Source of the DNA: Spirochaetales bacterium
Lineage (GTDB): Bacteria > Spirochaetota > Spirochaetia > Sphaerochaetales > Sphaerochaetaceae
Assembly: GCA_012514185.1 (NCBI GenBank)
Contig: JAAZAT010000089.1
Coordinates: 1-64,000 of the forward strand
Length of the DNA stretch: 64,000 nucleotides
Direction: 5' to 3'
Part shown: piece after piece, positions 1 to 64,000 of the stretch
How the letters are laid out: each line of letters starts with the position of its first letter
Position numbering within the stretch: the first letter of the stretch is position 1
Position numbers and translations under genes: made by a program
The notes under the pieces: generated by a model
Database searches by the model: none
Told to the model about the DNA's origin: nothing
The model's input: only the letters and a program-made list of their open reading frames with translations

Positions 1-462
1 CTTCAATAGTTCGCCCTGTCATTCCTCGCAAACGAACGTAGCTTTTATACTACTGTTCATCATTTCTTAGGTAATTGACTGGGAAGCCCATCTTGGTGGT
101 CTTCCACTATTCCAATCTCTTTATTCTTCCCTACGCTTAGCTTGTCAATAAACCGATTATCAATGCCTTACAGACCTTTCAAATCACCCTCTTTTCTAAA
201 GGGGGCGTTCTTTCAGAGTACTCGATACTTTCATATTCCGTCAAGAGCCTTGCGGTGCTTGCCGTATGTGAGTGATTTAGTTCTCGTTGCCGAACGAGAT
301 GTGATATTACACCCTAACCGCCTTTTTGTCCAGCACTTTTTCAAGAAATTTGCAAAACGTTTTCTAAAATGTTTCAATACAATACTATAAATCCACGAAA
401 CTTTGGGATTGAGAAATTAATAAATCAGGGATATTGTGTAAAAGAAAGGGGAAGGACAATCT

Positions 463-1065
463 ATGCAAAATATTCGAAAAGCCCTGCCGCAGGACCTGCC
501 ATATATATACTCCATCGCCTTGCAAACGGCCTTTGCGGGCTTGGACGGAAGACCCTATTTCAATGATCAATGGTGTGTCGGCCACTATTACGCCGCTCCC
601 TACCTGTTCTTTGAACCAGACGTTTGTTTTATTGCACTTGATGAGAACAGCCGTGTCTCAGGCTATATCGTTGGAACCAGTGATACCAGAAGGTTCAATA
701 CCTGGATGCACCAAACTTGGCTGCCTGTCCTGCAGGAGCAATACAAGCAGGTCAAAGAGTTTAAAAGCGATGCCGAGCAAGCAGTGATCAAAACACTGCT
801 CAAAGGCCCTGGTGAAGGCCTTTGGCAGAATCTGGGTTATCCGGCACATCTGCACATTGACATACTTGAACACCTGCAGGCAAAAGGTATCGGAAAGAGC
901 CTGATGCTCACCTTTTTTGAAGCCGTTAAAAAAAAGGGTGCATCCGGTGTCCACTTGGGTGTGGACGGCAGAAACACCCGTGCATACGGATTCTATGAGA
1001 GAATGGGATTCGAAATTCTCGAACAACAGAACTGGGGTTCCTTGTTCGGGAAAATACTCAATTAG
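463..1065 (+). CDS. GNAT family N-acetyltransferase
   Basis: ORF 200 aa; C-terminal GNAT-like pattern 'HLHIDILEHLQAKGIGKSLMLTFFEAVKKKGASGVHLGVDGRNTRAYGFYERMGF'. Confidence 0.85.
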   Translation: MQNIRKALPQDLPYIYSIALQTAFAGLDGRPYFNDQWCVGHYYAAPYLFFEPDVCFIALDENSRVSGYIVGTSDTRRFNTWMHQTWLPVLQEQYKQVKEFKSDAEQAVIKTLLKGPGEGLWQNLGYPAHLHIDILEHLQAKGIGKSLMLTFFEAVKKKGASGVHLGVDGRNTRAYGFYERMGFEILEQQNWGSLFGKILN

Positions 1066-2741
1066 TCCGCATCTGAATCCCACTTCATTTTCAGATACTC
1101 CAAATCGCTGGCAAGACGGTTGATGGCATTCGTGAGCCGGACGGCACGCTTTTGGTCAAGGTGCTGTTCACCACCCGCCACCTGCATACGCTCGACCACC
1201 GAGCGCAGCGTTGCTTCCTGCTTTGTAAGCTCTTCCAACGCTTCATGCAGCTCCCTGATGTAAGGAACCGCCTTGTCGTCCACTGTCGCAGCAATGGGAA
1301 GTGAAGCCTCATCCAGCAAGTCCAGCCGCTCCATTGCTGAAGGTGCGTACGCATTGATATGCAGCGTCCGTGTCACAAAGGAGGCAAACCAGGGAGCCAC
1401 CTCCTTATCGCCATGGACGATGAACGCCCTTCTGGGCTCCTTCTTGAAGGAAGTAAGCCACTTAACCAAGCCCTCTTGATCGGCGTGACCGCTGATCCCA
1501 TGCAGCTCACAGACCTCACAGCGCACATCGATCTGCTCACCGAAAATGGTGACATGCCTGGCTCCATCAAGAATTGATCGTCCCAGGGTTCCACCTGCCT
1601 GATATCCGCTGAACAGTACCGTACACTCCTTCCTGAAGAGATTATGTTTGAGATGGTGCTTGATCCTTCCTGCTTCACACATGCCGCTGGAGCTGATGAT
1701 GACGCAGCTCTCCTTTCGCTTGTTCAAGGCAATCGAGTCAGCTACATCGGTGATGGTTACCAAGGAGGGAAATAAAATCGGATTGATGCCCTTGTTCACG
1801 AGCTCCATGGTCTCATCGTCCATATAGCCGAACAAGTTGCCTGCAAATACATGAGTTGCTTTCACCGAAAGAGGACTGTCCACGAAAACCGGGATGTCTC
1901 CGATGGTGGGACACAGCTTTTTCTCGATGACAACTCTCAAGAGATAGAGAAGTTCCTGTGTCCTGCCCACGGCAAAGGAAGGAATGATGACGTTTCCTCC
2001 CCGCTTGAAGGTCCGCTCCACAATATCGGCAAGCTCCTGTGCCCGAATATGAGTGGGAACGCTGTTTCCCACTGCATTTTCCGGTTTCTTGTGCACCCGG
2101 TTTCCATATGTCGATTCCATAACGACAAAATCGGCTTCGTCGATATAATCCGGGTCCTTGATCAAGGGTTGGTCGAAATTGCCGATATCGCCGGAAAAGA
2201 CTAACTTGCGCCGCTCTTTACCCTCTTTCAGCCACAACTCGATGGAAGAAGAACCAAGCAGGTGTCCTGCATCGTTGAACCGAACCTTGATGCCCTCGTC
2301 GATATCACAGATTTCATCATACAGGCAACTTTCAAAAAACTGCATGGCGTTTTGGGCATCCTCGACCGTATACAACGGTTCGACACCCTTTTTCCCTGCC
2401 CGAACAGCCTTGCGGCTCTTCCACTCCGCTTCCATCTCCTGGATATGACCGCTGTCAGCCAACATGATCTCACACAACTGAGCTGTCGCAGATGTGGCAA
2501 AAATCTTGCCCTTGAAACCCTCTTTCACCAAGAGGGGAATACGCCCGGTATGGTCGATGTGGGCATGGGTGAGAAATACATAATCGATGGCATCTGCGCG
2601 AAAGGGCAGGTCCAAACCCACCTCACGCTCATCGTTGCCCTGTGGCAGGCCGCAATCTATCAAGAGGTATTTTCCATTGACCTGCACCATCGTACAACTG
2701 CCGGTCACCTGCTGCGCTGCTCCATAGAAAGTTATATGCAT
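1062..2741 (-). CDS. MBL-fold / beta-CASP RNA-processing exonuclease
   Basis: Motif HAHIDHTG plus beta-CASP features 'SFAVGRTQELLYLL', 'SSSGMCEAGRIKHHL', 'HGISGHADQ'; start placed at internal Met MHITFYG. Confidence 0.9.
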   Translation of the reverse strand: MHITFYGAAQQVTGSCTMVQVNGKYLLIDCGLPQGNDEREVGLDLPFRADAIDYVFLTHAHIDHTGRIPLLVKEGFKGKIFATSATAQLCEIMLADSGHIQEMEAEWKSRKAVRAGKKGVEPLYTVEDAQNAMQFFESCLYDEICDIDEGIKVRFNDAGHLLGSSSIELWLKEGKERRKLVFSGDIGNFDQPLIKDPDYIDEADFVVMESTYGNRVHKKPENAVGNSVPTHIRAQELADIVERTFKRGGNVIIPSFAVGRTQELLYLLRVVIEKKLCPTIGDIPVFVDSPLSVKATHVFAGNLFGYMDDETMELVNKGINPILFPSLVTITDVADSIALNKRKESCVIISSSGMCEAGRIKHHLKHNLFRKECTVLFSGYQAGGTLGRSILDGARHVTIFGEQIDVRCEVCELHGISGHADQEGLVKWLTSFKKEPRRAFIVHGDKEVAPWFASFVTRTLHINAYAPSAMERLDLLDEASLPIAATVDDKAVPYIRELHEALEELTKQEATLRSVVERMQVAGGEQHLDQKRAVRLTNAINRLASDLEYLKMKWDSDAD

Positions 2742-2861
2742 GTGTTCACTCCTACCTTCAAAGATACGATTGATAGCCGTTCGATGCAACTTAAATTCCA
2801 AATCCAAGTGAGCTTGCGTAGAGTCGGGGGATTGGGTATCCTAAGAAAAAGGGAGATTTCA

Positions 2862-3542
2862 ATGGACAAACATAAAAGAGCGATCAAAATGCTGCAAGTG
2901 GAACGGACCATCAAATCACTTGCAAAAAACAATATCGAAGCCCGCTTCGTTTCCTCAAGAGAAGAGGTCGTTCCAACGGTAGCTTCCTTGATGAAACACG
3001 GAGAGAGCGTAGCGGTGGGTGGTTCGGTGACCCTTGATGAGACCGGAGTGCTCAATCATCTGCGTAGCGGTTCCTATGTCTTTTACGACCGGTACAAAAA
3101 AGGGATTACCAAGGAGGAGCTCGACGAGGTATTTCTGAAAAGCTTCACTGTCGACACCTACCTCAGCAGTGCCAATGCACTTACCGAACATGGGGAAGTA
3201 TACTGCGTCGATGGAAGATCCAACCGGGTTTCTGCGATGCTCTACGGACCGAAGCAGGTTATCCTGGTTGTCTCATGGGACAAGATTGTACCTGACCTGG
3301 TCAGCGCCATACTGCGGGTGAAAAATATCGCAGCCCCTGCAAACGCCACGCGCCTTAGTACCGGGGCCTTGTGCACCGAAAGCGGGAAATGCATCAATGC
3401 CGGCTGTGATGACAGGCATCTGATGGCATTGGGAGCAGGCGCCTGCGAGCACACCATCTGTTCCAACTATGTTGTTTTTTCCCATCAGCAGATTGAGGGA
3501 AGAATGAAAGTACTCATCGTCGGTGAGAGCATCGGATACTAA
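2862..3542 (+). CDS. LUD-domain (LutC-like) lactate utilization protein
   Basis: 'VAVGGSVTLDETGVLNHLRSGSYVFYDRYKKG', 'SANALTEHGEVYCVDGRSNRVSAMLYGPKQVILVV'; ATG at 2862 after a purine-rich RBS. Confidence 0.85.
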   Translation: MDKHKRAIKMLQVERTIKSLAKNNIEARFVSSREEVVPTVASLMKHGESVAVGGSVTLDETGVLNHLRSGSYVFYDRYKKGITKEELDEVFLKSFTVDTYLSSANALTEHGEVYCVDGRSNRVSAMLYGPKQVILVVSWDKIVPDLVSAILRVKNIAAPANATRLSTGALCTESGKCINAGCDDRHLMALGAGACEHTICSNYVVFSHQQIEGRMKVLIVGESIGY

Positions 3543-3553
3543 CGGAGGATTGC

Positions 3554-4744
3554 ATGATAGCGGATTTTACGTACTATACCCCGACAAAAGTCATATTCGG
3601 AAAGAATACTGAATCACAGGTGGGTTCCCTGGTCGCCAACGAAGGCTGCAAGAAAGTCCTGGTCCATTATGGATCGGAAAGCGCGAAAAAATCAGGGTTG
3701 CTTGGAAGGGTCACCGAATCCCTTTCCAAGCAGGGAATCGATTATGTCACGCTGGGAGGTGTCGTACCGAACCCAAGGCTGAGCAAGGTCCATGAGGGCA
3801 TCGAGCTCTGCAGGCAAGAAGGAGTTGACTTCATCCTGGCAGTCGGCGGAGGTTCGGTCATCGACTCTGCCAAAGCCATCGGCTATGGCTTGTATCACGG
3901 TGGCGAGGTGTGGGACTTCTATGACCAGACCCGTCAGATCCAAGGATGTTATCCTGTTGGTGCTGTTTTGACCATTGCCGCCGCCGGCAGTGAAATGAGC
4001 AACTCTTCGGTCATTACCAATGAGAACGGGAATCTCAAACGCGGGGCCAACCACGATTCTTCGCGTTGCAGGTTTGCCATCATGAATCCGGAGCTGACCT
4101 ATACCCTTCCTGAATACCAGACCATGAGCGGTGCAGTCGACATCATGATGCATACCATCGAGCGCTATTTCGTCAAGGGTTCAACCATGGATCTCACCGA
4201 CCAGATGGCCGAGGCGCTCTTGCGCTCCGTCATGGACGCGGCAACCAAGCTGAAACAGAACAGCCGGGACTACGATGCCAGGGCCACCCTGATGTGGGCC
4301 AGCAGCCTCTCGCACAACGGCCTGATGGGTTGCGGGCACAGCCACAGGGGCGACTGGGCTCCTCATCAGTTGGAACACGAGATGGGAGGCATGTTTGATG
4401 TCGCCCATGGTGCGGGTCTGTCGGCAATCTGGATCTCATGGGCCAAGTATGTCTACCTACAGGCTCCCGAACGCTTTGCACGCTTCGGTCGGAACGTCCT
4501 TGGTATTGCAGGCGGCACCGATGCCGAAGCAGATGCCCTTGAAACCATCGAGGCCATGCGCCGCTTCTTCAGAAGCATCGACATGCCGACGAACTTTGCC
4601 GAGCTCGGCATCCATCCTACCGAGGACCAAATCGAGGAGATGACGGTGAAAGCCACGTTCTGGGGCAAGCGCACCCTTGGACAAGTGATGGTGCTCGGCA
4701 AGAATCAAATCAAGGCGATTTACGAGCTTGCCGCTCAGCCTTGA
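3554..4744 (+). CDS. Iron-containing alcohol dehydrogenase (butanol dehydrogenase-like)
   Basis: 'DFTYYTPTKVIFGKNTE', 'VGGGSVIDSAKAI', 'HQLEHEMGGMFDVAHGAGLSAI'. Confidence 0.92.
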   Translation: MIADFTYYTPTKVIFGKNTESQVGSLVANEGCKKVLVHYGSESAKKSGLLGRVTESLSKQGIDYVTLGGVVPNPRLSKVHEGIELCRQEGVDFILAVGGGSVIDSAKAIGYGLYHGGEVWDFYDQTRQIQGCYPVGAVLTIAAAGSEMSNSSVITNENGNLKRGANHDSSRCRFAIMNPELTYTLPEYQTMSGAVDIMMHTIERYFVKGSTMDLTDQMAEALLRSVMDAATKLKQNSRDYDARATLMWASSLSHNGLMGCGHSHRGDWAPHQLEHEMGGMFDVAHGAGLSAIWISWAKYVYLQAPERFARFGRNVLGIAGGTDAEADALETIEAMRRFFRSIDMPTNFAELGIHPTEDQIEEMTVKATFWGKRTLGQVMVLGKNQIKAIYELAAQP

Positions 4745-5730
4745 TGGTCCTTGGACCAGAGGTAGAGCAGCAACATCTGTTCAAGTGTCCTGAGGGGACC
4801 CGGTCGATCCGAGTCCCTTCTCAGCCTTGAGAGGGCGTTGCGCCTCAGAAAAGACCGATACAACCGGATCGCTGGAAGATCCTCCTCATTGGGCCCTTCC
4901 AGCAACTGGTTTGGTCTCAGCCCAAGAAGCAGGTGTGCTTCTTCCCTGCTCACTGCCGACAGGTGATTCTCTTCCATGATCTCCTGCAGGTTTTTCAACT
5001 GCTCGAAGCTCAGTGAGAACAAGAATTCATCCAATGCATACACGACCTCTTCATCACTTCCACGGTCGCGGAGAAAGTCATGCCACATCGGAGGCAGACG
5101 AAACGAGAGCTGCAGCAGCTCCACTGTTCCAAGCAGGGTGCCGAGGACAGGAACCAAAGTATGCCTGACTTCCCAAAGTTGCTGCATCAGCGGAGCAAAA
5201 GAATCGGCTTGGGCATTGCTTCGCTCCTCCCACATGAGCACCAAGTCCCTGGTCGCCCGGCGGGTCCAACTCTCATTACCCAGGCTGTCTGAAATAATGG
5301 ATATGTACAGGTCCTCAGCCATTAATGAGAACAGGATGGCATGGTAACAAACAAGAATTTGTTCCAGTTTAGGCATCAAGGGTGCATGCTTCTGAGCGAT
5401 TTTTCTGAGAAAACCGAAGAGATGGAGCTTGGAGATGGTAAAAGACCTCCCCAGCGAGGCTTTCGTAGGGAGGTTCACCACCTCCTCGATGCCTTGATTG
5501 CTCAGCTTCGCAGCCAGCGTTTCCACACTACGTGCCTTCTGGGAAAAGCCGAGGTCGGAAGTCAGGGAAGCAGACCGCCCCACTATTCCGGCAAGCATTT
5601 CCAAATCCTCCACCTTTCCATCAAGCAGTGAGGCAAGATTCGGCTCATGCACGTACAGCAGCTCACGGCAATCGTCCAGTAAGCTGAATTCTTGTTCAGT
5701 AAACGCTATGATATCGCTCACAGAGCACAT
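4735..5730 (-). CDS. Hypothetical protein, 331 aa
   Basis: Long uninterrupted ORF filling the gap between neighbours; no recognised motif. Confidence 0.7.
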   Translation of the reverse strand: MCSVSDIIAFTEQEFSLLDDCRELLYVHEPNLASLLDGKVEDLEMLAGIVGRSASLTSDLGFSQKARSVETLAAKLSNQGIEEVVNLPTKASLGRSFTISKLHLFGFLRKIAQKHAPLMPKLEQILVCYHAILFSLMAEDLYISIISDSLGNESWTRRATRDLVLMWEERSNAQADSFAPLMQQLWEVRHTLVPVLGTLLGTVELLQLSFRLPPMWHDFLRDRGSDEEVVYALDEFLFSLSFEQLKNLQEIMEENHLSAVSREEAHLLLGLRPNQLLEGPNEEDLPAIRLYRSFLRRNALSRLRRDSDRPGPLRTLEQMLLLYLWSKDHQG

Positions 5731-5846
5731 ACCTCGATAGATATATAATGCTCAAACCATATGCTGGAAACAAGAAAATGTCCAGAACAAAACAAAAGCA
5801 CCACCTCCTGGGAAGCAGTGCCTCTCTTTAAAAAACCGCAAGCATA

Positions 5847-6299
5847 TCATTCCATGAACAGACGAACAACCTCTTCACTATCCCGAGCCTGTTCGAGCAT
5901 CCGCCTGAAGACTTGGCTGGTGCAGGTGCGGGCAATGGAAGCAAGCAGCTCAACATGGGCCGAAGCTTGTTTGGATGGAGCCAGGACCAAGAAGAAAATC
6001 CTACTCTTTTGACCATCGGGGGAGTCAAAGTCAACAGGGAAACGACTGATGCCCACCACCATGACGACCTGCTTGACGACATCCGTCTTGGCGTGGGGAA
6101 TGGCAATCCCATTGCCGATACCCGTCGAGCCCAGACTCTCGCGGTTGAGGACAGCATCTAAAATCTGTTCAAACTGCTGTGTTGAATACCCCTTGGCTTT
6201 GGCTATGACTTCAACAAGCTCATTGATGATTCCACGCTTGTCGGTGTGCATGAGCGGCACTTTGACCAAGTTCTTGTCCAATACATCCAGTATATTCAT
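5847..6299 (-). CDS. PTS EIIA (fructose/PtsN-type) domain protein
   Basis: 'ILDAVLNRESLGSTGIGNGIAIPHAKTDVVKQVVMVVGISRFPVDFDSPDG' with EIIA active-site His context. Confidence 0.9.
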   Translation of the reverse strand: MNILDVLDKNLVKVPLMHTDKRGIINELVEVIAKAKGYSTQQFEQILDAVLNRESLGSTGIGNGIAIPHAKTDVVKQVVMVVGISRFPVDFDSPDGQKSRIFFLVLAPSKQASAHVELLASIARTCTSQVFRRMLEQARDSEEVVRLFME

Positions 6300-6309
6300 G
6301 CAGAGCTCC

Positions 6310-6792
6310 TTACGCTTCAAACTCTAACCAGATATCGTCATCATCACGAACCACCAACACCGGGCAGGGTGATGTGCGCATCATCCTATCAGTCTCGCTT
6401 GCAAGCTCTTCGCGGCGGGAACGGATATCGGTAATCCCTCCGAGCACAAACAAATCGGCTTTCTGTGCTTTCAACAGTTCCTTCACTACTATGTGCACTG
6501 TGCCTTCGAGCTTGACTGTTTCAATATCCACCTCTTTCTGGGAAGCCAATCGTGCGGCATGCTTGAGGTAGCGGTCGGCATCCTGCTGTAAATCCTTCTG
6601 ATACTCATCCCGTTCAACGGCAACAAAAATGCCGGCCTTGACCAGCTCACTCAGTGCCTTGGTATTGATCACGTAGACTGCAGTGAGCTTCGCATCATGC
6701 TCCTTTGCCAGCTTGATCCCATACATGATGGCGGTCATCGAACTTTCAGAACCATCCAGATACACGACGATCTGCTTAAATGGAACTCCCAT
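6310..6792 (-). CDS. Universal stress protein (UspA family)
   Basis: 'KQIVVYLDGSESSMTAIMYGIKLAKEHDAKLTAVYVI' and 'DLFVLGG...SETDRMMRTSPCPVLVVRDD'. Confidence 0.9.
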   Translation of the reverse strand: MGVPFKQIVVYLDGSESSMTAIMYGIKLAKEHDAKLTAVYVINTKALSELVKAGIFVAVERDEYQKDLQQDADRYLKHAARLASQKEVDIETVKLEGTVHIVVKELLKAQKADLFVLGGITDIRSRREELASETDRMMRTSPCPVLVVRDDDDIWLEFEA

Positions 6793-7474
6793 GCAAGCCT
6801 CCCTTATCCATCGTATCATTATCGGCACAAGAGGTCAAAGCCTGAACCTGAGACTTGGCCTGTTCCATACGGTCTTTTACAACCTTGAGCAGGATGAAGT
6901 TCTCACGCTCCTGCTCCTCGATGCGGCTGCGCATCCAAGCGATGGTCTCCTTATTCTGGGGAATCACGATCTTTTCCAACGCATTGACCTTGCGGATTGT
7001 CTTTTTCACTTCCTTGGCAAGGCGCATGATGGAGACTTTGAGCTCGGCCAGCCTTCCCATCAATTGCAAGGTTGTCCGATACCGTTCGATGGATAGTTCG
7101 CTGAGAATGCTGGTGTCCTCACTGCTGAAATAAGGGCTCTTGTCTACGAACGTGGTCTCCACCTTGGGTACCGAGACACCCATGACCCGTCTACTGCCAA
7201 GATTGATGGAATAATCGATGTTCACCGCTCCTCCGAGGTTTCCCACCCTCAGCCTGCCCATCTGCATGATGGCATCGCTGAGAGAGAGCTGAGCCTCGGC
7301 AAGGGATTTGACCACCCGGCTCTCATAATCGACGGCTTGATCGACCAAAGTAAGCAGTTCCACTACAAGAATGGAGCGCTTCTGGTCGAGCAGCTCATGA
7401 CCGAGCTGGGCAAACTTGAGATCTTCGATCAACTTGAGCAGGTTGCTCCTGGTAGGAGCAAGTGTGGTATTCAC
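6776..7474 (-). CDS. atpD: V-type ATP synthase subunit D
   Basis: 'APTRSNLLKLIEDLKFAQLGHELLDQKRSILVVELL'; last gene of V-ATPase operon. Confidence 0.93.
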   Translation of the reverse strand: MNTTLAPTRSNLLKLIEDLKFAQLGHELLDQKRSILVVELLTLVDQAVDYESRVVKSLAEAQLSLSDAIMQMGRLRVGNLGGAVNIDYSINLGSRRVMGVSVPKVETTFVDKSPYFSSEDTSILSELSIERYRTTLQLMGRLAELKVSIMRLAKEVKKTIRKVNALEKIVIPQNKETIAWMRSRIEEQERENFILLKVVKDRMEQAKSQVQALTSCADNDTMDKGGLHGSSI

Positions 7475-7483
7475 CCTTCCTCC

Positions 7484-8905
7484 TTACTTGCCATAGTATT
7501 GGGCAATCTCCTCATCGGTCAGTCGCTGCAGCTCCTCGCTGGGCAATTTGCTCAACGCCTCCCAACCAAGATCGAGGGTCTGCTCGATACTGCGATCCTC
7601 ATCGAATCCTTGATTCACAAACTTCTTCTCAAAGAAGCTGCCGAACTCCAAATACTGTTGGTCGAGGGTGGTCAACTCCTCCTCGCCGATAACCGAGGCA
7701 AGGTTCTGCACATCCTTGACATGACTGTATGAGGCAAACAGCTGGTTGGCCAGGTGGGGGTGGTCGGCTCGCGTCATTCCCTCCCCGATCCCGTCCTTCA
7801 TCAGGCGGGAAAGGGACGGCAGACAATTGATGGGGGGATAAATACCGCGTGCCTGCATGCCCCGCTCAAAGACTATCTGACCCTCGGTGATGTATCCGGT
7901 GAGGTCGGGTACCGGGTGGCTGATATCATCGTTGGGCATGGAGAGAATGGGCAGCTGGGTGATCGAACCGCTGCGGCCGCTGATCTTTCCCGATCGTTCA
8001 TAAATCTCAGCCAGGTTGGAGTATAAATATCCCGGATAGCCTTTGCGGGAAGGAATCTCACCACGCATGGTGCCGATCTCACGCAAGGATTCACAGTAGT
8101 TGGTCATATCGGTCATGATCACCAACACCTGCTTGCCCTTGTCGAAAGCCAGATACTCCGCAAGCGTCAGAGCCGTCTTGGGCGTAATGGTGCGCTCGAT
8201 CGAGGGGTCGTCTGCAAGCGAGAGAAACAATGCCACATTGTCAAGAACTCCAGTTTCCTCAAAGCTGTCGATGAAAAACCGGGCTACGTCGTACTTGACA
8301 CCCATTGCAGCAAAGACGATGCAGAAATCCCCCGAGCTGCCCCGCACCTTCGCCTGTCGGGCGATCTGGGCGGCAAGCTGGTTGTGGTCCAGACCGTTTC
8401 CACTGAAAATGGGAAGCTTCTGGCCCTGGATGAGCGTAGTCATTCCATCGATGACGGAAATACCGGTCTGGATGAAGTCGCGGGGATATTCACGGGCCGT
8501 AGGATTGATCGGCTCGCCATTCACTTCCCGCTGTGTAAAGCCTTGCACGGTTCCCGAGCCGTCACGGCTCTTTCCCAGCCCGTTCATGACGCGTCCGAGC
8601 ATCTGCTCGGAAACACCAAGGGTCAAGGGTTCACCCATGAACCGCATGCCGGTAGCAGGCAGGGTCAAGCCATCGGTTCCCTCGAAGACCTGTACGACTA
8701 CCACATCGTCACTGGTGTCCAGGACCTGACCTGAACGGTGTGACCCATCGGGAGCGAGAATTTCGACAAGCTCGCCGAAACCCACCGCATGGGTGTTTCG
8801 CATATATACCAGCGGCCCGTCGATGCGGCTTACGCCGCGGTACTCACGTCCACTGAGAAGCCGTCGGTCAGTTTGGGCCAGCAAGGTTTCCGCCTTAGTT
8901 CTCAT
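7484..8905 (-). CDS. atpB: V-type ATP synthase subunit B
   Basis: '[29 protein letters not shown]', '[24 protein letters not shown]'; start set at MRTKAETLL. Confidence 0.95.
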
Positions 8906-10673
8906 AGATGCCTCCAATCTGATCAATCGAGCGTTCAAGACGCAACTGCAGCCGGTCGATGGTCTCTAGTTCGTCACCTTTTACAGTCAGTCTCATGCGG
9001 GCCATCTCCTGGACAGCCTTAAGCCTACGTATCTTGACCATGGGAACACCTTTGGTGATGGCCTCAAGCCCCTTCTCATAGTAGGCAAGAATGACAGAGA
9101 GCATCTTCACTTGCTTCTCCACCGAACAGAAACGGTCGACCTCATCGAAAGCATTCTGTTGTAAAAACGCGGTCTTGAAGAGGGAACACACCTCAAGGAT
9201 GAAGTTCTGGGTGTCCGGCAGGGCATCGGGTCCGACCAGCTTTACAATTTGTTGCAGTCGCACCTCTTTCTGCAGGAGATCCATGATTTTTTGCCTGCTC
9301 TGGTACCAAGTGCCATCACTGTGGTCGTTCCACCACTGCTTCACATCCCCCAGGTACTCGCTGTAGGATTCAAGCCAGCTGATCGCCGGATAGTGACGAC
9401 TGCTGGCGAGCTGTCGGTCAAGACCCCAGAAACAACGAACGAAGCGTTTGGTATGCTGGGTTACCGGCTCGGAAAAGTCACCTCCGGGAGGGCTTACCGC
9501 CCCGATGATGGAGACCGATCCGGAATTACCCGAGAGGGTCTTCATGAATCCCGCCCGTTCATAGAACTGGGCGATACGGGTGGGCAGGTAGGCGGGAAAA
9601 CCTTCTTCTGCAGGCATCTCCTCCATACGACCACTCAACTCGCGAAGCGCTTCAGCCCAACGGCTGGTCGAGTCGGCCATGATGGCGACATGGTAGCCTT
9701 GGTCGCGATAGTATTCGGCCATCGTAATGCCGGTGTAGATGGATGCCTCGCGGGCACTTACCGGCATGTTCGAGGTATTGGCTATGAGGATGGTCCGTTC
9801 CATGAGCGAATGGCCGGTTCTCGGATCGATGAGCAGTGGGAACTCCTTCAGTACGTCAGTCATTTCATTGCCGCGTTCGCCGCAACCGATATAGACGATG
9901 ATGTCGGCATCACACCACTGGGCGATCGAGTGTTGGGTCATGGTTTTGCCGGTTCCGAATCCCCCGGGAATGGCGACCGTACCGCCTTTTGCCAAAGGAA
10001 AGAGCGTATCGATGACCCTCAGGCCGGTAATAAGCGGCTGCTTGAGGGCAAGGCGCTTGTCTACAGGCCTTGGAAGCCTGATCGGCCAGCGCTGCAGCAT
10101 GCATATCTGCTCTTGATGCCCATTACTCAACACGACGGTAGCCAGGATATCCTCGATGGTATACTCTCCCGCCTCGACAATTTCACTGACCACTGCACTC
10201 TTGATGTGCACAGGAACCAGAATCCTGTGCTCGATCCTGCTGGTCTCCTGGACTGTACCAAGGATCTGTCCAGCCGTAACGGTGGCGCCCGTCTCGATTA
10301 AGGGAGTAAAGCTCCAACGCTTTTGGTGGTTGACGGCATCGAAGGTCAGGCCGCGGGAGATGAAGGCTCCACTGGCTGCCATCAGCTGCTCCAGGGGGCG
10401 CTGTATTCCGTCATAAATAGTTCCAATAAGTCCGGGTGCAAGCTCGACGGACAAGCTCATACCGCTTCCATAGACATTGTCGCCCGGGCAAATACCGGTG
10501 GCATCCTCATAGACCTGAACCGTCGCCAACCCATCATAGAGTTTGACCACTTCTCCGACCAATTGCTGCTCGCCGATTCGCACCAATTCCATCATCATGG
10601 CATCCTTGATATCCTTGACAATGAGAATCGGTCCGTTTACTCGCTTGACGCGTCCAATAATTCTCTCTTTCAT
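8895..10673 (-). CDS. atpA: V-type ATP synthase subunit A (catalytic)
   Basis: Walker A variant '[19 protein letters not shown]', '[15 protein letters not shown]', '[23 protein letters not shown]'. Confidence 0.97.
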
Positions 10674-11266
10674 GTATGTTCCTGAATCATAGCCCTAACT
10701 ACGCGGTCGAGTCGTCTGAGACGAATCTCGACCTGATTGTTGAACGAAACCATGCCGTCCAACGAGGAAACAACAACCCCGAGACCACGGATGGGTTTAC
10801 TCTCGAGATGCAAGATAATGCTGCTACCGGTAGCTTTCTTGATAATTTCTGCCGCAGTCTCAAGCTGTGCTTCAGTAACAGGACACTGGTTGCTGCTGGC
10901 AACCTTTGCTTCCTTCAGGTCCAGGCCCAAGGCTGCTTCAGCAATCCATTGGGGAAGGTAGGGAGCGATGGTTTTGGCATCAAGCAACGAGAGCACCCGG
11001 GCCAACACTTCTTGATATCGGTCGTCACCTTGGCGGAGAACGGCCTTGCGCTTTGCACTGGTCATGTTCGCCTGGAGACGGAGTTCTATCTGCCTCAACT
11101 TTTGCTCGAGGTTCCGCCGCTCTGCTTCCTTTTCTGACTCAGCTCTCTTTTCGGCATCTTTGAGAATGGCCGATGCCTGTTCCTTTGCTTCCTGCAGCAT
11201 CTTTTTGGCAGCCTGGTCGGCTTGCTCAAGAATACCGGTAAGCAAGCGACTGTCGGTTGTTTCCAT
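10670..11266 (-). CDS. atpE: V-type ATP synthase subunit E
   Basis: Coiled-coil N-terminus, 'GLGVVVSSLDGMVSFNNQVEIRLRRLD'; position in operon. Confidence 0.85.
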   Translation of the reverse strand: METTDSRLLTGILEQADQAAKKMLQEAKEQASAILKDAEKRAESEKEAERRNLEQKLRQIELRLQANMTSAKRKAVLRQGDDRYQEVLARVLSLLDAKTIAPYLPQWIAEAALGLDLKEAKVASSNQCPVTEAQLETAAEIIKKATGSSIILHLESKPIRGLGVVVSSLDGMVSFNNQVEIRLRRLDRVVRAMIQEHT

Positions 11267-11275
11267 ACTATCTTC

Positions 11276-11578
11276 CTATAACGAGACCCCGATCGCTTGG
11301 TTGACCAGGGAACGCAAATCCGGAGGCCCCTGCTTGGAGTTGGGAGATGGAATCTCAACTACAAGCGGGAACGATTCACTAAAAAGATACCGGTTGACTA
11401 CTGGGCGGATTAAATCCGCCACCTCATCCGTGATGATGATAATCCCATGTTCCGGATTTTCCAGTGCCTTGTCCCAAGCCTGCATAGCCTGCTGTGCTGT
11501 TGTCGCCTGCATGCCGAAGACACCGACGAGGGAGAATCCCAAGACGGTATCTTCGTCACCGATGACAAAATATTTCAT
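11276..11578 (-). CDS. atpF: V-type ATP synthase subunit F
   Basis: 'MKYFVIGDEDTVLGFSLVGVFG...HGIIIITDEVADLIRP'. Confidence 0.9.
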   Translation of the reverse strand: MKYFVIGDEDTVLGFSLVGVFGMQATTAQQAMQAWDKALENPEHGIIIITDEVADLIRPVVNRYLFSESFPLVVEIPSPNSKQGPPDLRSLVNQAIGVSL

Positions 11579-11581
11579 GCA

Positions 11582-11929
11582 TCATACCTTTCCGAGAATC
11601 ATCAGGCTGGTGATGAAACCGAATACCACCAAACCTTCGGCAAGGGCGATGAAAATCAATGCCTGGCTTGCAATTTCCGGCCTCTCACTGATTGCACCCA
11701 TTGCAGCGCTGCCTACCTTTCCGATTGCCATGCCTGCTGCGAGCGCTCCAACTGCAAAAGCAAGGGCGGCACTGAAGCAAACCAGGGCAAGGTTGTAATC
11801 ACCAACCTGTGCAGCTTCGGTAGTTGCAGCATAGGCACCGGGGGCGAAAACAAAGGCGGATGCAAGCAACACAAGAGCCGTTGCAACGAAGGTCATCGAT
11901 ACTTTTCTTCTGAATTCGATGTTGGTCAT
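11582..11929 (-). CDS. atpK: V-type ATP synthase subunit K (proteolipid)
   Basis: 'AALAFAVGALAAGMAIGKVGSAAMGAISERPEIASQALIFIALAEGLVVFGFITSLMIL' two-helix hairpin with Glu in helix 2; N-terminal signal-like segment. Confidence 0.93.
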   Translation of the reverse strand: MTNIEFRRKVSMTFVATALVLLASAFVFAPGAYAATTEAAQVGDYNLALVCFSAALAFAVGALAAGMAIGKVGSAAMGAISERPEIASQALIFIALAEGLVVFGFITSLMILGKV

Positions 11930-11954
11930 ACTGTGACCCTCCTAAAAAAAATCT

Positions 11955-13946
11955 CTATCTCTTCTCGGAAGAAGCTGAGTTGAGCCCAACCGGCTCATAC
12001 GCAATCCCCTTGCCGGTAAAATACCTTGAGAAGAATTCATAATAGTTCAAACGAAGTGACTGAATGCCTGCACTCAAGCCTTCCAATACAATCACCAGGA
12101 CATTGCCGAGGATGAAGATGGCAATCCCGCCAAACCCATCAACCAGGGACGAAAGCATTTTAAAAGACTCCATCAGCGATGCGTGTGCGATGCCCAGGCC
12201 GGCCACCCGCATGAAGGAAAGGGTGTTGGACAGATACCCGGTAAAGATTTCCAGTACATCAACCAGCCATTCCATGACGGAATCGAGGATGAGCTTGCCC
12301 GGTTCATGTTTCGGTCCTCCCTTGCGGAGCGAGAGGAAATACGAGAGAAAGCCGCGTGCGAAAAGCAGCACCAGACAGACTGTCACCACCGGAGCGACCC
12401 AGCTTGTTTGGGGGAACTGTCGGTACCCGCTCTCTACAAAACCGAATCCCATATACAGACCCACTGCGAACAACAAGCCACCAACCAAACCGTTCTTGTC
12501 TAAGAGCAGGGTCACATAGGAGCGTTTGCGAATCAGGTTGACCCAGTTGAGCACAAGACCGGTATAGATGATAATGATGCCGAACTTGATGGTGATGCCC
12601 AAAATCCCATACACATCGTGTATCAGCGATCCTTCGGCATGTCCGGCAACTGCTGCTTCGTAGTTGAACCAGAGAGCGGGGAAGAGACTCAAGCCAAAGT
12701 AGGAACCGAACAGCGCGCCGAAGACCATGGAGGAGAACCCGAGATACACCAACAGTGAGGTAACGTTGCGGCTGAGCATCCCATCCGGCTTGAGAGGATT
12801 CTTCTTGTACGAATATGATCCGAGCAAGCCCACAAGCACGAGTACCAACCCCTGGCCGACATCGGCAAACATCAAGCCGAACATCGACAGGTAGGCGATC
12901 ATGACAAAAATCGTGGGGTTTACCGTACCATACTCGGGCGTGCTGTAGTTGTTGACGATATTCTGAAAGGGTTTGAGCGCTTTGGGGGATGCGATGGCAA
13001 CAGGCACTTCCTGACGGGGCACCTCGGTGGCATTCGTCCATTCGATGACGCACTGCCCTTCACTGGCAGTCATAATTGCAGACCTGACCTGGTCAGCCTG
13101 GTCTGAGGGAACCCAACCCGAAAACAAGGTGGTATTTCTTGTATAGGCAAAGTAGGAGCGAATCTGGTCACATAATTCATTGAGGCGCAAATTGGACCAA
13201 ATGGCAAACAGCTGGCTTTGCTGTTGTTTCACGACCGCATCGACAGCATGTTCGACCTCTGTCCTGCTCTTCAGCGCCTTCTGATGTTCGGCTTCCAGCC
13301 TGTCTTTTATCAAGGAGATGGCCTTTCTTTGCAATTCCACGTCACTGGACTCCACCCAGCCGAACTTCTCAAGCAGCGGATCGACCTGCGAGACATCGCG
13401 GCGAAGCGTCAGGCAGATCCATTTTTCGCTGTCGGGGACCCTATCCAAGAGTCCGCCATAGACTGCAAGCTTGCCGCCCAAGTCTTCGGTCTTGCCATGG
13501 GTGACTTCTCCCACCCGCAAGTCCAGATACTCACCTTTTTCCTCGGTGATGTACCGTCTCATCTCTTCAAGGCCCATCAGCTGCTGGTTGCTCTCCTTCT
13601 GCTTTTCCTTCAGGGAGAGCAAGTCGGCGGTTAGCTCGTCCAAGATTCGCTTGTACTCTTCAAGCTGTGGTTTTTCCAATTTCTTGACATCGAGCACTTC
13701 ACTGGTGGGAATATCCAAGTGTCCTTGCCTCAGCAAAGCTTCGACACGCTTGCGCATCTCTTCCAGGTTCGCCCTATTGACGGAGCTGGGTCTGCTTGAC
13801 AATTTCTCCATCTGTTGGGGGTCGAGCTTGTTGATATGGACAAAATCAAGCACACCCAACTCGAGCAGTGCCTTAACCACCGCCTCACTGGTCTGTTCCA
13901 GTACGACAGCTGTCAGCAATTTCATCGGCCTTGTGAACAAGTTCAT
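11955..13946 (-). CDS. atpI: V-type ATP synthase subunit I
   Basis: 'MKLLTAVVLEQTSEAVVKALLELGVLDFVHI', 'FGLMFADVGQGLVLVLVG', 'SNTLSFMRVAGLGIAHASL'. Confidence 0.93.
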   Translation of the reverse strand: MNLFTRPMKLLTAVVLEQTSEAVVKALLELGVLDFVHINKLDPQQMEKLSSRPSSVNRANLEEMRKRVEALLRQGHLDIPTSEVLDVKKLEKPQLEEYKRILDELTADLLSLKEKQKESNQQLMGLEEMRRYITEEKGEYLDLRVGEVTHGKTEDLGGKLAVYGGLLDRVPDSEKWICLTLRRDVSQVDPLLEKFGWVESSDVELQRKAISLIKDRLEAEHQKALKSRTEVEHAVDAVVKQQQSQLFAIWSNLRLNELCDQIRSYFAYTRNTTLFSGWVPSDQADQVRSAIMTASEGQCVIEWTNATEVPRQEVPVAIASPKALKPFQNIVNNYSTPEYGTVNPTIFVMIAYLSMFGLMFADVGQGLVLVLVGLLGSYSYKKNPLKPDGMLSRNVTSLLVYLGFSSMVFGALFGSYFGLSLFPALWFNYEAAVAGHAEGSLIHDVYGILGITIKFGIIIIYTGLVLNWVNLIRKRSYVTLLLDKNGLVGGLLFAVGLYMGFGFVESGYRQFPQTSWVAPVVTVCLVLLFARGFLSYFLSLRKGGPKHEPGKLILDSVMEWLVDVLEIFTGYLSNTLSFMRVAGLGIAHASLMESFKMLSSLVDGFGGIAIFILGNVLVIVLEGLSAGIQSLRLNYYEFFSRYFTGKGIAYEPVGLNSASSEKR

Positions 13947-15037
13947 CCCAACACCCCCCTGATGTATTCCTCTTCATACCCGTAATATTTTCCGTTCAAT
14001 ATCGCCTTGATCATAGCCGTTTCTTCCTTGCATAGAAAGAAGTAAGCCAAGCTGAGCCCGATCGTGAACGGATCGGTCGCCAGCATTTTCTGGTAGAGCG
14101 CCTGTCGTCGGGTCGCCAAATACCCCTCAATCTTGAGGTTCTCCAACACACTCGCCTCATCTGAATGCAATCCCAACCGGTTCTGTTGCACCTCTGTCTG
14201 TTCGAGTCCCGGAAAATACCGATTGATAATGGAGAGAGGACTCCGTTCCCCGCTCTTTTGGGCAAGGTACTTCTCGGTCTCGGGGCTTGCAAATACACTG
14301 CCCCAGGGAAGCAGCAACGTTCTCAGCTTGTCGGCTTCCATCTGGTGATATCCACCGTGGCGAACCAGGATGGTAAGGTTTCGCAAATCAATTTCCAGCA
14401 GGAAGATCGAAGTTGCCACTTCCCTATCCTGCCTGGACAAGTCCTTGCAACTTTGCATCAAGGATGCGTACCAAAGCCGGTCGAGCTTGCTTTCCATCAC
14501 GAACAATCCGTCCTGCTCCAAGCCTTGTCCAGTGAAAGCTTTCAAGACATCCCAATACGGGGTTGCTTTGACTGCATTCAGGACAGCGTCCCAACCGGTT
14601 GCATTGATCAGGGCGGTCCAATCGATTGGATGCAGGATCACCTCTTTGAACAAGTACCCGCTCCTATGCCTGATCGGGCGGTGCCTGATGATGCTGCTGT
14701 ACCAAAGCCTGATGGCGTTCTTCAGATTATCGACCTCAATCTTGCCCAGCAGGTGCTGGACGAAGGTTGCAGGACTGCCTTCCAGGTACTTTTGCACTTC
14801 CCGGTACATCTCGATTTCTTTTTGCAGGAGAACCAATTCCATCTGCTGCAAATCACCGGTTTGATCATAGGCGTGAGCAACCTCACGGTAGCGGCTGTCC
14901 CGCAAAACACCTACAGCCTCAACAAGGGAGGCCGACCTGAGAAGAGATTCCATGAGATGGTCCTGACGCATCAAGCCAATCTTCGCCCGAAGCTTGGCAT
15001 TGATGAATCCGTAAACGGTTACAGGGTCTCTGCTCAT
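13943..15037 (-). CDS. atpC: V-type ATP synthase subunit C
   Basis: 'YGFINAKLRAKIGLM...', 'EIDLRNLTILVRHGGY...FFLCKEETAMIKAILNGKYYG'; operon position. Confidence 0.85.
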   Translation of the reverse strand: MSRDPVTVYGFINAKLRAKIGLMRQDHLMESLLRSASLVEAVGVLRDSRYREVAHAYDQTGDLQQMELVLLQKEIEMYREVQKYLEGSPATFVQHLLGKIEVDNLKNAIRLWYSSIIRHRPIRHRSGYLFKEVILHPIDWTALINATGWDAVLNAVKATPYWDVLKAFTGQGLEQDGLFVMESKLDRLWYASLMQSCKDLSRQDREVATSIFLLEIDLRNLTILVRHGGYHQMEADKLRTLLLPWGSVFASPETEKYLAQKSGERSPLSIINRYFPGLEQTEVQQNRLGLHSDEASVLENLKIEGYLATRRQALYQKMLATDPFTIGLSLAYFFLCKEETAMIKAILNGKYYGYEEEYIRGVLG

Positions 15038-15393
15038 TGCAGTTCCAGATAACTTTCTAGATCGGTTTTGCACACCTTCTGAACGACGGCTCGGGCAATA
15101 CGATCAAGTTCATCCTCTTGCAGCGCCTCAACACGCTGCAAACCTGCCTCAAATTCGGAGAGTCTCAAAGCGGCATCAGCTTCGGCTTGCTGAATCAGGG
15201 CATTACAACGCTCCCGTTCCTGCTTGATTGAGGATCGAATAAGGTCATTGGCTTGGGTCTGGGCGTCGGTAATAGAGTCTCTTGCTGTACGTTCGGCGTC
15301 TCTTATGATCTTCTGCGCTCTATCCTCAACCGACAAGACCTCGTTGATTATATCGATACGCACCTTGATACTTCCTTGCTTGAATTCGAACAA
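15034..15393 (-). CDS. V-type ATPase peripheral stalk subunit (G/H-like), 119 aa
   Basis: Ala/Glu/Gln-rich coiled coil 'VEDRAQKIIRDAERTARDSITDAQTQANDLI'; overlaps start of subunit C. Confidence 0.7.
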   Translation of the reverse strand: MFEFKQGSIKVRIDIINEVLSVEDRAQKIIRDAERTARDSITDAQTQANDLIRSSIKQERERCNALIQQAEADAALRLSEFEAGLQRVEALQEDELDRIARAVVQKVCKTDLESYLELQ

Positions 15394-15439
15394 TACCGCC
15401 CCTATACTCTACCTTTTATCGGCGAGTGTCAAGCAATGT

Positions 15440-18400
15440 TCAGGGTGCCGCCGTGAACACCTGTTGAGCAGTTTCATCCTGTCCGTCTTCAGTGACCAAT
15501 GCATCAAAGAGACTCTCATCAAACTGGAAATCAGCATCAGTGACAAAGCTTTCGTCAAACTGCTCGAAGCTGAAATCACTCTCGTCGAACGGCGGGAAGA
15601 TGATGTTCCAGAAGACCTCTTCACTGATGCGATCGACAACATCCAGAACCACTTCAGCATCATATCCTGTAGCGAGTTCTGTACCAAATACATCTTCTTG
15701 TTCTTCAATCTGCTGACCGGTAAAGACATCCTTGACGATGATTCTCTCAGTAAAAGCAGGGTCGGAAACCCAGAAATCCTCGAGAAGAAGCACACGGTCC
15801 AAGCCCAGCTTGTCCGCTTCGATTTCAGGTACGGTGAACCGCACCGCGTACCACAGATCTTCAACCTGCAAATCGAACAGGTAGGTACCGCTCTTTACTT
15901 CGCTGAGGATGAACCGGCCCTCTTGGTCGGTGAACAAATACAGCGCGTCGTCGGCGATCAGCTCCTCATTGCCTGCCTCATCAACTACTACCCTGTAGAC
16001 GGGGGATGAGTACTGGACATACGGACTGGCGTCGGTCATCAACAGAACTGCACTGACGGTGAAAGAAGGCTCGACATCGAGCTTTGCAACAAAGGACTGC
16101 CGGCTTCTGGGTGTTATCTCATAGACGAATGAGGAGCCGGCTGAATAGTCGGTAGCCCCGCTTGAGAAAACAACCACACTGTTCTTCACATTGGTGGAGA
16201 TATTGTTGTACAACGCACTGCCCAGCGGTCTTGGCAGGTATGAGGGAGCGCTGTCGAGACTGCGTGCTACCGATACCTCGCTCTTTTTCAACTCGCCGAC
16301 CGGTTTGACCAGCAAGAAGGATTCATTGACCGACTTGCCTATCGCAAAGGCTCCATCGGCATAGGCAAACGAGGTGTTTGCAGTAAAGGTGGTGGACATG
16401 TTCTGATAGGAGTTGGAGATTTGCTGCCTGAGGGAGAATGAACTGAGATTTCCGCTGTGCGACCAGGAACCGACCAAGGAGTGATTCTTCGGGTCGGAGA
16501 ACTTGAATGAACTCAGTGAAAGGTTGAGGCTGTCGTTTCCTGACGGTCTCCAGCTCAATCCGGCGGAACTGGTGGTCGTTACATCGAAGAAGGGGGTGCC
16601 GCTTTGAATGCTGGTCGATGAGTTGGCGCTCAGCTTGGGGTTGAACGAGTAGCTGCCGCTGATCTGGGCGGTGACTGAAGGCTTGAGCGGATCGGTACTG
16701 CTTCCGTTTGCTGTGATGGATCCGCTGAGGGAGAAGCCCTTGAAGGGGGAGAAGCCTGATGCGAATGAGAGGCTCCAGCTGGGGTTTGCAGCAGCTGTGT
16801 TGAAAATTACATTGCTGGAAAGAGTATACCGGATTTTCTCTGTCAGGCTGCCTGAGTATGCAAGAGAGAGCGTGGAAACTGAGGAGAATGGCGTAGCTGA
16901 GGTAGGACGTGCAGGTATGCTGTGGTTCAAGGTGGCGCTGAGGGTACCAAACCAGCTATCCTGTGAGCCGCTGAGCCTGTGGCTCAGGCTTCCAGCGAAA
17001 GAAGGCGTATGGTTGGCTGCATCAAGGCCAAGGGTGAGCTGGATTTGAGAGGTGCCCAACAAGGTGGCCACCACCCCATTGACCGTCCCGCTGAAGATTC
17101 CAGGACTGAAGGCAAGGTCGGTGGTGAGGGTGAAGGTATCGGTCAAACCGGTCTGCTGATAATAAGTTGCAGTAAATTTATCCAGATAATAGGAGAGGTA
17201 TTGGTTGTCAAACCATGGCAGATTGATCATGGCGCCTGCACTTGCGCTCTTTACCTTGGGGACGCTGAAGCCAAAGCCGTACAGGCTGTCACCCTTGCCC
17301 AGGAGACGGTAGTCATAGCCCATGTCTACATATTCAACCTTCTCTTCACCAGAATTTTTCATCTTGGTGACGATCTTGATCTTGTTTGCTCCTTGTGCAA
17401 AAACAAAATCCTTGAGCCGGTAAGTACCTGGTTGGAAATCCCTCGGGCCAAATACCGATGTGTCATTGATGAAAATCTCCACCGTGGAGGGCTCGACCAG
17501 TACGATGCGATACTCAAACTGGTTGCCTTTGGCACTTCCCGTACCATATGCATAGTTCTTTTCAAAGGTGAATCCGAAATTGGAATTGGCTCCGGTTACC
17601 GAGCTGAGGTTGGACCCCACGTTGCCGAAGCTGAGTCGATGGTTCGATTCAACAAAGTCATAGAAGCCGTTCCAGCTTCCGGGATTGAAAACAGGAGCTT
17701 TCGACGAGAACGAGAAGTAGAAGTTCAACCCGATGCCCAACAGGGACGCCCTATTGGATACCGAGAGCGAGACAAGCTGGGATTTGATTTGGGAGAAATC
17801 AGAGGGATAGTCCATCATCGCATAGAGGCTCAAGGAACTTGCCAAGGCAAATTTGGCCGGTTTGAGAACGATGGCACCGCTCATGCCATACTGCTCCCTG
17901 CGGTTGATGGAGGAAGCGGTGACACTCACCGAGCGCTCGGGCATATCTGCAATGCTGAAATTCAAATACACGGCAAATTCGACGGCATCGTAGCGGGCAT
18001 CGACTCCGCGGCCTCTCAAATCGTCCAAAGATAGATATTGCAACCCATCGCCAAAGATCCGTTCGTATGCCGCCTTGGTGATGTACGTACCGACGTAGTA
18101 CGTGAGATCTTCGGTGCTGAGCAGTCTTCGATCCTGTATGAATTCCACCTCGATGTCGCCTACCCGCTCGTCGTTCACAAACAAGTTGAGGAAGTAGAAT
18201 CCATCCTCGAACGCTATCGTTGCATCCTGGCCCACAACAAAAAAGTCCGCCCAGAAGTCATCGGAAGGCTCGGCAATTGCAGAAGGCTGAGGATAGAACA
18301 TATCATACTCTTCTTCTGTAAGAACCAAGGGTTCGAACATATATGGAGGATCGGGAACAAGAGGCTTCACCGTCGGGGGTCCTGCAAACCTGGGGGCGGG

Positions 18401-18751
18401 AGGAAGAACCACCCGCTCAATGGGTTTGATGACCGGCAGAGAAATCAAGTGAACAGGAGGCGGCAACGGTTTGACTTCTCGTACCATCTCCTCAACAATC
18501 GGCTTTCCTCTGAAAAGGGGAGCAGCAGGGATGGCCACAGCCACCGGCTGTTCAGGTTGCACTATTGCAGGTTCAGGTTCTCTTGGAATTTCCGGCTTCG
18601 GCACAACGGGAGTGACCACCCTGATCGGGGCTGGTTGTTCAACCTCGGCAGGCTGGAGAAAACATGTGTAGATGAAGGCAGAAAGAAAGAGGGTCAAGAG
18701 CACAAGCAAGACCAACAGGAACACTGCGTGTGCAAACCCTCTTTTCCTCAT
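15440..18751 (-). CDS. Outer-membrane usher-like protein with TonB-like proline-rich N-terminus, 1103 aa
   Basis: Usher-like segments 'LNLFVNDERVGDIEVEFIQDRRLLSTEDL', 'HRLSFGNVGSNLSSVTGANSNFGFTFEKN', 'YRIVLVEPSTVEIFINDTSVFGPRDFQPGTYRLKDFVFAQGANKIKIV', then a long Ser/Thr-rich alternating beta-strand region; adjacent to a chaperone gene. Confidence 0.7.
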   Translation of the reverse strand: MRKRGFAHAVFLLVLLVLLTLFLSAFIYTCFLQPAEVEQPAPIRVVTPVVPKPEIPREPEPAIVQPEQPVAVAIPAAPLFRGKPIVEEMVREVKPLPPPVHLISLPVIKPIERVVLPPAPRFAGPPTVKPLVPDPPYMFEPLVLTEEEYDMFYPQPSAIAEPSDDFWADFFVVGQDATIAFEDGFYFLNLFVNDERVGDIEVEFIQDRRLLSTEDLTYYVGTYITKAAYERIFGDGLQYLSLDDLRGRGVDARYDAVEFAVYLNFSIADMPERSVSVTASSINRREQYGMSGAIVLKPAKFALASSLSLYAMMDYPSDFSQIKSQLVSLSVSNRASLLGIGLNFYFSFSSKAPVFNPGSWNGFYDFVESNHRLSFGNVGSNLSSVTGANSNFGFTFEKNYAYGTGSAKGNQFEYRIVLVEPSTVEIFINDTSVFGPRDFQPGTYRLKDFVFAQGANKIKIVTKMKNSGEEKVEYVDMGYDYRLLGKGDSLYGFGFSVPKVKSASAGAMINLPWFDNQYLSYYLDKFTATYYQQTGLTDTFTLTTDLAFSPGIFSGTVNGVVATLLGTSQIQLTLGLDAANHTPSFAGSLSHRLSGSQDSWFGTLSATLNHSIPARPTSATPFSSVSTLSLAYSGSLTEKIRYTLSSNVIFNTAAANPSWSLSFASGFSPFKGFSLSGSITANGSSTDPLKPSVTAQISGSYSFNPKLSANSSTSIQSGTPFFDVTTTSSAGLSWRPSGNDSLNLSLSSFKFSDPKNHSLVGSWSHSGNLSSFSLRQQISNSYQNMSTTFTANTSFAYADGAFAIGKSVNESFLLVKPVGELKKSEVSVARSLDSAPSYLPRPLGSALYNNISTNVKNSVVVFSSGATDYSAGSSFVYEITPRSRQSFVAKLDVEPSFTVSAVLLMTDASPYVQYSSPVYRVVVDEAGNEELIADDALYLFTDQEGRFILSEVKSGTYLFDLQVEDLWYAVRFTVPEIEADKLGLDRVLLLEDFWVSDPAFTERIIVKDVFTGQQIEEQEDVFGTELATGYDAEVVLDVVDRISEEVFWNIIFPPFDESDFSFEQFDESFVTDADFQFDESLFDALVTEDGQDETAQQVFTAAP

Positions 18752-18790
18752 GTAAAAGCCCTTTCTTAATCTGGAAGGAGGAAACCCCTC

Positions 18791-19555
18791 CTACTTCGTA
18801 TACTTGATCGTGGCTTGGTAGGTAACCCCTGAATCACGGGAAAGACCCTCGGGCCAGGGAACCTTCTTCGTTACAGTCTTCTTAGCCAATATATTCATGC
18901 CATCGATGCCGGGAAGAGCTTCAGCACCTTGCAATACAACAGAATTTCCTTTGCTGTCTTTGATTTCCACAACGGCAGAAATGAGCAATTGATGTACGGT
19001 GCCGAGATTGGCCAACGTGACAGCAAGGGCGGGAGAACCATCCTCCAGTGTGGATGCAGCCATCGATCGGATTGCAACATTTTCCACTACGCGGGAAGGA
19101 AGTACATACAAACTGGTTGTATAGATGTACAGGAAGTTGAACATGCCCTTGTCGGTGCTTGCCCTACCTTGTGAATAGGGAATCTGCTCAGCCTTGAGCC
19201 GGAAGGAAAGCTCGTTGGTGACCGTTCTCGGCCCACGATATTGAACCCGCACGACCCAGCTGCTTTGGGGAGGAACAACCAACTTATTGGGAACGATGGA
19301 GAAGTAAGCATCGGCAGGGGTGTTTACCTCATTCCCTTGCGCGTCCTGATCACGAATGAGTGCGGAAATACTGATGGCTATGGAATCATTGCTGTCATTG
19401 ACGATGGTATACGTCTTGGTACTTTCTGCTCCAGTTGGCTGGAAAGACTGTTCCAACGGAGAAAACTGATACGCATGAAGGGAAGAAAGCAGGAACAAAA
19501 GCAAACCTAAGGCAAGCACCACTCTCTTCATTGTTTTATTCGCACATTGATTCAT
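18791..19555 (-). CDS. Periplasmic pilus-assembly chaperone-like (PapD/Ig-fold) protein
   Basis: Signal peptide, then 'YQFSPLEQSFQPTGAESTKTYTIVNDSNDSIAISISALIR', 'SIVPNKLVVPPQSSWVVRVQYRG', 'LSFRLKAEQIPYSQ' typical of fimbrial chaperones; start at MNQCANK. Confidence 0.7.
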   Translation of the reverse strand: MNQCANKTMKRVVLALGLLLFLLSSLHAYQFSPLEQSFQPTGAESTKTYTIVNDSNDSIAISISALIRDQDAQGNEVNTPADAYFSIVPNKLVVPPQSSWVVRVQYRGPRTVTNELSFRLKAEQIPYSQGRASTDKGMFNFLYIYTTSLYVLPSRVVENVAIRSMAASTLEDGSPALAVTLANLGTVHQLLISAVVEIKDSKGNSVVLQGAEALPGIDGMNILAKKTVTKKVPWPEGLSRDSGVTYQATIKYTK

Positions 19556-19648
19556 ATTCTTCTCTCTTTCATTACAAGACGACTTTTGTGACAGTGTACG
19601 CCATCGATTTGGATTCATCAAGACTGGAATCTGGAACAATACCATGAA

Positions 19649-20218
19649 TTAACGGCTTGCAGCCATCCTTTTCAAGGCTGCATCGAAGGTTCCCTGCAAA
19701 ATGGGAACCATTTTCTGCACGATATCGTCAATATTGCCGGAGAGTCCTCCATGTACCCAATCGAGCAAGGAACCGACAAAGGCATGCTTGTAGAAAGCAA
19801 TCAGGTAATCGAGGTCCTCCTCTGTGGCACCAAAGGCCTGTGCCCGGTAACTCAGGGTTCCATGCAAGAGCTTTGCCATCTCCCGACAGAGATACCTGTC
19901 CAGAAGCTCGCGACCCAGGCTGTGGTAGATGTTGATCACTATCTGCCTGTTATCCTTGAGATAGGTGCACATGTTACGGATTGCAGCCTCACCATCATCG
20001 TTTGTCCGGCTGTCGGGGTACTTGCGGGAAAACTCCTGACCCTCATTGATGAACATCCAATCGAGCAAATCGTATATATCCTTGAAATGATAATAGAATG
20101 TCTGCCGGTTGACTCCGCAACGGTTTACAATTTCCTTGACGGTGATTTTGTCCAAGGTTCGTTCAGCCATCAATTGCTTCAGTGATTGGGCAAGTGCTAA
20201 TTTGGTCATCTGTGCCAT
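19649..20218 (-). CDS. TetR family transcriptional regulator (DhaS-like)
   Basis: 'LKQLMAERTLDKITVKEIVNRCGVNRQTFYYHFKDIYDLLDWMF' HTH; start at MAQMTKLAL. Confidence 0.88.
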   Translation of the reverse strand: MAQMTKLALAQSLKQLMAERTLDKITVKEIVNRCGVNRQTFYYHFKDIYDLLDWMFINEGQEFSRKYPDSRTNDDGEAAIRNMCTYLKDNRQIVINIYHSLGRELLDRYLCREMAKLLHGTLSYRAQAFGATEEDLDYLIAFYKHAFVGSLLDWVHGGLSGNIDDIVQKMVPILQGTFDAALKRMAASR

Positions 20219-20394
20219 GGGTATCCCTCTCATAACTCTACGTACGAATATATATAGCTCATCCATAGATGTGTTATTAAAAATTAGTACTAATACTACT
20301 CCAAAAATCTTTCTTTGGCTACCTATTATCCATTTATTGACACAAGTATGCATCTATGCTAAGGTTCGTTCCTGTCGGGTGACCGATACATGTT

Positions 20395-20468
20395 CGGGCT
20401 GTAGCGCAGGGGTTTAGCGTACTAGTCTGGGGGACTAGGGGTCGACGGTTCAAATCCGTCCAGCCCGA
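20395..20468 (+). tRNA. tRNA-Pro (anticodon GGG)
   Basis: Acceptor stem CGGGCTG/CAGCCCG, anticodon arm CTAGT-CTGGGGG-ACTAG, T-arm GACGG-TTCAAAT-CCGTC, discriminator A. Confidence 0.93.
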
Positions 20469-20474
20469 CTCTGC

Positions 20475-20504
20475 AAGGAACTGCTGAAAAGCGGTTCCTT
20501 TTTT
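20475..20504 (+). terminator. Rho-independent terminator after tRNA-Pro
   Basis: AAGGAACTGCT-GAAA-AGCGGTTCCTT followed by TTTT. Confidence 0.8.
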
Positions 20505-20604
20505 CATGCCAATTCCCCACCACTGTGCAGGATTTTCTCACCATGGGTTTTTCTTGGCTTTTCAGGCACTCTGTCCTTATACTGCAAGCAAGGGAGATCA
20601 TCCG

Positions 20605-21279
20605 ATGAACTACATGCCTCTTGCTTTTTTGTCATTGGCTTTAGCTTCTTGTTTCATGTATGTTGAATACAAAAAGAAGTTCGTTGCTGCTGTTGCATTG
20701 AAAGCGTCGGCCTCCTTTTGTTTTATCGTCTTCGGCATACTGTCCGGCTCTCTTGCCTCTGACTCGCTCTTTGCGAACCCCATCATCATCGGCCTGATTC
20801 TTGGCGGCATTGCAGACGTACTGCTGAACCTGCGCTTTGTTTTTGAAAAGCATGGCAAAAAGTTGTTCCTGACAGGCATTCTCTTCTTTTTGGGCGGCCA
20901 CATCCTCTATGTGACTGCATTGATAAGCCGTTGCGACTCCCTGCTTCCTTGCATACTTGCAGGCACGCTGCTCACCGCCCTGGTTCTTGCATGGCTGTTC
21001 AGCAAAATCACCGTGGGCTTGACCTTCAAGATCTTCGGCATCTTCTATATCGGTGCCATCATGCTCATGAACAGCATCGCAGCGGGGGTTCTGCTTGCCT
21101 TTCCATCAAGCTTCAGCGTCTTGTTTTTCATCGGTGCCCTCTCGTTCCTCGTAAGCGATATCGTTTTGATTCTCAACACCTTCGGTCCCAGGCAACAACA
21201 AAACCTGAGGGTTGTGAACCTATCGCTCTACTATGTCGGTCAGCTCTTGATCGCTTTGAGCCTGCAGCTCCTGCGCTGA
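20605..21279 (+). CDS. YhhN/TMEM86 family membrane protein (lysoplasmalogenase-like)
   Basis: Multi-TM; 'LKASASFCFIVFGILSG', 'IIGLILGGIADVLLNL', 'GALSFLVSDIVLILNTFG'. Confidence 0.82.
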   Translation: MNYMPLAFLSLALASCFMYVEYKKKFVAAVALKASASFCFIVFGILSGSLASDSLFANPIIIGLILGGIADVLLNLRFVFEKHGKKLFLTGILFFLGGHILYVTALISRCDSLLPCILAGTLLTALVLAWLFSKITVGLTFKIFGIFYIGAIMLMNSIAAGVLLAFPSSFSVLFFIGALSFLVSDIVLILNTFGPRQQQNLRVVNLSLYYVGQLLIALSLQLLR

Positions 21280-21345
21280 CCGACCTTGACCGTGCAAGCA
21301 CTCTTCTCTTTACATTTGGGGAATCTCATCCAATAATCGATAGCC

Positions 21346-22059
21346 ATGAAACTGGCACATATTACGGACATACATCTTGGACATCGTTTTGAGCAGAAGT
21401 TCGGGGTGGACATCAAGAAGAATCTCATCACCGTCTTGGAGGATGTCTGTCTGAGAAACATCTCGCAAATCGCAGTAACCGGCGATATTGCGGAGGACGA
21501 CGAGAGTGCGTGGTTCTTCGACACCATCGAAGAGTATGGATTTGAGATGCATTTCGTACTTGGCAATCATGACAATCCACAGGTCATGGGGCTACATCCA
21601 GAGCATATGCATGGCAGTTGCTACTTTTACAAAGTCGATGCTGAACAAGCTACCCTGCTCTTCTGTGACACCAGGGAGGCCTATTTGGACGAGGAGCAGC
21701 TCTGTTGGTTGGTAAAGGAGATGAAAGCGAGTACGCTTCCCATCCTTGTTTTCCTTCACCACCCTGTCCTGGATTGTGACAACTCGTTCATGGACCGCAA
21801 GTATGCGCTCAAGAATCGGGAAACTGTCAGGACGGCATTGCAGTCAACAGGCAAGGAAGTCCATCTGTTTTGCGGTCACTACCACACAACCGATGAGCGC
21901 AGCGACCTCGGCATCCACCAGTACATAACGCCTTCGATTTTCTACCAGATCAAGAAATATTCAGAAACGCTGGAGAGGGACGACAAGCCGTTTGGGTATC
22001 GGATCATCGACCTGGATGAACAAAAGCCTTTTGCTACAAGAACATTGGATTTCAGTTAG
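21346..22059 (+). CDS. Metallophosphoesterase (calcineurin-like)
   Basis: 'MKLAHITDIHLGH', 'VTGDIAED', 'VLGNHDNP', 'FLHHPVL', 'FCGHYHT'. Confidence 0.92.
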   Translation: MKLAHITDIHLGHRFEQKFGVDIKKNLITVLEDVCLRNISQIAVTGDIAEDDESAWFFDTIEEYGFEMHFVLGNHDNPQVMGLHPEHMHGSCYFYKVDAEQATLLFCDTREAYLDEEQLCWLVKEMKASTLPILVFLHHPVLDCDNSFMDRKYALKNRETVRTALQSTGKEVHLFCGHYHTTDERSDLGIHQYITPSIFYQIKKYSETLERDDKPFGYRIIDLDEQKPFATRTLDFS

Positions 22060-22186
22060 TCAATTTCACAGTAGTATTCCAACAGCCTCCTACACGAGCA
22101 TTGTTGTACAAATTGCTGTAATTGGAGACATGCATCCCTATATTTCAACGCAGATTTGCTATAAGGTGGCAATGGGAGGATGATGT

Positions 22187-22585
22187 ATGCCAAAGGGAGC
22201 AATCATAGTATTGGTCGTTGTCGCCGGCCTGGTCATTCTAATCGTCATAGGGAAAATGTTATTCAAGCGTGTTGAACACAATTTGGAAGGACTCAAAGAC
22301 CTTTCAATAGCTACACCCCTTCTTTCCTCAATACAGGATGGAACCTATGAGGGAAGCTTTGCAACGTTTCCGGTCAAAGTAAAGATCGCAGCAACCATCA
22401 AGGAAGGAACCATTTCCAACCTTCAACTGTTGGAACACAGAAGCGGCCAGGGGCAACCGGCAGAAGCGATTCTTGCCACCGTCTTGACCGAGCAGAAACT
22501 GGATGTAGACACCATCAGCGGTGCAACATACAGCAGCATCATCATCCTCAAAGCCATCGAGGATGCTTTGAGCAAGGCGCGATGA
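22187..22585 (+). CDS. FMN-binding domain protein
   Basis: 'DGTYEGSFATFPVKVKIAATIKEGTISNLQLLEH...DTISGATYSSIIILKAIEDAL'. Confidence 0.88.
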   Translation: MPKGAIIVLVVVAGLVILIVIGKMLFKRVEHNLEGLKDLSIATPLLSSIQDGTYEGSFATFPVKVKIAATIKEGTISNLQLLEHRSGQGQPAEAILATVLTEQKLDVDTISGATYSSIIILKAIEDALSKAR

Positions 22586-23010
22586 GTATGAACTGGATTC
22601 GAAAAACACTCTTCACGCTTCATGTGATTGTCGGAATTGGAGGCTTGGCCGGCGGCTATGGATGCCTATCAGACATCTACAACCCTCTGGGTGCCCCGCT
22701 CTCCCTTTTGGAGAATTCCCCTTTCACATCCTATTTCTTCCCTGGCCTGTTCCTCTTGTTCATCATCGGCTTGGGCAACATCGTATGCAGCATCCTGGTA
22801 TTGCGGTACCCAATCGTCGGCATGATGGGCAGCCTGGCCCTCGGAATTGCACTCAGCGCATGGATTGTCATCCAATGCATCATCCTGCAAGACATAGTGG
22901 CACTTCACATCATATTCTTGGTAGTCGGATTGGTGCAAACCGGCCTCTCCTTATGGCAGTTGATCCAAAGCGGCGATTTAGCCTATCTCTTGAGAGAGCT
23001 GATCAATTAG
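22582..23010 (+). CDS. Hypothetical membrane protein
   Basis: Hydrophobic 142-aa ORF overlapping the preceding gene by 4 bp. Confidence 0.7.
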   Translation: MSMNWIRKTLFTLHVIVGIGGLAGGYGCLSDIYNPLGAPLSLLENSPFTSYFFPGLFLLFIIGLGNIVCSILVLRYPIVGMMGSLALGIALSAWIVIQCIILQDIVALHIIFLVVGLVQTGLSLWQLIQSGDLAYLLRELIN

Positions 23011-23047
23011 CTTGCCGATGAAGCTCCCGCTTTGCTATAGTGGGAGC

Positions 23048-23941
23048 ATGAAAGCAACAAAGACAAGCATCCTGCTCTTTTTCATCATCATCGCGGCTTG
23101 CATCGCAGGAACACTTCTGTTGACAGACGACGATGCTGCTCCCCTGCTCAAGGTTGGCGTCATCACCGCCTGTTCCATCGTTGTCAGCTTTTTCTTCTCT
23201 GTGCTCACCGGCGATTACTCGTGGACCGACCGGCTTTGGAGCACCCTCCCGGTAGCCCTTGCCTGGGTGTATGCATGGTCCGCCGGTCTGAATGCTCCCT
23301 CGGTCACTGCATCACTTCTCATCATGCTCTGGGGTGCAAGACTTACCTTCAACTTCGCACGCCGCGGCGGCTATACCGGTGAGGAGGACTACCGCTGGGC
23401 GATCCTGCGAGAGAGAATCGACAATCCTGTGCTTTGGATGATCTTCAACCTGCTTTTCATCGCCTTCTACCAGCAGCTGCTCTTCATCGCTTTCACCAGT
23501 CCTTTGTTGTTGCTTGTTGAACCTGCACGACTTGCATTCACCCCGCTTTCATTTGCATCCATACTCTTGTTTGCCCTTTGTCTTGGCATCGAAACCCTTG
23601 CAGATCAACAACAATACACCTTCCAGCAGGCAAAGTATCACCTGCTCCCACGACTTGAAGAGCATGAAGATGATTATGAGCGTGGTTTCAGAACCTCCGG
23701 CTTGTTCAGATTCAGCCGTCATCCCAACTACTTCGGCGAGCTTGGGGTGTGGTACTCGATCTATCTGTTTTGTGCTTCGTTCTCCGCTTCGATTGTGCAT
23801 TACACCCTTGCAGGGCCGATCCTATTGACCTTGCTGTTCATCGGATCGACCCTGTTCACCGAGAGCATCACCAAGCGCAAATACCCGGCATACCAAGCAT
23901 ATCAGCAATCGGTTCCCCCGATTCTTCTCAAATTCTGGTGA
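23048..23941 (+). CDS. DUF1295 / steroid 5-alpha-reductase-like membrane protein
   Basis: 'LLIMLWGARLTFNFARRGGYTGEEDYRWAILRE', 'RFSRHPNYFGELGVWYSIYLF'. Confidence 0.87.
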   Translation: MKATKTSILLFFIIIAACIAGTLLLTDDDAAPLLKVGVITACSIVVSFFFSVLTGDYSWTDRLWSTLPVALAWVYAWSAGLNAPSVTASLLIMLWGARLTFNFARRGGYTGEEDYRWAILRERIDNPVLWMIFNLLFIAFYQQLLFIAFTSPLLLLVEPARLAFTPLSFASILLFALCLGIETLADQQQYTFQQAKYHLLPRLEEHEDDYERGFRTSGLFRFSRHPNYFGELGVWYSIYLFCASFSASIVHYTLAGPILLTLLFIGSTLFTESITKRKYPAYQAYQQSVPPILLKFW

Positions 23942-23954
23942 ATCCAGAAGGAGG

Positions 23955-24950
23955 ATGTCCATGAATCGCTCCCTAGTCCTGCTGTTCATCATTCTCATCC
24001 TAATCGTGATCATCGTTCTCATCAGACCTAAAGCCCAAGCACAACCGCAACGCGAGGAAACCATGGCAACAACACATCAGCGTTTTACGTTTCAACCACT
24101 GGACCAAAGCCTTAAGAATACCCTCAACTCCCAGGAGTCACGGGTAATCATCGACAAGGGAACCGAACGAGCCTTCACCGGTATCTATACCGATACCGAG
24201 GATGAGGGAACCTACTACTGCAGGTGGTGCAACTCACCATTGTACAGCTCACAGAGCAAGTTCCACTCCGGCTGCGGGTGGCCTTCGTTCGACGATGAAA
24301 TCCCCAACGCCGTAGAGCGTCATCCCGATGCCGATGGAAGCAGGACGGAAATTGTCTGCGCGACCTGCCAGGGCCATCTGGGCCATGTATTCTTGGGTGA
24401 ACGATTCACCGAAAAGAATACGCGTCACTGCGTCAATTCCATCTCCCTGGTTTTCCGACAGGAGAAACCGGTCACCGAGGCGGTTTTCGCCGGTGGATGT
24501 TTCTGGGGTGTTGAACACCTCTTCGAACAAAAAAAGGGAGTATACTCTGCGGTAAGCGGATACACAGGAGGAAGCCTGGCGAATCCCAGCTACCAGGATG
24601 TTTTAACGCACACCACCGGACACTTGGAAGCGGTAAAGGTGTATTACAATCCACTTGAGGCCAGCTATGAGGAGTTGGCAAAGTTCTTTTTCGAAATCCA
24701 CGATCCGACGCAAACCAACGGGCAAGGGCCGGATATCGGCAACCAGTATCTCTCAGCGGTTTTCTATCGCAGCAGAAGCGAGTTCGACACCGCGGTCCGC
24801 CTGATTGAGATCCTCGAGGAAAAAGGACTGAAGATTGCCACCACACTCAAGCCCGCGGCAATCTTCTACCCCGCCGAGGAGTATCATCAGGATTACTACG
24901 TCCGCAAGGGTTCACAGCCGTACTGCCACGCATGGACCAAACGATTCTAG
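23955..24950 (+). CDS. msrBA: Membrane-anchored MsrB-MsrA fusion (peptide methionine sulfoxide reductase)
   Basis: N-terminal TM; MsrB 'YYCRWCNSPLYSSQSKFHSGCGWPSF...NTRHCVNSISLVF'; MsrA 'EAVFAGGCFWGVEHLFEQKKGVYSAVSGYTGG'. Confidence 0.93.
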   Translation: MSMNRSLVLLFIILILIVIIVLIRPKAQAQPQREETMATTHQRFTFQPLDQSLKNTLNSQESRVIIDKGTERAFTGIYTDTEDEGTYYCRWCNSPLYSSQSKFHSGCGWPSFDDEIPNAVERHPDADGSRTEIVCATCQGHLGHVFLGERFTEKNTRHCVNSISLVFRQEKPVTEAVFAGGCFWGVEHLFEQKKGVYSAVSGYTGGSLANPSYQDVLTHTTGHLEAVKVYYNPLEASYEELAKFFFEIHDPTQTNGQGPDIGNQYLSAVFYRSRSEFDTAVRLIEILEEKGLKIATTLKPAAIFYPAEEYHQDYYVRKGSQPYCHAWTKRF

Positions 24951-25711
24951 TCAGTCAGCACATCGGCACTGACAACACAGCTGGCTACCACGTAAGAGCC
25001 CTTCTGCAGTGGTTTTGCCAGCTGTTTTGCTGAGAGCACCAGATCCAGATGCCCCATCTCGGTTGCGATGGTTGCAACCATGCACAGCGTATCACGAAAT
25101 CCGTGCCTGCGCTCCTCAACAGCCAGGACCGGACCGCAAAGCAGCATCATCTGTTCATCCCGGGCGAATTTCTGTCGGGTTTCCTCACTCAGGCTCTCGT
25201 CACGCGCCATGATGTAGTTGAAAGGGAGCAGCTTCTTGTCTTCCAACCTTCCCTTCTCATCGGTCGCCGATTCATACGCCTGCCGGCTGTCAAAAACATC
25301 GAGGGCCTGGGGAAACGCGCAGACCTGCAGATTGAGGATGGTATCCTCGTCAATCTCCTCCAAGGTCGCTGCATGCACCAGCGTAGCAATGAAGGCGCTC
25401 CTCTCGCTTGGATTGGTCATCAGCAGCGTAAGGGAGAGAGCCTCGCCCTTCCCGATGCGAACCAAGGGTTTGGCCGACCAGAGACAACGTCCGCTCATAT
25501 GCATATCCAGACCGGCAATCTCAGTATCGGAACCTTTTGCGACCACGCGGTATACCAACGTAAGCCCGCTTTGCAGCACCTTGGTGGCATAAAACCCATA
25601 CTTGGTGGGAATGCGCACTGCCTCCTTGAACCATTCGAGCATTTGCTTCTGGTCGAGCGAACCGTCTTTGAGCAGGATTTCCAACCCGGTATTAGCGAGA
25701 TACACAGCCAT
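24947..25711 (-). CDS. Hypothetical protein
   Basis: ORF with plausible start MAVYLANTGLEILL; convergent with msrBA; no recognised domain. Confidence 0.65.
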   Translation of the reverse strand: MAVYLANTGLEILLKDGSLDQKQMLEWFKEAVRIPTKYGFYATKVLQSGLTLVYRVVAKGSDTEIAGLDMHMSGRCLWSAKPLVRIGKGEALSLTLLMTNPSERSAFIATLVHAATLEEIDEDTILNLQVCAFPQALDVFDSRQAYESATDEKGRLEDKKLLPFNYIMARDESLSEETRQKFARDEQMMLLCGPVLAVEERRHGFRDTLCMVATIATEMGHLDLVLSAKQLAKPLQKGSYVVASCVVSADVLTD

Positions 25712-25787
25712 AAGCACCTCCGAAAGTAAGCTATGATAGCACACCCGAGGCTTGCAAGAAAGAGTGTAAAAGAATACCCTGACCCAC

Positions 25788-26489
25788 ATGCAATCAGAAC
25801 TTACCTTCAAACAAGGCTACAAAGAAGGCTTTCCCATCTTTGTAGGGTACTTTCCAACTGCGATGGCTTTCGGCTTGGTGTGCAGGGACCTGGGACTAAG
25901 AATTTGGGAAGCGGTGCTCTTCTCCCTGACCAATTTTGCCGGAAGCGGGCAGTTTCTTGCAGCAAACCTCATAGGCAAGGGTGCCATCCTGGCTGAAATC
26001 TTCATCAGCGTCCTGTTGGTCAATCTTCGCTACTCTTTTATGGGAGCTGAAATGTCACGCAAGCTCACCAAGGGAATAGGAGGTTGGCAACGGGTGCTGC
26101 TCGCCCACGGGACCACCGATGAGGTCTTCAGCGTTGCGGTATGGCACAATCAACCTATCACCAAATACTACCTGGCAGGCTTGGAATGCACAGCGTATGC
26201 AGGCTGGGTGAGCGGAACCGCAGCAGGCTTTTTGGTCGGCATGATTCTGCCTTCCGCCCTGCAATTGGCAGTTGGGGTGACCTTGTATGCGATGTTCAGC
26301 TCCCTGCTGGCGCAGGAGTTCCGGCAGAAAGGTTTCAAGGTTCTCCTCATTGCAGCCATTTCGGCCATCCTCAACAGCGTTCTCATCATGCTTTTGCATC
26401 TGGGCGTCGGTTGGGCATTTGTCATCTCGATGCTCGCAGCAAGCTTCATAGGCGCTGCAATCACAGACGATATCCAGGAGTATGTATGA
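25788..26489 (+). CDS. azlC: AzlC family branched-chain amino acid exporter subunit
   Basis: 'GYKEGFPIFVGYFPTAMAFGLVCRDLGLRIWEAVLFSLTNFAGSGQFLAANLIGKG'. Confidence 0.92.
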   Translation: MQSELTFKQGYKEGFPIFVGYFPTAMAFGLVCRDLGLRIWEAVLFSLTNFAGSGQFLAANLIGKGAILAEIFISVLLVNLRYSFMGAEMSRKLTKGIGGWQRVLLAHGTTDEVFSVAVWHNQPITKYYLAGLECTAYAGWVSGTAAGFLVGMILPSALQLAVGVTLYAMFSSLLAQEFRQKGFKVLLIAAISAILNSVLIMLLHLGVGWAFVISMLAASFIGAAITDDIQEYV

Positions 26490-26797
26490 CCGACCACCCA
26501 CCCTTCATGATCCCCATCCTGATCAGTGCTGTTGCAACCTTCCTGGTACGTGCGCTGCCTTATTATGCAACCTTTCTCGACCGTCTTCCCCCATTCCTCT
26601 CAAAAAGCCTGAGGCTATTGCCCATTGCAGCCCTCGGCCCCCTGATTTTCCCCGGTGTCATCCTCAACTACGAGAAGAGCTGGTACGCAGGACTGCTGGG
26701 CATCGCAGCGGCTGCGCTCTTCGCTTACAAGCGGCAGAGTATGATCATCCCCATCCTGCTCTCCATCGGCGTTACATACCTTGCCCTTCTGCTCTAG
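26486..26797 (+). CDS. azlD: AzlD family branched-chain amino acid exporter subunit
   Basis: 'ISAVATFLVRALPYYATFLDRLPPFLSKSLRLLPIAALGPLIFPGV'; 4-bp overlap with azlC. Confidence 0.88.
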   Translation: MTDHPPFMIPILISAVATFLVRALPYYATFLDRLPPFLSKSLRLLPIAALGPLIFPGVILNYEKSWYAGLLGIAAAALFAYKRQSMIIPILLSIGVTYLALLL

Positions 26798-26815
26798 CTT
26801 GACGTACCATTAGGC

Positions 26816-27487
26816 ATGTTTGACGCTCATCGACACCTCAGCGACTGCGAAGCAACTGAAAACGCCCTCTATGCAACCAGCACTCCTGCTGAATGGACGC
26901 GAGTGTTAAATCTTGGTTCAATGGCAGCGGGGGGCCTTGGGATCCTTCCATCCGAATTTCCCGGGGACTCAGAGGCTATGTATACCCTGCTTGTCGCACA
27001 TCCCGACCTGCAGATAGCCGAGGTAGGTCTGGACCGCCGCTATCCAAACAGGGAGGAGCAGCGTACCTTTCTTGCCCAGATGCTGCACATGGGTTTCGAA
27101 CTTGGCCGCAGCGTCAGCCTGCACTGCGTACGGGAGGACGGCCTCTTGTTGACGGTGTTGAAAAATGAGCACAACTATCTGCCCCCTTTGTTGTGGCACG
27201 GTTGTACTGCAAGTTTTGAAACGATTGCAGAAGCGGTGCGCTATCAAGTCATTCCATCCTATGGACCGAATCTTTATGCAAGCAGGCTTCGATCACGCAT
27301 CCAAGACATACGAGAGCTTCCCTTCGCCTTGGAAACCGACTTCACAGGTACCGAAAGTGACTATGAACAGTTTTTTTCCAAGCATATCGAAACCTTTAGC
27401 CGCCTCAGCGGCTGCAGCGAAGAGCAACTGGAGAACCACAACGATGAAATCAGAACAATTCTTACGCATAACAAGACTTCTCGGTGA
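26816..27487 (+). CDS. TatD-like metal-dependent hydrolase
   Basis: 'MFDAHRHLSD', 'IAEVGLDRRYPNREEQRTFLAQMLHMGFELGRSVSLHCVRE', 'PFALETDFTG'. Confidence 0.8.
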   Translation: MFDAHRHLSDCEATENALYATSTPAEWTRVLNLGSMAAGGLGILPSEFPGDSEAMYTLLVAHPDLQIAEVGLDRRYPNREEQRTFLAQMLHMGFELGRSVSLHCVREDGLLLTVLKNEHNYLPPLLWHGCTASFETIAEAVRYQVIPSYGPNLYASRLRSRIQDIRELPFALETDFTGTESDYEQFFSKHIETFSRLSGCSEEQLENHNDEIRTILTHNKTSR

Positions 27488-28247
27488 AGATGCCGTCCAA
27501 TCGCTGCACGAAAAGCGGGTTGTGTTGGTTGGGCTGGGTGCCGTTGGGGGCATGTGTCTGGAATCTTTGGTACGCAGCGGAGTCGGCACGCTGCGGATCG
27601 TCGATTTCGACACCGTTGGAATCACAAACCTCAATCGACAAATACTGGCCACCTATGAAAGCCTGGGCCGACTGAAAACCGAGGTGGCATCAGAGCGGGT
27701 GAAGGCAATCAACCCCGACTGCACCTTGGAAGTGCTTCCTCTCTTCGTACAACAGGAGACGCTGGGGCAAATCCTTGCAGGGGAAATCGATCTGGTCATC
27801 GATGCCATTGACTCGCTGAATCCCAAATGCTCCTTGTTGCAGGAGGCATACAACCGCAAAATACCGGTAATCAGCAGCATGGGGGCGGCTCTCAGGCGCG
27901 ACCCGTTTTTGGTAAGAAAAGCAGACCTGATGGACACTTATGGATGTCCGTTGGCACGGGCGGTGCGGACAAACCTCAGAAAACGGGGAGTCGGTAGAGG
28001 AATCGATGTCATCTACAGTCCGGAATTGGTGCAATTCACCTATAAAAAGCCCGAAGAAGAGGAACATGCCGACTTCAATGAGCAGATTGTCGACAGGGGA
28101 AGAAGGCGGAACGTACTGGGCAGCCTTCCCACCGTCACTGCCATCTTCGGTCAGCACCTGGCACACCTTGCCATCAGCAAATTGCTGGATTCCTCGCTGC
28201 TTTCAGCAGAGGAGGCTTTCAATCCTAGGCAAAGCGTATCGGAGTGA
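27444..28247 (+). CDS. tcdA: tRNA threonylcarbamoyladenosine dehydratase (TcdA/CsdL), ThiF family
   Basis: 'ITRLLGEDAVQSLHEKRVVLVGLGAVGGMCLESLVRSGVGTLRIVDFDTVGITNLNRQ'. Confidence 0.88.
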   Translation: MKSEQFLRITRLLGEDAVQSLHEKRVVLVGLGAVGGMCLESLVRSGVGTLRIVDFDTVGITNLNRQILATYESLGRLKTEVASERVKAINPDCTLEVLPLFVQQETLGQILAGEIDLVIDAIDSLNPKCSLLQEAYNRKIPVISSMGAALRRDPFLVRKADLMDTYGCPLARAVRTNLRKRGVGRGIDVIYSPELVQFTYKKPEEEEHADFNEQIVDRGRRRNVLGSLPTVTAIFGQHLAHLAISKLLDSSLLSAEEAFNPRQSVSE

Positions 28248-28812
28248 AATAGGAAGGTGCATGGAAATCCGGTTTCAATGTACCAATTTCTGAAACGGCA
28301 AGGAAGTGGGGAACTGCATGCTTATCGCCGCAGCAGTAAAAATTCCCCTTCAACTGCACACTTCTCAGATCCTCACCCGGTTTTACCAGACCCAACAGAT
28401 CAAGCGGAAGGCTCACTTGGAGAGTCCAGCGGCTTTGCTTGTTGGAGTTCTCCAGTATTTCGACTGTATGATCGATGGTTTGCATGAAGTCAGGCGGGAA
28501 CAACATTCGATTCGCCCTTCCCTCCCCCCTGCCCACGAGCATGCTCAAAGAAGCGCTGCATTCAACATTTACATAGGCTGCTTGGCCTTCCCGCTGTAAA
28601 AAAGCTTCCACACAGCTGTCTTCCCACACCCTTCCATTGTGCTCTGTCACCATGCGCCTGAGCTGGGGTTCCCGCACCTGGTACCTGAGATGCAACAGCT
28701 GATTCTCCCATGCCATGCGCACTGAAGCCTCAACACCCTCATACTCACCCCAAAGCGGAATCAGGCTGATCGGAAGGGTTTGCTCGAGCGGCCGGCTATA
28801 GATGGTAATCAT
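28225..28812 (-). CDS. CBM9-like carbohydrate-binding domain protein
   Basis: 'NGRVWEDSCVEAFLQREGQAAYVNVECSASLSML' and 'LKGNFYCCGDKHAVPHFLAVSEIG'. Confidence 0.65.
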   Translation of the reverse strand: MITIYSRPLEQTLPISLIPLWGEYEGVEASVRMAWENQLLHLRYQVREPQLRRMVTEHNGRVWEDSCVEAFLQREGQAAYVNVECSASLSMLVGRGEGRANRMLFPPDFMQTIDHTVEILENSNKQSRWTLQVSLPLDLLGLVKPGEDLRSVQLKGNFYCCGDKHAVPHFLAVSEIGTLKPDFHAPSYFTPIRFA

Positions 28813-28930
28813 GATTTCATACTCCCTTCCTGCCAGTATAGACGAGAGCCAGCGTTCAAGCATAGGGGTTGTTGAAGCAAACAGGCGGGCTTTTCTCCTT
28901 GATAGGCATCACAAATTGAGGAGATATCAC

Positions 28931-29983
28931 ATGAATCATCGAACACTGTCCTTTGCTGGACTCATGCTTTTGCTCGCGTTGCTCATTGGTTGTGAAAACA
29001 CCGTTGAGCCTGAGAGAGCGACCTTGAGGCTGAACCTCGCCTCCGAGCGGTTTCGGACATCGAGAAGCCTGCTGCCCACACCGCAGGATATGACCATCAC
29101 CACGGTAAGGATCACCGGAACCGGGCCGAAAGGACAAACAGTGGATGTACAATCTGAGGACCAAGTGGTGGAAATCGGAAACCTTGCCATCGGAACATGG
29201 ATATTGCATGCAGTCGGGTTCAACAGCAAGGGAACCGCCCTTGTCAGCGGCGATGTGACAACCCTGCTCTCATCGGTGACCAATGAGGCGACCTTGGAGC
29301 TGACGCAGCTTGTCGGAGAAGGAGTGATGAGTGTGCAGCTTTCCTGGGATCCCGATCAGGTGGCATCGGATGTGCGCCTTGAAGCCCAGCTTTTCCATCA
29401 AAGCGGCTCCCCGGTCGCCCTCGAGGTTGGGGCCCTGAATAAAGCCGATGGTACGGTTAGCCTGACAAAAACCCTGCCTGCAGGCTCCTATTATCTCAAA
29501 CTGCAGCTGTTCAGCCAGGAGGTTCTGGTCAGCGGAGCAAGCCAATCCTTGAGAATCCTCGACGGGGTCACCAGCGATGGCAGCATTGAGCTCATCATCG
29601 GAGACCTTTCCACCGCCTACACCATCATGGTCGTAAACAACACCATGCTTCCCATTGAAGGCAGTATTGTCTCCACTCCTCTGCAAGCAAAGGCCGGGGA
29701 TGAGGTGACGCTTACCTATACTCCGAGCAATCTACCTGAGGGAATCGGCATCAACGACCTGCAGATCGACTGGTATTGCGAAGGGATCCTCGTACAAGCA
29801 TCACAAGCTGCCTATACCAGTATTCCACTTGCGGGAGTTCACCGCTACGATGTCATCGTCAACCACGACCGGTTGGGAAGCCTCGGCTCCTCAACCATTC
29901 TGCTTGACATGCCTAGGTCGCTGACTCAAAGGCAGGGGCGAACCAGGCAGGAAGCGGCATCGGTCGGTGTGTTTGTACATTGA
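28931..29983 (+). CDS. Hypothetical lipoprotein
   Basis: Signal peptide with lipobox 'LLLALLIGC'; start ATG 28931. Confidence 0.75.
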   Translation: MNHRTLSFAGLMLLLALLIGCENTVEPERATLRLNLASERFRTSRSLLPTPQDMTITTVRITGTGPKGQTVDVQSEDQVVEIGNLAIGTWILHAVGFNSKGTALVSGDVTTLLSSVTNEATLELTQLVGEGVMSVQLSWDPDQVASDVRLEAQLFHQSGSPVALEVGALNKADGTVSLTKTLPAGSYYLKLQLFSQEVLVSGASQSLRILDGVTSDGSIELIIGDLSTAYTIMVVNNTMLPIEGSIVSTPLQAKAGDEVTLTYTPSNLPEGIGINDLQIDWYCEGILVQASQAAYTSIPLAGVHRYDVIVNHDRLGSLGSSTILLDMPRSLTQRQGRTRQEAASVGVFVH

Positions 29984-30332
29984 TCGAGGCCACCTTGACC
30001 AGAAGGACGCACAGGCTCTGCCCATCACGAAGGACTGTCTGCCGAAAGACGATGGAAAACCGTTTTGCACTTTCAAGCTCGGTCTGCACTTCCAACAGGT
30101 CATCCAGATGAGCCGGGCTTTGGTAGTCCACCGTAATCGATTTGACGACAAAGGCGAGGCCTTCAGACTTCATGAGGCTCGTTTGCGAACCATCAAGGCC
30201 GTGCCGGCGGGCTATGTCGCGCAACAGTTCCGTCCTTGCATGCTCGGCGAAATCAAGATACCGGCCGTGGTAGACAATGCCGCCACAGTCGGTATCGCTG
30301 TAATACACGCGAAGTGGAAACGAGTGCATCAA
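29913..30332 (-). CDS. YbgC-like acyl-CoA thioesterase
   Basis: 'PLRVYYSDTDCGGIVYHGRYLDFAEHARTELLRDI' hot-dog thioesterase motif. Confidence 0.9.
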   Translation of the reverse strand: MMHSFPLRVYYSDTDCGGIVYHGRYLDFAEHARTELLRDIARRHGLDGSQTSLMKSEGLAFVVKSITVDYQSPAHLDDLLEVQTELESAKRFSIVFRQTVLRDGQSLCVLLVKVASINVQTHRPMPLPAWFAPAFESAT

Positions 30333-31594
30333 ACTTCCACCTCCGCTCCTGCAAAACGAAGGGTCTGTACGTAATCGTCGTAGGTTTGCGCCCTGCGAAT
30401 CATAACCACCGAACCATCGCGCTTGAGCAGATACTCGGCACAGCGGAGCTTTCCATTATAGTTGAAGCCCATGCTGTGACCGTGGGCCCCTGCATCATGA
30501 ATCACCACCACATCCCCCTTCTGTACTTCGGGCAGCGTGCGATCGATGGCAAACTTGTCGTTGTTCTCGCACAGCGACCCGGTTACATCGTAGGTATGGT
30601 CGCAAGGCAGATTGTCCTTTCCCACCACGGTGATATGGTGGTAGGAGCCGTACAGGGCCGGACGCATGAGGTTGGCCATTGATGCATCAAGGCCGACATA
30701 ATCCTTATACTTCTTCGTTACATGCAGGACCCTGCTGACAAGGTATCCATACGGGCCGGTGATCACCCGCCCGCACTCAAATACAATTTGCAGCGGATCG
30801 AGACCGGCGGGAACAATCATGCTCTGGTAGAGTTCCTGCATGTGGGAGCTGACCTTCGCCAAGTCCATCTTCTCCTGGTCGGGACGGTAGGGTATGCCGA
30901 TGCCGCCTCCCATGTCGATGAACTCAATGCGTACGCCAGCTTCTTTGTGGATGCGGATGGCAAGGTCGAAGAGCATGCGGGCGGTCTCAACGATGTACGA
31001 TCCGTCCAATTCGTTGGATGCAACCATGGTATGAAGGCCGAAGTGCTTGACTCCCTTCTCTTTCATGATCTTATAGCAATCGATGATCTGGGAGGTGGTC
31101 ACCCCGTACTTTGCCTCCACCGGGTTGCCGATGATGGCATTGCCAGTGCGGTCCGGTCCGGGATTGTACCTGAAGCAGATGGTGTCGGGAAACGTCCCGA
31201 CTGCCTGCTGGAGTGCTTCTATGTGCGTGATGTCATCCAGGTTGATGATCGCCCCGAGTTCATAGGCCGCCTTGAACTCCTCGGGCGGGGTGTCATTGCT
31301 GGTAAACATGATCTTCCTGCCGGTAATGCCGCAAGCCTTTGCAAGCTGAAGCTCAGGCAGGGAAGAGCAGTCTGCACCAAACCCCTCTTGGGCCAGGAGC
31401 TTCAGGAGGGTCGGGTTGGGACAAGCTTTTACCGCATAGTAATTGCAAAAACCGGGTGCCCAGGCAAAGAGTTTCTTGAAATACCTTGCATGCTCGATCA
31501 TCGCTTTCTCATCGTACACATAGAACGGAGTTGGAAGTTGGCTGGCCAACTCCAGCATATCACCATGGCCGATAGGTAGCTTTTTCTCACTCAT
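30329..31594 (-). CDS. lysA: Diaminopimelate decarboxylase (PLP, alanine racemase fold)
   Basis: 'TPFYVYDEKAM...YYAVKACPNPTLLKLLAQEGFGADCSSLPEL', 'IDMGGGIGIPYRP', 'CGRVITGPYGYLVSRV'; in dap operon. Confidence 0.88.
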   Translation of the reverse strand: MSEKKLPIGHGDMLELASQLPTPFYVYDEKAMIEHARYFKKLFAWAPGFCNYYAVKACPNPTLLKLLAQEGFGADCSSLPELQLAKACGITGRKIMFTSNDTPPEEFKAAYELGAIINLDDITHIEALQQAVGTFPDTICFRYNPGPDRTGNAIIGNPVEAKYGVTTSQIIDCYKIMKEKGVKHFGLHTMVASNELDGSYIVETARMLFDLAIRIHKEAGVRIEFIDMGGGIGIPYRPDQEKMDLAKVSSHMQELYQSMIVPAGLDPLQIVFECGRVITGPYGYLVSRVLHVTKKYKDYVGLDASMANLMRPALYGSYHHITVVGKDNLPCDHTYDVTGSLCENNDKFAIDRTLPEVQKGDVVVIHDAGAHGHSMGFNYNGKLRCAEYLLKRDGSVVMIRRAQTYDDYVQTLRFAGAEVEV

Positions 31595-32820
31595 ATCTTC
31601 AAATTCTCCTCAATCATCTGCATGGCTTGAACAACCTGTTCGCGATGGCCGTACGACGAAACCCTTACAAAAGTCCTGCCGGCCGGACCGAATCCGCTTC
31701 CCGGGGTCACCACCACATGGCAGGTGTCGAGCAACAGGTCGAAGAAATCCCAACTATCCATACCATGGGGAGTCTTCGCCCAGATGTACGGGCTGTTGAC
31801 CCCGCCATACACGGTCAAGCCAACCTTGGCAAGCCCTTCACGGATGATCCGGGCATTCTCCAAGTAGTATGCCACCAAGGCCCTGCTCTGCTCGTATCCC
31901 TCTCCAGACAACGCAGCATATCCACCCTTCTGGGCAATGTTGCTCGCCCCGTTGAAAAACGTGCACTGCCTGCGGTTCCACATCGAATTGAGCACGGTCG
32001 GAGGAGCATCCTCACAGCAAAGGGCTTTCGGCACAATGGTCCAGCCAAGCCGTACACCGGTAAAACCGGAGAACTTGGAGAAGCTGTTGATCTCGATGGC
32101 GCACTCCTTGGCCCCTTCCACTTCATAGATGGAGCGAGGGTATCCAGCCTCGGTGATGTACTCGCTGTATGCGCTGTCGAAGATGATGACACTCTTGTGC
32201 GCTCGAGCGTAATCGACAAAGGCTTTCAACTGGTCGTAGGTCGCCACAGCGCCGGTAGGGTTATTCGGACTGCACAGGTAGATCAAGTCCACCTTCTGCT
32301 TCGGAGGCTCGGGAATGAACCCATTCTCCTCAGTGCTGGCAAGGTACACAAAGCCGTCGTAGCAACCCTTCTCCTTATTGAAAAGCCCGGTGCGCCCACC
32401 GACCACATTGCTGTCCACATACACAGGATATGCAGGGTCTTGAATGGCAACGATGTTGTTTTCGCCAAACAGGTCCTGAATGTTGGCAGCATCACTCTTG
32501 GCGCCGTCACTGACAAAGAATTCGGTGCTTTCCAGCTCTACACCGTAGCGCCGGTAGTAGAGGACCAAGGCCTCGCGCAGGTAGGCATCCCCCTGCTCAT
32601 CGCCGTATCCAGTATAGGTAGTGCGATCTGAAAGAGCCTCAATCTTCTCCCTCATCGCGTTGCAGACCGCCTCGGGAAGAGCTTCGGTGGTATTGCCGAT
32701 GCCCAAACGGAGGACAGGCACACCGGGATGGGTCTTCTGCCAGGCACTCGTCCTGCGGGCGATTTCAGGAAAGAGATACCCGCTTGCAAGTTTTTGATAA
32801 TTCGTATTGATCGTAGCCAT
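31591..32820 (-). CDS. dapL: LL-diaminopimelate aminotransferase
   Basis: 'NYQKLASGYLFPEIARRTSAWQKTHPGVPVLRLGIGNTTEALP', 'EINSFSKFSGFTGVRLGWTIVP'. Confidence 0.93.
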   Translation of the reverse strand: MATINTNYQKLASGYLFPEIARRTSAWQKTHPGVPVLRLGIGNTTEALPEAVCNAMREKIEALSDRTTYTGYGDEQGDAYLREALVLYYRRYGVELESTEFFVSDGAKSDAANIQDLFGENNIVAIQDPAYPVYVDSNVVGGRTGLFNKEKGCYDGFVYLASTEENGFIPEPPKQKVDLIYLCSPNNPTGAVATYDQLKAFVDYARAHKSVIIFDSAYSEYITEAGYPRSIYEVEGAKECAIEINSFSKFSGFTGVRLGWTIVPKALCCEDAPPTVLNSMWNRRQCTFFNGASNIAQKGGYAALSGEGYEQSRALVAYYLENARIIREGLAKVGLTVYGGVNSPYIWAKTPHGMDSWDFFDLLLDTCHVVVTPGSGFGPAGRTFVRVSSYGHREQVVQAMQMIEENLKI

Positions 32821-32825
32821 GAACT

Positions 32826-33737
32826 CTATCTCCTTGTTATCGCCCCAAGCTCATCCAATGCATCAAGTTCTGCATAGAGGCGGGCCCTGTTCTCTTCACT
32901 CTCAAAGCTGCACAACGGAAGCCTGAACGACTCTTCGCACCAACCGTACCGTGCCATGGCGGTCTTGATCGGGATGGGATTGGTTTCCAAGAAACAAGCC
33001 TTGAAGAAACCCGCAAGCTTCGCCTCCATCTTTCGGGCTTCATCAAACTTGCCTTCCAGGGCAAGGTGAATCATTTTGGAAATATAAGAGGGGCAGATGT
33101 TCGATCCGACGCTGATCACGCCATCACCGCCGTTCTCGATCAAGGACAGGGAAAGGTTGTCATCACCGCTGAGTACATGGAACTTGCCATGGGTGGCATC
33201 GATGACCGCCCGCATCTGTTCGAGACTGCCGCTGGCTTCCTTGACCCCCACGATGTTCGAACAGGCGTCGCTGAGAGCCTTTACCGTTTCGGTCTCAATA
33301 TTCACTCCTGTTCTTCCCTTGATGTTGTAGAGGATGCAGGGAATATCGACACTCTCGGCAATCGCTTTGAAGTGCAGATACAAACCCTTCTGGGTAGGCT
33401 TGTTATAGTACGGATTCACCAAAAGCACTGCATCGACCCCCACCTGCTGGGCGTGCCGCGAGAGCCTGATCGCCTCGCTTGTTGCATTGGAACCGGTGCC
33501 TGCAATGACAGGAACCCGGCCGTTGGCGAATTTGACGGTCAGGGCGATGGTACGGTCGTGTTCATCATGGCTGAGCGTCGGGCTCTCCCCGGTTGTACCG
33601 CAGGGCACCAGGCCGTCTATGCCGCTTTGGATCTGAGCCTCGATGATCTGCTCAAGGCGCTCTTCATCCAGATTGTCCTTCTTGGTGAACGGGGTGATCA
33701 ACGCAGTATGGACACCCTTGAAACTCAGTTCTCTCAT
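32826..33737 (-). CDS. dapA: 4-hydroxy-tetrahydrodipicolinate synthase (copy 1)
   Basis: 'GVHTALITPFTKKDNLDEERL', 'VPCGTTGESPTLSHDEH', 'NPYYNKPTQKGLY', 'VGVKEASGSLEQ'. Confidence 0.95.
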   Translation of the reverse strand: MRELSFKGVHTALITPFTKKDNLDEERLEQIIEAQIQSGIDGLVPCGTTGESPTLSHDEHDRTIALTVKFANGRVPVIAGTGSNATSEAIRLSRHAQQVGVDAVLLVNPYYNKPTQKGLYLHFKAIAESVDIPCILYNIKGRTGVNIETETVKALSDACSNIVGVKEASGSLEQMRAVIDATHGKFHVLSGDDNLSLSLIENGGDGVISVGSNICPSYISKMIHLALEGKFDEARKMEAKLAGFFKACFLETNPIPIKTAMARYGWCEESFRLPLCSFESEENRARLYAELDALDELGAITRR

Positions 33738-33751
33738 ACGGTTTTCTCCAT

Positions 33752-34495
33752 TTAAAAAAGCATGTCATCGATAGAAAAGAAGCCGTGCTTTTCGGCAGTA
33801 ATCCACGTTGCAGCCTTCAGGGCTCCCGATACAAACCCATCCCTGTTGCGGGCTGTATGGGTCAGCTCGATTGTATCGACGGGGCTGTCGAACAGCACCG
33901 TATGCACACCTGGGCTGTATCCTCCGCGGACCGAGGAGATATGTATTTCCTGCTTCTCCCGCCTGCGGTCAAGGCGTGCAGTTTCAAGCTTGTCTTTTGC
34001 ATTAAGCTGCTGAGTCAGGATATTTCCAAGCATCACAGCAGTACCAGAGGGACTGTCAGCCTTTGCAGCATGAAACCACTCCTGGACCAGCGAATCGTAT
34101 TCAGGGAAGTTGTTCATCAGACTCGCAGCCTTGCGTACGATGGAAAAAAAGAGTTGAACGCCGATGGAAAAGTTGCCCGACCAGATGATAGCACATCCAG
34201 GGTGGGACTCAAGTTTCTTCAGGGAATCGAGCTTGTCGTACCATCCGGTGGTAGCAATGACTGCAGGTGTCGAGGTTTCGCAGTACAGATTCATCCGCTC
34301 TTCAATGCCCTCTGCTGCAGAAAACTCAATGGCTGCGTCAGCACCAGCCAAAGCCTGTGCAGTCAGCGTGCGATGCGTCACCCTCGGATCCTCAACATGT
34401 GGATCGATGATGGAGACGACCTCATGTCCGCTGCTGATCGCAGCCTCATGCAATTGCCTACCCATCTTTCCAAATCCTACGATTGCAATGTGCAT
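33752..34495 (-). CDS. dapB: 4-hydroxy-tetrahydrodipicolinate reductase (copy 1, divergent)
   Basis: 'MHIAIVGFGKMGRQLHEAAISSGHEVVSIID', 'AAKADSPSGTAVMLG'; first gene of the dap operon. Confidence 0.85.
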   Translation of the reverse strand: MHIAIVGFGKMGRQLHEAAISSGHEVVSIIDPHVEDPRVTHRTLTAQALAGADAAIEFSAAEGIEERMNLYCETSTPAVIATTGWYDKLDSLKKLESHPGCAIIWSGNFSIGVQLFFSIVRKAASLMNNFPEYDSLVQEWFHAAKADSPSGTAVMLGNILTQQLNAKDKLETARLDRRREKQEIHISSVRGGYSPGVHTVLFDSPVDTIELTHTARNRDGFVSGALKAATWITAEKHGFFSIDDMLF

Positions 34496-34540
34496 TCAGT
34501 TCTCCTCTGTTGTAATTGTTTTGGAGTGTATCATTCTCAT

Positions 34541-34571
34541 AACATTTTGTCTATAATCACAACAAAATGTT
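34541..34571. promoter_or_regulatory. Perfect 10-bp inverted repeat in the dapB-lysA operon promoter region
   Basis: AACATTTTGT-(11 nt)-ACAAAATGTT, 46 bp upstream of dapB. Confidence 0.6.
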
Positions 34572-34875
34572 TTTTATGCAACTATTTTAACCAGTACTAT
34601 CCCTACAATAGACCTGCCTTCATCCCCGGCGAGACCCATGTTTTTCGGGGAGGTACGACCAAGAAGCATGATTCTGATAAGAAACCAGACTGGAAAATCC
34701 GATTCAGTTACGGGTATTCCAGCCTGGTTGTCATAATCGCAGCCGACTTGCAACGAATGCCGGGTTGTCGGCCGGGATAAGAAGGTATTCAACTACACCG
34801 AATACCAGATGGAGCACGCATTCCAGACAGTTCGGAGAATTCTCCAGCCGGCTATCAGGCATTTTCGTTTGGATT

Positions 34876-35625
34876 CTACAATCCATCACCATTCTTACGC
34901 TTGCGCATGTACTCGTTCCAATATTGATTCACATCGTGCGTCAATTTCTGCAGGTGGTCCATCATGCCGGCTTCAGCCTTATCAGGATCATGATTTTCGA
35001 TTGCCTCAAGAATGCTGAGATGATATGTACGATAGTTGTCGCCTACACGATGCCTGAGTTGTTCAAACAATTCCGACTGTTGGCCCATGGTGGATAGCAT
35101 CATATACAGTGAAACCAAGGCCTCATTTTTTGATGCTTTTGCGATACAGCTGTGAAACGCTATATCATCTTTTGCTATACTCTGCCGGTCGGATGAGTGC
35201 ATCTGTTGATTTGCATAACAACGCTTGAGCTCTTGCAGTTCCTCATCTGTTATGCGTTCGGCGGCAAGACGCGCCGTCTGGCGCTCGATGGCGGACCTCG
35301 CTTCGAGAACCATGATGAAATTCTCCAACACATCGCTGCTTAACAATGATTCCAAGCTTGTCTTGTAATAATCAAATTCGAGTGTAGTTTTCGTATCCTC
35401 GATGATCTTTCTTCCAAGTGGAGTGATCAGGCGCCCTTTGAATCCAATCTTCTCCAAATATCCGAGTGTTTCCAACTCGTTCAATTCTCGTCCAACGGTC
35501 GCGCTGCTGACTTCAATACCGTTTTTTTTAAGACTGTTGACAATATACCATGATCCAACCGGTTCCTTGGAATTTCCAATCAGTTCCAGAATTGGCTTCT
35601 TCCATTTATCCTTTGCAATTTCCAC
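34876..35625 (-). CDS. Transcriptional regulator with winged-helix N-terminus and GntR/FCD-type C-terminus
   Basis: N-term 'KKNGIEVSSATVGRELNELETLGYLEKIGFKGRLITPLGRKII'; C-term 'LEARSAIERQTARLAAERITDEELQELKRCYANQ...DDIAFHSCIAKASKNEALVSLY...HLSILEAIENHDPDKAEAGMMDHLQ'. Confidence 0.88.
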   Translation of the reverse strand: MEIAKDKWKKPILELIGNSKEPVGSWYIVNSLKKNGIEVSSATVGRELNELETLGYLEKIGFKGRLITPLGRKIIEDTKTTLEFDYYKTSLESLLSSDVLENFIMVLEARSAIERQTARLAAERITDEELQELKRCYANQQMHSSDRQSIAKDDIAFHSCIAKASKNEALVSLYMMLSTMGQQSELFEQLRHRVGDNYRTYHLSILEAIENHDPDKAEAGMMDHLQKLTHDVNQYWNEYMRKRKNGDGL

Positions 35626-35761
35626 AACGTTACCTCCGTATCAGTCTAACCAATCTGAACCATTCCCGCAAGATATCTTCACAATTCAAAGCGGACAATG
35701 TTCCTACCCTAATTTCTTCCAGCGGTTTTACTTGACTGCAGGAATTCGGCGGTTTACACTA

Positions 35762-35783
35762 CTACCACTCATAGTATGAGTAG
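35762..35783. promoter_or_regulatory. Candidate 22-bp palindromic operator upstream of second dapA
   Basis: CTACCACTCATAGTATGAGTAG; contains perfect palindrome ACTCATA-G-TATGAGT; matches 19/22 positions of the element at 45792-45813. Confidence 0.7.
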
Positions 35784-35811
35784 TACTTATATAAAAACAA
35801 GGAGAATCACC

Positions 35812-36675
35812 ATGTTGCAGGGAGTTTTTACTGCGCTTGTCACACCATTTTCACACAATGGGCACATCGACATCGGAGCACTGAATGCAATCGTGCAAAG
35901 ACAGTTGGAATCAGGGATTGATGGTTTGGTACCAATCGGGACAACCGGGGAAAGCCCGACTCTTGATGACAAAGAGAAGGAGCTGATCATCAAGACAGTC
36001 GCACACCTTGCACACGGGAAAGTCCCGGTCATTGCCGGCAGTGGATCAAACTGCACAAAATCGGCGATTGAAGCAACAAAAAAAGCAAAGGATGCCGGAG
36101 CCGACTACACCTTGCAGGTAGCTCCTTATTACAACAAGCCGTCGGAAGAAGGCCTGTATCGTCATTTTATCGAGATTGCTGAGAAGGGTGGATTGCCTGT
36201 GGTCCTCTATAATATCCCTGGCCGCAGTGCAATCAACATGTCGGTCGACCTGATACTCAGGCTTGCAGAGCATCCGCTCATCGTCGCTGATAAGGAAGCT
36301 TGCGGCAATATGGCCCAGATACAGGACCTTCTTCATCGGAAACCTGCCGGTTTCTCAGTCTTGTCCGGAGACGATGCACTCACCCTGCCGATGATGGCTT
36401 GCGGTGCCCAAGGCATCATTTCTGTGGCCAGCAACATGTTTCCGGCAGAGATGGTGAAGATGACTCACGCTGCCGCCAGTGGTGATTTCAAGACTGCATT
36501 GGATGTCTACAACCATCTCTATCCCTTCTTTGTCAACCAATTCATCGAGACCAATCCTGTACCTGTAAAGACGTATATGGCTTCGAAAGGTTTGCTTGAA
36601 GAGGTGTTCAGGCTTCCGCTGGTACCGCTTACAACACTTCATAAGGAAACGCTTCTGGCTACATTCAAGCAGTGA
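35812..36675 (+). CDS. dapA: 4-hydroxy-tetrahydrodipicolinate synthase (copy 2)
   Basis: 'VPIGTTGESPTLDDKEKELI', 'APYYNKPSEEGLYRHF', 'YNIPGRSAINM', 'VADKEACGNMAQ' retain DHDPS catalytic and Arg motifs. Confidence 0.92.
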   Translation: MLQGVFTALVTPFSHNGHIDIGALNAIVQRQLESGIDGLVPIGTTGESPTLDDKEKELIIKTVAHLAHGKVPVIAGSGSNCTKSAIEATKKAKDAGADYTLQVAPYYNKPSEEGLYRHFIEIAEKGGLPVVLYNIPGRSAINMSVDLILRLAEHPLIVADKEACGNMAQIQDLLHRKPAGFSVLSGDDALTLPMMACGAQGIISVASNMFPAEMVKMTHAAASGDFKTALDVYNHLYPFFVNQFIETNPVPVKTYMASKGLLEEVFRLPLVPLTTLHKETLLATFKQ

Positions 36676-36940
36676 ATCCCTGCAAAACAAAGCGGAACGT
36701 ACGGAATGAAATTCTTCATGCTGCAGGATAGCAGCCAGTAAAACAGAATTCTCTTTGCAGCGGCGAGCGTGAATGTTGCATACTAATCTCTTGGCAGTGC
36801 AAGAATAGACTTGCACAATCGTTCTTTGTTCGTCCACTATGCAGAGAGCTGGATAAATGCAAAAATATTTTGTTGTTATTATTGATTCATTCTTGTTTTT
36901 TGAATAACATATGAACATATTTAATAACAGGATGTTTTAT

Positions 36941-38155
36941 ATGGTGAGAGTAATTCTTTACGGTTGCAGTGGCAGAATGGGGCAAGTCATTACCTCGCTG
37001 GCAGAGCGAATCGACAACCTTTCCATTGTTGCTGGAATCGACGTATATCCAAGCGAACGTGCATACCAGGTATATCCGAGCCTGCTCGCCTGCCCTGTTC
37101 AAGCAGACGTTCTTCTTGACTTCTCCTCACCCAAATCGTTGCATGACTATCTAGCGGTTGCCGTTGAGCGCAGGCTTGCTGTTGTTGTGGCTACAACCGG
37201 GCTTGAGACTGCTGAATTGGATTTATTGGCAAGGGCAACTGAAAAGATTCCCGTTTTTCGTTCGGGCAGCATGTCGCTTGGTGTCAATCTCGTCCAACAA
37301 CTGGTAAAACATGCTGCAAAGGTCTTGGGTGAACCGTTTGATGTAGAGATCGTCGAAAAGCATCACAACCTGAAAAAGGATGCTCCCAGTGGAACTGCGT
37401 TGATGCTCGCCGATTCGGTAAATGATGGTCGGACGCACAAGCTGAGATACGTGTACGGCCGTCACGGAGGCGATGCACAGCGACAGAGTGATGAGCTGGG
37501 CATCCACTCAATGCGCGGAGGGACAATCGTCGGTGAGCATGAAGTCTCGTTTGCAGGCAAGGACGAGGTGATAACCATCGGCCATCAGGCCTACTCACGG
37601 CAGGTGTTCGCCACCGGAGCCATCTTGGCCGCTTCTTATATCGTCGAGCAGAAACCCGGCATGTATTCGATGCAGGATATGATTACTGCAAAAAGCGCGA
37701 TAACGACGCTGTTGGCGCAACCAGATCAGGTTTTGGTATCGCTTGAGAATATACCGAGGAACATGACGCTGGTTACTGACCTCTATGGAGCGCTGGCATC
37801 CAATGACGTATTCATCGATATGATCAGCCATACGGGTGCAACCAACGGCCATATCGCAATCGCTTTTACCATTCATCGGAAAGATCTTGAGAAGACAAGG
37901 GGTGTAATCGCCAAGCTTACTGAGACACAGCTGCAAACCAAGGCGACGATTTCTGAGAATATCACCAAGTTGACCGTAGAAGGCCCCGGTATGGAATTTC
38001 AGTCCGGCGTCGCGTATAAAGTGTTTTCTTGCATGGCAAAAGCTGATATTTCGATTTTTGCAGTTACAACATCGGAGAGTAAAATTGAATATGCAATCTA
38101 CTCCACCGACGTCGATAAGGCAATTCGCATCATCAAGGAAGAATTCGCAATTTAG
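36941..38155 (+). CDS. dapB: 4-hydroxy-tetrahydrodipicolinate reductase (copy 2) fused to C-terminal aspartokinase-like ACT region
   Basis: N-terminal DapB 'VILYGCSGRMGQVI', 'VEKHHNLKKDAPSGTALMLAD'; C-terminal ~150 aa 'HTGATNGHIAIAFTIHRKDLEKTRGVIAKL' and 'ITKLTVEGPGMEFQSGVAYKVFSCMAKADISIFAVTTSESKIEYAIYSTDVDKAIRIIKEEF' read like aspartokinase ACT repeats. Confidence 0.88.
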   Translation: MVRVILYGCSGRMGQVITSLAERIDNLSIVAGIDVYPSERAYQVYPSLLACPVQADVLLDFSSPKSLHDYLAVAVERRLAVVVATTGLETAELDLLARATEKIPVFRSGSMSLGVNLVQQLVKHAAKVLGEPFDVEIVEKHHNLKKDAPSGTALMLADSVNDGRTHKLRYVYGRHGGDAQRQSDELGIHSMRGGTIVGEHEVSFAGKDEVITIGHQAYSRQVFATGAILAASYIVEQKPGMYSMQDMITAKSAITTLLAQPDQVLVSLENIPRNMTLVTDLYGALASNDVFIDMISHTGATNGHIAIAFTIHRKDLEKTRGVIAKLTETQLQTKATISENITKLTVEGPGMEFQSGVAYKVFSCMAKADISIFAVTTSESKIEYAIYSTDVDKAIRIIKEEFAI

Positions 38156-38688
38156 TCGATCGCCAAACGTTGCATATTCACAACGTGTTCATACTGTTCG
38201 ACCGGGTAGGATGCATGAATGATTGCGGTTCGGTTGAACCGCTTGATGGTCACCACCTTGATCACGGTCCCTTCGCATACCACCTGGCCGTACCGATTGA
38301 CCATGTTGATTGTTTGCCCTGCTTCAGGAAGCGGCAGATATTCAAACGGAAAAGCAATGAAGGACAAATCCTTGGTATAGTTTTTTTGCTTGAGATAGAT
38401 GGCCAAGCCCGGGCAAGCAGCTACGCACAAACCGCAGCCGGTACATGTTTCTATGTCGATGACCGGCAGGTTGGTAATCTCGGAACCTACCGTGATGGCA
38501 TGAACAGGACATGCAGTTTCGCAGGGGTTGCAAGGGATTGCCTCAATGCATTCTATTACTGCGACCGGGTGGTGCATGCGTTCGTCGGGAAGGATGTATT
38601 CCTTTGTTGCATGCAATTCGGCCAGGCTTGCCGCACCTGTAGTCTTGAGTCTTCCTTCTGTCTCATTATGGTTGTCCATCTCGTTCAT
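38152..38688 (-). CDS. 4Fe-4S dicluster ferredoxin-like subunit
   Basis: 'CNPCETACPVHAI' and 'CTGCGLCVAACPGLAI'. Confidence 0.88.
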   Translation of the reverse strand: MNEMDNHNETEGRLKTTGAASLAELHATKEYILPDERMHHPVAVIECIEAIPCNPCETACPVHAITVGSEITNLPVIDIETCTGCGLCVAACPGLAIYLKQKNYTKDLSFIAFPFEYLPLPEAGQTINMVNRYGQVVCEGTVIKVVTIKRFNRTAIIHASYPVEQYEHVVNMQRLAID

Positions 38689-39776
38689 CCTTTCCTGGCA
38701 GCCATGATGGCTTCTTTCGCATCACGTCTTTTTTGTCCGAACATTCCTGATCTCAACGCCAACAAATTATGGTTGATTGCCTCAAACCGCGACCTATACC
38801 GCGATGCCTCAAGATACCCGAGCGAATGGGCAGCCGACAAACCGGCCATGCGCCCTTCTTCCATCGCGGTACTGGCTTCCTCAACACCTGAAACATCGCC
38901 TGCGATGTAGATCGAAGGTATGCTGGTACGCATCGACTCATCATGCCATGGCACCAAACCACCCAGTACGGGACTGTTGACCGAACGGCAACCAGCGCCG
39001 AAGGCCAGCTCCACCGCAGGGGTAAGGCCGGCGGCGATGCAGATGGTGTCCACATCCACAGAAAATTCGGTACCTGCAATCGGTTTCCAAGCCGCATCGA
39101 GTTTTACAATCACCGCCGACTCGACATGATCGGTTCCATGAGCCTCAAGTACGGTATGGCCGGTGTAGAAAGGAACGCCGGCCCGCCTGACCTTTGCCGT
39201 ATGTACACCGTAGCCGCCAAGTTGCGGGGCTGCTTCGACCACAGCCTTGACTTGCGCTCCTGCTTGCAGCAACTGATAGGAGACGATGACTCCGACATTC
39301 CCCGACCCGATCATCAGGATTTTCCTACCAGGGAGAACCCGGTGGATGTTGATCATGGTCTGTGCAGCTCCGGCTCCCATGACTCCGGGGAGTGTCCAGC
39401 CTGGAAAATTGACGACATTCTCGTTGGCCCCGGTTGCCAGTATGATGCGTTTGGCATGGATGGTCAGGGATGTGCTTTTATCACGCACCACCCAGACTTT
39501 ATCCTGATCGAATATTCCGCAGGCTTCGGTATTGAGCCAGACTTCGATATCCAGTTCTTCCGCCTTCTGCAGCAACAAGGTTCCGATATCAATCCCACGT
39601 ACACCTGCGCTATGTTCCCGAGAACCGAAAAATTTGTGGATCTGCTTGAACAGCTGGCCGCCGGGCTTTGCGTTTTCATCAACCAACAACACCTTCGCTC
39701 CAGCCTCGGCAGCTTCGATTGCCGCACACAATCCAGCCGGGCCGGATCCGATAACAACTATATCTCGTTCCATCAT
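38685..39776 (-). CDS. FAD/NAD(P)-dependent oxidoreductase (HcnB/OoxA-like alpha subunit)
   Basis: 'DIVVIGSGPAGLCAAIEAAEAGAKVLLVDENAKPGGQLFKQ', 'ILATGANENVVNFPGWTLPGVMGAGAAQTMIN', 'YIAGDVSGVEEASTAMEEGRMAG'. Confidence 0.9.
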   Translation of the reverse strand: MMERDIVVIGSGPAGLCAAIEAAEAGAKVLLVDENAKPGGQLFKQIHKFFGSREHSAGVRGIDIGTLLLQKAEELDIEVWLNTEACGIFDQDKVWVVRDKSTSLTIHAKRIILATGANENVVNFPGWTLPGVMGAGAAQTMINIHRVLPGRKILMIGSGNVGVIVSYQLLQAGAQVKAVVEAAPQLGGYGVHTAKVRRAGVPFYTGHTVLEAHGTDHVESAVIVKLDAAWKPIAGTEFSVDVDTICIAAGLTPAVELAFGAGCRSVNSPVLGGLVPWHDESMRTSIPSIYIAGDVSGVEEASTAMEEGRMAGLSAAHSLGYLEASRYRSRFEAINHNLLALRSGMFGQKRRDAKEAIMAARKG

Positions 39777-39779
39777 ATG

Positions 39780-40103
39780 CTATCGTTTCCCTCCCCAATC
39801 GCCGAATCCCATCTGCGTCTCTATCACCATTCCCTCTTCGACCGCTGTAACACAGGTGCGGACATTGGGCGTTCCGTTGACCGTCATCACACAATCGGTA
39901 CAGCGACCGATGCCGCAGAAGATACTGCGCGGTTCATGTCGTTTCACCGTCTTTCGAAAATAGGGTTTGCCGGTTGCCATCAGTGCTGCAGCAATCATTT
40001 CCCCTTTCCTCGCTTCAACAGGTTCGCCGTCAACATAGATGGTGACTTTCTCCTCCTCTGGAAGCGGACCAAGTATCGGATGATCAAGAATCCTTTGCAT
40101 CAT
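39780..40103 (-). CDS. 2Fe-2S ferredoxin-type subunit (HcnA-like)
   Basis: 'VTIYVDGEPVEARKGEMIAAALMATG', 'FCGIGRCTDCVMTVNG'. Confidence 0.87.
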   Translation of the reverse strand: MMQRILDHPILGPLPEEEKVTIYVDGEPVEARKGEMIAAALMATGKPYFRKTVKRHEPRSIFCGIGRCTDCVMTVNGTPNVRTCVTAVEEGMVIETQMGFGDWGGKR

Positions 40104-40386
40104 TGAACTCCTCGTTCTCAACTACCTGCAGCTTTTCAGGTCGTACGGGATATCGATAAGATTTCGGCAAGACCTCTTCAAGCGGTTTGCCGGTACGCTG
40201 GGCAATGATTCTCGCAATCGTCTTGGTGCAGGTTCTTCCTTGACACAGGCCCATACCTGCCCGAGTAACGCGTTTGATATCCGTTACGGTGACAAAACCC
40301 TCATCTATTGCCTGTTCAATCTCACGAAGCGTCACTTCCTCGCAACGACAGATGAACATATCCTTATCATCGTCAGCCATAATCAC
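40084..40386 (-). CDS. BFD-like 2Fe-2S-binding protein
   Basis: 'MFICRCEEVTLREIEQAIDEGFVTVTDIKRVTRAGMGLCQGRTCTKTIARII'. Confidence 0.9.
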   Translation of the reverse strand: MIMADDDKDMFICRCEEVTLREIEQAIDEGFVTVTDIKRVTRAGMGLCQGRTCTKTIARIIAQRTGKPLEEVLPKSYRYPVRPEKLQVVENEEFNDAKDS

Positions 40387-40392
40387 ACCTCC

Positions 40393-41577
40393 TTACAGGT
40401 TTGCGAATCTGTTGGGCGACAATTCGTCCAATCGATGGTCGCCCGGGTCCCGGCACACCATCGCTGCCAAAAGTGTACCGGTAATCGGAGCAAGGGCGAT
40501 GCCATCGCCTTCATGTCCCGCTGCAGTAAAGAATCCATCAATTCCAGCATGTTCCCCCAACAGCATCCTCCCATCGGGCGTCGAAGGTCGCAGGCCTGCA
40601 ATCGCACGGATGAAGTTGACATCGCGCAACCTCGGCAGGTACTTGAGCGTTTGGTTGATGATGGCCCTGATCCCCCCGATCGTGGTGCCCTTATCGAACC
40701 CGACGTATTCTCGGGTGCTGCCGACCAAATACGTATCACCTCCCGAACGGGTAAAGGCAAAGGACAATCCCATCGACCGCTCATCTTCATTCAAATCTAC
40801 TACAACATCGTTTCGCAACTTAGTCACCAGATATTTCGCACTCCAAAGATTGGTCTCCCCTATCGGAGGGACCCGTTCGGTGATGATAATCTGGCCTCGT
40901 TTGGGGGTAATAGGTACGTTGGCACCGACCATCTCCCCGATCTGCCCAGCCCAGGTTCCTGCGGCATTTACCACAATTGGGGCCTGAAACACTGTACCGT
41001 CCTGGGTGGATACCAAATAATCACCGTTGCCGATGCGTTCGATTCCGACCACCCCATTTCGCCTGAATACTTTCATGCCGTATGAGGAGCCTTTTCGTTC
41101 GAATGCCCGCATCACGGCAAATGGATCGATCTGGGAGTCCATTTTACTGTAGGTCGAAGCTATGATGTGGTCGCTGAGAAACGGCTGCTTCTTGTGGATC
41201 TCTCGTTTGTCGATCACCTCGACATCAAGACCATAGGAGCGTTGCTGTGAGACAAACTCCTCCATGATCTCCAATTCTTGTTGGTTTTCAATCAACACCA
41301 TTCCACCCAGGTTTGCAAATCCAAGGTTGTCATCCACTTCAGCGCGGAGCGACTTATAGAGCTCCAAGCTCTCAAACGTCAGCTCAAGGTTGATGCCGGG
41401 TTTTTTTGACTGGAAGAGTATCATGTCATCGCATGCGCCGGATGCCCCGTCGGCAAAACCTCCGCTATCAAGGACACATACCCGCTTCCCTCGTTTTGTG
41501 AGGTAAAAGCCACAAGATAGGCCGATGATGCCTCCACCGATAACCAATACGTCGGCAGCATGTGTCATGTACTTCAT
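40393..41577 (-). CDS. FAD-dependent amino-acid oxidase/dehydrogenase beta subunit (DAO family)
   Basis: 'ADVLVIGGGIIGLSCGFYLTKRGKRVCVLDSGGFADGASGACDDMI', 'GLRPSTPDGRMLLGEHAGIDGFFTAAGHEGDGIALAPITG'. Confidence 0.9.
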   Translation of the reverse strand: MKYMTHAADVLVIGGGIIGLSCGFYLTKRGKRVCVLDSGGFADGASGACDDMILFQSKKPGINLELTFESLELYKSLRAEVDDNLGFANLGGMVLIENQQELEIMEEFVSQQRSYGLDVEVIDKREIHKKQPFLSDHIIASTYSKMDSQIDPFAVMRAFERKGSSYGMKVFRRNGVVGIERIGNGDYLVSTQDGTVFQAPIVVNAAGTWAGQIGEMVGANVPITPKRGQIIITERVPPIGETNLWSAKYLVTKLRNDVVVDLNEDERSMGLSFAFTRSGGDTYLVGSTREYVGFDKGTTIGGIRAIINQTLKYLPRLRDVNFIRAIAGLRPSTPDGRMLLGEHAGIDGFFTAAGHEGDGIALAPITGTLLAAMVCRDPGDHRLDELSPNRFANL

Positions 41578-42608
41578 CTCCTCTCGGGTGCCGACGGACC
41601 AACCAAATCCATTTCGACCAGTTTTTCGGCAATCTGTACCGTATTGAGCGCCGCTCCCTTGAGCAGGTTGTCAGAAACCACCCACATGTTCAGGCCGTTT
41701 TCAACCGATGGATCTCTTCTGAGTCTTCCTATAAAGACTTCGTAACGATCCTCTGCATCAAGGGCCAACGGGTAGACCTGACGGGCTGGATCGTCAGTCA
41801 GCTGTATGCCCGGGGCTTTTTTGTATAGCTCGAATACCTGTTCCATCTCGAACGGCTTTTCAAACTCAAGGTTGATGGACTCGCTATGACCTCTGAATAC
41901 GGGAATTCGGACAGCCGTCGGGCTGACAAGAATATTCGGATCGAGCATTTTATGGGTTTCATTGACCATCTTCATCTCTTCCTTGGTATACCCGTTTTCC
42001 AAGAAAACATCGATGTGTGGCAGTGCATTGAACGCAATCTGATGCGGATACACGTTCGCTATTGCTTGCTTGCCGTCCAATACCGACTGTGACTGCTCAC
42101 GCAACTCGCGAATAGCAGCGGCTCCGCTGCCTGAGACAGCCTGATAGGTCGAAACCACAACGCGCTTGATCTTGAATGCATCATGCAATGGCTTGAGCGC
42201 CACCAACATTTGGATCGTGGAGCAGTTGGGATTGGCGATCAGGCCCTTATGAGAGCGCAATGCTTCAGGGTTGACTTCGGGGATCACCAAAGGTACACCC
42301 TCGGTCATACGCCACTGACTTGAGTTATCAATCACCACAGCTCCTTCCGAAACGGCTATCGGAGCCAGGATCTCGCTCGCCTCCGCCCCGGCAGAGAACA
42401 GGGCAATATCGACATCGGTGAACTTTCCCTTCCCGGATGTCTCAACAGTCCACATCTTGTTCCTGAACGCTACTTGCTTGCCTGCATTCTCTTCGATGTC
42501 AAGCGGTTTGAGTGAGGAAACAGCCAACGAGGACCGTTCCAGAATCTTGGTCATCTGCTGCCCTACTGCTCCCAGGGCACCCACAATTGCAACTCGATAT
42601 GATTTCAT
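41574..42608 (-). CDS. asd: Aspartate-semialdehyde dehydrogenase
   Basis: 'VAIVGALGAVGQQMTKILERS', 'NPNCSTIQMLVALKPLHDAFKIKRVVVSTYQAVSGSGAAAIREL', 'RIPVFRGHSESINLEFEKP'. Confidence 0.93.
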   Translation of the reverse strand: MKSYRVAIVGALGAVGQQMTKILERSSLAVSSLKPLDIEENAGKQVAFRNKMWTVETSGKGKFTDVDIALFSAGAEASEILAPIAVSEGAVVIDNSSQWRMTEGVPLVIPEVNPEALRSHKGLIANPNCSTIQMLVALKPLHDAFKIKRVVVSTYQAVSGSGAAAIRELREQSQSVLDGKQAIANVYPHQIAFNALPHIDVFLENGYTKEEMKMVNETHKMLDPNILVSPTAVRIPVFRGHSESINLEFEKPFEMEQVFELYKKAPGIQLTDDPARQVYPLALDAEDRYEVFIGRLRRDPSVENGLNMWVVSDNLLKGAALNTVQIAEKLVEMDLVGPSAPERR

Positions 42609-42708
42609 ATGTACCACCTTCTTAGCCGGTTGTGCATCCTGCTGCGGTGCACAACCAGCCCAACCATCTTTCATGATGGTGTCACTTAGTTATTGCCAAT
42701 ATTCTCCC

Positions 42709-44631
42709 TCAAGCCGGTACGGTGGGTTTAATTACCTTCTTTTTCATGTTTGCCAAGATAAAGAAAACCAGGATGACGACAGCCGATATGATCAAGGCAA
42801 TATCTACGGTGTACGAATGCATGATCTTCGGATTGCATGCGATGATGACCATGGCTACCGTCAGAGCTCCCAATATCGCCCGTTCCCAGAGTTTTAAAGT
42901 CCTATTGAAATACCCACGCATCGAGGAGGCCATCGTAACAACAGCATAGAATACGAGGATGCAAAGGGCTATGATCTCAAGAAAGGATCCTCTCATCAAG
43001 AAGGCAGGATTGTATACGAAGATGTAGGGGATGATGAATCCCACGAGTGCCAGACGCAACGCTTCCCATCCGGTCTTCAGAGGGTCTGAACCGGCAATGG
43101 CAGCTCCACAATAACTGGCAATGCTCACCGGGGGTGTTACTTCAGCCAAGATGGCAAAATAGAAAACAAACAGGTGGGCGGTAAGAACATCGATACCCAG
43201 GGCCTGAAGGGCCGGGCCGCCGATGGTCACGGCAACGATATAGGCGGGAGTACACGGCATGCCCATGCCCATGAGAATCGAGGTAACCATGATGAGCATC
43301 AAGGCAGGCAGCAAAAATCCACCCGACCACGATTGGATGACGGAGGCTATTCCCAGCGCCAGACCGGTATAGGTCACGATGCTGATCACCATTCCGGCTC
43401 CGGCGCAGGTGACTGCCAGCATGATGAGGTTCTTTCCAGACAATTCAAACGTTTCATAGAGCTTTTTTGGAGTCATCCATGTATCACGCTTGATGAAGGT
43501 CATCAAGAAGGTAGCCAGAATTCCATAGACAGCCGCCATGAACGGCGAATACCCGATGACCAAAAAAATGACAAGCACAATAAGGGGAATCAACTGATAC
43601 GAGTCTTTCAAGACTTGTTTCGTTGAAATGATTTCGTCTTCATCCATGCCTCGAAGATTCTCTTTTTTGGCCTCGAAGTGGACTTTGATGAGGATGCTCA
43701 GATAATAGAAAATGGCACCGATGACAGCGGCCTTGATGATATGGACATACGCTATCCCGGTTATTTCCGACATGACGAACGCTCCGGCGCCCATGATCGG
43801 CGGCATGATCAACCCACCGGTTGATGCAGCTGCCTCGACAGCTCCTGCAAATTGTTTGCGATAGCCCAACCTCTTCATAAGAGGAATGGTAAAAACTCCG
43901 GTTGCATATACGTTTGCAGCCGCCACTCCGCTGATCGAACCAAACAAGCCGCTTGAGATGACGGCAATCTTTGCAGGACCACCAATGGATCTTCCTGCCA
44001 GGGAGACAGCAAGATTGGTGAAGTATTCGCCGGTCTTTGTATTCTGCATGAATGCACCGAAGATGACGAAGACCGCAACCAGTGTAGCGGTAACCCCGAT
44101 GATGGAACCGTAGATACCTTCACTGGTAAAAAGATAGAGGATTTCCACCATGCGGCTGAGGGGCATCGGTTTCGAGTAGAAAATACCGCCGAGCAACGGA
44201 GAGGTAACCAAATACACAAGAAAGAGACTGATCAGGATGGCCATCGCAGGTACGACAACCCGGCGAACCGCCTCGATCAGCAAGATGATATTGATGAGGC
44301 CTAGAACTGTCTCGATGGGATAGACGGGATCAATCATCTCGTAGCGCATATTCAGCCTTGCATCCGACAGCATCAGATACAGAGGGGGAAGAATTGCCAG
44401 AATTGCCAATATGAAGTCCAAGACCGAAGGCCGATCAAGAGGCGACTTGGTTTTTGACGCAGGAAACAGAAGAAATGCCATCGGCAAGAGAACCATCAGG
44501 TGAATGCCACGCTGAATTCTGGGCTGGAATACTCCAAATATTGCGGTATATAAGTGAAAAACAGCCACCGCAACTAGGCAAAAACTGACTACCCATTTCA
44601 ACCAACCTTTCAATTCACGCATAGCATTCAC
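42709..44631 (-). CDS. TRAP transporter fused 4TM/12TM permease (TAXI type)
   Basis: 640 aa multi-TM; 'GGPAKIAVISSGLFGSISGVAAANVYATGVFTIPLMKRLGY', 'GGLIMPPIMGAGAFVMSEITG', 'MGMGMPCTPAYIVAVTIGGPAL'. Confidence 0.93.
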   Translation of the reverse strand: MNAMRELKGWLKWVVSFCLVAVAVFHLYTAIFGVFQPRIQRGIHLMVLLPMAFLLFPASKTKSPLDRPSVLDFILAILAILPPLYLMLSDARLNMRYEMIDPVYPIETVLGLINIILLIEAVRRVVVPAMAILISLFLVYLVTSPLLGGIFYSKPMPLSRMVEILYLFTSEGIYGSIIGVTATLVAVFVIFGAFMQNTKTGEYFTNLAVSLAGRSIGGPAKIAVISSGLFGSISGVAAANVYATGVFTIPLMKRLGYRKQFAGAVEAAASTGGLIMPPIMGAGAFVMSEITGIAYVHIIKAAVIGAIFYYLSILIKVHFEAKKENLRGMDEDEIISTKQVLKDSYQLIPLIVLVIFLVIGYSPFMAAVYGILATFLMTFIKRDTWMTPKKLYETFELSGKNLIMLAVTCAGAGMVISIVTYTGLALGIASVIQSWSGGFLLPALMLIMVTSILMGMGMPCTPAYIVAVTIGGPALQALGIDVLTAHLFVFYFAILAEVTPPVSIASYCGAAIAGSDPLKTGWEALRLALVGFIIPYIFVYNPAFLMRGSFLEIIALCILVFYAVVTMASSMRGYFNRTLKLWERAILGALTVAMVIIACNPKIMHSYTVDIALIISAVVILVFFILANMKKKVIKPTVPA

Positions 44632-44655
44632 TCCACTTTTTTTTAGTTTTTTAAA

Positions 44656-44681
44656 AAACGGACCTTACGGAAGGTCCGTTT
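44656..44681 (-). terminator. Intra-operonic hairpin/terminator between TRAP SBP and permease
   Basis: Minus-strand AAACGGACCTT-CCGT-AAGGTCCGTTT followed by further T residues. Confidence 0.75.
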
Positions 44682-44699
44682 CTGATAGTTGAGATCCTC

Positions 44700-45752
44700 T
44701 TATTTCAACAGACCAACCTCTTTGTAATACTTTTCAGCACCCGGATGCAGGGGAACCATTGTATTGGGAGCAGTCTCGGCCGTGAAATACTTCCCAAACG
44801 AAGGATTGATGTTCTTTACTTCGCCAATGTTCTCGATGAGCGCTTTGACGAAATGGTAGGCAACCGTGTCGGACAGTTTGGCTGAAGCAATGATTTCAGT
44901 AGAGTGTCCGATAGCCTTCTTGTTGGTATCAATACCCTTGTAGGTTCCAGCAGGAATCACGTTCAAACCACTTTCGAGAGCAACGGTACCATAGGTGTTT
45001 GCACTCCACTTGATCAAATCATCGCTGGCTTCAAGAATGGTTGAATCCCTGGAAATCGTCATCTCGGTAATTGCGGCGCCGGGAAGCCCGAGGCATGCGA
45101 TAACGTAATCAACGTGTCGGTCCTTGTAATAGTTGACCATGTCACCGTAGACAGCCTGGAACAGCTTGCCGCCATTTTTCTCGATTTGTTCGTAGGAGAC
45201 TCCATAATAGTTCTCCAGAATGAATGTTGTGAGGGCGCGTTCACTGGTTCCCGGCATCGGAGCTGCGACGTTAAGCTTCTCTCCGGCCTTGATCTTTGCA
45301 GCAAATTCGTCAATGGTGGTTACTCCAGTCGATTTCGCAGCCAAGAAGTGATAGAAGTCAACCGAGAAGCCTCCCAGCAGTCCTCTGATGTTCTTGACTT
45401 CCCTGTCATACAAAGGAGCTACGCCATTGTAAGCTGCTTTGTCGACATATCCCACGCCCCAACCAAAATCATCTTTTCCCTGATCAACCGCCAGCGGGTT
45501 TGCTGTGCCACCACCAGGAATGACCTTGATAGTGATTTCGGGGAATGTATTCTTGACGATTGCCGACATGGCTCCCGCCTGGGTATACCAACCGCCTCCC
45601 ATTCCGCCGGCCGTCCACGAATACGTGGCTGCCTTGAGAGGTTCCATTCCTCCTGCCGTCGGTGCAGCAGTCTCCGCCTGCGCAGCTGCAAAAAGCAGAC
45701 CCGATACCAGTATCAACGCAAGCACCAGTAACCCTATTCGGTTCCTTTTCAT
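44700..45752 (-). CDS. TAXI family TRAP transporter solute-binding protein
   Basis: Signal peptide; 'WTAGGMGGGWYTQAGAMSAIVKNTFPEITIKVIPGGGTANPLAVDQGKDDFGWG'. Confidence 0.92.
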   Translation of the reverse strand: MKRNRIGLLVLALILVSGLLFAAAQAETAAPTAGGMEPLKAATYSWTAGGMGGGWYTQAGAMSAIVKNTFPEITIKVIPGGGTANPLAVDQGKDDFGWGVGYVDKAAYNGVAPLYDREVKNIRGLLGGFSVDFYHFLAAKSTGVTTIDEFAAKIKAGEKLNVAAPMPGTSERALTTFILENYYGVSYEQIEKNGGKLFQAVYGDMVNYYKDRHVDYVIACLGLPGAAITEMTISRDSTILEASDDLIKWSANTYGTVALESGLNVIPAGTYKGIDTNKKAIGHSTEIIASAKLSDTVAYHFVKALIENIGEVKNINPSFGKYFTAETAPNTMVPLHPGAEKYYKEVGLLK

Positions 45753-45791
45753 GTCTTCCTCCTATTGTAGTGACGAATGAGTGCATTCTTG

Positions 45792-45813
45792 CTACTTCTT
45801 ATAGTATGAGTAG
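45792..45813. promoter_or_regulatory. Candidate 22-bp operator upstream of TRAP/asd/dehydrogenase operon
   Basis: CTACTTCTTATAGTATGAGTAG (19/22 identical to 35762-35783); on minus strand lies just downstream of TTGACA-N16-TAAGAT promoter-like hexamers. Confidence 0.7.
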
Positions 45814-46150
45814 CGACTATATCTTACCATGGCTGAGCCAGTTGTCAACGCAATAATTCTAAAACTGATAACGGACTGCATACACCAGGAAGGATATTCA
45901 TGCACCCACGAGGCTCGAACACATCACGATGGGAGAGCTGTGAAAAAGATGTTTTGAAGATGCACAACGCGTTAGGCATGGCGAAACATGCCAATGGTGG
46001 ACTTTTGGCTTGACACGATTGATGCACGACACACAAAGCGAGCCTTCCTGGTTTGAAGGCTTACAGATAAGAATTCACAAAGTCCAGATACAACACTGCA
46101 TGCAGCGATTGCACATGCAAGATGCATATTTCACGAAGAAAATTGTCGAA

Positions 46151-48472
46151 CTACTTGCGTCTTTTCTCGCGATCTCGTTTCTTTCGCTCCTCATTTGCTT
46201 TCAGGAAATCAGCAAAACTGCCGCCTCCGGAAGGAGTTTGGTCAACCAGATGCTGGGATTGGGCCACAGGTTTCCATCCTCCTTTGTTCTCGCTAGTCCG
46301 CTCATTGCGCTCCGAACGGTAGGCGAGATTGCTGGGTCTGACCACCTCGATCACTGTCTCCCAAGTGTAGGAAGCAGCTGCATCGTCCGGCAGGAAAAAC
46401 GCTTGGACCTGTGGTTTCTTTTTCAGTACGACTCGTTTTTTTGCAGCATCAGCTTCAACAGGCGCCACCTTTACCACCACTTTCTTCTTTGGTTCGACAG
46501 GTTTTGGCTCCTGGGGCTTGGGCACTCGCTTCTTGACTTCCATCTCTTCATAACTGCAGGAGAGTTTCTGGCAAAGGAAGTGGTTTTGACCAATCTCATC
46601 GACGACTTTCATCATCGGCGTCTTGCAGTACGGACATGTCTTTGCATCGGGGAAATGGGGAGCGAATACTTCGCTGCTGGAAATCACTTGGCTGACCAAC
46701 GTAGATGCATTGCGCTTGATATCCTCGATGAAACGATCCCCGTCCTCTTTTCCTTCTGCAATATTGCCCAGTCGTTCCTCCCAGCGGCCGGTCAGCTCGG
46801 GCGAACGAAGCTCTTCAGGGGCCAGCCGAACCAACTCTCTTCCCTTGGGGGTGGGCACCAGTTCCTTGCCAGCCCGTTCGATATAGTGATTCTGAATGAG
46901 TTTCTCAATGATGTCGGCACGGGTGGCCGGGGTCCCAAGGCCGTTGGACAGCCGTTTTTTCAAGGAGGCGTCATCCACGAATCGTCCGGCATGCTCCATG
47001 GCAGAAAGGAGTGTGGCCTCGGTATACCGGGATGGGGCGGTAGTGGCAAGCTTCCTGAGTTTGACGGAGTTGATGGTCAGCCCATCGCCCTCCTTCCAGC
47101 TCAACAAAGCAGGGCTTGCCTCATCCTCGTCTCCCGCCGAGACCTGGGCGCTTCGCTTGCCGATCAAGGTTGCGGCGTTTCTCCACCCCTGCTCGACACC
47201 GATGGTCAGCCGGGTCTTGAACCGGCACCCCTCAACCTCGGCGACCAAGGTGGTGGTCCGATAGACATAATCGGGACTGAGCACTTCCAAAAAGCGCAGG
47301 ACGATAAGCTCCCACAAGGCTTTTTCCTGGGCGTTGAGCCGGCCAAGATCCACCCGCTGCTCGGTTGGAATGATGGCATGGTGATCGGTAACCTGCAGAT
47401 CCTGGACAAAACGCTCCTCGTCGATCCGGAACCCTTCCTTGACAAAACGGTCACTCAGGGCCTTGAAGGGTGTATCCTGCAGACTGCGCAGCCTGTCCGG
47501 CAGCGTTGCGACGATATCGGTGGTGATGTAGCGGCTGTCGGTTCTTGGGTAGGTGACGATCTTGTGCTGCTCATAGAGGGCCTGCAGTACATCCAAGGTC
47601 TGTTTGGCGCTGAAATCAAGCAGGTTGTTTGCATCCCGCTGCAACTCGGTGAGGTCATAGGCAAGCGGAGGTTGTTCGCTCTTTTCCACAGTCTCCAGAC
47701 TCACCACCCTGCCCGACTTGCCGACGAGCGAGGTTTCCAGCTGTTTTGCCGTTGCCTCATCGGTGATTCGAATCGAGTCCTCGGTCGGATAATAGGAAGC
47801 GCTGAACTGAGTGAAATCGGCTTTCAAGGTCCAGTAGAATCGCCCACTGAAGGATTCAATCTCATCTTCGCGCCGGGTCATGAGGGCCAATGTAGGTGTC
47901 TGCACCCGACCTGCCGATAGTTTGGCGTCGTAATGACAGGTGAGAGCCCTGGTTACATTCATGCCGACATACCAATCGGCGGCAGCCCTGCTTTCCGCTG
48001 CTTTGTACAGATTGTCGTACAAGCTTGCATCCTTGAGGTTCGCAAACCCTTCCTTGATGGCTTTTTCAGTCTGGCTGCTGATCCAGAGCCTATGGGCGGG
48101 ACCTTGGTAATCGGTGAGCTTCAGAATCCAGCGGGCGACCAGCTCCCCTTCACGGCCGGCATCAGTGGCGATGACTATGCTCTCAATATCAGTTCTTTCG
48201 ATCAAGTTCTTGACAACTGCAAACTGGTCCTTGCTCTGCTCGATGACCTCCTGCTGCAACACAGGCGGCAACATGGGAAGATCACGCAAGGACCATCGCT
48301 TGTAACGCTCGCTGTAAGCAGCAGGCTGGGCCAATTCCACCAGATGCCCCAATGCCCAGGTGACAATGTAGTGTTCTCCCTCAATATACCCGGTTTCCCG
48401 CCTGTAGCAGTTCAGAACACGCGCCAACTCTCTCCCAACACTCGGCTTCTCAGCAAGTACAAGCTTTTTCAA
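46151..48472 (-). CDS. topB: DNA topoisomerase III (type IA)
   Basis: 'KKLVLAEKPSVGRELARVL', 'IATDAGREGELVARWIL', 'SAGRVQTPTLALM', 'ITYPRTDSRYI'-like 'VTYPRTDSRYI', C-terminal zinc-finger 'CPYCKTPM'. Confidence 0.95.
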   Translation of the reverse strand: MKKLVLAEKPSVGRELARVLNCYRRETGYIEGEHYIVTWALGHLVELAQPAAYSERYKRWSLRDLPMLPPVLQQEVIEQSKDQFAVVKNLIERTDIESIVIATDAGREGELVARWILKLTDYQGPAHRLWISSQTEKAIKEGFANLKDASLYDNLYKAAESRAAADWYVGMNVTRALTCHYDAKLSAGRVQTPTLALMTRREDEIESFSGRFYWTLKADFTQFSASYYPTEDSIRITDEATAKQLETSLVGKSGRVVSLETVEKSEQPPLAYDLTELQRDANNLLDFSAKQTLDVLQALYEQHKIVTYPRTDSRYITTDIVATLPDRLRSLQDTPFKALSDRFVKEGFRIDEERFVQDLQVTDHHAIIPTEQRVDLGRLNAQEKALWELIVLRFLEVLSPDYVYRTTTLVAEVEGCRFKTRLTIGVEQGWRNAATLIGKRSAQVSAGDEDEASPALLSWKEGDGLTINSVKLRKLATTAPSRYTEATLLSAMEHAGRFVDDASLKKRLSNGLGTPATRADIIEKLIQNHYIERAGKELVPTPKGRELVRLAPEELRSPELTGRWEERLGNIAEGKEDGDRFIEDIKRNASTLVSQVISSSEVFAPHFPDAKTCPYCKTPMMKVVDEIGQNHFLCQKLSCSYEEMEVKKRVPKPQEPKPVEPKKKVVVKVAPVEADAAKKRVVLKKKPQVQAFFLPDDAAASYTWETVIEVVRPSNLAYRSERNERTSENKGGWKPVAQSQHLVDQTPSGGGSFADFLKANEERKKRDREKRRK

Positions 48473-48635
48473 TGCTCACTCCTCCACACTGCTTGACTAT
48501 ATAACCAAGATTGAGGAAGTGGCAAGGGAGAAAAGTCCAGATTTTATTGCCAGAAACAATTGTTGTTATTGACAAGTGTTTGACAGAACTTCTCATTTTC
48601 GCTATGGTACTCCGTACACCCAAGGGTGGATATGT

Positions 48636-48878
48636 ATGGCTTTTTCTCTTGCATCGCTGTTTGGACTGAAAGCACCCGACACCACACCCAAAACACTGGC
48701 CATTCTCAAGCATCGCTGCCCGCAGAACCACCGCTGCCCTGCAGTAGCGGCCTGTCCGGTAGGAGCCTTGAGCCAGAAAGGACAGAAAGCGCCGACTGTC
48801 GACCGAAGCATATGCATCAACTGCGGAAAATGCAGCCGCTACTGCTTCCCCAAGGCATTGGTGATGAAGAAGGCATGA
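48636..48878 (+). CDS. Small 4Fe-4S ferredoxin-like protein
   Basis: 'CPQNHRCPAVAACPVGAL' and 'CINCGKCSRYCFPKALV'; start at MAFSLASLF. Confidence 0.75.
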   Translation: MAFSLASLFGLKAPDTTPKTLAILKHRCPQNHRCPAVAACPVGALSQKGQKAPTVDRSICINCGKCSRYCFPKALVMKKA

Positions 48879-49438
48879 ACAGAAAAGGATTGCTGCCCAA
48901 GCTTTTCATCATCACCCTGACGTACTTTGTTCTTGGCTTTGTCTCCATACTGTTTGCCAATTTGGCACTCTTATGCATGGCTCTTCCTTTCATCCTGCTA
49001 GCCAAGGCAAAAAAGAAGGTGTGGTGTCAAAACTACTGCCCCCGGGCGAGCTTGCTCACTGTTGCAGGAAAGAAGAAGAACTGGAGGAAAAATCCGGCTT
49101 TGATCACAAGCGGAAAACTCAGGCGCATCATGCTCTGGTACTTCGGGCTCAACCTGCTCTTCATCACCGGCTCAACTGTTCAGGTGGCACTGGGAAGAAT
49201 GGAAGCGATGCCGTACATCAGGCTTTTCATCGCCATCGAGCTCTTCAGCCTACCTCAGCTTCTCACCGTTCAAACCCCTCTTTTCCTTATCCATCTCTCC
49301 TATCGCTTCTATGGCATGATGGCATCGACAACCATCCTTGCCCTCGTCCTTTCACGGCTCTACCGGCCAAGAATCTGGTGTGCCGCCTGTCCGATCGGGA
49401 CACTCAGCGATGCTCTTCTGAAAGCACGGAGAGTATAG
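48875..49438 (+). CDS. 4Fe-4S binding membrane protein (NapH/NosR/YccM-like)
   Basis: Multi-TM with 'VWCQNYCPRASLL' and 'IWCAACPIGTLSDALL'; 4-bp overlap with preceding gene. Confidence 0.8.
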   Translation: MNRKGLLPKLFIITLTYFVLGFVSILFANLALLCMALPFILLAKAKKKVWCQNYCPRASLLTVAGKKKNWRKNPALITSGKLRRIMLWYFGLNLLFITGSTVQVALGRMEAMPYIRLFIAIELFSLPQLLTVQTPLFLIHLSYRFYGMMASTTILALVLSRLYRPRIWCAACPIGTLSDALLKARRV

Positions 49439-49455
49439 TAGAATAGGATTTCATT

Positions 49456-50670
49456 TCAGGAACCAACCCATTGATTCCGACCTTGTTGCTTTGCAGCATA
49501 GAGATTCGAGTCAGTTATCCGAAGGATTTCGGTTTTTGTTTCGTTGCCGTTATAAAGATAATACCCGCTTGAAATGCAGACCTTCAGGCCCGGCAGGTGC
49601 AAAGCACCGGACCAGTCGAAGAGCGCCACGTGTTCATGCAGGCGCCTGACCAAATCGGCAGCCTCATCGGAGGAGACATCCTTGAGGATGAAGAGAAATT
49701 CATCTCCGCCCCATCGGCCGACTGTATCCTGCTTGCGAATGGAGCTGGAAAATATGGATGCAAGCCTGTAGAGCACCAAATCACCGGCCTCATGTCCATA
49801 CGTGTCATTGATGGCTTTGAAATTGTCGATATCGACCATGCTCACCAGCCATCGGCCACTCTCTTTCGACTGTCCCACAAGGCTTTCCAGATAGGCATCC
49901 AAGGCACCCCGGTTGAGTAATCCGGTAAGTCTGTCATGTTCGGCTGTAACCTTCAGCTTCTCCATGGCTGCATCCTTTTCCTGACTTTCCTTGGCTAAAT
50001 CGGAGAGCAATTTGTTATTGGTCAGCATCAGGGTGCAGAAGTTGACGCCGATAAGCAGGGCAAGGGTGAGAAACTGGTTGATCCGCAGCAACGGGGAGTC
50101 GAAGGTTTCCAACAACTCTCCACGCAGCAAAGCGACTACATCCAGAGAAATCCTGAGGATGTTGAACCCTGTCATGATGCTGTAGAGAACAAACAAGAGA
50201 AGGAACGGCTTGAAAAACCATGGATTGCTTCTCAGGTTCTTCCAAATCAGCGACAGGTATCTGGTGGATATGAACAGCACAGCCAATCCATAAATCAGTG
50301 AACGGCCGTACGAATTGGGGATGCTATGGACACTCCAAGCTATGAGCAAAGCAAAGGCAACGAAAAAGCAGTAATAAAACTTCTTGTTGATCGACGTATT
50401 CGTAAAAGCCGCCAATCCGAAGTAAAAACAAACCGCACCACCGCTGGTCAGCACATATCCAAGAACGGTTGCAAATTGCGTATTGGGTAGGAGGGGAGAG
50501 ATGGCAATGGCCTTTCCCACAACCTGCAGAACAAGGTTGATCGTCCAATAGCCCAAGCCTGCGATTCGTTTGTGGTTTCCCAACCAGAGCGAGAAATAGA
50601 ATAAGGCAAACAGTGCATAAAAGAACAGGCTGAAGAAGGCAATGATGGATTGGTCGTAAGGAAACGACAT
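49456..50670 (-). CDS. Membrane diguanylate cyclase (GGDEF domain)
   Basis: N-terminal multi-TM; 'DRLTGLLNRGALDAYL', 'DIDNFKAINDTYGHEAGDLVL', 'GRWGGDEFLFIL'. Confidence 0.93.
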   Translation of the reverse strand: MSFPYDQSIIAFFSLFFYALFALFYFSLWLGNHKRIAGLGYWTINLVLQVVGKAIAISPLLPNTQFATVLGYVLTSGGAVCFYFGLAAFTNTSINKKFYYCFFVAFALLIAWSVHSIPNSYGRSLIYGLAVLFISTRYLSLIWKNLRSNPWFFKPFLLLFVLYSIMTGFNILRISLDVVALLRGELLETFDSPLLRINQFLTLALLIGVNFCTLMLTNNKLLSDLAKESQEKDAAMEKLKVTAEHDRLTGLLNRGALDAYLESLVGQSKESGRWLVSMVDIDNFKAINDTYGHEAGDLVLYRLASIFSSSIRKQDTVGRWGGDEFLFILKDVSSDEAADLVRRLHEHVALFDWSGALHLPGLKVCISSGYYLYNGNETKTEILRITDSNLYAAKQQGRNQWVGS

Positions 50671-50717
50671 AGGCGGATACCCTCTTTATCGGCAGAAGTA
50701 GCCCAAGTATAGGATTC

Positions 50718-51086
50718 TCATGCTGTGAAGTAAAGAACAATGAGTTTTTTAGTTCCCCCGAAGGAAGAGAAACCTATTGTGTTGGATGCAATGTATGGAA
50801 GCATCAGTGCATCATCATACATTTCAATTCTGTTGAATCCAGTTCCAGGAAAGAGGGTGCATCCAAGAACGTTTGAAATACTCTGCCTTGGAGTGCAAAA
50901 TGTGCAGATGGCTCTAAAGATGTCAACGACTCGTGGCTTCGTCCCGTCAACAAAGTAAAAACGCACCCCTTTCAGAGTGCGCCCCTCATTGGACCGGGTA
51001 CTTGAAAGGTCCGCAAACCTAACCACTTCGCCGGTGAACATAAGGAATCGGTTACTTTCAGGTTCACAGACCTGCCACTTCACCAA
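50718..51086 (-). CDS. Low-confidence hypothetical ORF in otherwise unexplained region
   Basis: 122-aa ORF only; motif 'NRFLMFTGEVVRFADLSST' echoed downstream. Confidence 0.3.
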   Translation of the reverse strand: MVKWQVCEPESNRFLMFTGEVVRFADLSSTRSNEGRTLKGVRFYFVDGTKPRVVDIFRAICTFCTPRQSISNVLGCTLFPGTGFNRIEMYDDALMLPYIASNTIGFSSFGGTKKLIVLYFTA

Positions 51087-51486
51087 TCAGAAAAAGTATC
51101 AGCCAGTCATGCAAGGATGTCAATATGTCGGCCAAGCTGGTATGAACTACAGGCTTTTGAGCAAATAATAAGGTTCTCCACCAGAGAGGACCCTAGGCTA
51201 CTCGGAAGGCGTACCAGCCTCCGGACTTCGCCGCTAAGGATATAGTAATCCCATTATGACAAACGGCAAAGATGGATTCAAGTAGTGTACAATCCTATTG
51301 CAGTAAAGGAATTCGTGAGATACTAATAAATTAGGAGTTATGGGGAAAATTCATCTTTCGCATGCAATTGACTTTTGCTCAAAGTTTTTATTCATTCAAA
51401 TATTTGTACTTTCAGTACAGATAATTCAAATTCCTTGACTTGCTTGCAAAGGCGGTATATAGTCAAAAGCAACGAAAACGAAGTAA

Positions 51487-51666
<180 letters not shown>

Positions 51667-51683
51667 GCCAACCAGTTTGGTTG

Positions 51684-51716
51684 AGAGACAGCGGATTCTG
51701 CTGTCTCTTTTTTTTT
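51684..51716 (+). terminator. Rho-independent terminator after ferredoxin
   Basis: AGAGACAGC-GGATTCT-GCTGTCTCT followed by a T run. Confidence 0.9.
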
Positions 51717-51733
51717 GAAAAACAGGAGAGTTC

Positions 51734-52399
51734 ATGCAAAGTGATGGAAACACAATCGGTGCTTCGGTGATGTTCATCGGACTGTTGCTCGGGTTTTTTC
51801 TCTGTTTCTACGGCTATGTTGCAAAACGGCTTTTGGTAAGCATCCGAAGTGTTTTTGCAGGCAGCCTTGTTTTCCTCGCCCTTGCCCTCCTGGTATTCCA
51901 AAGACCGTCCCTGCTGACAAGCCTTGCATCACGGGCGGTCCTCTTTGAGCTGTGGAACGTCATGTTCATCGAATTGGATTATCAGGGAGTATTGATCAAC
52001 CTGCTCTCCTTCTGTATCGGGGGTTTGCTCCTTTTTTACCTATCCAGAAGAAAGTCGTTTGCCGCCCGCCTTATCGTAGCCTCCTTCACCGGCTTGAGCA
52101 TGGGTATGGCAATCTTTCTGCTCGTCCGAAGCTTCCTGCCCTTGCAGACCAGCTTCATCATGTTTCTGGTGTTGCAGGTCATCATCCTCGCCTACAGCCT
52201 CATCCGGTTCGACTCCTATATTTCCCTAGAAAGCGCCGTTGCAGGCTCCTTGCTTGTTTCTTACCTGCTCTCCAGCTTCTGGTATCTGGATTTCTGGCTC
52301 TTCTTCAGCATGTGGGCGATTCTCGCATTCTTGGGAATCCTCAACCAATTGCACAGGCTTGGACGACCAAAACCGGAGAAGGAACAAAAGAATGGATAA
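51734..52399 (+). CDS. Hypothetical membrane protein
   Basis: 221-aa multi-TM ORF upstream of and overlapping xseA. Confidence 0.7.
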   Translation: MQSDGNTIGASVMFIGLLLGFFLCFYGYVAKRLLVSIRSVFAGSLVFLALALLVFQRPSLLTSLASRAVLFELWNVMFIELDYQGVLINLLSFCIGGLLLFYLSRRKSFAARLIVASFTGLSMGMAIFLLVRSFLPLQTSFIMFLVLQVIILAYSLIRFDSYISLESAVAGSLLVSYLLSSFWYLDFWLFFSMWAILAFLGILNQLHRLGRPKPEKEQKNG

Positions 52400-53588
52400 C
52401 CTGCTTGCAACCGAGCTTTCCGTCTCCGAGCTTACCAGCTTGATCAAGCAAACCCTTGAACAGGGGTTCTACGGCCTGAAAGTCACCGGAGAAATCTCAA
52501 ACTTCCGTCCCTCCTCGAGTGGACATTGGTTCTTCACCCTCAAGGATGCGTCATGTTCCATCAGTGCCGTCATGTTCAAAGGCTCAACCTGGAAGGTGGA
52601 TTTCACCCCCCAGGAGGGAGACAAGGTTACCGTGACCGGAGGATTGGATGTCTACGGAGCTCGGGGAACCTATCAGCTGAAGTGCGATACCATGGAGAAA
52701 TCTGGATTCGGTCAGATTCTGGCCATGCTGGAGATGCGCAAGCGCCACTATGCGTCCTTGGGCTATTTCGATGAGAAATCCAAGAAAGCAATTCCCAAGC
52801 GTCCGCTTCGGGTCGGTGTGGTGACAAGCCCCACCGGGGCCGCCTTACAGGACATCCTCAATATCCTGGAAAGAAGAGCCCCCTCGCTTGATGTATTGGT
52901 CCTTCCGGCAACCGTCCAAGGAGAGGGTGCGGCATCCTCGATTGCGAAGCGCATCCAACAAGCCAACAACCTTCTGCTCTGCGATGTTCTGATCGTCGGT
53001 CGTGGAGGCGGTTCGATCGAAGATTTGCTGCCCTTCAGCGAGGAGAGCGTGATCGAGGCGATTCATGCTTCAGAAATTCCGGTAGTCAGTGCAGTCGGCC
53101 ATGAGATCGACTGGGCGCTCTCGGACTTTGTCGCAGACTTGCGCGCTCCCACCCCGTCCGCTGCAGCTGAATTGGTCAGTCAAGGATATCTGGATTACCG
53201 CAATCAGGTGGCACATTTGCATGTACAGCTGCAAAGGAGCATCGAGAACCGGCTCTTGCTTGCGGAGAGCAAAATCAGACGATTCGACACCAAGGCGATG
53301 GAGGCAAGAATCGGAAGCATCATCAGCGCCAAGGAGTATTTGCTCGCAAATGCAGGCAATACTTTGGTCATCGCCCAAAAACAACTGCTGAAAAGCTATG
53401 CAGGACGGGTGGAACTTGCCATCAGAGAGTTGCAAGCCCTCAGTCCCCTTGCTATACTTGCGCGAGGCTATGCGGTCGTACAAAACCAGGAAGGAAAGCT
53501 TGTCGCATCCAGAAAGCAAGCAGAACCTGGCTCTTTGCTTACGCTGACATTCACCGATGGGAGCCGAAAGGCACTGGTAAAGGAGTAA
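52392..53588 (+). CDS. xseA: Exodeoxyribonuclease VII large subunit
   Basis: 'LSVSELTSLIKQTLEQGFYGLKVTGEISNFRPSSSGHWFFTLKD', 'RVGVVTSPTGAALQDILNIL', 'VGRGGGSIEDLLPFSEE'. Confidence 0.96.
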   Translation: MDNLLATELSVSELTSLIKQTLEQGFYGLKVTGEISNFRPSSSGHWFFTLKDASCSISAVMFKGSTWKVDFTPQEGDKVTVTGGLDVYGARGTYQLKCDTMEKSGFGQILAMLEMRKRHYASLGYFDEKSKKAIPKRPLRVGVVTSPTGAALQDILNILERRAPSLDVLVLPATVQGEGAASSIAKRIQQANNLLLCDVLIVGRGGGSIEDLLPFSEESVIEAIHASEIPVVSAVGHEIDWALSDFVADLRAPTPSAAAELVSQGYLDYRNQVAHLHVQLQRSIENRLLLAESKIRRFDTKAMEARIGSIISAKEYLLANAGNTLVIAQKQLLKSYAGRVELAIRELQALSPLAILARGYAVVQNQEGKLVASRKQAEPGSLLTLTFTDGSRKALVKE

Positions 53589-53590
53589 CG

Positions 53591-53800
53591 ATGAGTTTTG
53601 AAACAGATATTTCCAGAATCGAGGAGATCGCCCAGAAACTCAACGCCTCCGATACATCCCTTGAAGAGAGCATCGCTCTGTTCGAGGAGGGAATGCGCCT
53701 GGCAAAGGCTTTGGAAAAAGCACTGGCCGAGGCGAAGCGCAGCGTAGAGATTGTATTGGGCGACGACCCCCGGGAAGCTGAAATAACCGTCCTGCAATAG
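53591..53800 (+). CDS. xseB: Exodeoxyribonuclease VII small subunit
   Basis: 'FETDISRIEEIAQKLNASDTSLEESIALFEEGMRLAKALEKALAEAKRSVEIV'. Confidence 0.93.
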   Translation: MSFETDISRIEEIAQKLNASDTSLEESIALFEEGMRLAKALEKALAEAKRSVEIVLGDDPREAEITVLQ

Positions 53801-53811
53801 AGGCACCAGCA

Positions 53812-54684
53812 ATGACAGACAACCAGAAGAAGATCATCTTCCTCATCCAATGTGAGGATCGCAAGGGCATACTCAGCGCCACCTCGACGTGGTTTTTCCA
53901 GCGCAGCTACAATATCGTGCACTGCCAACAGCACACCGACAATATTGAAGGCCGCTACTTCATGCGCATCGAACTCGACATGCGCGATCTCAAGACCACC
54001 CGAAAGGAGCTTGAAGAGGACTTCGGACGGTTTGCCAAGGAGTACAACCTGACGTGGGAATGCCACTACAGCGACTACAAGGCCCGGGTCGCCATCATGG
54101 TCAGCAAGACCAGCCACTGCCTGTACGACCTGATCGCCCGCAAGAACGAGGGCGACCTGAAGTGCGATATTTCTCTGATCATCAGCAATCATCCCGACTT
54201 GGAAATAATCGCCAACCAATTCAGGATTCCTTTCTACTATCTGCCGGTCACAGCAGAGACCAAGGCCGAACAGGAAGCGAAAGTAATGACCCTTCTGAAG
54301 CGTTTTGACATCGACTTGGTAGTCCTTGCCCGGTATATGCAAATCCTCAGCCCGAATTTCACCAGCCAGTGGCACGCAAAAATCATCAACATACACCATG
54401 GATTCCTTCCCGCCTTCCAAGGCGCAAACCCGTATCGGCAGGCATATGAGCGCGGGGTGAAGATGATCGGGGCGACAGCCCACTATGCAAGCGAGGAACT
54501 CGACCAGGGGCCGATCATCGACCAAGATGTCGTGCGGGTGAACCACGAACTCAGCCCCAACGGCCTGAGGGATGTGGGAAAAGACGTCGAGCGCAGGGTC
54601 CTGGCCAAGGCGGTGCAGGCTCATCTTGAGAGCAGGATCATCCTGTTCAAGAACCGCACCATCGTATTCGATGTAGAGAGATAA
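53812..54684 (+). CDS. purU: Formyltetrahydrofolate deformylase
   Basis: N-terminal ACT 'IIFLIQCEDRKGILSATSTWFFQRSYNIVHCQQHTD'; 'LARYMQILSPNFTSQWHAKIINIHHGFLPAFQGANPYRQAYERGVKMIGATAHYASEELDQGPIIDQDVVRV'. Confidence 0.96.
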   Translation: MTDNQKKIIFLIQCEDRKGILSATSTWFFQRSYNIVHCQQHTDNIEGRYFMRIELDMRDLKTTRKELEEDFGRFAKEYNLTWECHYSDYKARVAIMVSKTSHCLYDLIARKNEGDLKCDISLIISNHPDLEIIANQFRIPFYYLPVTAETKAEQEAKVMTLLKRFDIDLVVLARYMQILSPNFTSQWHAKIINIHHGFLPAFQGANPYRQAYERGVKMIGATAHYASEELDQGPIIDQDVVRVNHELSPNGLRDVGKDVERRVLAKAVQAHLESRIILFKNRTIVFDVER

Positions 54685-54692
54685 CACACCAA

Positions 54693-54712
54693 AGGGGGCC
54701 GATCGGCCCCCT
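54693..54712. terminator. Perfect palindromic hairpin between convergent purU and amt genes
   Basis: AGGGGGCCGATCGGCCCCCT, GC-rich 20-nt perfect palindrome. Confidence 0.75.
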
Positions 54713-54744
54713 CTTCATGTGCTGTTCATCATTTTTTTATTCAA

Positions 54745-56433
54745 TTATTCTGGAACAATCTCATCCTGCAGGGCGTCGTAGCCTTCCTCGCCGGTACGGA
54801 CCTTTACCACATTATCCACCGTATACACAAAGATTTTCCCATCGCCGATATGGCCGGTATAGAGGGCCTTCTTGGCAGCCTCGATGACCGCCCTTACCGG
54901 CACCTTGCTGACGACCGTCTCAAGCTGCATCTTTGGCAGCAGTGTCGGAGAAACGGGCACGCCGCGATAGTACTCCTTCTGCCCTTTTTGCATGCCGCAA
55001 CCCATCACCTGGGTAACCGTCATGCCCATCACTCCGATTGCGTTCAAGGCTTCCTTCAGCTCATTGAATTTACTCTGCCTGCTGACGATGACCACCTTGG
55101 TCATCACAGCCTCGCGGCTGGGTTTCTGTACAGGAGGAACCTCTGTTACAGGAATTGCACTTTCCTCTGTAACAAGGGTCCCAAGCACCGATGGGACGGC
55201 CGGCATGAAGTCTGCATAACTTGAACAGAGCCCGTGTTCCTTCAGATCCAAGCCGGCTATCTCTTCGGCGCGGGAGACTCGCAAGCCGACTGTCTTTTCA
55301 AGAAGCTTGAATAAAAAGACCATGGCAAGCGAGACCCACAGCATCACCGCCCCTACTCCCAGCGTCTGGATGCCCAGCAATCCAAATCCATTGCCGTATA
55401 CCACTCCCCCGTCGACTGCAAACACTCCCACCAGGAGGGTTCCCAAGGCCCCGCAGACTCCGTGCACGGAAATGGCGCCGACCGGGTCGTCGATATGGGC
55501 AACCTTCTCAAAAAATTCGACTGCAAAGACGATGACAATGCCGCTTATTATGCCGATGGCTGCCGCTCCGAAGGGGGAGACTGCGTCGCAGCCCGCGGTA
55601 ATCCCGACCAGACCGGCCAATGCCCCGTTGAGGGTCATGGAGACATCAGGTTTCTTGTATCGTATCCATGTCACTATCATGGTTGCCGTTGCTGCCAAAG
55701 CCGCAGCCAGGTTGGTGTTGAAGAAAATCGAGGAAGCTGCAATCTGGCTCTCATCACTGGCAAGGCTGAGCGTTGAGCCGCCATTGAAACCAAACCAGCA
55801 GAACCAAAGGATGAAGACTCCCAATGCTCCAAGGGTGAGGCTGTGGCCGGGAATCGCCTGCGCTCTCTTCTGGCTGTCGTACTTGCCGATTCTCGGTCCG
55901 ATGATCGTCGCCCCCCAAAATGCTGCAACTCCTCCGACCATGTGAACTGCAGTCGAGCCGGCAAAATCATGAAAGCCCAAGTTTGCAAGCCAACCACCTC
56001 CCCAGATCCAGTGGCCGCTGACCGGATAAACCAGGGCGCTGATGACTACAGAGTAAAGACAGTAGGAGATGAACTTGGTTCGCTCGGCCATCGCACCGCT
56101 GACTATGGTTGCCGAAGTTGCACAGAATACCGTCTGAAACATGATGAAAGCATAGGAGGGAATAGCGGAGCCGTAGTCACGCAGAATGAAAAAATCGGGC
56201 ACTCCTATGAACGGGAGTGCTGGTTTTCCGCCGGAAAGCCCGAACATGAGGCCGAAACCCAGTATCCAGAATGCAGCACTGCCGAGGCAGAAATCCATCA
56301 AGTTTTTCATAATGATGTTGCCGGCATTCTTTGCCCGGGTGAAACCGGTCTCCACCATTGCAAACCCTGCCTGCATGAAAAACACCAGCACCGTCCCCAA
56401 CAAGACCCAAAGCGTGTCCACTGATACGTACAT
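54745..56433 (-). CDS. amt: Ammonium transporter with C-terminal PII (GlnB/GlnK-like) domain fusion
   Basis: Amt: 'MQAGFAMVETGFTRAKNAGNIIMKNLMDFCLGSAAFW', 'DFAGSTAVHMVGGVAAFWGATIIGPR', 'VHGVCGALGTLLVGVFA'; PII: 'LNAIGVMGMTVTQVMGCGMQKGQKEYYRGVPVSPTLLPKMQLE...GHIGDGKIFVYTVDNVVKVRTGEEG'. Confidence 0.95.
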   Translation of the reverse strand: MYVSVDTLWVLLGTVLVFFMQAGFAMVETGFTRAKNAGNIIMKNLMDFCLGSAAFWILGFGLMFGLSGGKPALPFIGVPDFFILRDYGSAIPSYAFIMFQTVFCATSATIVSGAMAERTKFISYCLYSVVISALVYPVSGHWIWGGGWLANLGFHDFAGSTAVHMVGGVAAFWGATIIGPRIGKYDSQKRAQAIPGHSLTLGALGVFILWFCWFGFNGGSTLSLASDESQIAASSIFFNTNLAAALAATATMIVTWIRYKKPDVSMTLNGALAGLVGITAGCDAVSPFGAAAIGIISGIVIVFAVEFFEKVAHIDDPVGAISVHGVCGALGTLLVGVFAVDGGVVYGNGFGLLGIQTLGVGAVMLWVSLAMVFLFKLLEKTVGLRVSRAEEIAGLDLKEHGLCSSYADFMPAVPSVLGTLVTEESAIPVTEVPPVQKPSREAVMTKVVIVSRQSKFNELKEALNAIGVMGMTVTQVMGCGMQKGQKEYYRGVPVSPTLLPKMQLETVVSKVPVRAVIEAAKKALYTGHIGDGKIFVYTVDNVVKVRTGEEGYDALQDEIVPE

Positions 56434-56594
56434 ACGTTCCCCCTACAAGAAAAGAGGTGTGCAGTGATAATCACCGCACACCTTTGTACGAAGCCCAACG
56501 GGCTTGAAAAGACTGAGGGCGATGCGGATTGCTCCACATCGCCCTTGACGTTTGCCTTGTTGTACCAGAGCGATGCACTCCGTGTCAATCGCCT

Positions 56595-57704
56595 TTACAG
56601 AGAAAGATTCAAACAGGTAAGCCTGGGATGGACGAACACCCCGTCCTTGCGGACCAAGGTCCCGTCAAAATACATCTCTCCCCCGCCATACTCCGGCCGC
56701 TGGATCTGCACCAGATCCCAGTGGACTGCACTGCGGTTGGTGTTGTCGCAATCCTCATAGGCATTGCCGGGAGTAAAATGGATCGATCCGAAAATCTTTT
56801 CGTCGAACAACGTATTGTCCATCGGCTTGAGGATGCCGGGATTGCATCCCAAGGCAAATTCACCGATGTAGCGGGCGCCCTCATCAATGTCGAGAACGGC
56901 ATTCAGCAGTGCATCGTCATCGGCATGTGCCTCAATGATCCTGCCGTCCTTGAAGGTAAAGCTAACGTCCTTGAAACAATGGCCGTGGTAGGTGCTTTCG
57001 GTGTTGTAGGTGATGGTTCCGTTGACCGAGTCCCTGACCGGGCATGAGTAAATCTCCCCATCGGGAATATTCATTCTCCCTGCACAGGGAATCCAGGGCA
57101 TGTTCTTGACCGAAAAGGTGATGTCGGTGTTCCTTGCCTTGATATGAACCTGGTCGACGGTATCCAGAAAGGTCTTTGCTTCTGCCATCGCTTGAGCCAT
57201 GGCAGAGTAATCAACTTGGGTGCAGACCGTATAGAAAAACTCCTCGAACTCAACTGTACCCATTCCCGCCTGCATCGCCATGACTTCGGTGGGATAGCGA
57301 AGCACCACCCACTTGGTATGCGGCAGGCGGGTCTTCATGTGCACCGGGGTGTTGTAGTAGGCGCTTGCCAAGTTTGCTTTCTCGCCGATGGTTGCAAGCT
57401 CGCGCACGTTCGCGATGCCCCGAATGCCGATGAAGGCATCCATCTGCTTCATGCGGTAGGTGTCGACGTCGGCCCACTTTGCAAGCGACTCTTGGGTGGC
57501 ATGCTCACACATCGCCCGCTCAAGACGTTGGTTCCAGAGGTTTACCACCGGATACCCACCGGCTTCATACACTGCCTTGATCAAGGCTTCCGTCATGGTG
57601 GTGGGAATATCCACTGCATTGATGAGGCACGATTCACCTTTCTGAAGCTGTACCGAATATGTGACGAGAAGTTCTGCCAACTTCTGTTCTCTTGGATCTG
57701 CCAT
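56595..57704 (-). CDS. M29-family aminopeptidase
   Basis: 'LAELLVTYSVQLQKGESCLI', 'TYNTESTYHGHCFKDVSFTFKDGRIIEAHAD', 'RYIGEFALGCNPGI...IHFTPGNAYEDC...RSAVHWDLVQIQ'. Confidence 0.92.
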   Translation of the reverse strand: MADPREQKLAELLVTYSVQLQKGESCLINAVDIPTTMTEALIKAVYEAGGYPVVNLWNQRLERAMCEHATQESLAKWADVDTYRMKQMDAFIGIRGIANVRELATIGEKANLASAYYNTPVHMKTRLPHTKWVVLRYPTEVMAMQAGMGTVEFEEFFYTVCTQVDYSAMAQAMAEAKTFLDTVDQVHIKARNTDITFSVKNMPWIPCAGRMNIPDGEIYSCPVRDSVNGTITYNTESTYHGHCFKDVSFTFKDGRIIEAHADDDALLNAVLDIDEGARYIGEFALGCNPGILKPMDNTLFDEKIFGSIHFTPGNAYEDCDNTNRSAVHWDLVQIQRPEYGGGEMYFDGTLVRKDGVFVHPRLTCLNLSL

Positions 57705-57715
57705 GTTTGCTCCTC

Positions 57716-58453
57716 TTATGTATCTATTCGTATTTCCATGGGTTGCGAAGTTATCGGATGGGGAAACTCAACTGCTACAGAGCGCAGGGCAAGGCTCTTT
57801 TGCTCCATTCCGTTGTACACCCCGTCCCCGTCGATCGGATGGCCGCTCCACGCCATATGCACCCTGACCTGATGGCGAAACCCGGAGGTCAGCCGGCAGG
57901 TGAAGGTTGAAACATCACCCTCTTGTCCCGTATACCAGATCTTGGTCAGGTAAAAAGTCCCTGTAGATTTCTCAAGCAGATGCTTGGGACTGTCCGGGAG
58001 CACCGGCCTGACCTGCCTGCGGTTATCGCCGTAATGGCGGAACAGGCTTCCCACCGTCACCTCCCGTCCACCGCACGCAACCGGATCCTCATAGGGAAAC
58101 GGCGGAAAACCAACAGGCAATTCGTCCGTTCGCTGTGAACTGCGGCACCGGTACTCTTTAACGAAGAGTTCGGCCTTGCTGATCGCCTGCAGTGCATTAT
58201 ACGCTTCCTTGGTTCTGGCGATTACCACCAAGCCGCTTGTGGGGGTGTCGAGGCGGTGAAGCACCCCGCCCTCCCAGGCATTCTTGCCCTCCACCGAGAG
58301 CACCTCGGGAAAGGAGTGGGCAACCAAGCCCAGCAGGGTTGGTTTATCAGATGGATCATCCTTGAGGGGAACGGTAGGCAACAGCCCGGGTTTATCCACG
58401 ACCAGAAGAAACGGGTCTTCATACACGAGTGCAAGCGCTGGAACAGTATTCAT
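57716..58453 (-). CDS. RluA-family RNA pseudouridine synthase
   Basis: 'VYEDPFLLVVDKPGLLPTVPL', 'VLHRLDTPTSGLVVIARTKEAYNAL', 'CRLTSGFRHQVRVHMAWSGHPIDGDGVY'. Confidence 0.9.
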   Translation of the reverse strand: MNTVPALALVYEDPFLLVVDKPGLLPTVPLKDDPSDKPTLLGLVAHSFPEVLSVEGKNAWEGGVLHRLDTPTSGLVVIARTKEAYNALQAISKAELFVKEYRCRSSQRTDELPVGFPPFPYEDPVACGGREVTVGSLFRHYGDNRRQVRPVLPDSPKHLLEKSTGTFYLTKIWYTGQEGDVSTFTCRLTSGFRHQVRVHMAWSGHPIDGDGVYNGMEQKSLALRSVAVEFPHPITSQPMEIRIDT

Positions 58454-58557
58454 ACATATTCAATATACCAAAGAAATCCTGTTTTGGCAGTAGGAAAACA
58501 TGAAACTGACAGCCAACCTTTCTTTGCACACATGCAAAGCTGTTGTATACTCAACCT

Positions 58558-59484
58558 ATGCAAGAGATACCCATCAATACCATTACCTCGCCGAATGTGA
58601 TTCTTGAATTGATTTATCGACTGAAGGTGAAGGATGTCATGACCACCGATCTGGTTACCGCCGGCAAGGAAACCACGCTCAGGCAGATCCAATACATCAT
58701 GCGTGAAAAACAGGTGACCGGTCTTCCCATAGTGGTCGGCAAGCGCTTGATAGGGATTGTAAGCATGGATGACATCATCCAAGCTCTCGATAAGGGCTAC
58801 ATCGAGGAGAAAGCGCAGGACCACATGACGCGAAACCTCATCGTCCTCGAGGATGACATGCCGATTTCGTTTGCAATAAGCTACTTCGACCGCTTCAGCT
58901 ATCACCGGTTCCCGGTGCTCAACAAGCACAAGGAATTGGTTGGGATGATAACCAGCCGTGATATCACCAGTACCCTGCTGGTGGAGATCAACCGGGAGAT
59001 CGAGGAGCTGGAGAAACGTACCCGCACCACAAGCCTCAGCGAGGAGATGAGCGGGGAGATCCACACCTACACCATTATGAAGAATGATTTCGAGAATGCA
59101 GGATATGCCAGCACGGAAATCAAGAAACGACTCAAGAGTGCAGGGATTGCACCCCATATCATCCGCAGGGCTGCCATTGCCAGTTACGAGTTGGAGATGA
59201 ACCTGGTGGTTCATTCTGATGGAGGGGAGTTGATCGCCGAGTACTCGCCGCAGACGATGCAGATTACGGCAAGAGACAGCGGTCCGGGCATCAGCGATGT
59301 GGAGGCGGCATTGACTCCTGGTTGGTCGACTGCCAGTGAATGGATCCGTTCCCTTGGATTCGGAGCCGGCATGGGACTGCCCAACGTCAGGTCGGTGGCT
59401 GATGACTTTACCATTGAGAGCAATAGAAACGGAACTACCGTGGTATGCACGATCGAGTTGCATCCGAAACAAGAGGAGAGATAG
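58558..59484 (+). CDS. CBS-pair domain fused to RsbW/anti-sigma-type HATPase
   Basis: CBS 'VKDVMTTDLVTAGKETTLRQIQYIMREKQVTGLPIVVGKRLIGIVSMDDIIQAL'; HATPase 'SYELEMNLVVHSDGGEL...ARDSGPGISDVEAAL...GFGAGMGLPNVRSVADDFTIES'. Confidence 0.9.
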   Translation: MQEIPINTITSPNVILELIYRLKVKDVMTTDLVTAGKETTLRQIQYIMREKQVTGLPIVVGKRLIGIVSMDDIIQALDKGYIEEKAQDHMTRNLIVLEDDMPISFAISYFDRFSYHRFPVLNKHKELVGMITSRDITSTLLVEINREIEELEKRTRTTSLSEEMSGEIHTYTIMKNDFENAGYASTEIKKRLKSAGIAPHIIRRAAIASYELEMNLVVHSDGGELIAEYSPQTMQITARDSGPGISDVEAALTPGWSTASEWIRSLGFGAGMGLPNVRSVADDFTIESNRNGTTVVCTIELHPKQEER

Positions 59485-59485
59485 G

Positions 59486-59836
59486 ATGGTTGTTCAGGAT
59501 TTGGCGCAATTGGAAGGGTTCACCACCCAATGCATGGGAAACGGTTCACAGCAGATACAGGATGCCTACACCGGCGACCTGCTCAGCGATGTGATGGGAA
59601 ACGCCCCCGCAGAGAGTGTCCTGATTACAATCCAGGCTCACAAGAACACCGTCGCCGTTGCCTCTCTTGCAGGTATCCGAGCCTTGGTGATCTGTAACAA
59701 CCGCAGCATTCCTTCCGATATGCTGCAAGCCGCCGAAGATGAGGAAATTGCGATTTTCACCACTGCTGAAACGCAGTTCGAGGCAAGCTGTCGCATTGCA
59801 GCAGCCTTGGGAAGGATCAATGCAGGTAAAGCTTGA
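59486..59836 (+). CDS. DRTGG-like domain protein
   Basis: 'AYTGDLLSDVMGNAPAESVLITIQAHKNTVAVASLAGIRALVICNNRSIPSDMLQAAEDEEIAIFTT'. Confidence 0.75.
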   Translation: MVVQDLAQLEGFTTQCMGNGSQQIQDAYTGDLLSDVMGNAPAESVLITIQAHKNTVAVASLAGIRALVICNNRSIPSDMLQAAEDEEIAIFTTAETQFEASCRIAAALGRINAGKA

Positions 59837-60530
59837 CCTCCATAATCACAGCTGCCTCTCACCGTGCGCAAACGATGACTTCACCCCTGCCCTGCTGGCC
59901 GTCGAAGCTATGGAACAGGGCATTCAGATTCTTGCCCTGACCGACCACAACAGCAGCCGCAACCTGGTTGCTTTCGACGAGGCCTGCCGGCTGTGCGGCA
60001 TCCTTCCTTTATTCGGTCTGGAAGTCTCCACCGTCGAGGAAGTACATGTGCTTACGCTCTTCTCCCATCTCAAGGACGCCCTAGAGTTCGGTACCTTCAT
60101 TGAGTTCCTGCTCCCTGATACGAAGAACCGTACCGACCTGTTCGGCAACCAACTGGTGGTCGATATCGAGGGCGAAGTGATTGAGACGGTGGACAAGCTT
60201 TTGGTCGGTTCCACCTCCCTCGCGTTCAGCGACGTGGTGGAGGAGGCGCTCAGCAGGGACGCCCTGGTAATCCCGGCCCATATCGACCGCTTTGCCAACA
60301 GCGTGCTTGCCAACCTGGGGTTTCTTCCCGACCTGCCTTATTCAGCCTTGGAGGCCATTCACCTTCCGGTTCAAGCCGACACGCACAACCTGGCTATTCT
60401 TACTGGTTCGGACGCCCATTCCCTTGAGCAGGTGGGAAGAAGAAGCTGTTATCTCGATATGGAACAGATCAGCTATGAGGCGTTGAAGAAGAGCCTGGCA
60501 AACCCTTCGGCCGTCAGCTACCGCCAATGA
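59820..60530 (+). CDS. PHP domain phosphoesterase
   Basis: 'KLDLHNHSCLSPCANDDFTP', 'LALTDHNSSRN', 'PAHIDRFANS', 'LTGSDAHSLEQVG'. Confidence 0.9.
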   Translation: MQVKLDLHNHSCLSPCANDDFTPALLAVEAMEQGIQILALTDHNSSRNLVAFDEACRLCGILPLFGLEVSTVEEVHVLTLFSHLKDALEFGTFIEFLLPDTKNRTDLFGNQLVVDIEGEVIETVDKLLVGSTSLAFSDVVEEALSRDALVIPAHIDRFANSVLANLGFLPDLPYSALEAIHLPVQADTHNLAILTGSDAHSLEQVGRRSCYLDMEQISYEALKKSLANPSAVSYRQ

Positions 60531-60577
60531 CAAAACAGGCTGCCTTGCGGCAGCCGATTCTCGTAATTTTCAAGCGA

Positions 60578-61288
60578 TCAGCGGTTGTTCGAACGACCGA
60601 AAATCCTCAAGAGAAAGAGGAAGAGGTTCAAAAAGTCGAGATACAGCGAGAGAGCGCCGATGATGCTCAGCTTGGTGAACGTCTCTTCGTCGATGTTCGA
60701 TCCATACTGCTCGTTCATCCTGATGATCTTCTGGGTATCCCATGCGGTGAGCCCAAGGAAGATTCCGACGCCGATGAAGCTGATCAGGTACTCCAAGCCG
60801 GATGAACGGAAAAACATGTTGATCAGTGAGGCGATGATCAGGCCCCAGAGTCCCATGACCAAATAGGAGCCGAACCTGTTCAGGTCGCGCTTTGTGGTCA
60901 TGGCATAGATGCTCATGCCGCCGAACATGAGGGCGGTGGTAAAGAAAGTCTTGTAAATCACGACTCCGGCATAGACGGCGAATATGGTGCTGAGCATGAT
61001 GCCGTTCAGGGCGGAGTATGCCAGGAACGCTCCGATTGCACTTGCCTGGCTCATCCTGTCCAGTCGGGCTGAAAGGTAGAAGACAAGGGCGAACTGACCG
61101 ACGACAATCAAGAGAAAGCCCATGGTATTGCCGACCAGAGCACGAAGCAGCGAGGGATTGCTGGCCACAAAAAAGGCGATCAAGGCGGTAAGGCCCAAGC
61201 CTGCGGTCATCCACAGGTATACATTCTTCAATATGGTTCGCTCGCGTGCTGCGACGTTCTGGAATATTGATGTGTTTCGTTCTGACAT
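60578..61288 (-). CDS. Bax inhibitor-1 / YccA family membrane protein
   Basis: 'TILKNVYLWMTAGLGLTALIAFFVA', 'ALNGIMLSTIFAVYAGVVIYKTFFTTALMFGGMSIYAMTTKRDL', 'GLTAWDTQKI'. Confidence 0.92.
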   Translation of the reverse strand: MSERNTSIFQNVAARERTILKNVYLWMTAGLGLTALIAFFVASNPSLLRALVGNTMGFLLIVVGQFALVFYLSARLDRMSQASAIGAFLAYSALNGIMLSTIFAVYAGVVIYKTFFTTALMFGGMSIYAMTTKRDLNRFGSYLVMGLWGLIIASLINMFFRSSGLEYLISFIGVGIFLGLTAWDTQKIIRMNEQYGSNIDEETFTKLSIIGALSLYLDFLNLFLFLLRIFGRSNNR

Positions 61289-61341
61289 AGTGCTAGCCTC
61301 CTGTGCTATCCCTTATAATGTCGCAATAAATTGAACAAACG

Positions 61342-62694
61342 TCAACGCTCCTGCATCCAACCACCCAAGCGGAAGTATCGATACCTAAGCAGGCATTCCA
61401 GGGAATCACCAAGCAGGTAGGCAGCCCACAGCCAGGGAAGTCCACGTTGAAATACAAGCACGACAAGCAACGCATAGGGAATCTGCACGAGCCATCCGCT
61501 GATTAGTGAAGTGTAGAGTATCGGGCGGGTATGTCCGCTGCCGAAGAAGGCCGATCCCAACCCTCCCGATAGCGCCATGAAAACCAGGCACAGGCCGTAG
61601 ATGCGCAGCAGTGCAGCCGCCTCCGTGGAAACCGATGCCCCCCCGAGAAAGAGGCTGAGCAGGGGCTCGGGGGCAAACAGAAGCAGCAGGATGAAAGGGA
61701 GGGAAAAGAGCAGCCCGTTGAGACAGGACAACAGTGTGACGGCCTTCGCCTCCTTGAACTGCTTTGCACCCAGGCGTTGGCCCACCAAAATGCCGGACCC
61801 CATGGAAAGGCCGTTGGAAGGCATGCCGCAGAACTGATAAATCCGGTTGGCGATTCCCAGTGCGGCTATGGCTACCGTCCCGTACAGGGCGACAAGCTTG
61901 AGAAAGATGATGGTGATCAGGGACCTGAGCAGCATGTTGATCCCGCTGGGCAGGCCGATGACGAGCAATTTCTTGTCGATAGCCCAATCCAGGTGAAAAA
62001 GGCCCTTGACCCTGATGGTAAGGGGAGCCCTGCCGCTTTGCAGGTACCAGAACCCGGCAAGAAAGGCAAAGGCGTAGGAGATGCAGGTGGCTGCAGCAGC
62101 CCCGAACATACCCCATCCCAACCCTTTCAGGGAGGTGAGCGGTATGGTGTCAAACATGAAAATCGGATCGAGGATCATGTTCAATACAGCGGAGGCCAGC
62201 AGGAGCAGCATGGGTGTCTTGGCATCGCCGGTACTCCTCAGTATGGTATTGACGGTGTAGGAAGAGAAGAAAACCGGAACAAAGATCGAACGCAGGTAGC
62301 CATACTGCAGGCCATGGTGGAGAACCTTCGCATCATCGGTATACAGCCGGTAGAAAAAGGGAAGGATCAGGATGAGGATCAAGGCACCCAGGGTGCCGAG
62401 CAGTGCTTTGAATACGAAGGTCTGCTCCCCTATCCTTCTGGTCATTTCCAGGTCACCCGAACCCCAACTCCTGCTGAGCAGGGAGACGCTGCTCGTACCT
62501 ACGACTTCATTGAGTATTTCCAACGCCAGAAAGAGTGTCAGGTAGATGGTGACTGCGGCCACCGCTTCTTTGTCCAACATGCCTATCCAGAACATGTCAA
62601 CCATGTCGTACAACGCGGTGAAGAGCATTCCATACATGGTTGGAAGGCTCATGGCACGAATCTGTCTGTTCATGGTTTTGTATTGGCCAAGCAT
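61342..62694 (-). CDS. MATE family efflux transporter
   Basis: 'LPTMYGMLFTALYDMVDMFWIGMLDKEAVAAVTIYLTLF', 'ILRSTGDAKTPMLLLLASAVLNMILDPIFMF', 'AALGIANRIYQFCGMPSNGLSMGSGILVGQRLGA'. Confidence 0.94.
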   Translation of the reverse strand: MLGQYKTMNRQIRAMSLPTMYGMLFTALYDMVDMFWIGMLDKEAVAAVTIYLTLFLALEILNEVVGTSSVSLLSRSWGSGDLEMTRRIGEQTFVFKALLGTLGALILILILPFFYRLYTDDAKVLHHGLQYGYLRSIFVPVFFSSYTVNTILRSTGDAKTPMLLLLASAVLNMILDPIFMFDTIPLTSLKGLGWGMFGAAAATCISYAFAFLAGFWYLQSGRAPLTIRVKGLFHLDWAIDKKLLVIGLPSGINMLLRSLITIIFLKLVALYGTVAIAALGIANRIYQFCGMPSNGLSMGSGILVGQRLGAKQFKEAKAVTLLSCLNGLLFSLPFILLLLFAPEPLLSLFLGGASVSTEAAALLRIYGLCLVFMALSGGLGSAFFGSGHTRPILYTSLISGWLVQIPYALLVVLVFQRGLPWLWAAYLLGDSLECLLRYRYFRLGGWMQER

Positions 62695-62758
62695 TCTGCG
62701 ATTGTACAGATGTCCATTCTGCTATGCAAGAGAGGTGACGGATGGTATAGTATCAACC

Positions 62759-63460
62759 ATGAAATGGACGTCATATGCATACCTCTTGCTCGGGCTTGCC
62801 CTCCTGCTCAGCGGGTGTTCCTCCATCAAGCAAGACCAAGCGTTGCAGGCTCCCGATGCGGCGTATGCCCTTGCCGAGGTGGTGAAGCTTGCCAGCCAAT
62901 CAATTGATGTAAACCTGTATTCGGCTGTGACGCTTGAGTCGTTGCTCCCTCCGCAAACCAAACATTTTTTACAGATGCAGGAGATCCCGTTGTTCCACGA
63001 TCACCTCGAAGTATGGCGGATGCAGGCCCTCAGTGCCTTTCGACAGGTGGTCGTACAGCTGCCTTCCCTTGTTGAGGCATCGGTATCATCGATCGTCTGG
63101 CAGGATGCTGAAGCGACCCTGAAAGAAGGAAACCGCAGTGCAACCACCCGCCTGGTTACCGAACAAGGGACCTTACTTGCAGAGCAAGTCAGGAGCCTGC
63201 TCCAGGAGGCTCTCCAGCCTAGCGGCATCACCTGGGCGCTCATCCTCGATCGGTATGGCATCTGGCAAAAGGGTACCGCTCTCTGGGGACGGGAGGAACT
63301 TCCTGTTGTTGCCGCCGAACCATTCGAACATCTCTACTCGTTCTTTACCACCACGTACCTCGCTGAGCTCGGAGCTCAGGAGGAACGACTGAGAACAACC
63401 CCTGTTCCCAAGGGCAGCGGATCATTCCTTGAACTTTTCCAGCAGGATGGCCGGCAATGA
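62759..63460 (+). CDS. Hypothetical lipoprotein
   Basis: 'YLLLGLALLLSGCSS' lipobox; ends with ATGA overlap to rarA. Confidence 0.78.
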   Translation: MKWTSYAYLLLGLALLLSGCSSIKQDQALQAPDAAYALAEVVKLASQSIDVNLYSAVTLESLLPPQTKHFLQMQEIPLFHDHLEVWRMQALSAFRQVVVQLPSLVEASVSSIVWQDAEATLKEGNRSATTRLVTEQGTLLAEQVRSLLQEALQPSGITWALILDRYGIWQKGTALWGREELPVVAAEPFEHLYSFFTTTYLAELGAQEERLRTTPVPKGSGSFLELFQQDGRQ

Positions 63461-64000
63461 ATCTGTTCAGTGAAGCCAGCGAGAAAGACAAGAGTGCGAA
63501 CCAACCTCTCGCCTACCGGATGCGTCCCCGTACCTTGGACGAGTATATCGGCCAGGATGCCATCATCGGCAAGGGTCGCCTGCTCAGGCGGGCGATCCAG
63601 GCCGACCAACTCTCCTCGGTCATTTTCTACGGACCGCCGGGAACGGGAAAGACAACCCTCGCCCGGGTTATCGCCAACACGACCAAGCGACACTTCTCCA
63701 CCCTCAATGCCGTTTTATCAGGTGTAAAGGAGTTGCGCTATGAAATTGAGGAAGCCCGTCAGCGGTTGGAACTGTACAATCGCGGAACCATTCTCTTTGT
63801 CGACGAAGTGCATCGATGGAACAAGAGCCAGCAGGATGCCCTGTTGCCCTGGGTTGAGAACGGAACGGTCATTCTTATCGGGGCAACGACCGAGAACCCC
63901 TATTTCGAGGTGAATGCAGCCTTGGTCAGCAGATCAAGAATCTTCCAGCTCAAGAGTCTGGACAGCGATGACTTGCTCTTGATTGCACGCCAAGCGCTTC
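63457..64000 (+). CDS. rarA: Replication-associated recombination protein A (RarA/MgsA), truncated by window edge
   Basis: '[31 protein letters not shown]', Walker A '[17 protein letters not shown]', '[41 protein letters not shown]'; no stop before 64000. Confidence 0.93.

Follow-up and report, generated by a model that had tools for sequence, protein, structure and literature searches.

We analyzed a 64,000-nucleotide stretch of DNA (hereafter, the window) from a draft genome (2.76 Mb, 315 contigs, 86% completeness) whose nearest named relatives are Sphaerochaeta. The DNA thus comes from a spirochaete, as a sequence-only reading of the window had supposed, and more precisely from the genus Sphaerochaeta, family Sphaerochaetaceae. 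That reading had also reported two adjacent minus-strand open reading frames (ORFs), which we recovered at the same positions: one for a 254-aa chaperone (18791-19555, with its ATG at 19555) and one for a 1103-aa usher (15440-18751), each supported by the ORF check, homology, and fold. An in-frame ATG further upstream would make the chaperone 284 aa long; its close relatives begin at the equivalent of 19555.

The TetR and V-ATPase neighbors named by the same reading were confirmed as well. A gene for a TetR/DhaS-like regulator (19649..20353, minus strand) lies upstream of the pair, an arrangement found in the genus only, and V-ATPase genes lie downstream, 46 bp from the usher. The conserved neighbor at the head of this V-ATPase cluster (15034..15393, minus strand) encodes an E/G-type stalk subunit, whose matches to the V-ATPase G profile are below threshold only, and is probably genomic context, not part of the chaperone-usher system. 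The TetR-pair-V-ATPase order is kept within the genus, and the V-ATPase adjacency also occurs in other genera; this conserved synteny indicates that the pair does not consist of chance ORFs. In our sample of the class Spirochaetia, most Sphaerochaetaceae genomes encode the usher.

Since the pair is located at the head of a V-ATPase cluster, it could be functionally part of the V-ATPase, for example as an envelope partner of the pump. The synteny in several genera and the short gap in the window are consistent with such a role. However, the same family occurs without a V-ATPase in array operons (see below) and elsewhere (L077), the fold and homology of both proteins are those of pilus assembly, and a TTGACA element, read by eye, lies between the usher and the V-ATPase genes, which may thus be transcribed separately. 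We consider a V-ATPase partner very improbable.

Among the window ORFs, we obtained no credible match with subunit profiles of four kinds (unlinked, array, four-gene operon, and tip), in agreement with the earlier remark that no fimbrial subunit adjoins the pair. The best match (28802-29983, E = 0.024) was rejected as an unrelated lipoprotein-like ORF.

Identity of the chaperone and the usher

As single sequences, the chaperone and the usher have no significant match in Pfam, NCBIfam, or the PDB. Profiles built from Sphaerochaeta alone gave no PDB match, wider alignments being needed, and a viral fold library returned nothing useful. The failure of the single sequences would fit two unrelated β-rich ORFs that merely resemble a chaperone-usher pair. 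However, profiles of the relatives, Pfam matches of the relatives, and both fold searches concur, which, as far as fold and homology go, refutes this explanation and leaves it with next to no probability.

The chaperone consists of a signal peptide and two Ig-like domains. A close homolog, the chaperone of the sister operon L073, scores above the PapD_N cut-off (PF00345), and a profile of 23 spirochaete chaperones matches five PDB sequences, all of them non-classical, with CsuC first (E = 2e-5) and with EcpB and CfaA among the others. Its AlphaFold2 model (pLDDT 78) shows a two-domain Ig-like fold, for which Foldseek gave CfaA and CsuC as the best matches (E values of 2e-10 to 7e-10, with CfaA at the top at 2e-10). 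Arg119 does not vary among the 23 aligned spirochaete chaperones and corresponds in the alignment to CsuC Arg89 (domain 1, strand F), the residue that holds the pilin C terminus and is a hallmark of archaic and alternative chaperones (PMC4654587). CsuC Arg174, a secondary carboxylate anchor in domain 2, is not kept, a hydrophobic residue being aligned there, and Tyr196, at a site beyond the profile alignment, is probably replaced by Asn221 as read from the motif. Arg8 and Lys112, the two basic carboxylate anchors in domain 1 of the classical chaperone PapD, presumably correspond to Gln and Ser in the window chaperone, as aligned by eye. The chaperone is therefore of the archaic/alternative type: the PapD-like label of the sequence-only reading holds for a two-domain Ig-like periplasmic chaperone, but not for a strict PapD type.

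Several usher homologs at the same loci, family members as well as distant ones, match the Pfam family Usher (PF00577), with the matches of close relatives spanning profile positions 96-179, and a profile of 17 ushers matches PapC (4e-6) and the Caf1A plug domain (7e-4). The AlphaFold2 model of residues 130-1103 has a mean pLDDT of 58, its C-terminal domains being poor, and its best matches are FimD and PapC over approximately 550-900 columns (E down to 2e-20), with the next barrel family at 4e-6. All usher features lie on the minus strand. The N-terminal, chaperone-binding domain (17924..18262, approximately residues 164-276) was assigned from the secondary structure of the model and FimD alignments, and its pLDDT is mostly 70-84 from residue 180 on. 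The β-barrel (16337..17851, approximately residues 301-805) is modeled with roughly two dozen long strands, and the plug domain (17327..17488, approximately residues 422-475) was placed by profile alignment to the Caf1A middle domain. A carboxypeptidase-regulatory-like repeat may be present in the C-terminal region (15752..16204, approximately residues 850-1000), where the model confidence is low and the homolog L073 gives a weak PF13620 match. The protein ends with an acidic, lineage-specific extension (15443..15751), in which the alignment and the ends of array-type ushers reveal a conserved F-W-x-x-hydrophobic-(Y/F)-P motif. The earlier description of an usher-like outer-membrane protein with N-domain, plug, and β-rich segments is thus supported by both model and profile, and the pair survived the checks proposed with it, for an Ig-like chaperone fold and for an usher barrel and plug; what the description missed is a candidate membrane anchor and linker at the N terminus.

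Chaperone-usher systems across the Spirochaetia

The spirochaete phylum is known for flagella and lipoproteins, not pili, and our literature search found no description of complete chaperone-usher operons in the Spirochaetia. The sequence-only reading stated that such a system would be unexpected in a spirochaete, which turned out not to be so, as complete four-gene operons occur in many Spirochaetia families. Twenty loci from families other than the Sphaerochaetaceae (L086-L105) were read for operons of the pilin-chaperone-usher-tip layout; a pilin-sized secreted gene adjoins the chaperone in 16/20, and a gene of approximately 300-345 aa stands behind the usher, also in 16/20. Both of the tips tested passed the SCPU cut-off (PF05229), and the operons can thus be regarded as archaic systems. 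Archaic chaperone-usher pili have been listed for Proteobacteria, Cyanobacteria, and Deinococcus-Thermus (PMC4654587), a range that now extends through many Spirochaetia families. The four-gene operons share the chaperone and usher families of the window and have pilins homologous to the candidates described below, but they are compact, and their ushers are approximately 800-950 aa long, with an ordinary signal peptide at most loci. The window usher is approximately 300 aa longer than those of the other families and differs from the archaic Csu type by its probable N-terminal membrane anchor, its linker, and its acidic tail.

Within the Sphaerochaetaceae, the system takes two forms, both of which occur in one genome (G104): array operons, which carry some ten genes for subunits, and a mostly V-ATPase-linked pair without subunits. 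The chaperones of the family form one clade in the tree (100/100), with groups for the array operons (100/99) and for the orphan, mostly V-ATPase-linked pairs (92/84, an unstarred branch). The array operons of sister genera (L073, L076, and L078-L085) resemble the window pair in having chaperones of a sister clade and ushers with N-terminal membrane segments and a linker. They differ in that about ten genes stand right behind the usher, encoding secreted proteins of mostly 165-265 aa and a single larger one of 417-565 aa, and in that their ushers mostly have three or more transmembrane (TM) segments.

Unlinked pilin candidates

Searching with an array-subunit profile brought up small secreted proteins in Sphaerochaeta whose genes are not linked to the pair. 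This remote pilin family was detected in 25 of the 26 genus genomes by a profile of its own members and in 26/26 by a mature-only profile, a few of the matches being weak or fragmentary. The copy in the window genome, on contig C170, sits behind a TonB-receptor/ExbB/ExbD/TonB cluster; copies in the genus are often found behind genes for a TonB-dependent receptor, ExbB, ExbD, and TonB, and others lie near a liv-type transporter. A second pilin type, present in 18/26 genus genomes, is encoded on contig C93 of the window genome, for which the subunit count is a lower bound. The 420-565 aa subunit of the array operons had no credible homolog in the genus. A full-length array-pilin search gave mostly signal-peptide matches, and most of the loci it returned, solute-binding proteins among them, were rejected; it also led to L132, L133, and L134.

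Profile comparisons were made on mature regions only, with signal peptides removed. The remote pilins matched the four-gene-operon pilins over 142 columns (probability 97%, E = 1.3e-10), the tips of those operons at E = 4e-10, and the array-operon subunits at E = 5e-8, with reversed or shuffled decoys giving 0.025-0.95. The match between array subunits and four-gene pilins (E = 4e-5) is marginal alone. The remote-pilin profile also matched genes within the array operons of relatives (L234, L235, and L236; E = 1e-7 to 4e-8). The remote pilins fall below the PF05229 cut-off, although they align with pilins of SCPU-tip operons at E = 1e-10. An alternating N-terminal donor-strand pattern was found in 79% of the pilins versus 46% of other secreted proteins, a moderate enrichment.

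The chaperone was also found in 36 of the 39 family genomes that have the pilin family, the three exceptions being assemblies only 68-88% complete. This co-occurrence is a support and not an independent test, since the genomes are related. Chaperone-positive genus genomes have exactly one chaperone each, so that an alternative chaperone for the remote pilins was not found. Because the genes are unlinked, the pairing of the machine with these pilins is based on homology and on co-occurrence among related genomes. The split between machine and pilins, together with sequence divergence, is also why annotation misses the system.

We put the probability at about three in four that the pair is a working non-classical (archaic or Csu-like) assembly platform for the unlinked C170 and C93 pilins, with its usher tethered to the inner membrane. 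Judged from sequence comparisons and models, the pair is a real and conserved chaperone-usher platform of the archaic type, whose pilins are most likely encoded at remote sites. The sequence-only reading had left the substrate as either encoded elsewhere or non-fimbrial; the former is most likely correct and the latter not, the substrates most likely being archaic-type pilins. Among known systems, the Csu pili of Acinetobacter baumannii (CsuC/CsuD/CsuA/B/CsuE) share the top chaperone profile match and the conserved Arg89, relatives have SCPU-domain tips and homologous pilins, and a common donor-strand logic is implied; they differ in that the pilins of Sphaerochaeta are unlinked and that its chaperone has replaced Arg174 and probably Tyr196. 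The alternative (alpha) systems CFA/I and ECP share the best chaperone fold, CfaA, and the EcpB and CfaA profile matches, but the subunits of relatives are of the SCPU type, and neither a CfaB/EcpA-type subunit nor a match to an usher of the alternative type turned up.

On the other hand, a specialized usher could export or display non-pilus cargo, such as a few surface proteins, while the remote pilin-like proteins act alone or as non-polymeric surface proteins beside a TonB receptor. Such an arrangement would fit the extra domains of the usher and the position of the pilin genes, which adjoin TonB-receptor and liv transporter genes and not the machine. The P-usher of Pseudomonas aeruginosa, an usher-like protein acting beyond pili, offers a precedent (ref. 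74 of PMC4793230). However, the pilin-like family has homologs among the subunits of complete operons, occurs in several tandem copies (L195 and L132), and has a C-terminal strand motif resembling that of operon pilins, and we regard a non-pilus usher as rather unlikely. A decaying relic of an operon that lost its subunits is less likely still. In one genome (G283), the usher is broken into neighboring ORFs (354 and 786 aa) and a pilin copy has stops, and the usher of L040 is split too. Against decay, one chaperone is retained in 13/13 near-complete genus genomes, most ushers are long and intact (81-83% identical in the closest relatives), and the V-ATPase-linked form is common to several genera.

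The usher N terminus and a proposed assembly route

The window usher begins with a hydrophobic segment (18650..18727, minus strand; residues 9-34), a putative uncleaved inner-membrane anchor with 24 uncharged residues and no small-x-small cleavage site past its core. The proline-rich linker behind it (18263..18649, minus strand; residues 35-163) shows conservation of its general type but not of its sequence, has 24% Pro between residues 28 and 164 (137 residues), and by its length could in principle span the periplasm. All Sphaerochaetaceae ushers with an intact N terminus start with one or more TM segments and a long linker. Those of the orphan type have one hydrophobic segment, with a second, marginal one in two rows, and those of the array type mostly have at least three TM segments (a simple hydropathy threshold gave counts of 2 to 6). 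The uncharged stretch of the orphan type has a median of 22.5 residues, compared with 18 in the signal peptides of chaperones and pilins from the same genomes, and in other Spirochaetia families most ushers have the N terminus of an ordinary secreted protein. Odd TM-count parity was discarded as a topology test, being only a tendency under a crude hydropathy threshold.

In the simplest reading, the N-terminal segment is probably an uncleaved inner-membrane anchor, although some other protease may remove it. We judge the extension of this reading to the whole family to be as likely right as wrong. The usher would then span both membranes: an inner-membrane anchor that stays uncleaved (a single helix in orphan ushers, usually at least three in array ushers) would lead through a proline/acid-rich leash of approximately 120-250 residues to the outer-membrane usher. 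We know of no described chaperone-usher system with an inner-membrane-tethered usher.

If the pair does assemble the remote pilins, these would be exported by Sec and bound in the periplasm by the chaperone, which would hold SCPU-type pilins with their C-terminal carboxylate near Arg119 and lend them its own G1 strand. The usher N-terminal domain would then receive the chaperone-pilin complexes, and donor-strand exchange would build a thin surface fiber, growing outward through the plugged barrel of an outer-membrane usher leashed to the inner membrane by its uncleaved helix and proline-rich linker. Through such a tether, pilus assembly and the inner membrane would be physically linked, and confirmation of the tether would make it testable whether the inner-membrane contact feeds or times assembly. 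The leash might bring in chaperone-pilin complexes, act as a sensor of the inner membrane, or do no more than restrict position. Sphaerochaeta lacks the usual shape and motility of spirochaetes, and fibers would be one possible way for this genus to attach. An extra N-terminal module is also found in the P-usher CupB3 of Pseudomonas aeruginosa; it serves TpsA secretion and, in contrast to the module proposed for the Sphaerochaetaceae usher, is not a membrane anchor with a linker.

Chaperone fold and gene context

The Enterococcus WxLIP proteins, which belong to the Gram-positive WxL system, ranked among the best Foldseek matches to the AF2 model of the chaperone, and this model-based likeness suggests that WxL partners and pilus chaperones may have a common fold. 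In one relative, G213 of genus g3, two chaperone genes were found approximately 6 kb apart (contig C20, 16668-24249).

In the window, the short gap between the chaperone and usher genes (18752-18790) contains an inverted repeat, GGAGG...CCTCC, near the usher start, which could affect usher translation. Elsewhere in the window, an ORF encoding a lipoprotein-like protein of 393 aa (28802-29983) had no match in Pfam.

Split usher genes in relatives

The usher gene appears as two adjacent ORFs in genome G283 (contig C1, 1893453-1896769), which also has one pilin copy with stops, and likewise at locus L040 (1089-4403). These split genes and the stop-bearing pilin copy may reflect decay, error, or switching.

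Neighbors of the pilin-like genes

A TonB-dependent receptor/ExbB/ExbD/TonB cluster was a recurrent neighbor of the pilin-like genes (loci L197, L200, L201, L203, and L195/L196), with a gap of approximately 350 to 400 bp between the TonB gene and the pilin-like gene at several of these loci. In genome G257, several pilin copies in tandem precede such a cluster. Several Sphaerochaeta genomes have another pilin-like gene a short distance from genes for a liv transporter, which handles branched-chain amino acids (L198, L202, L203, and L195).
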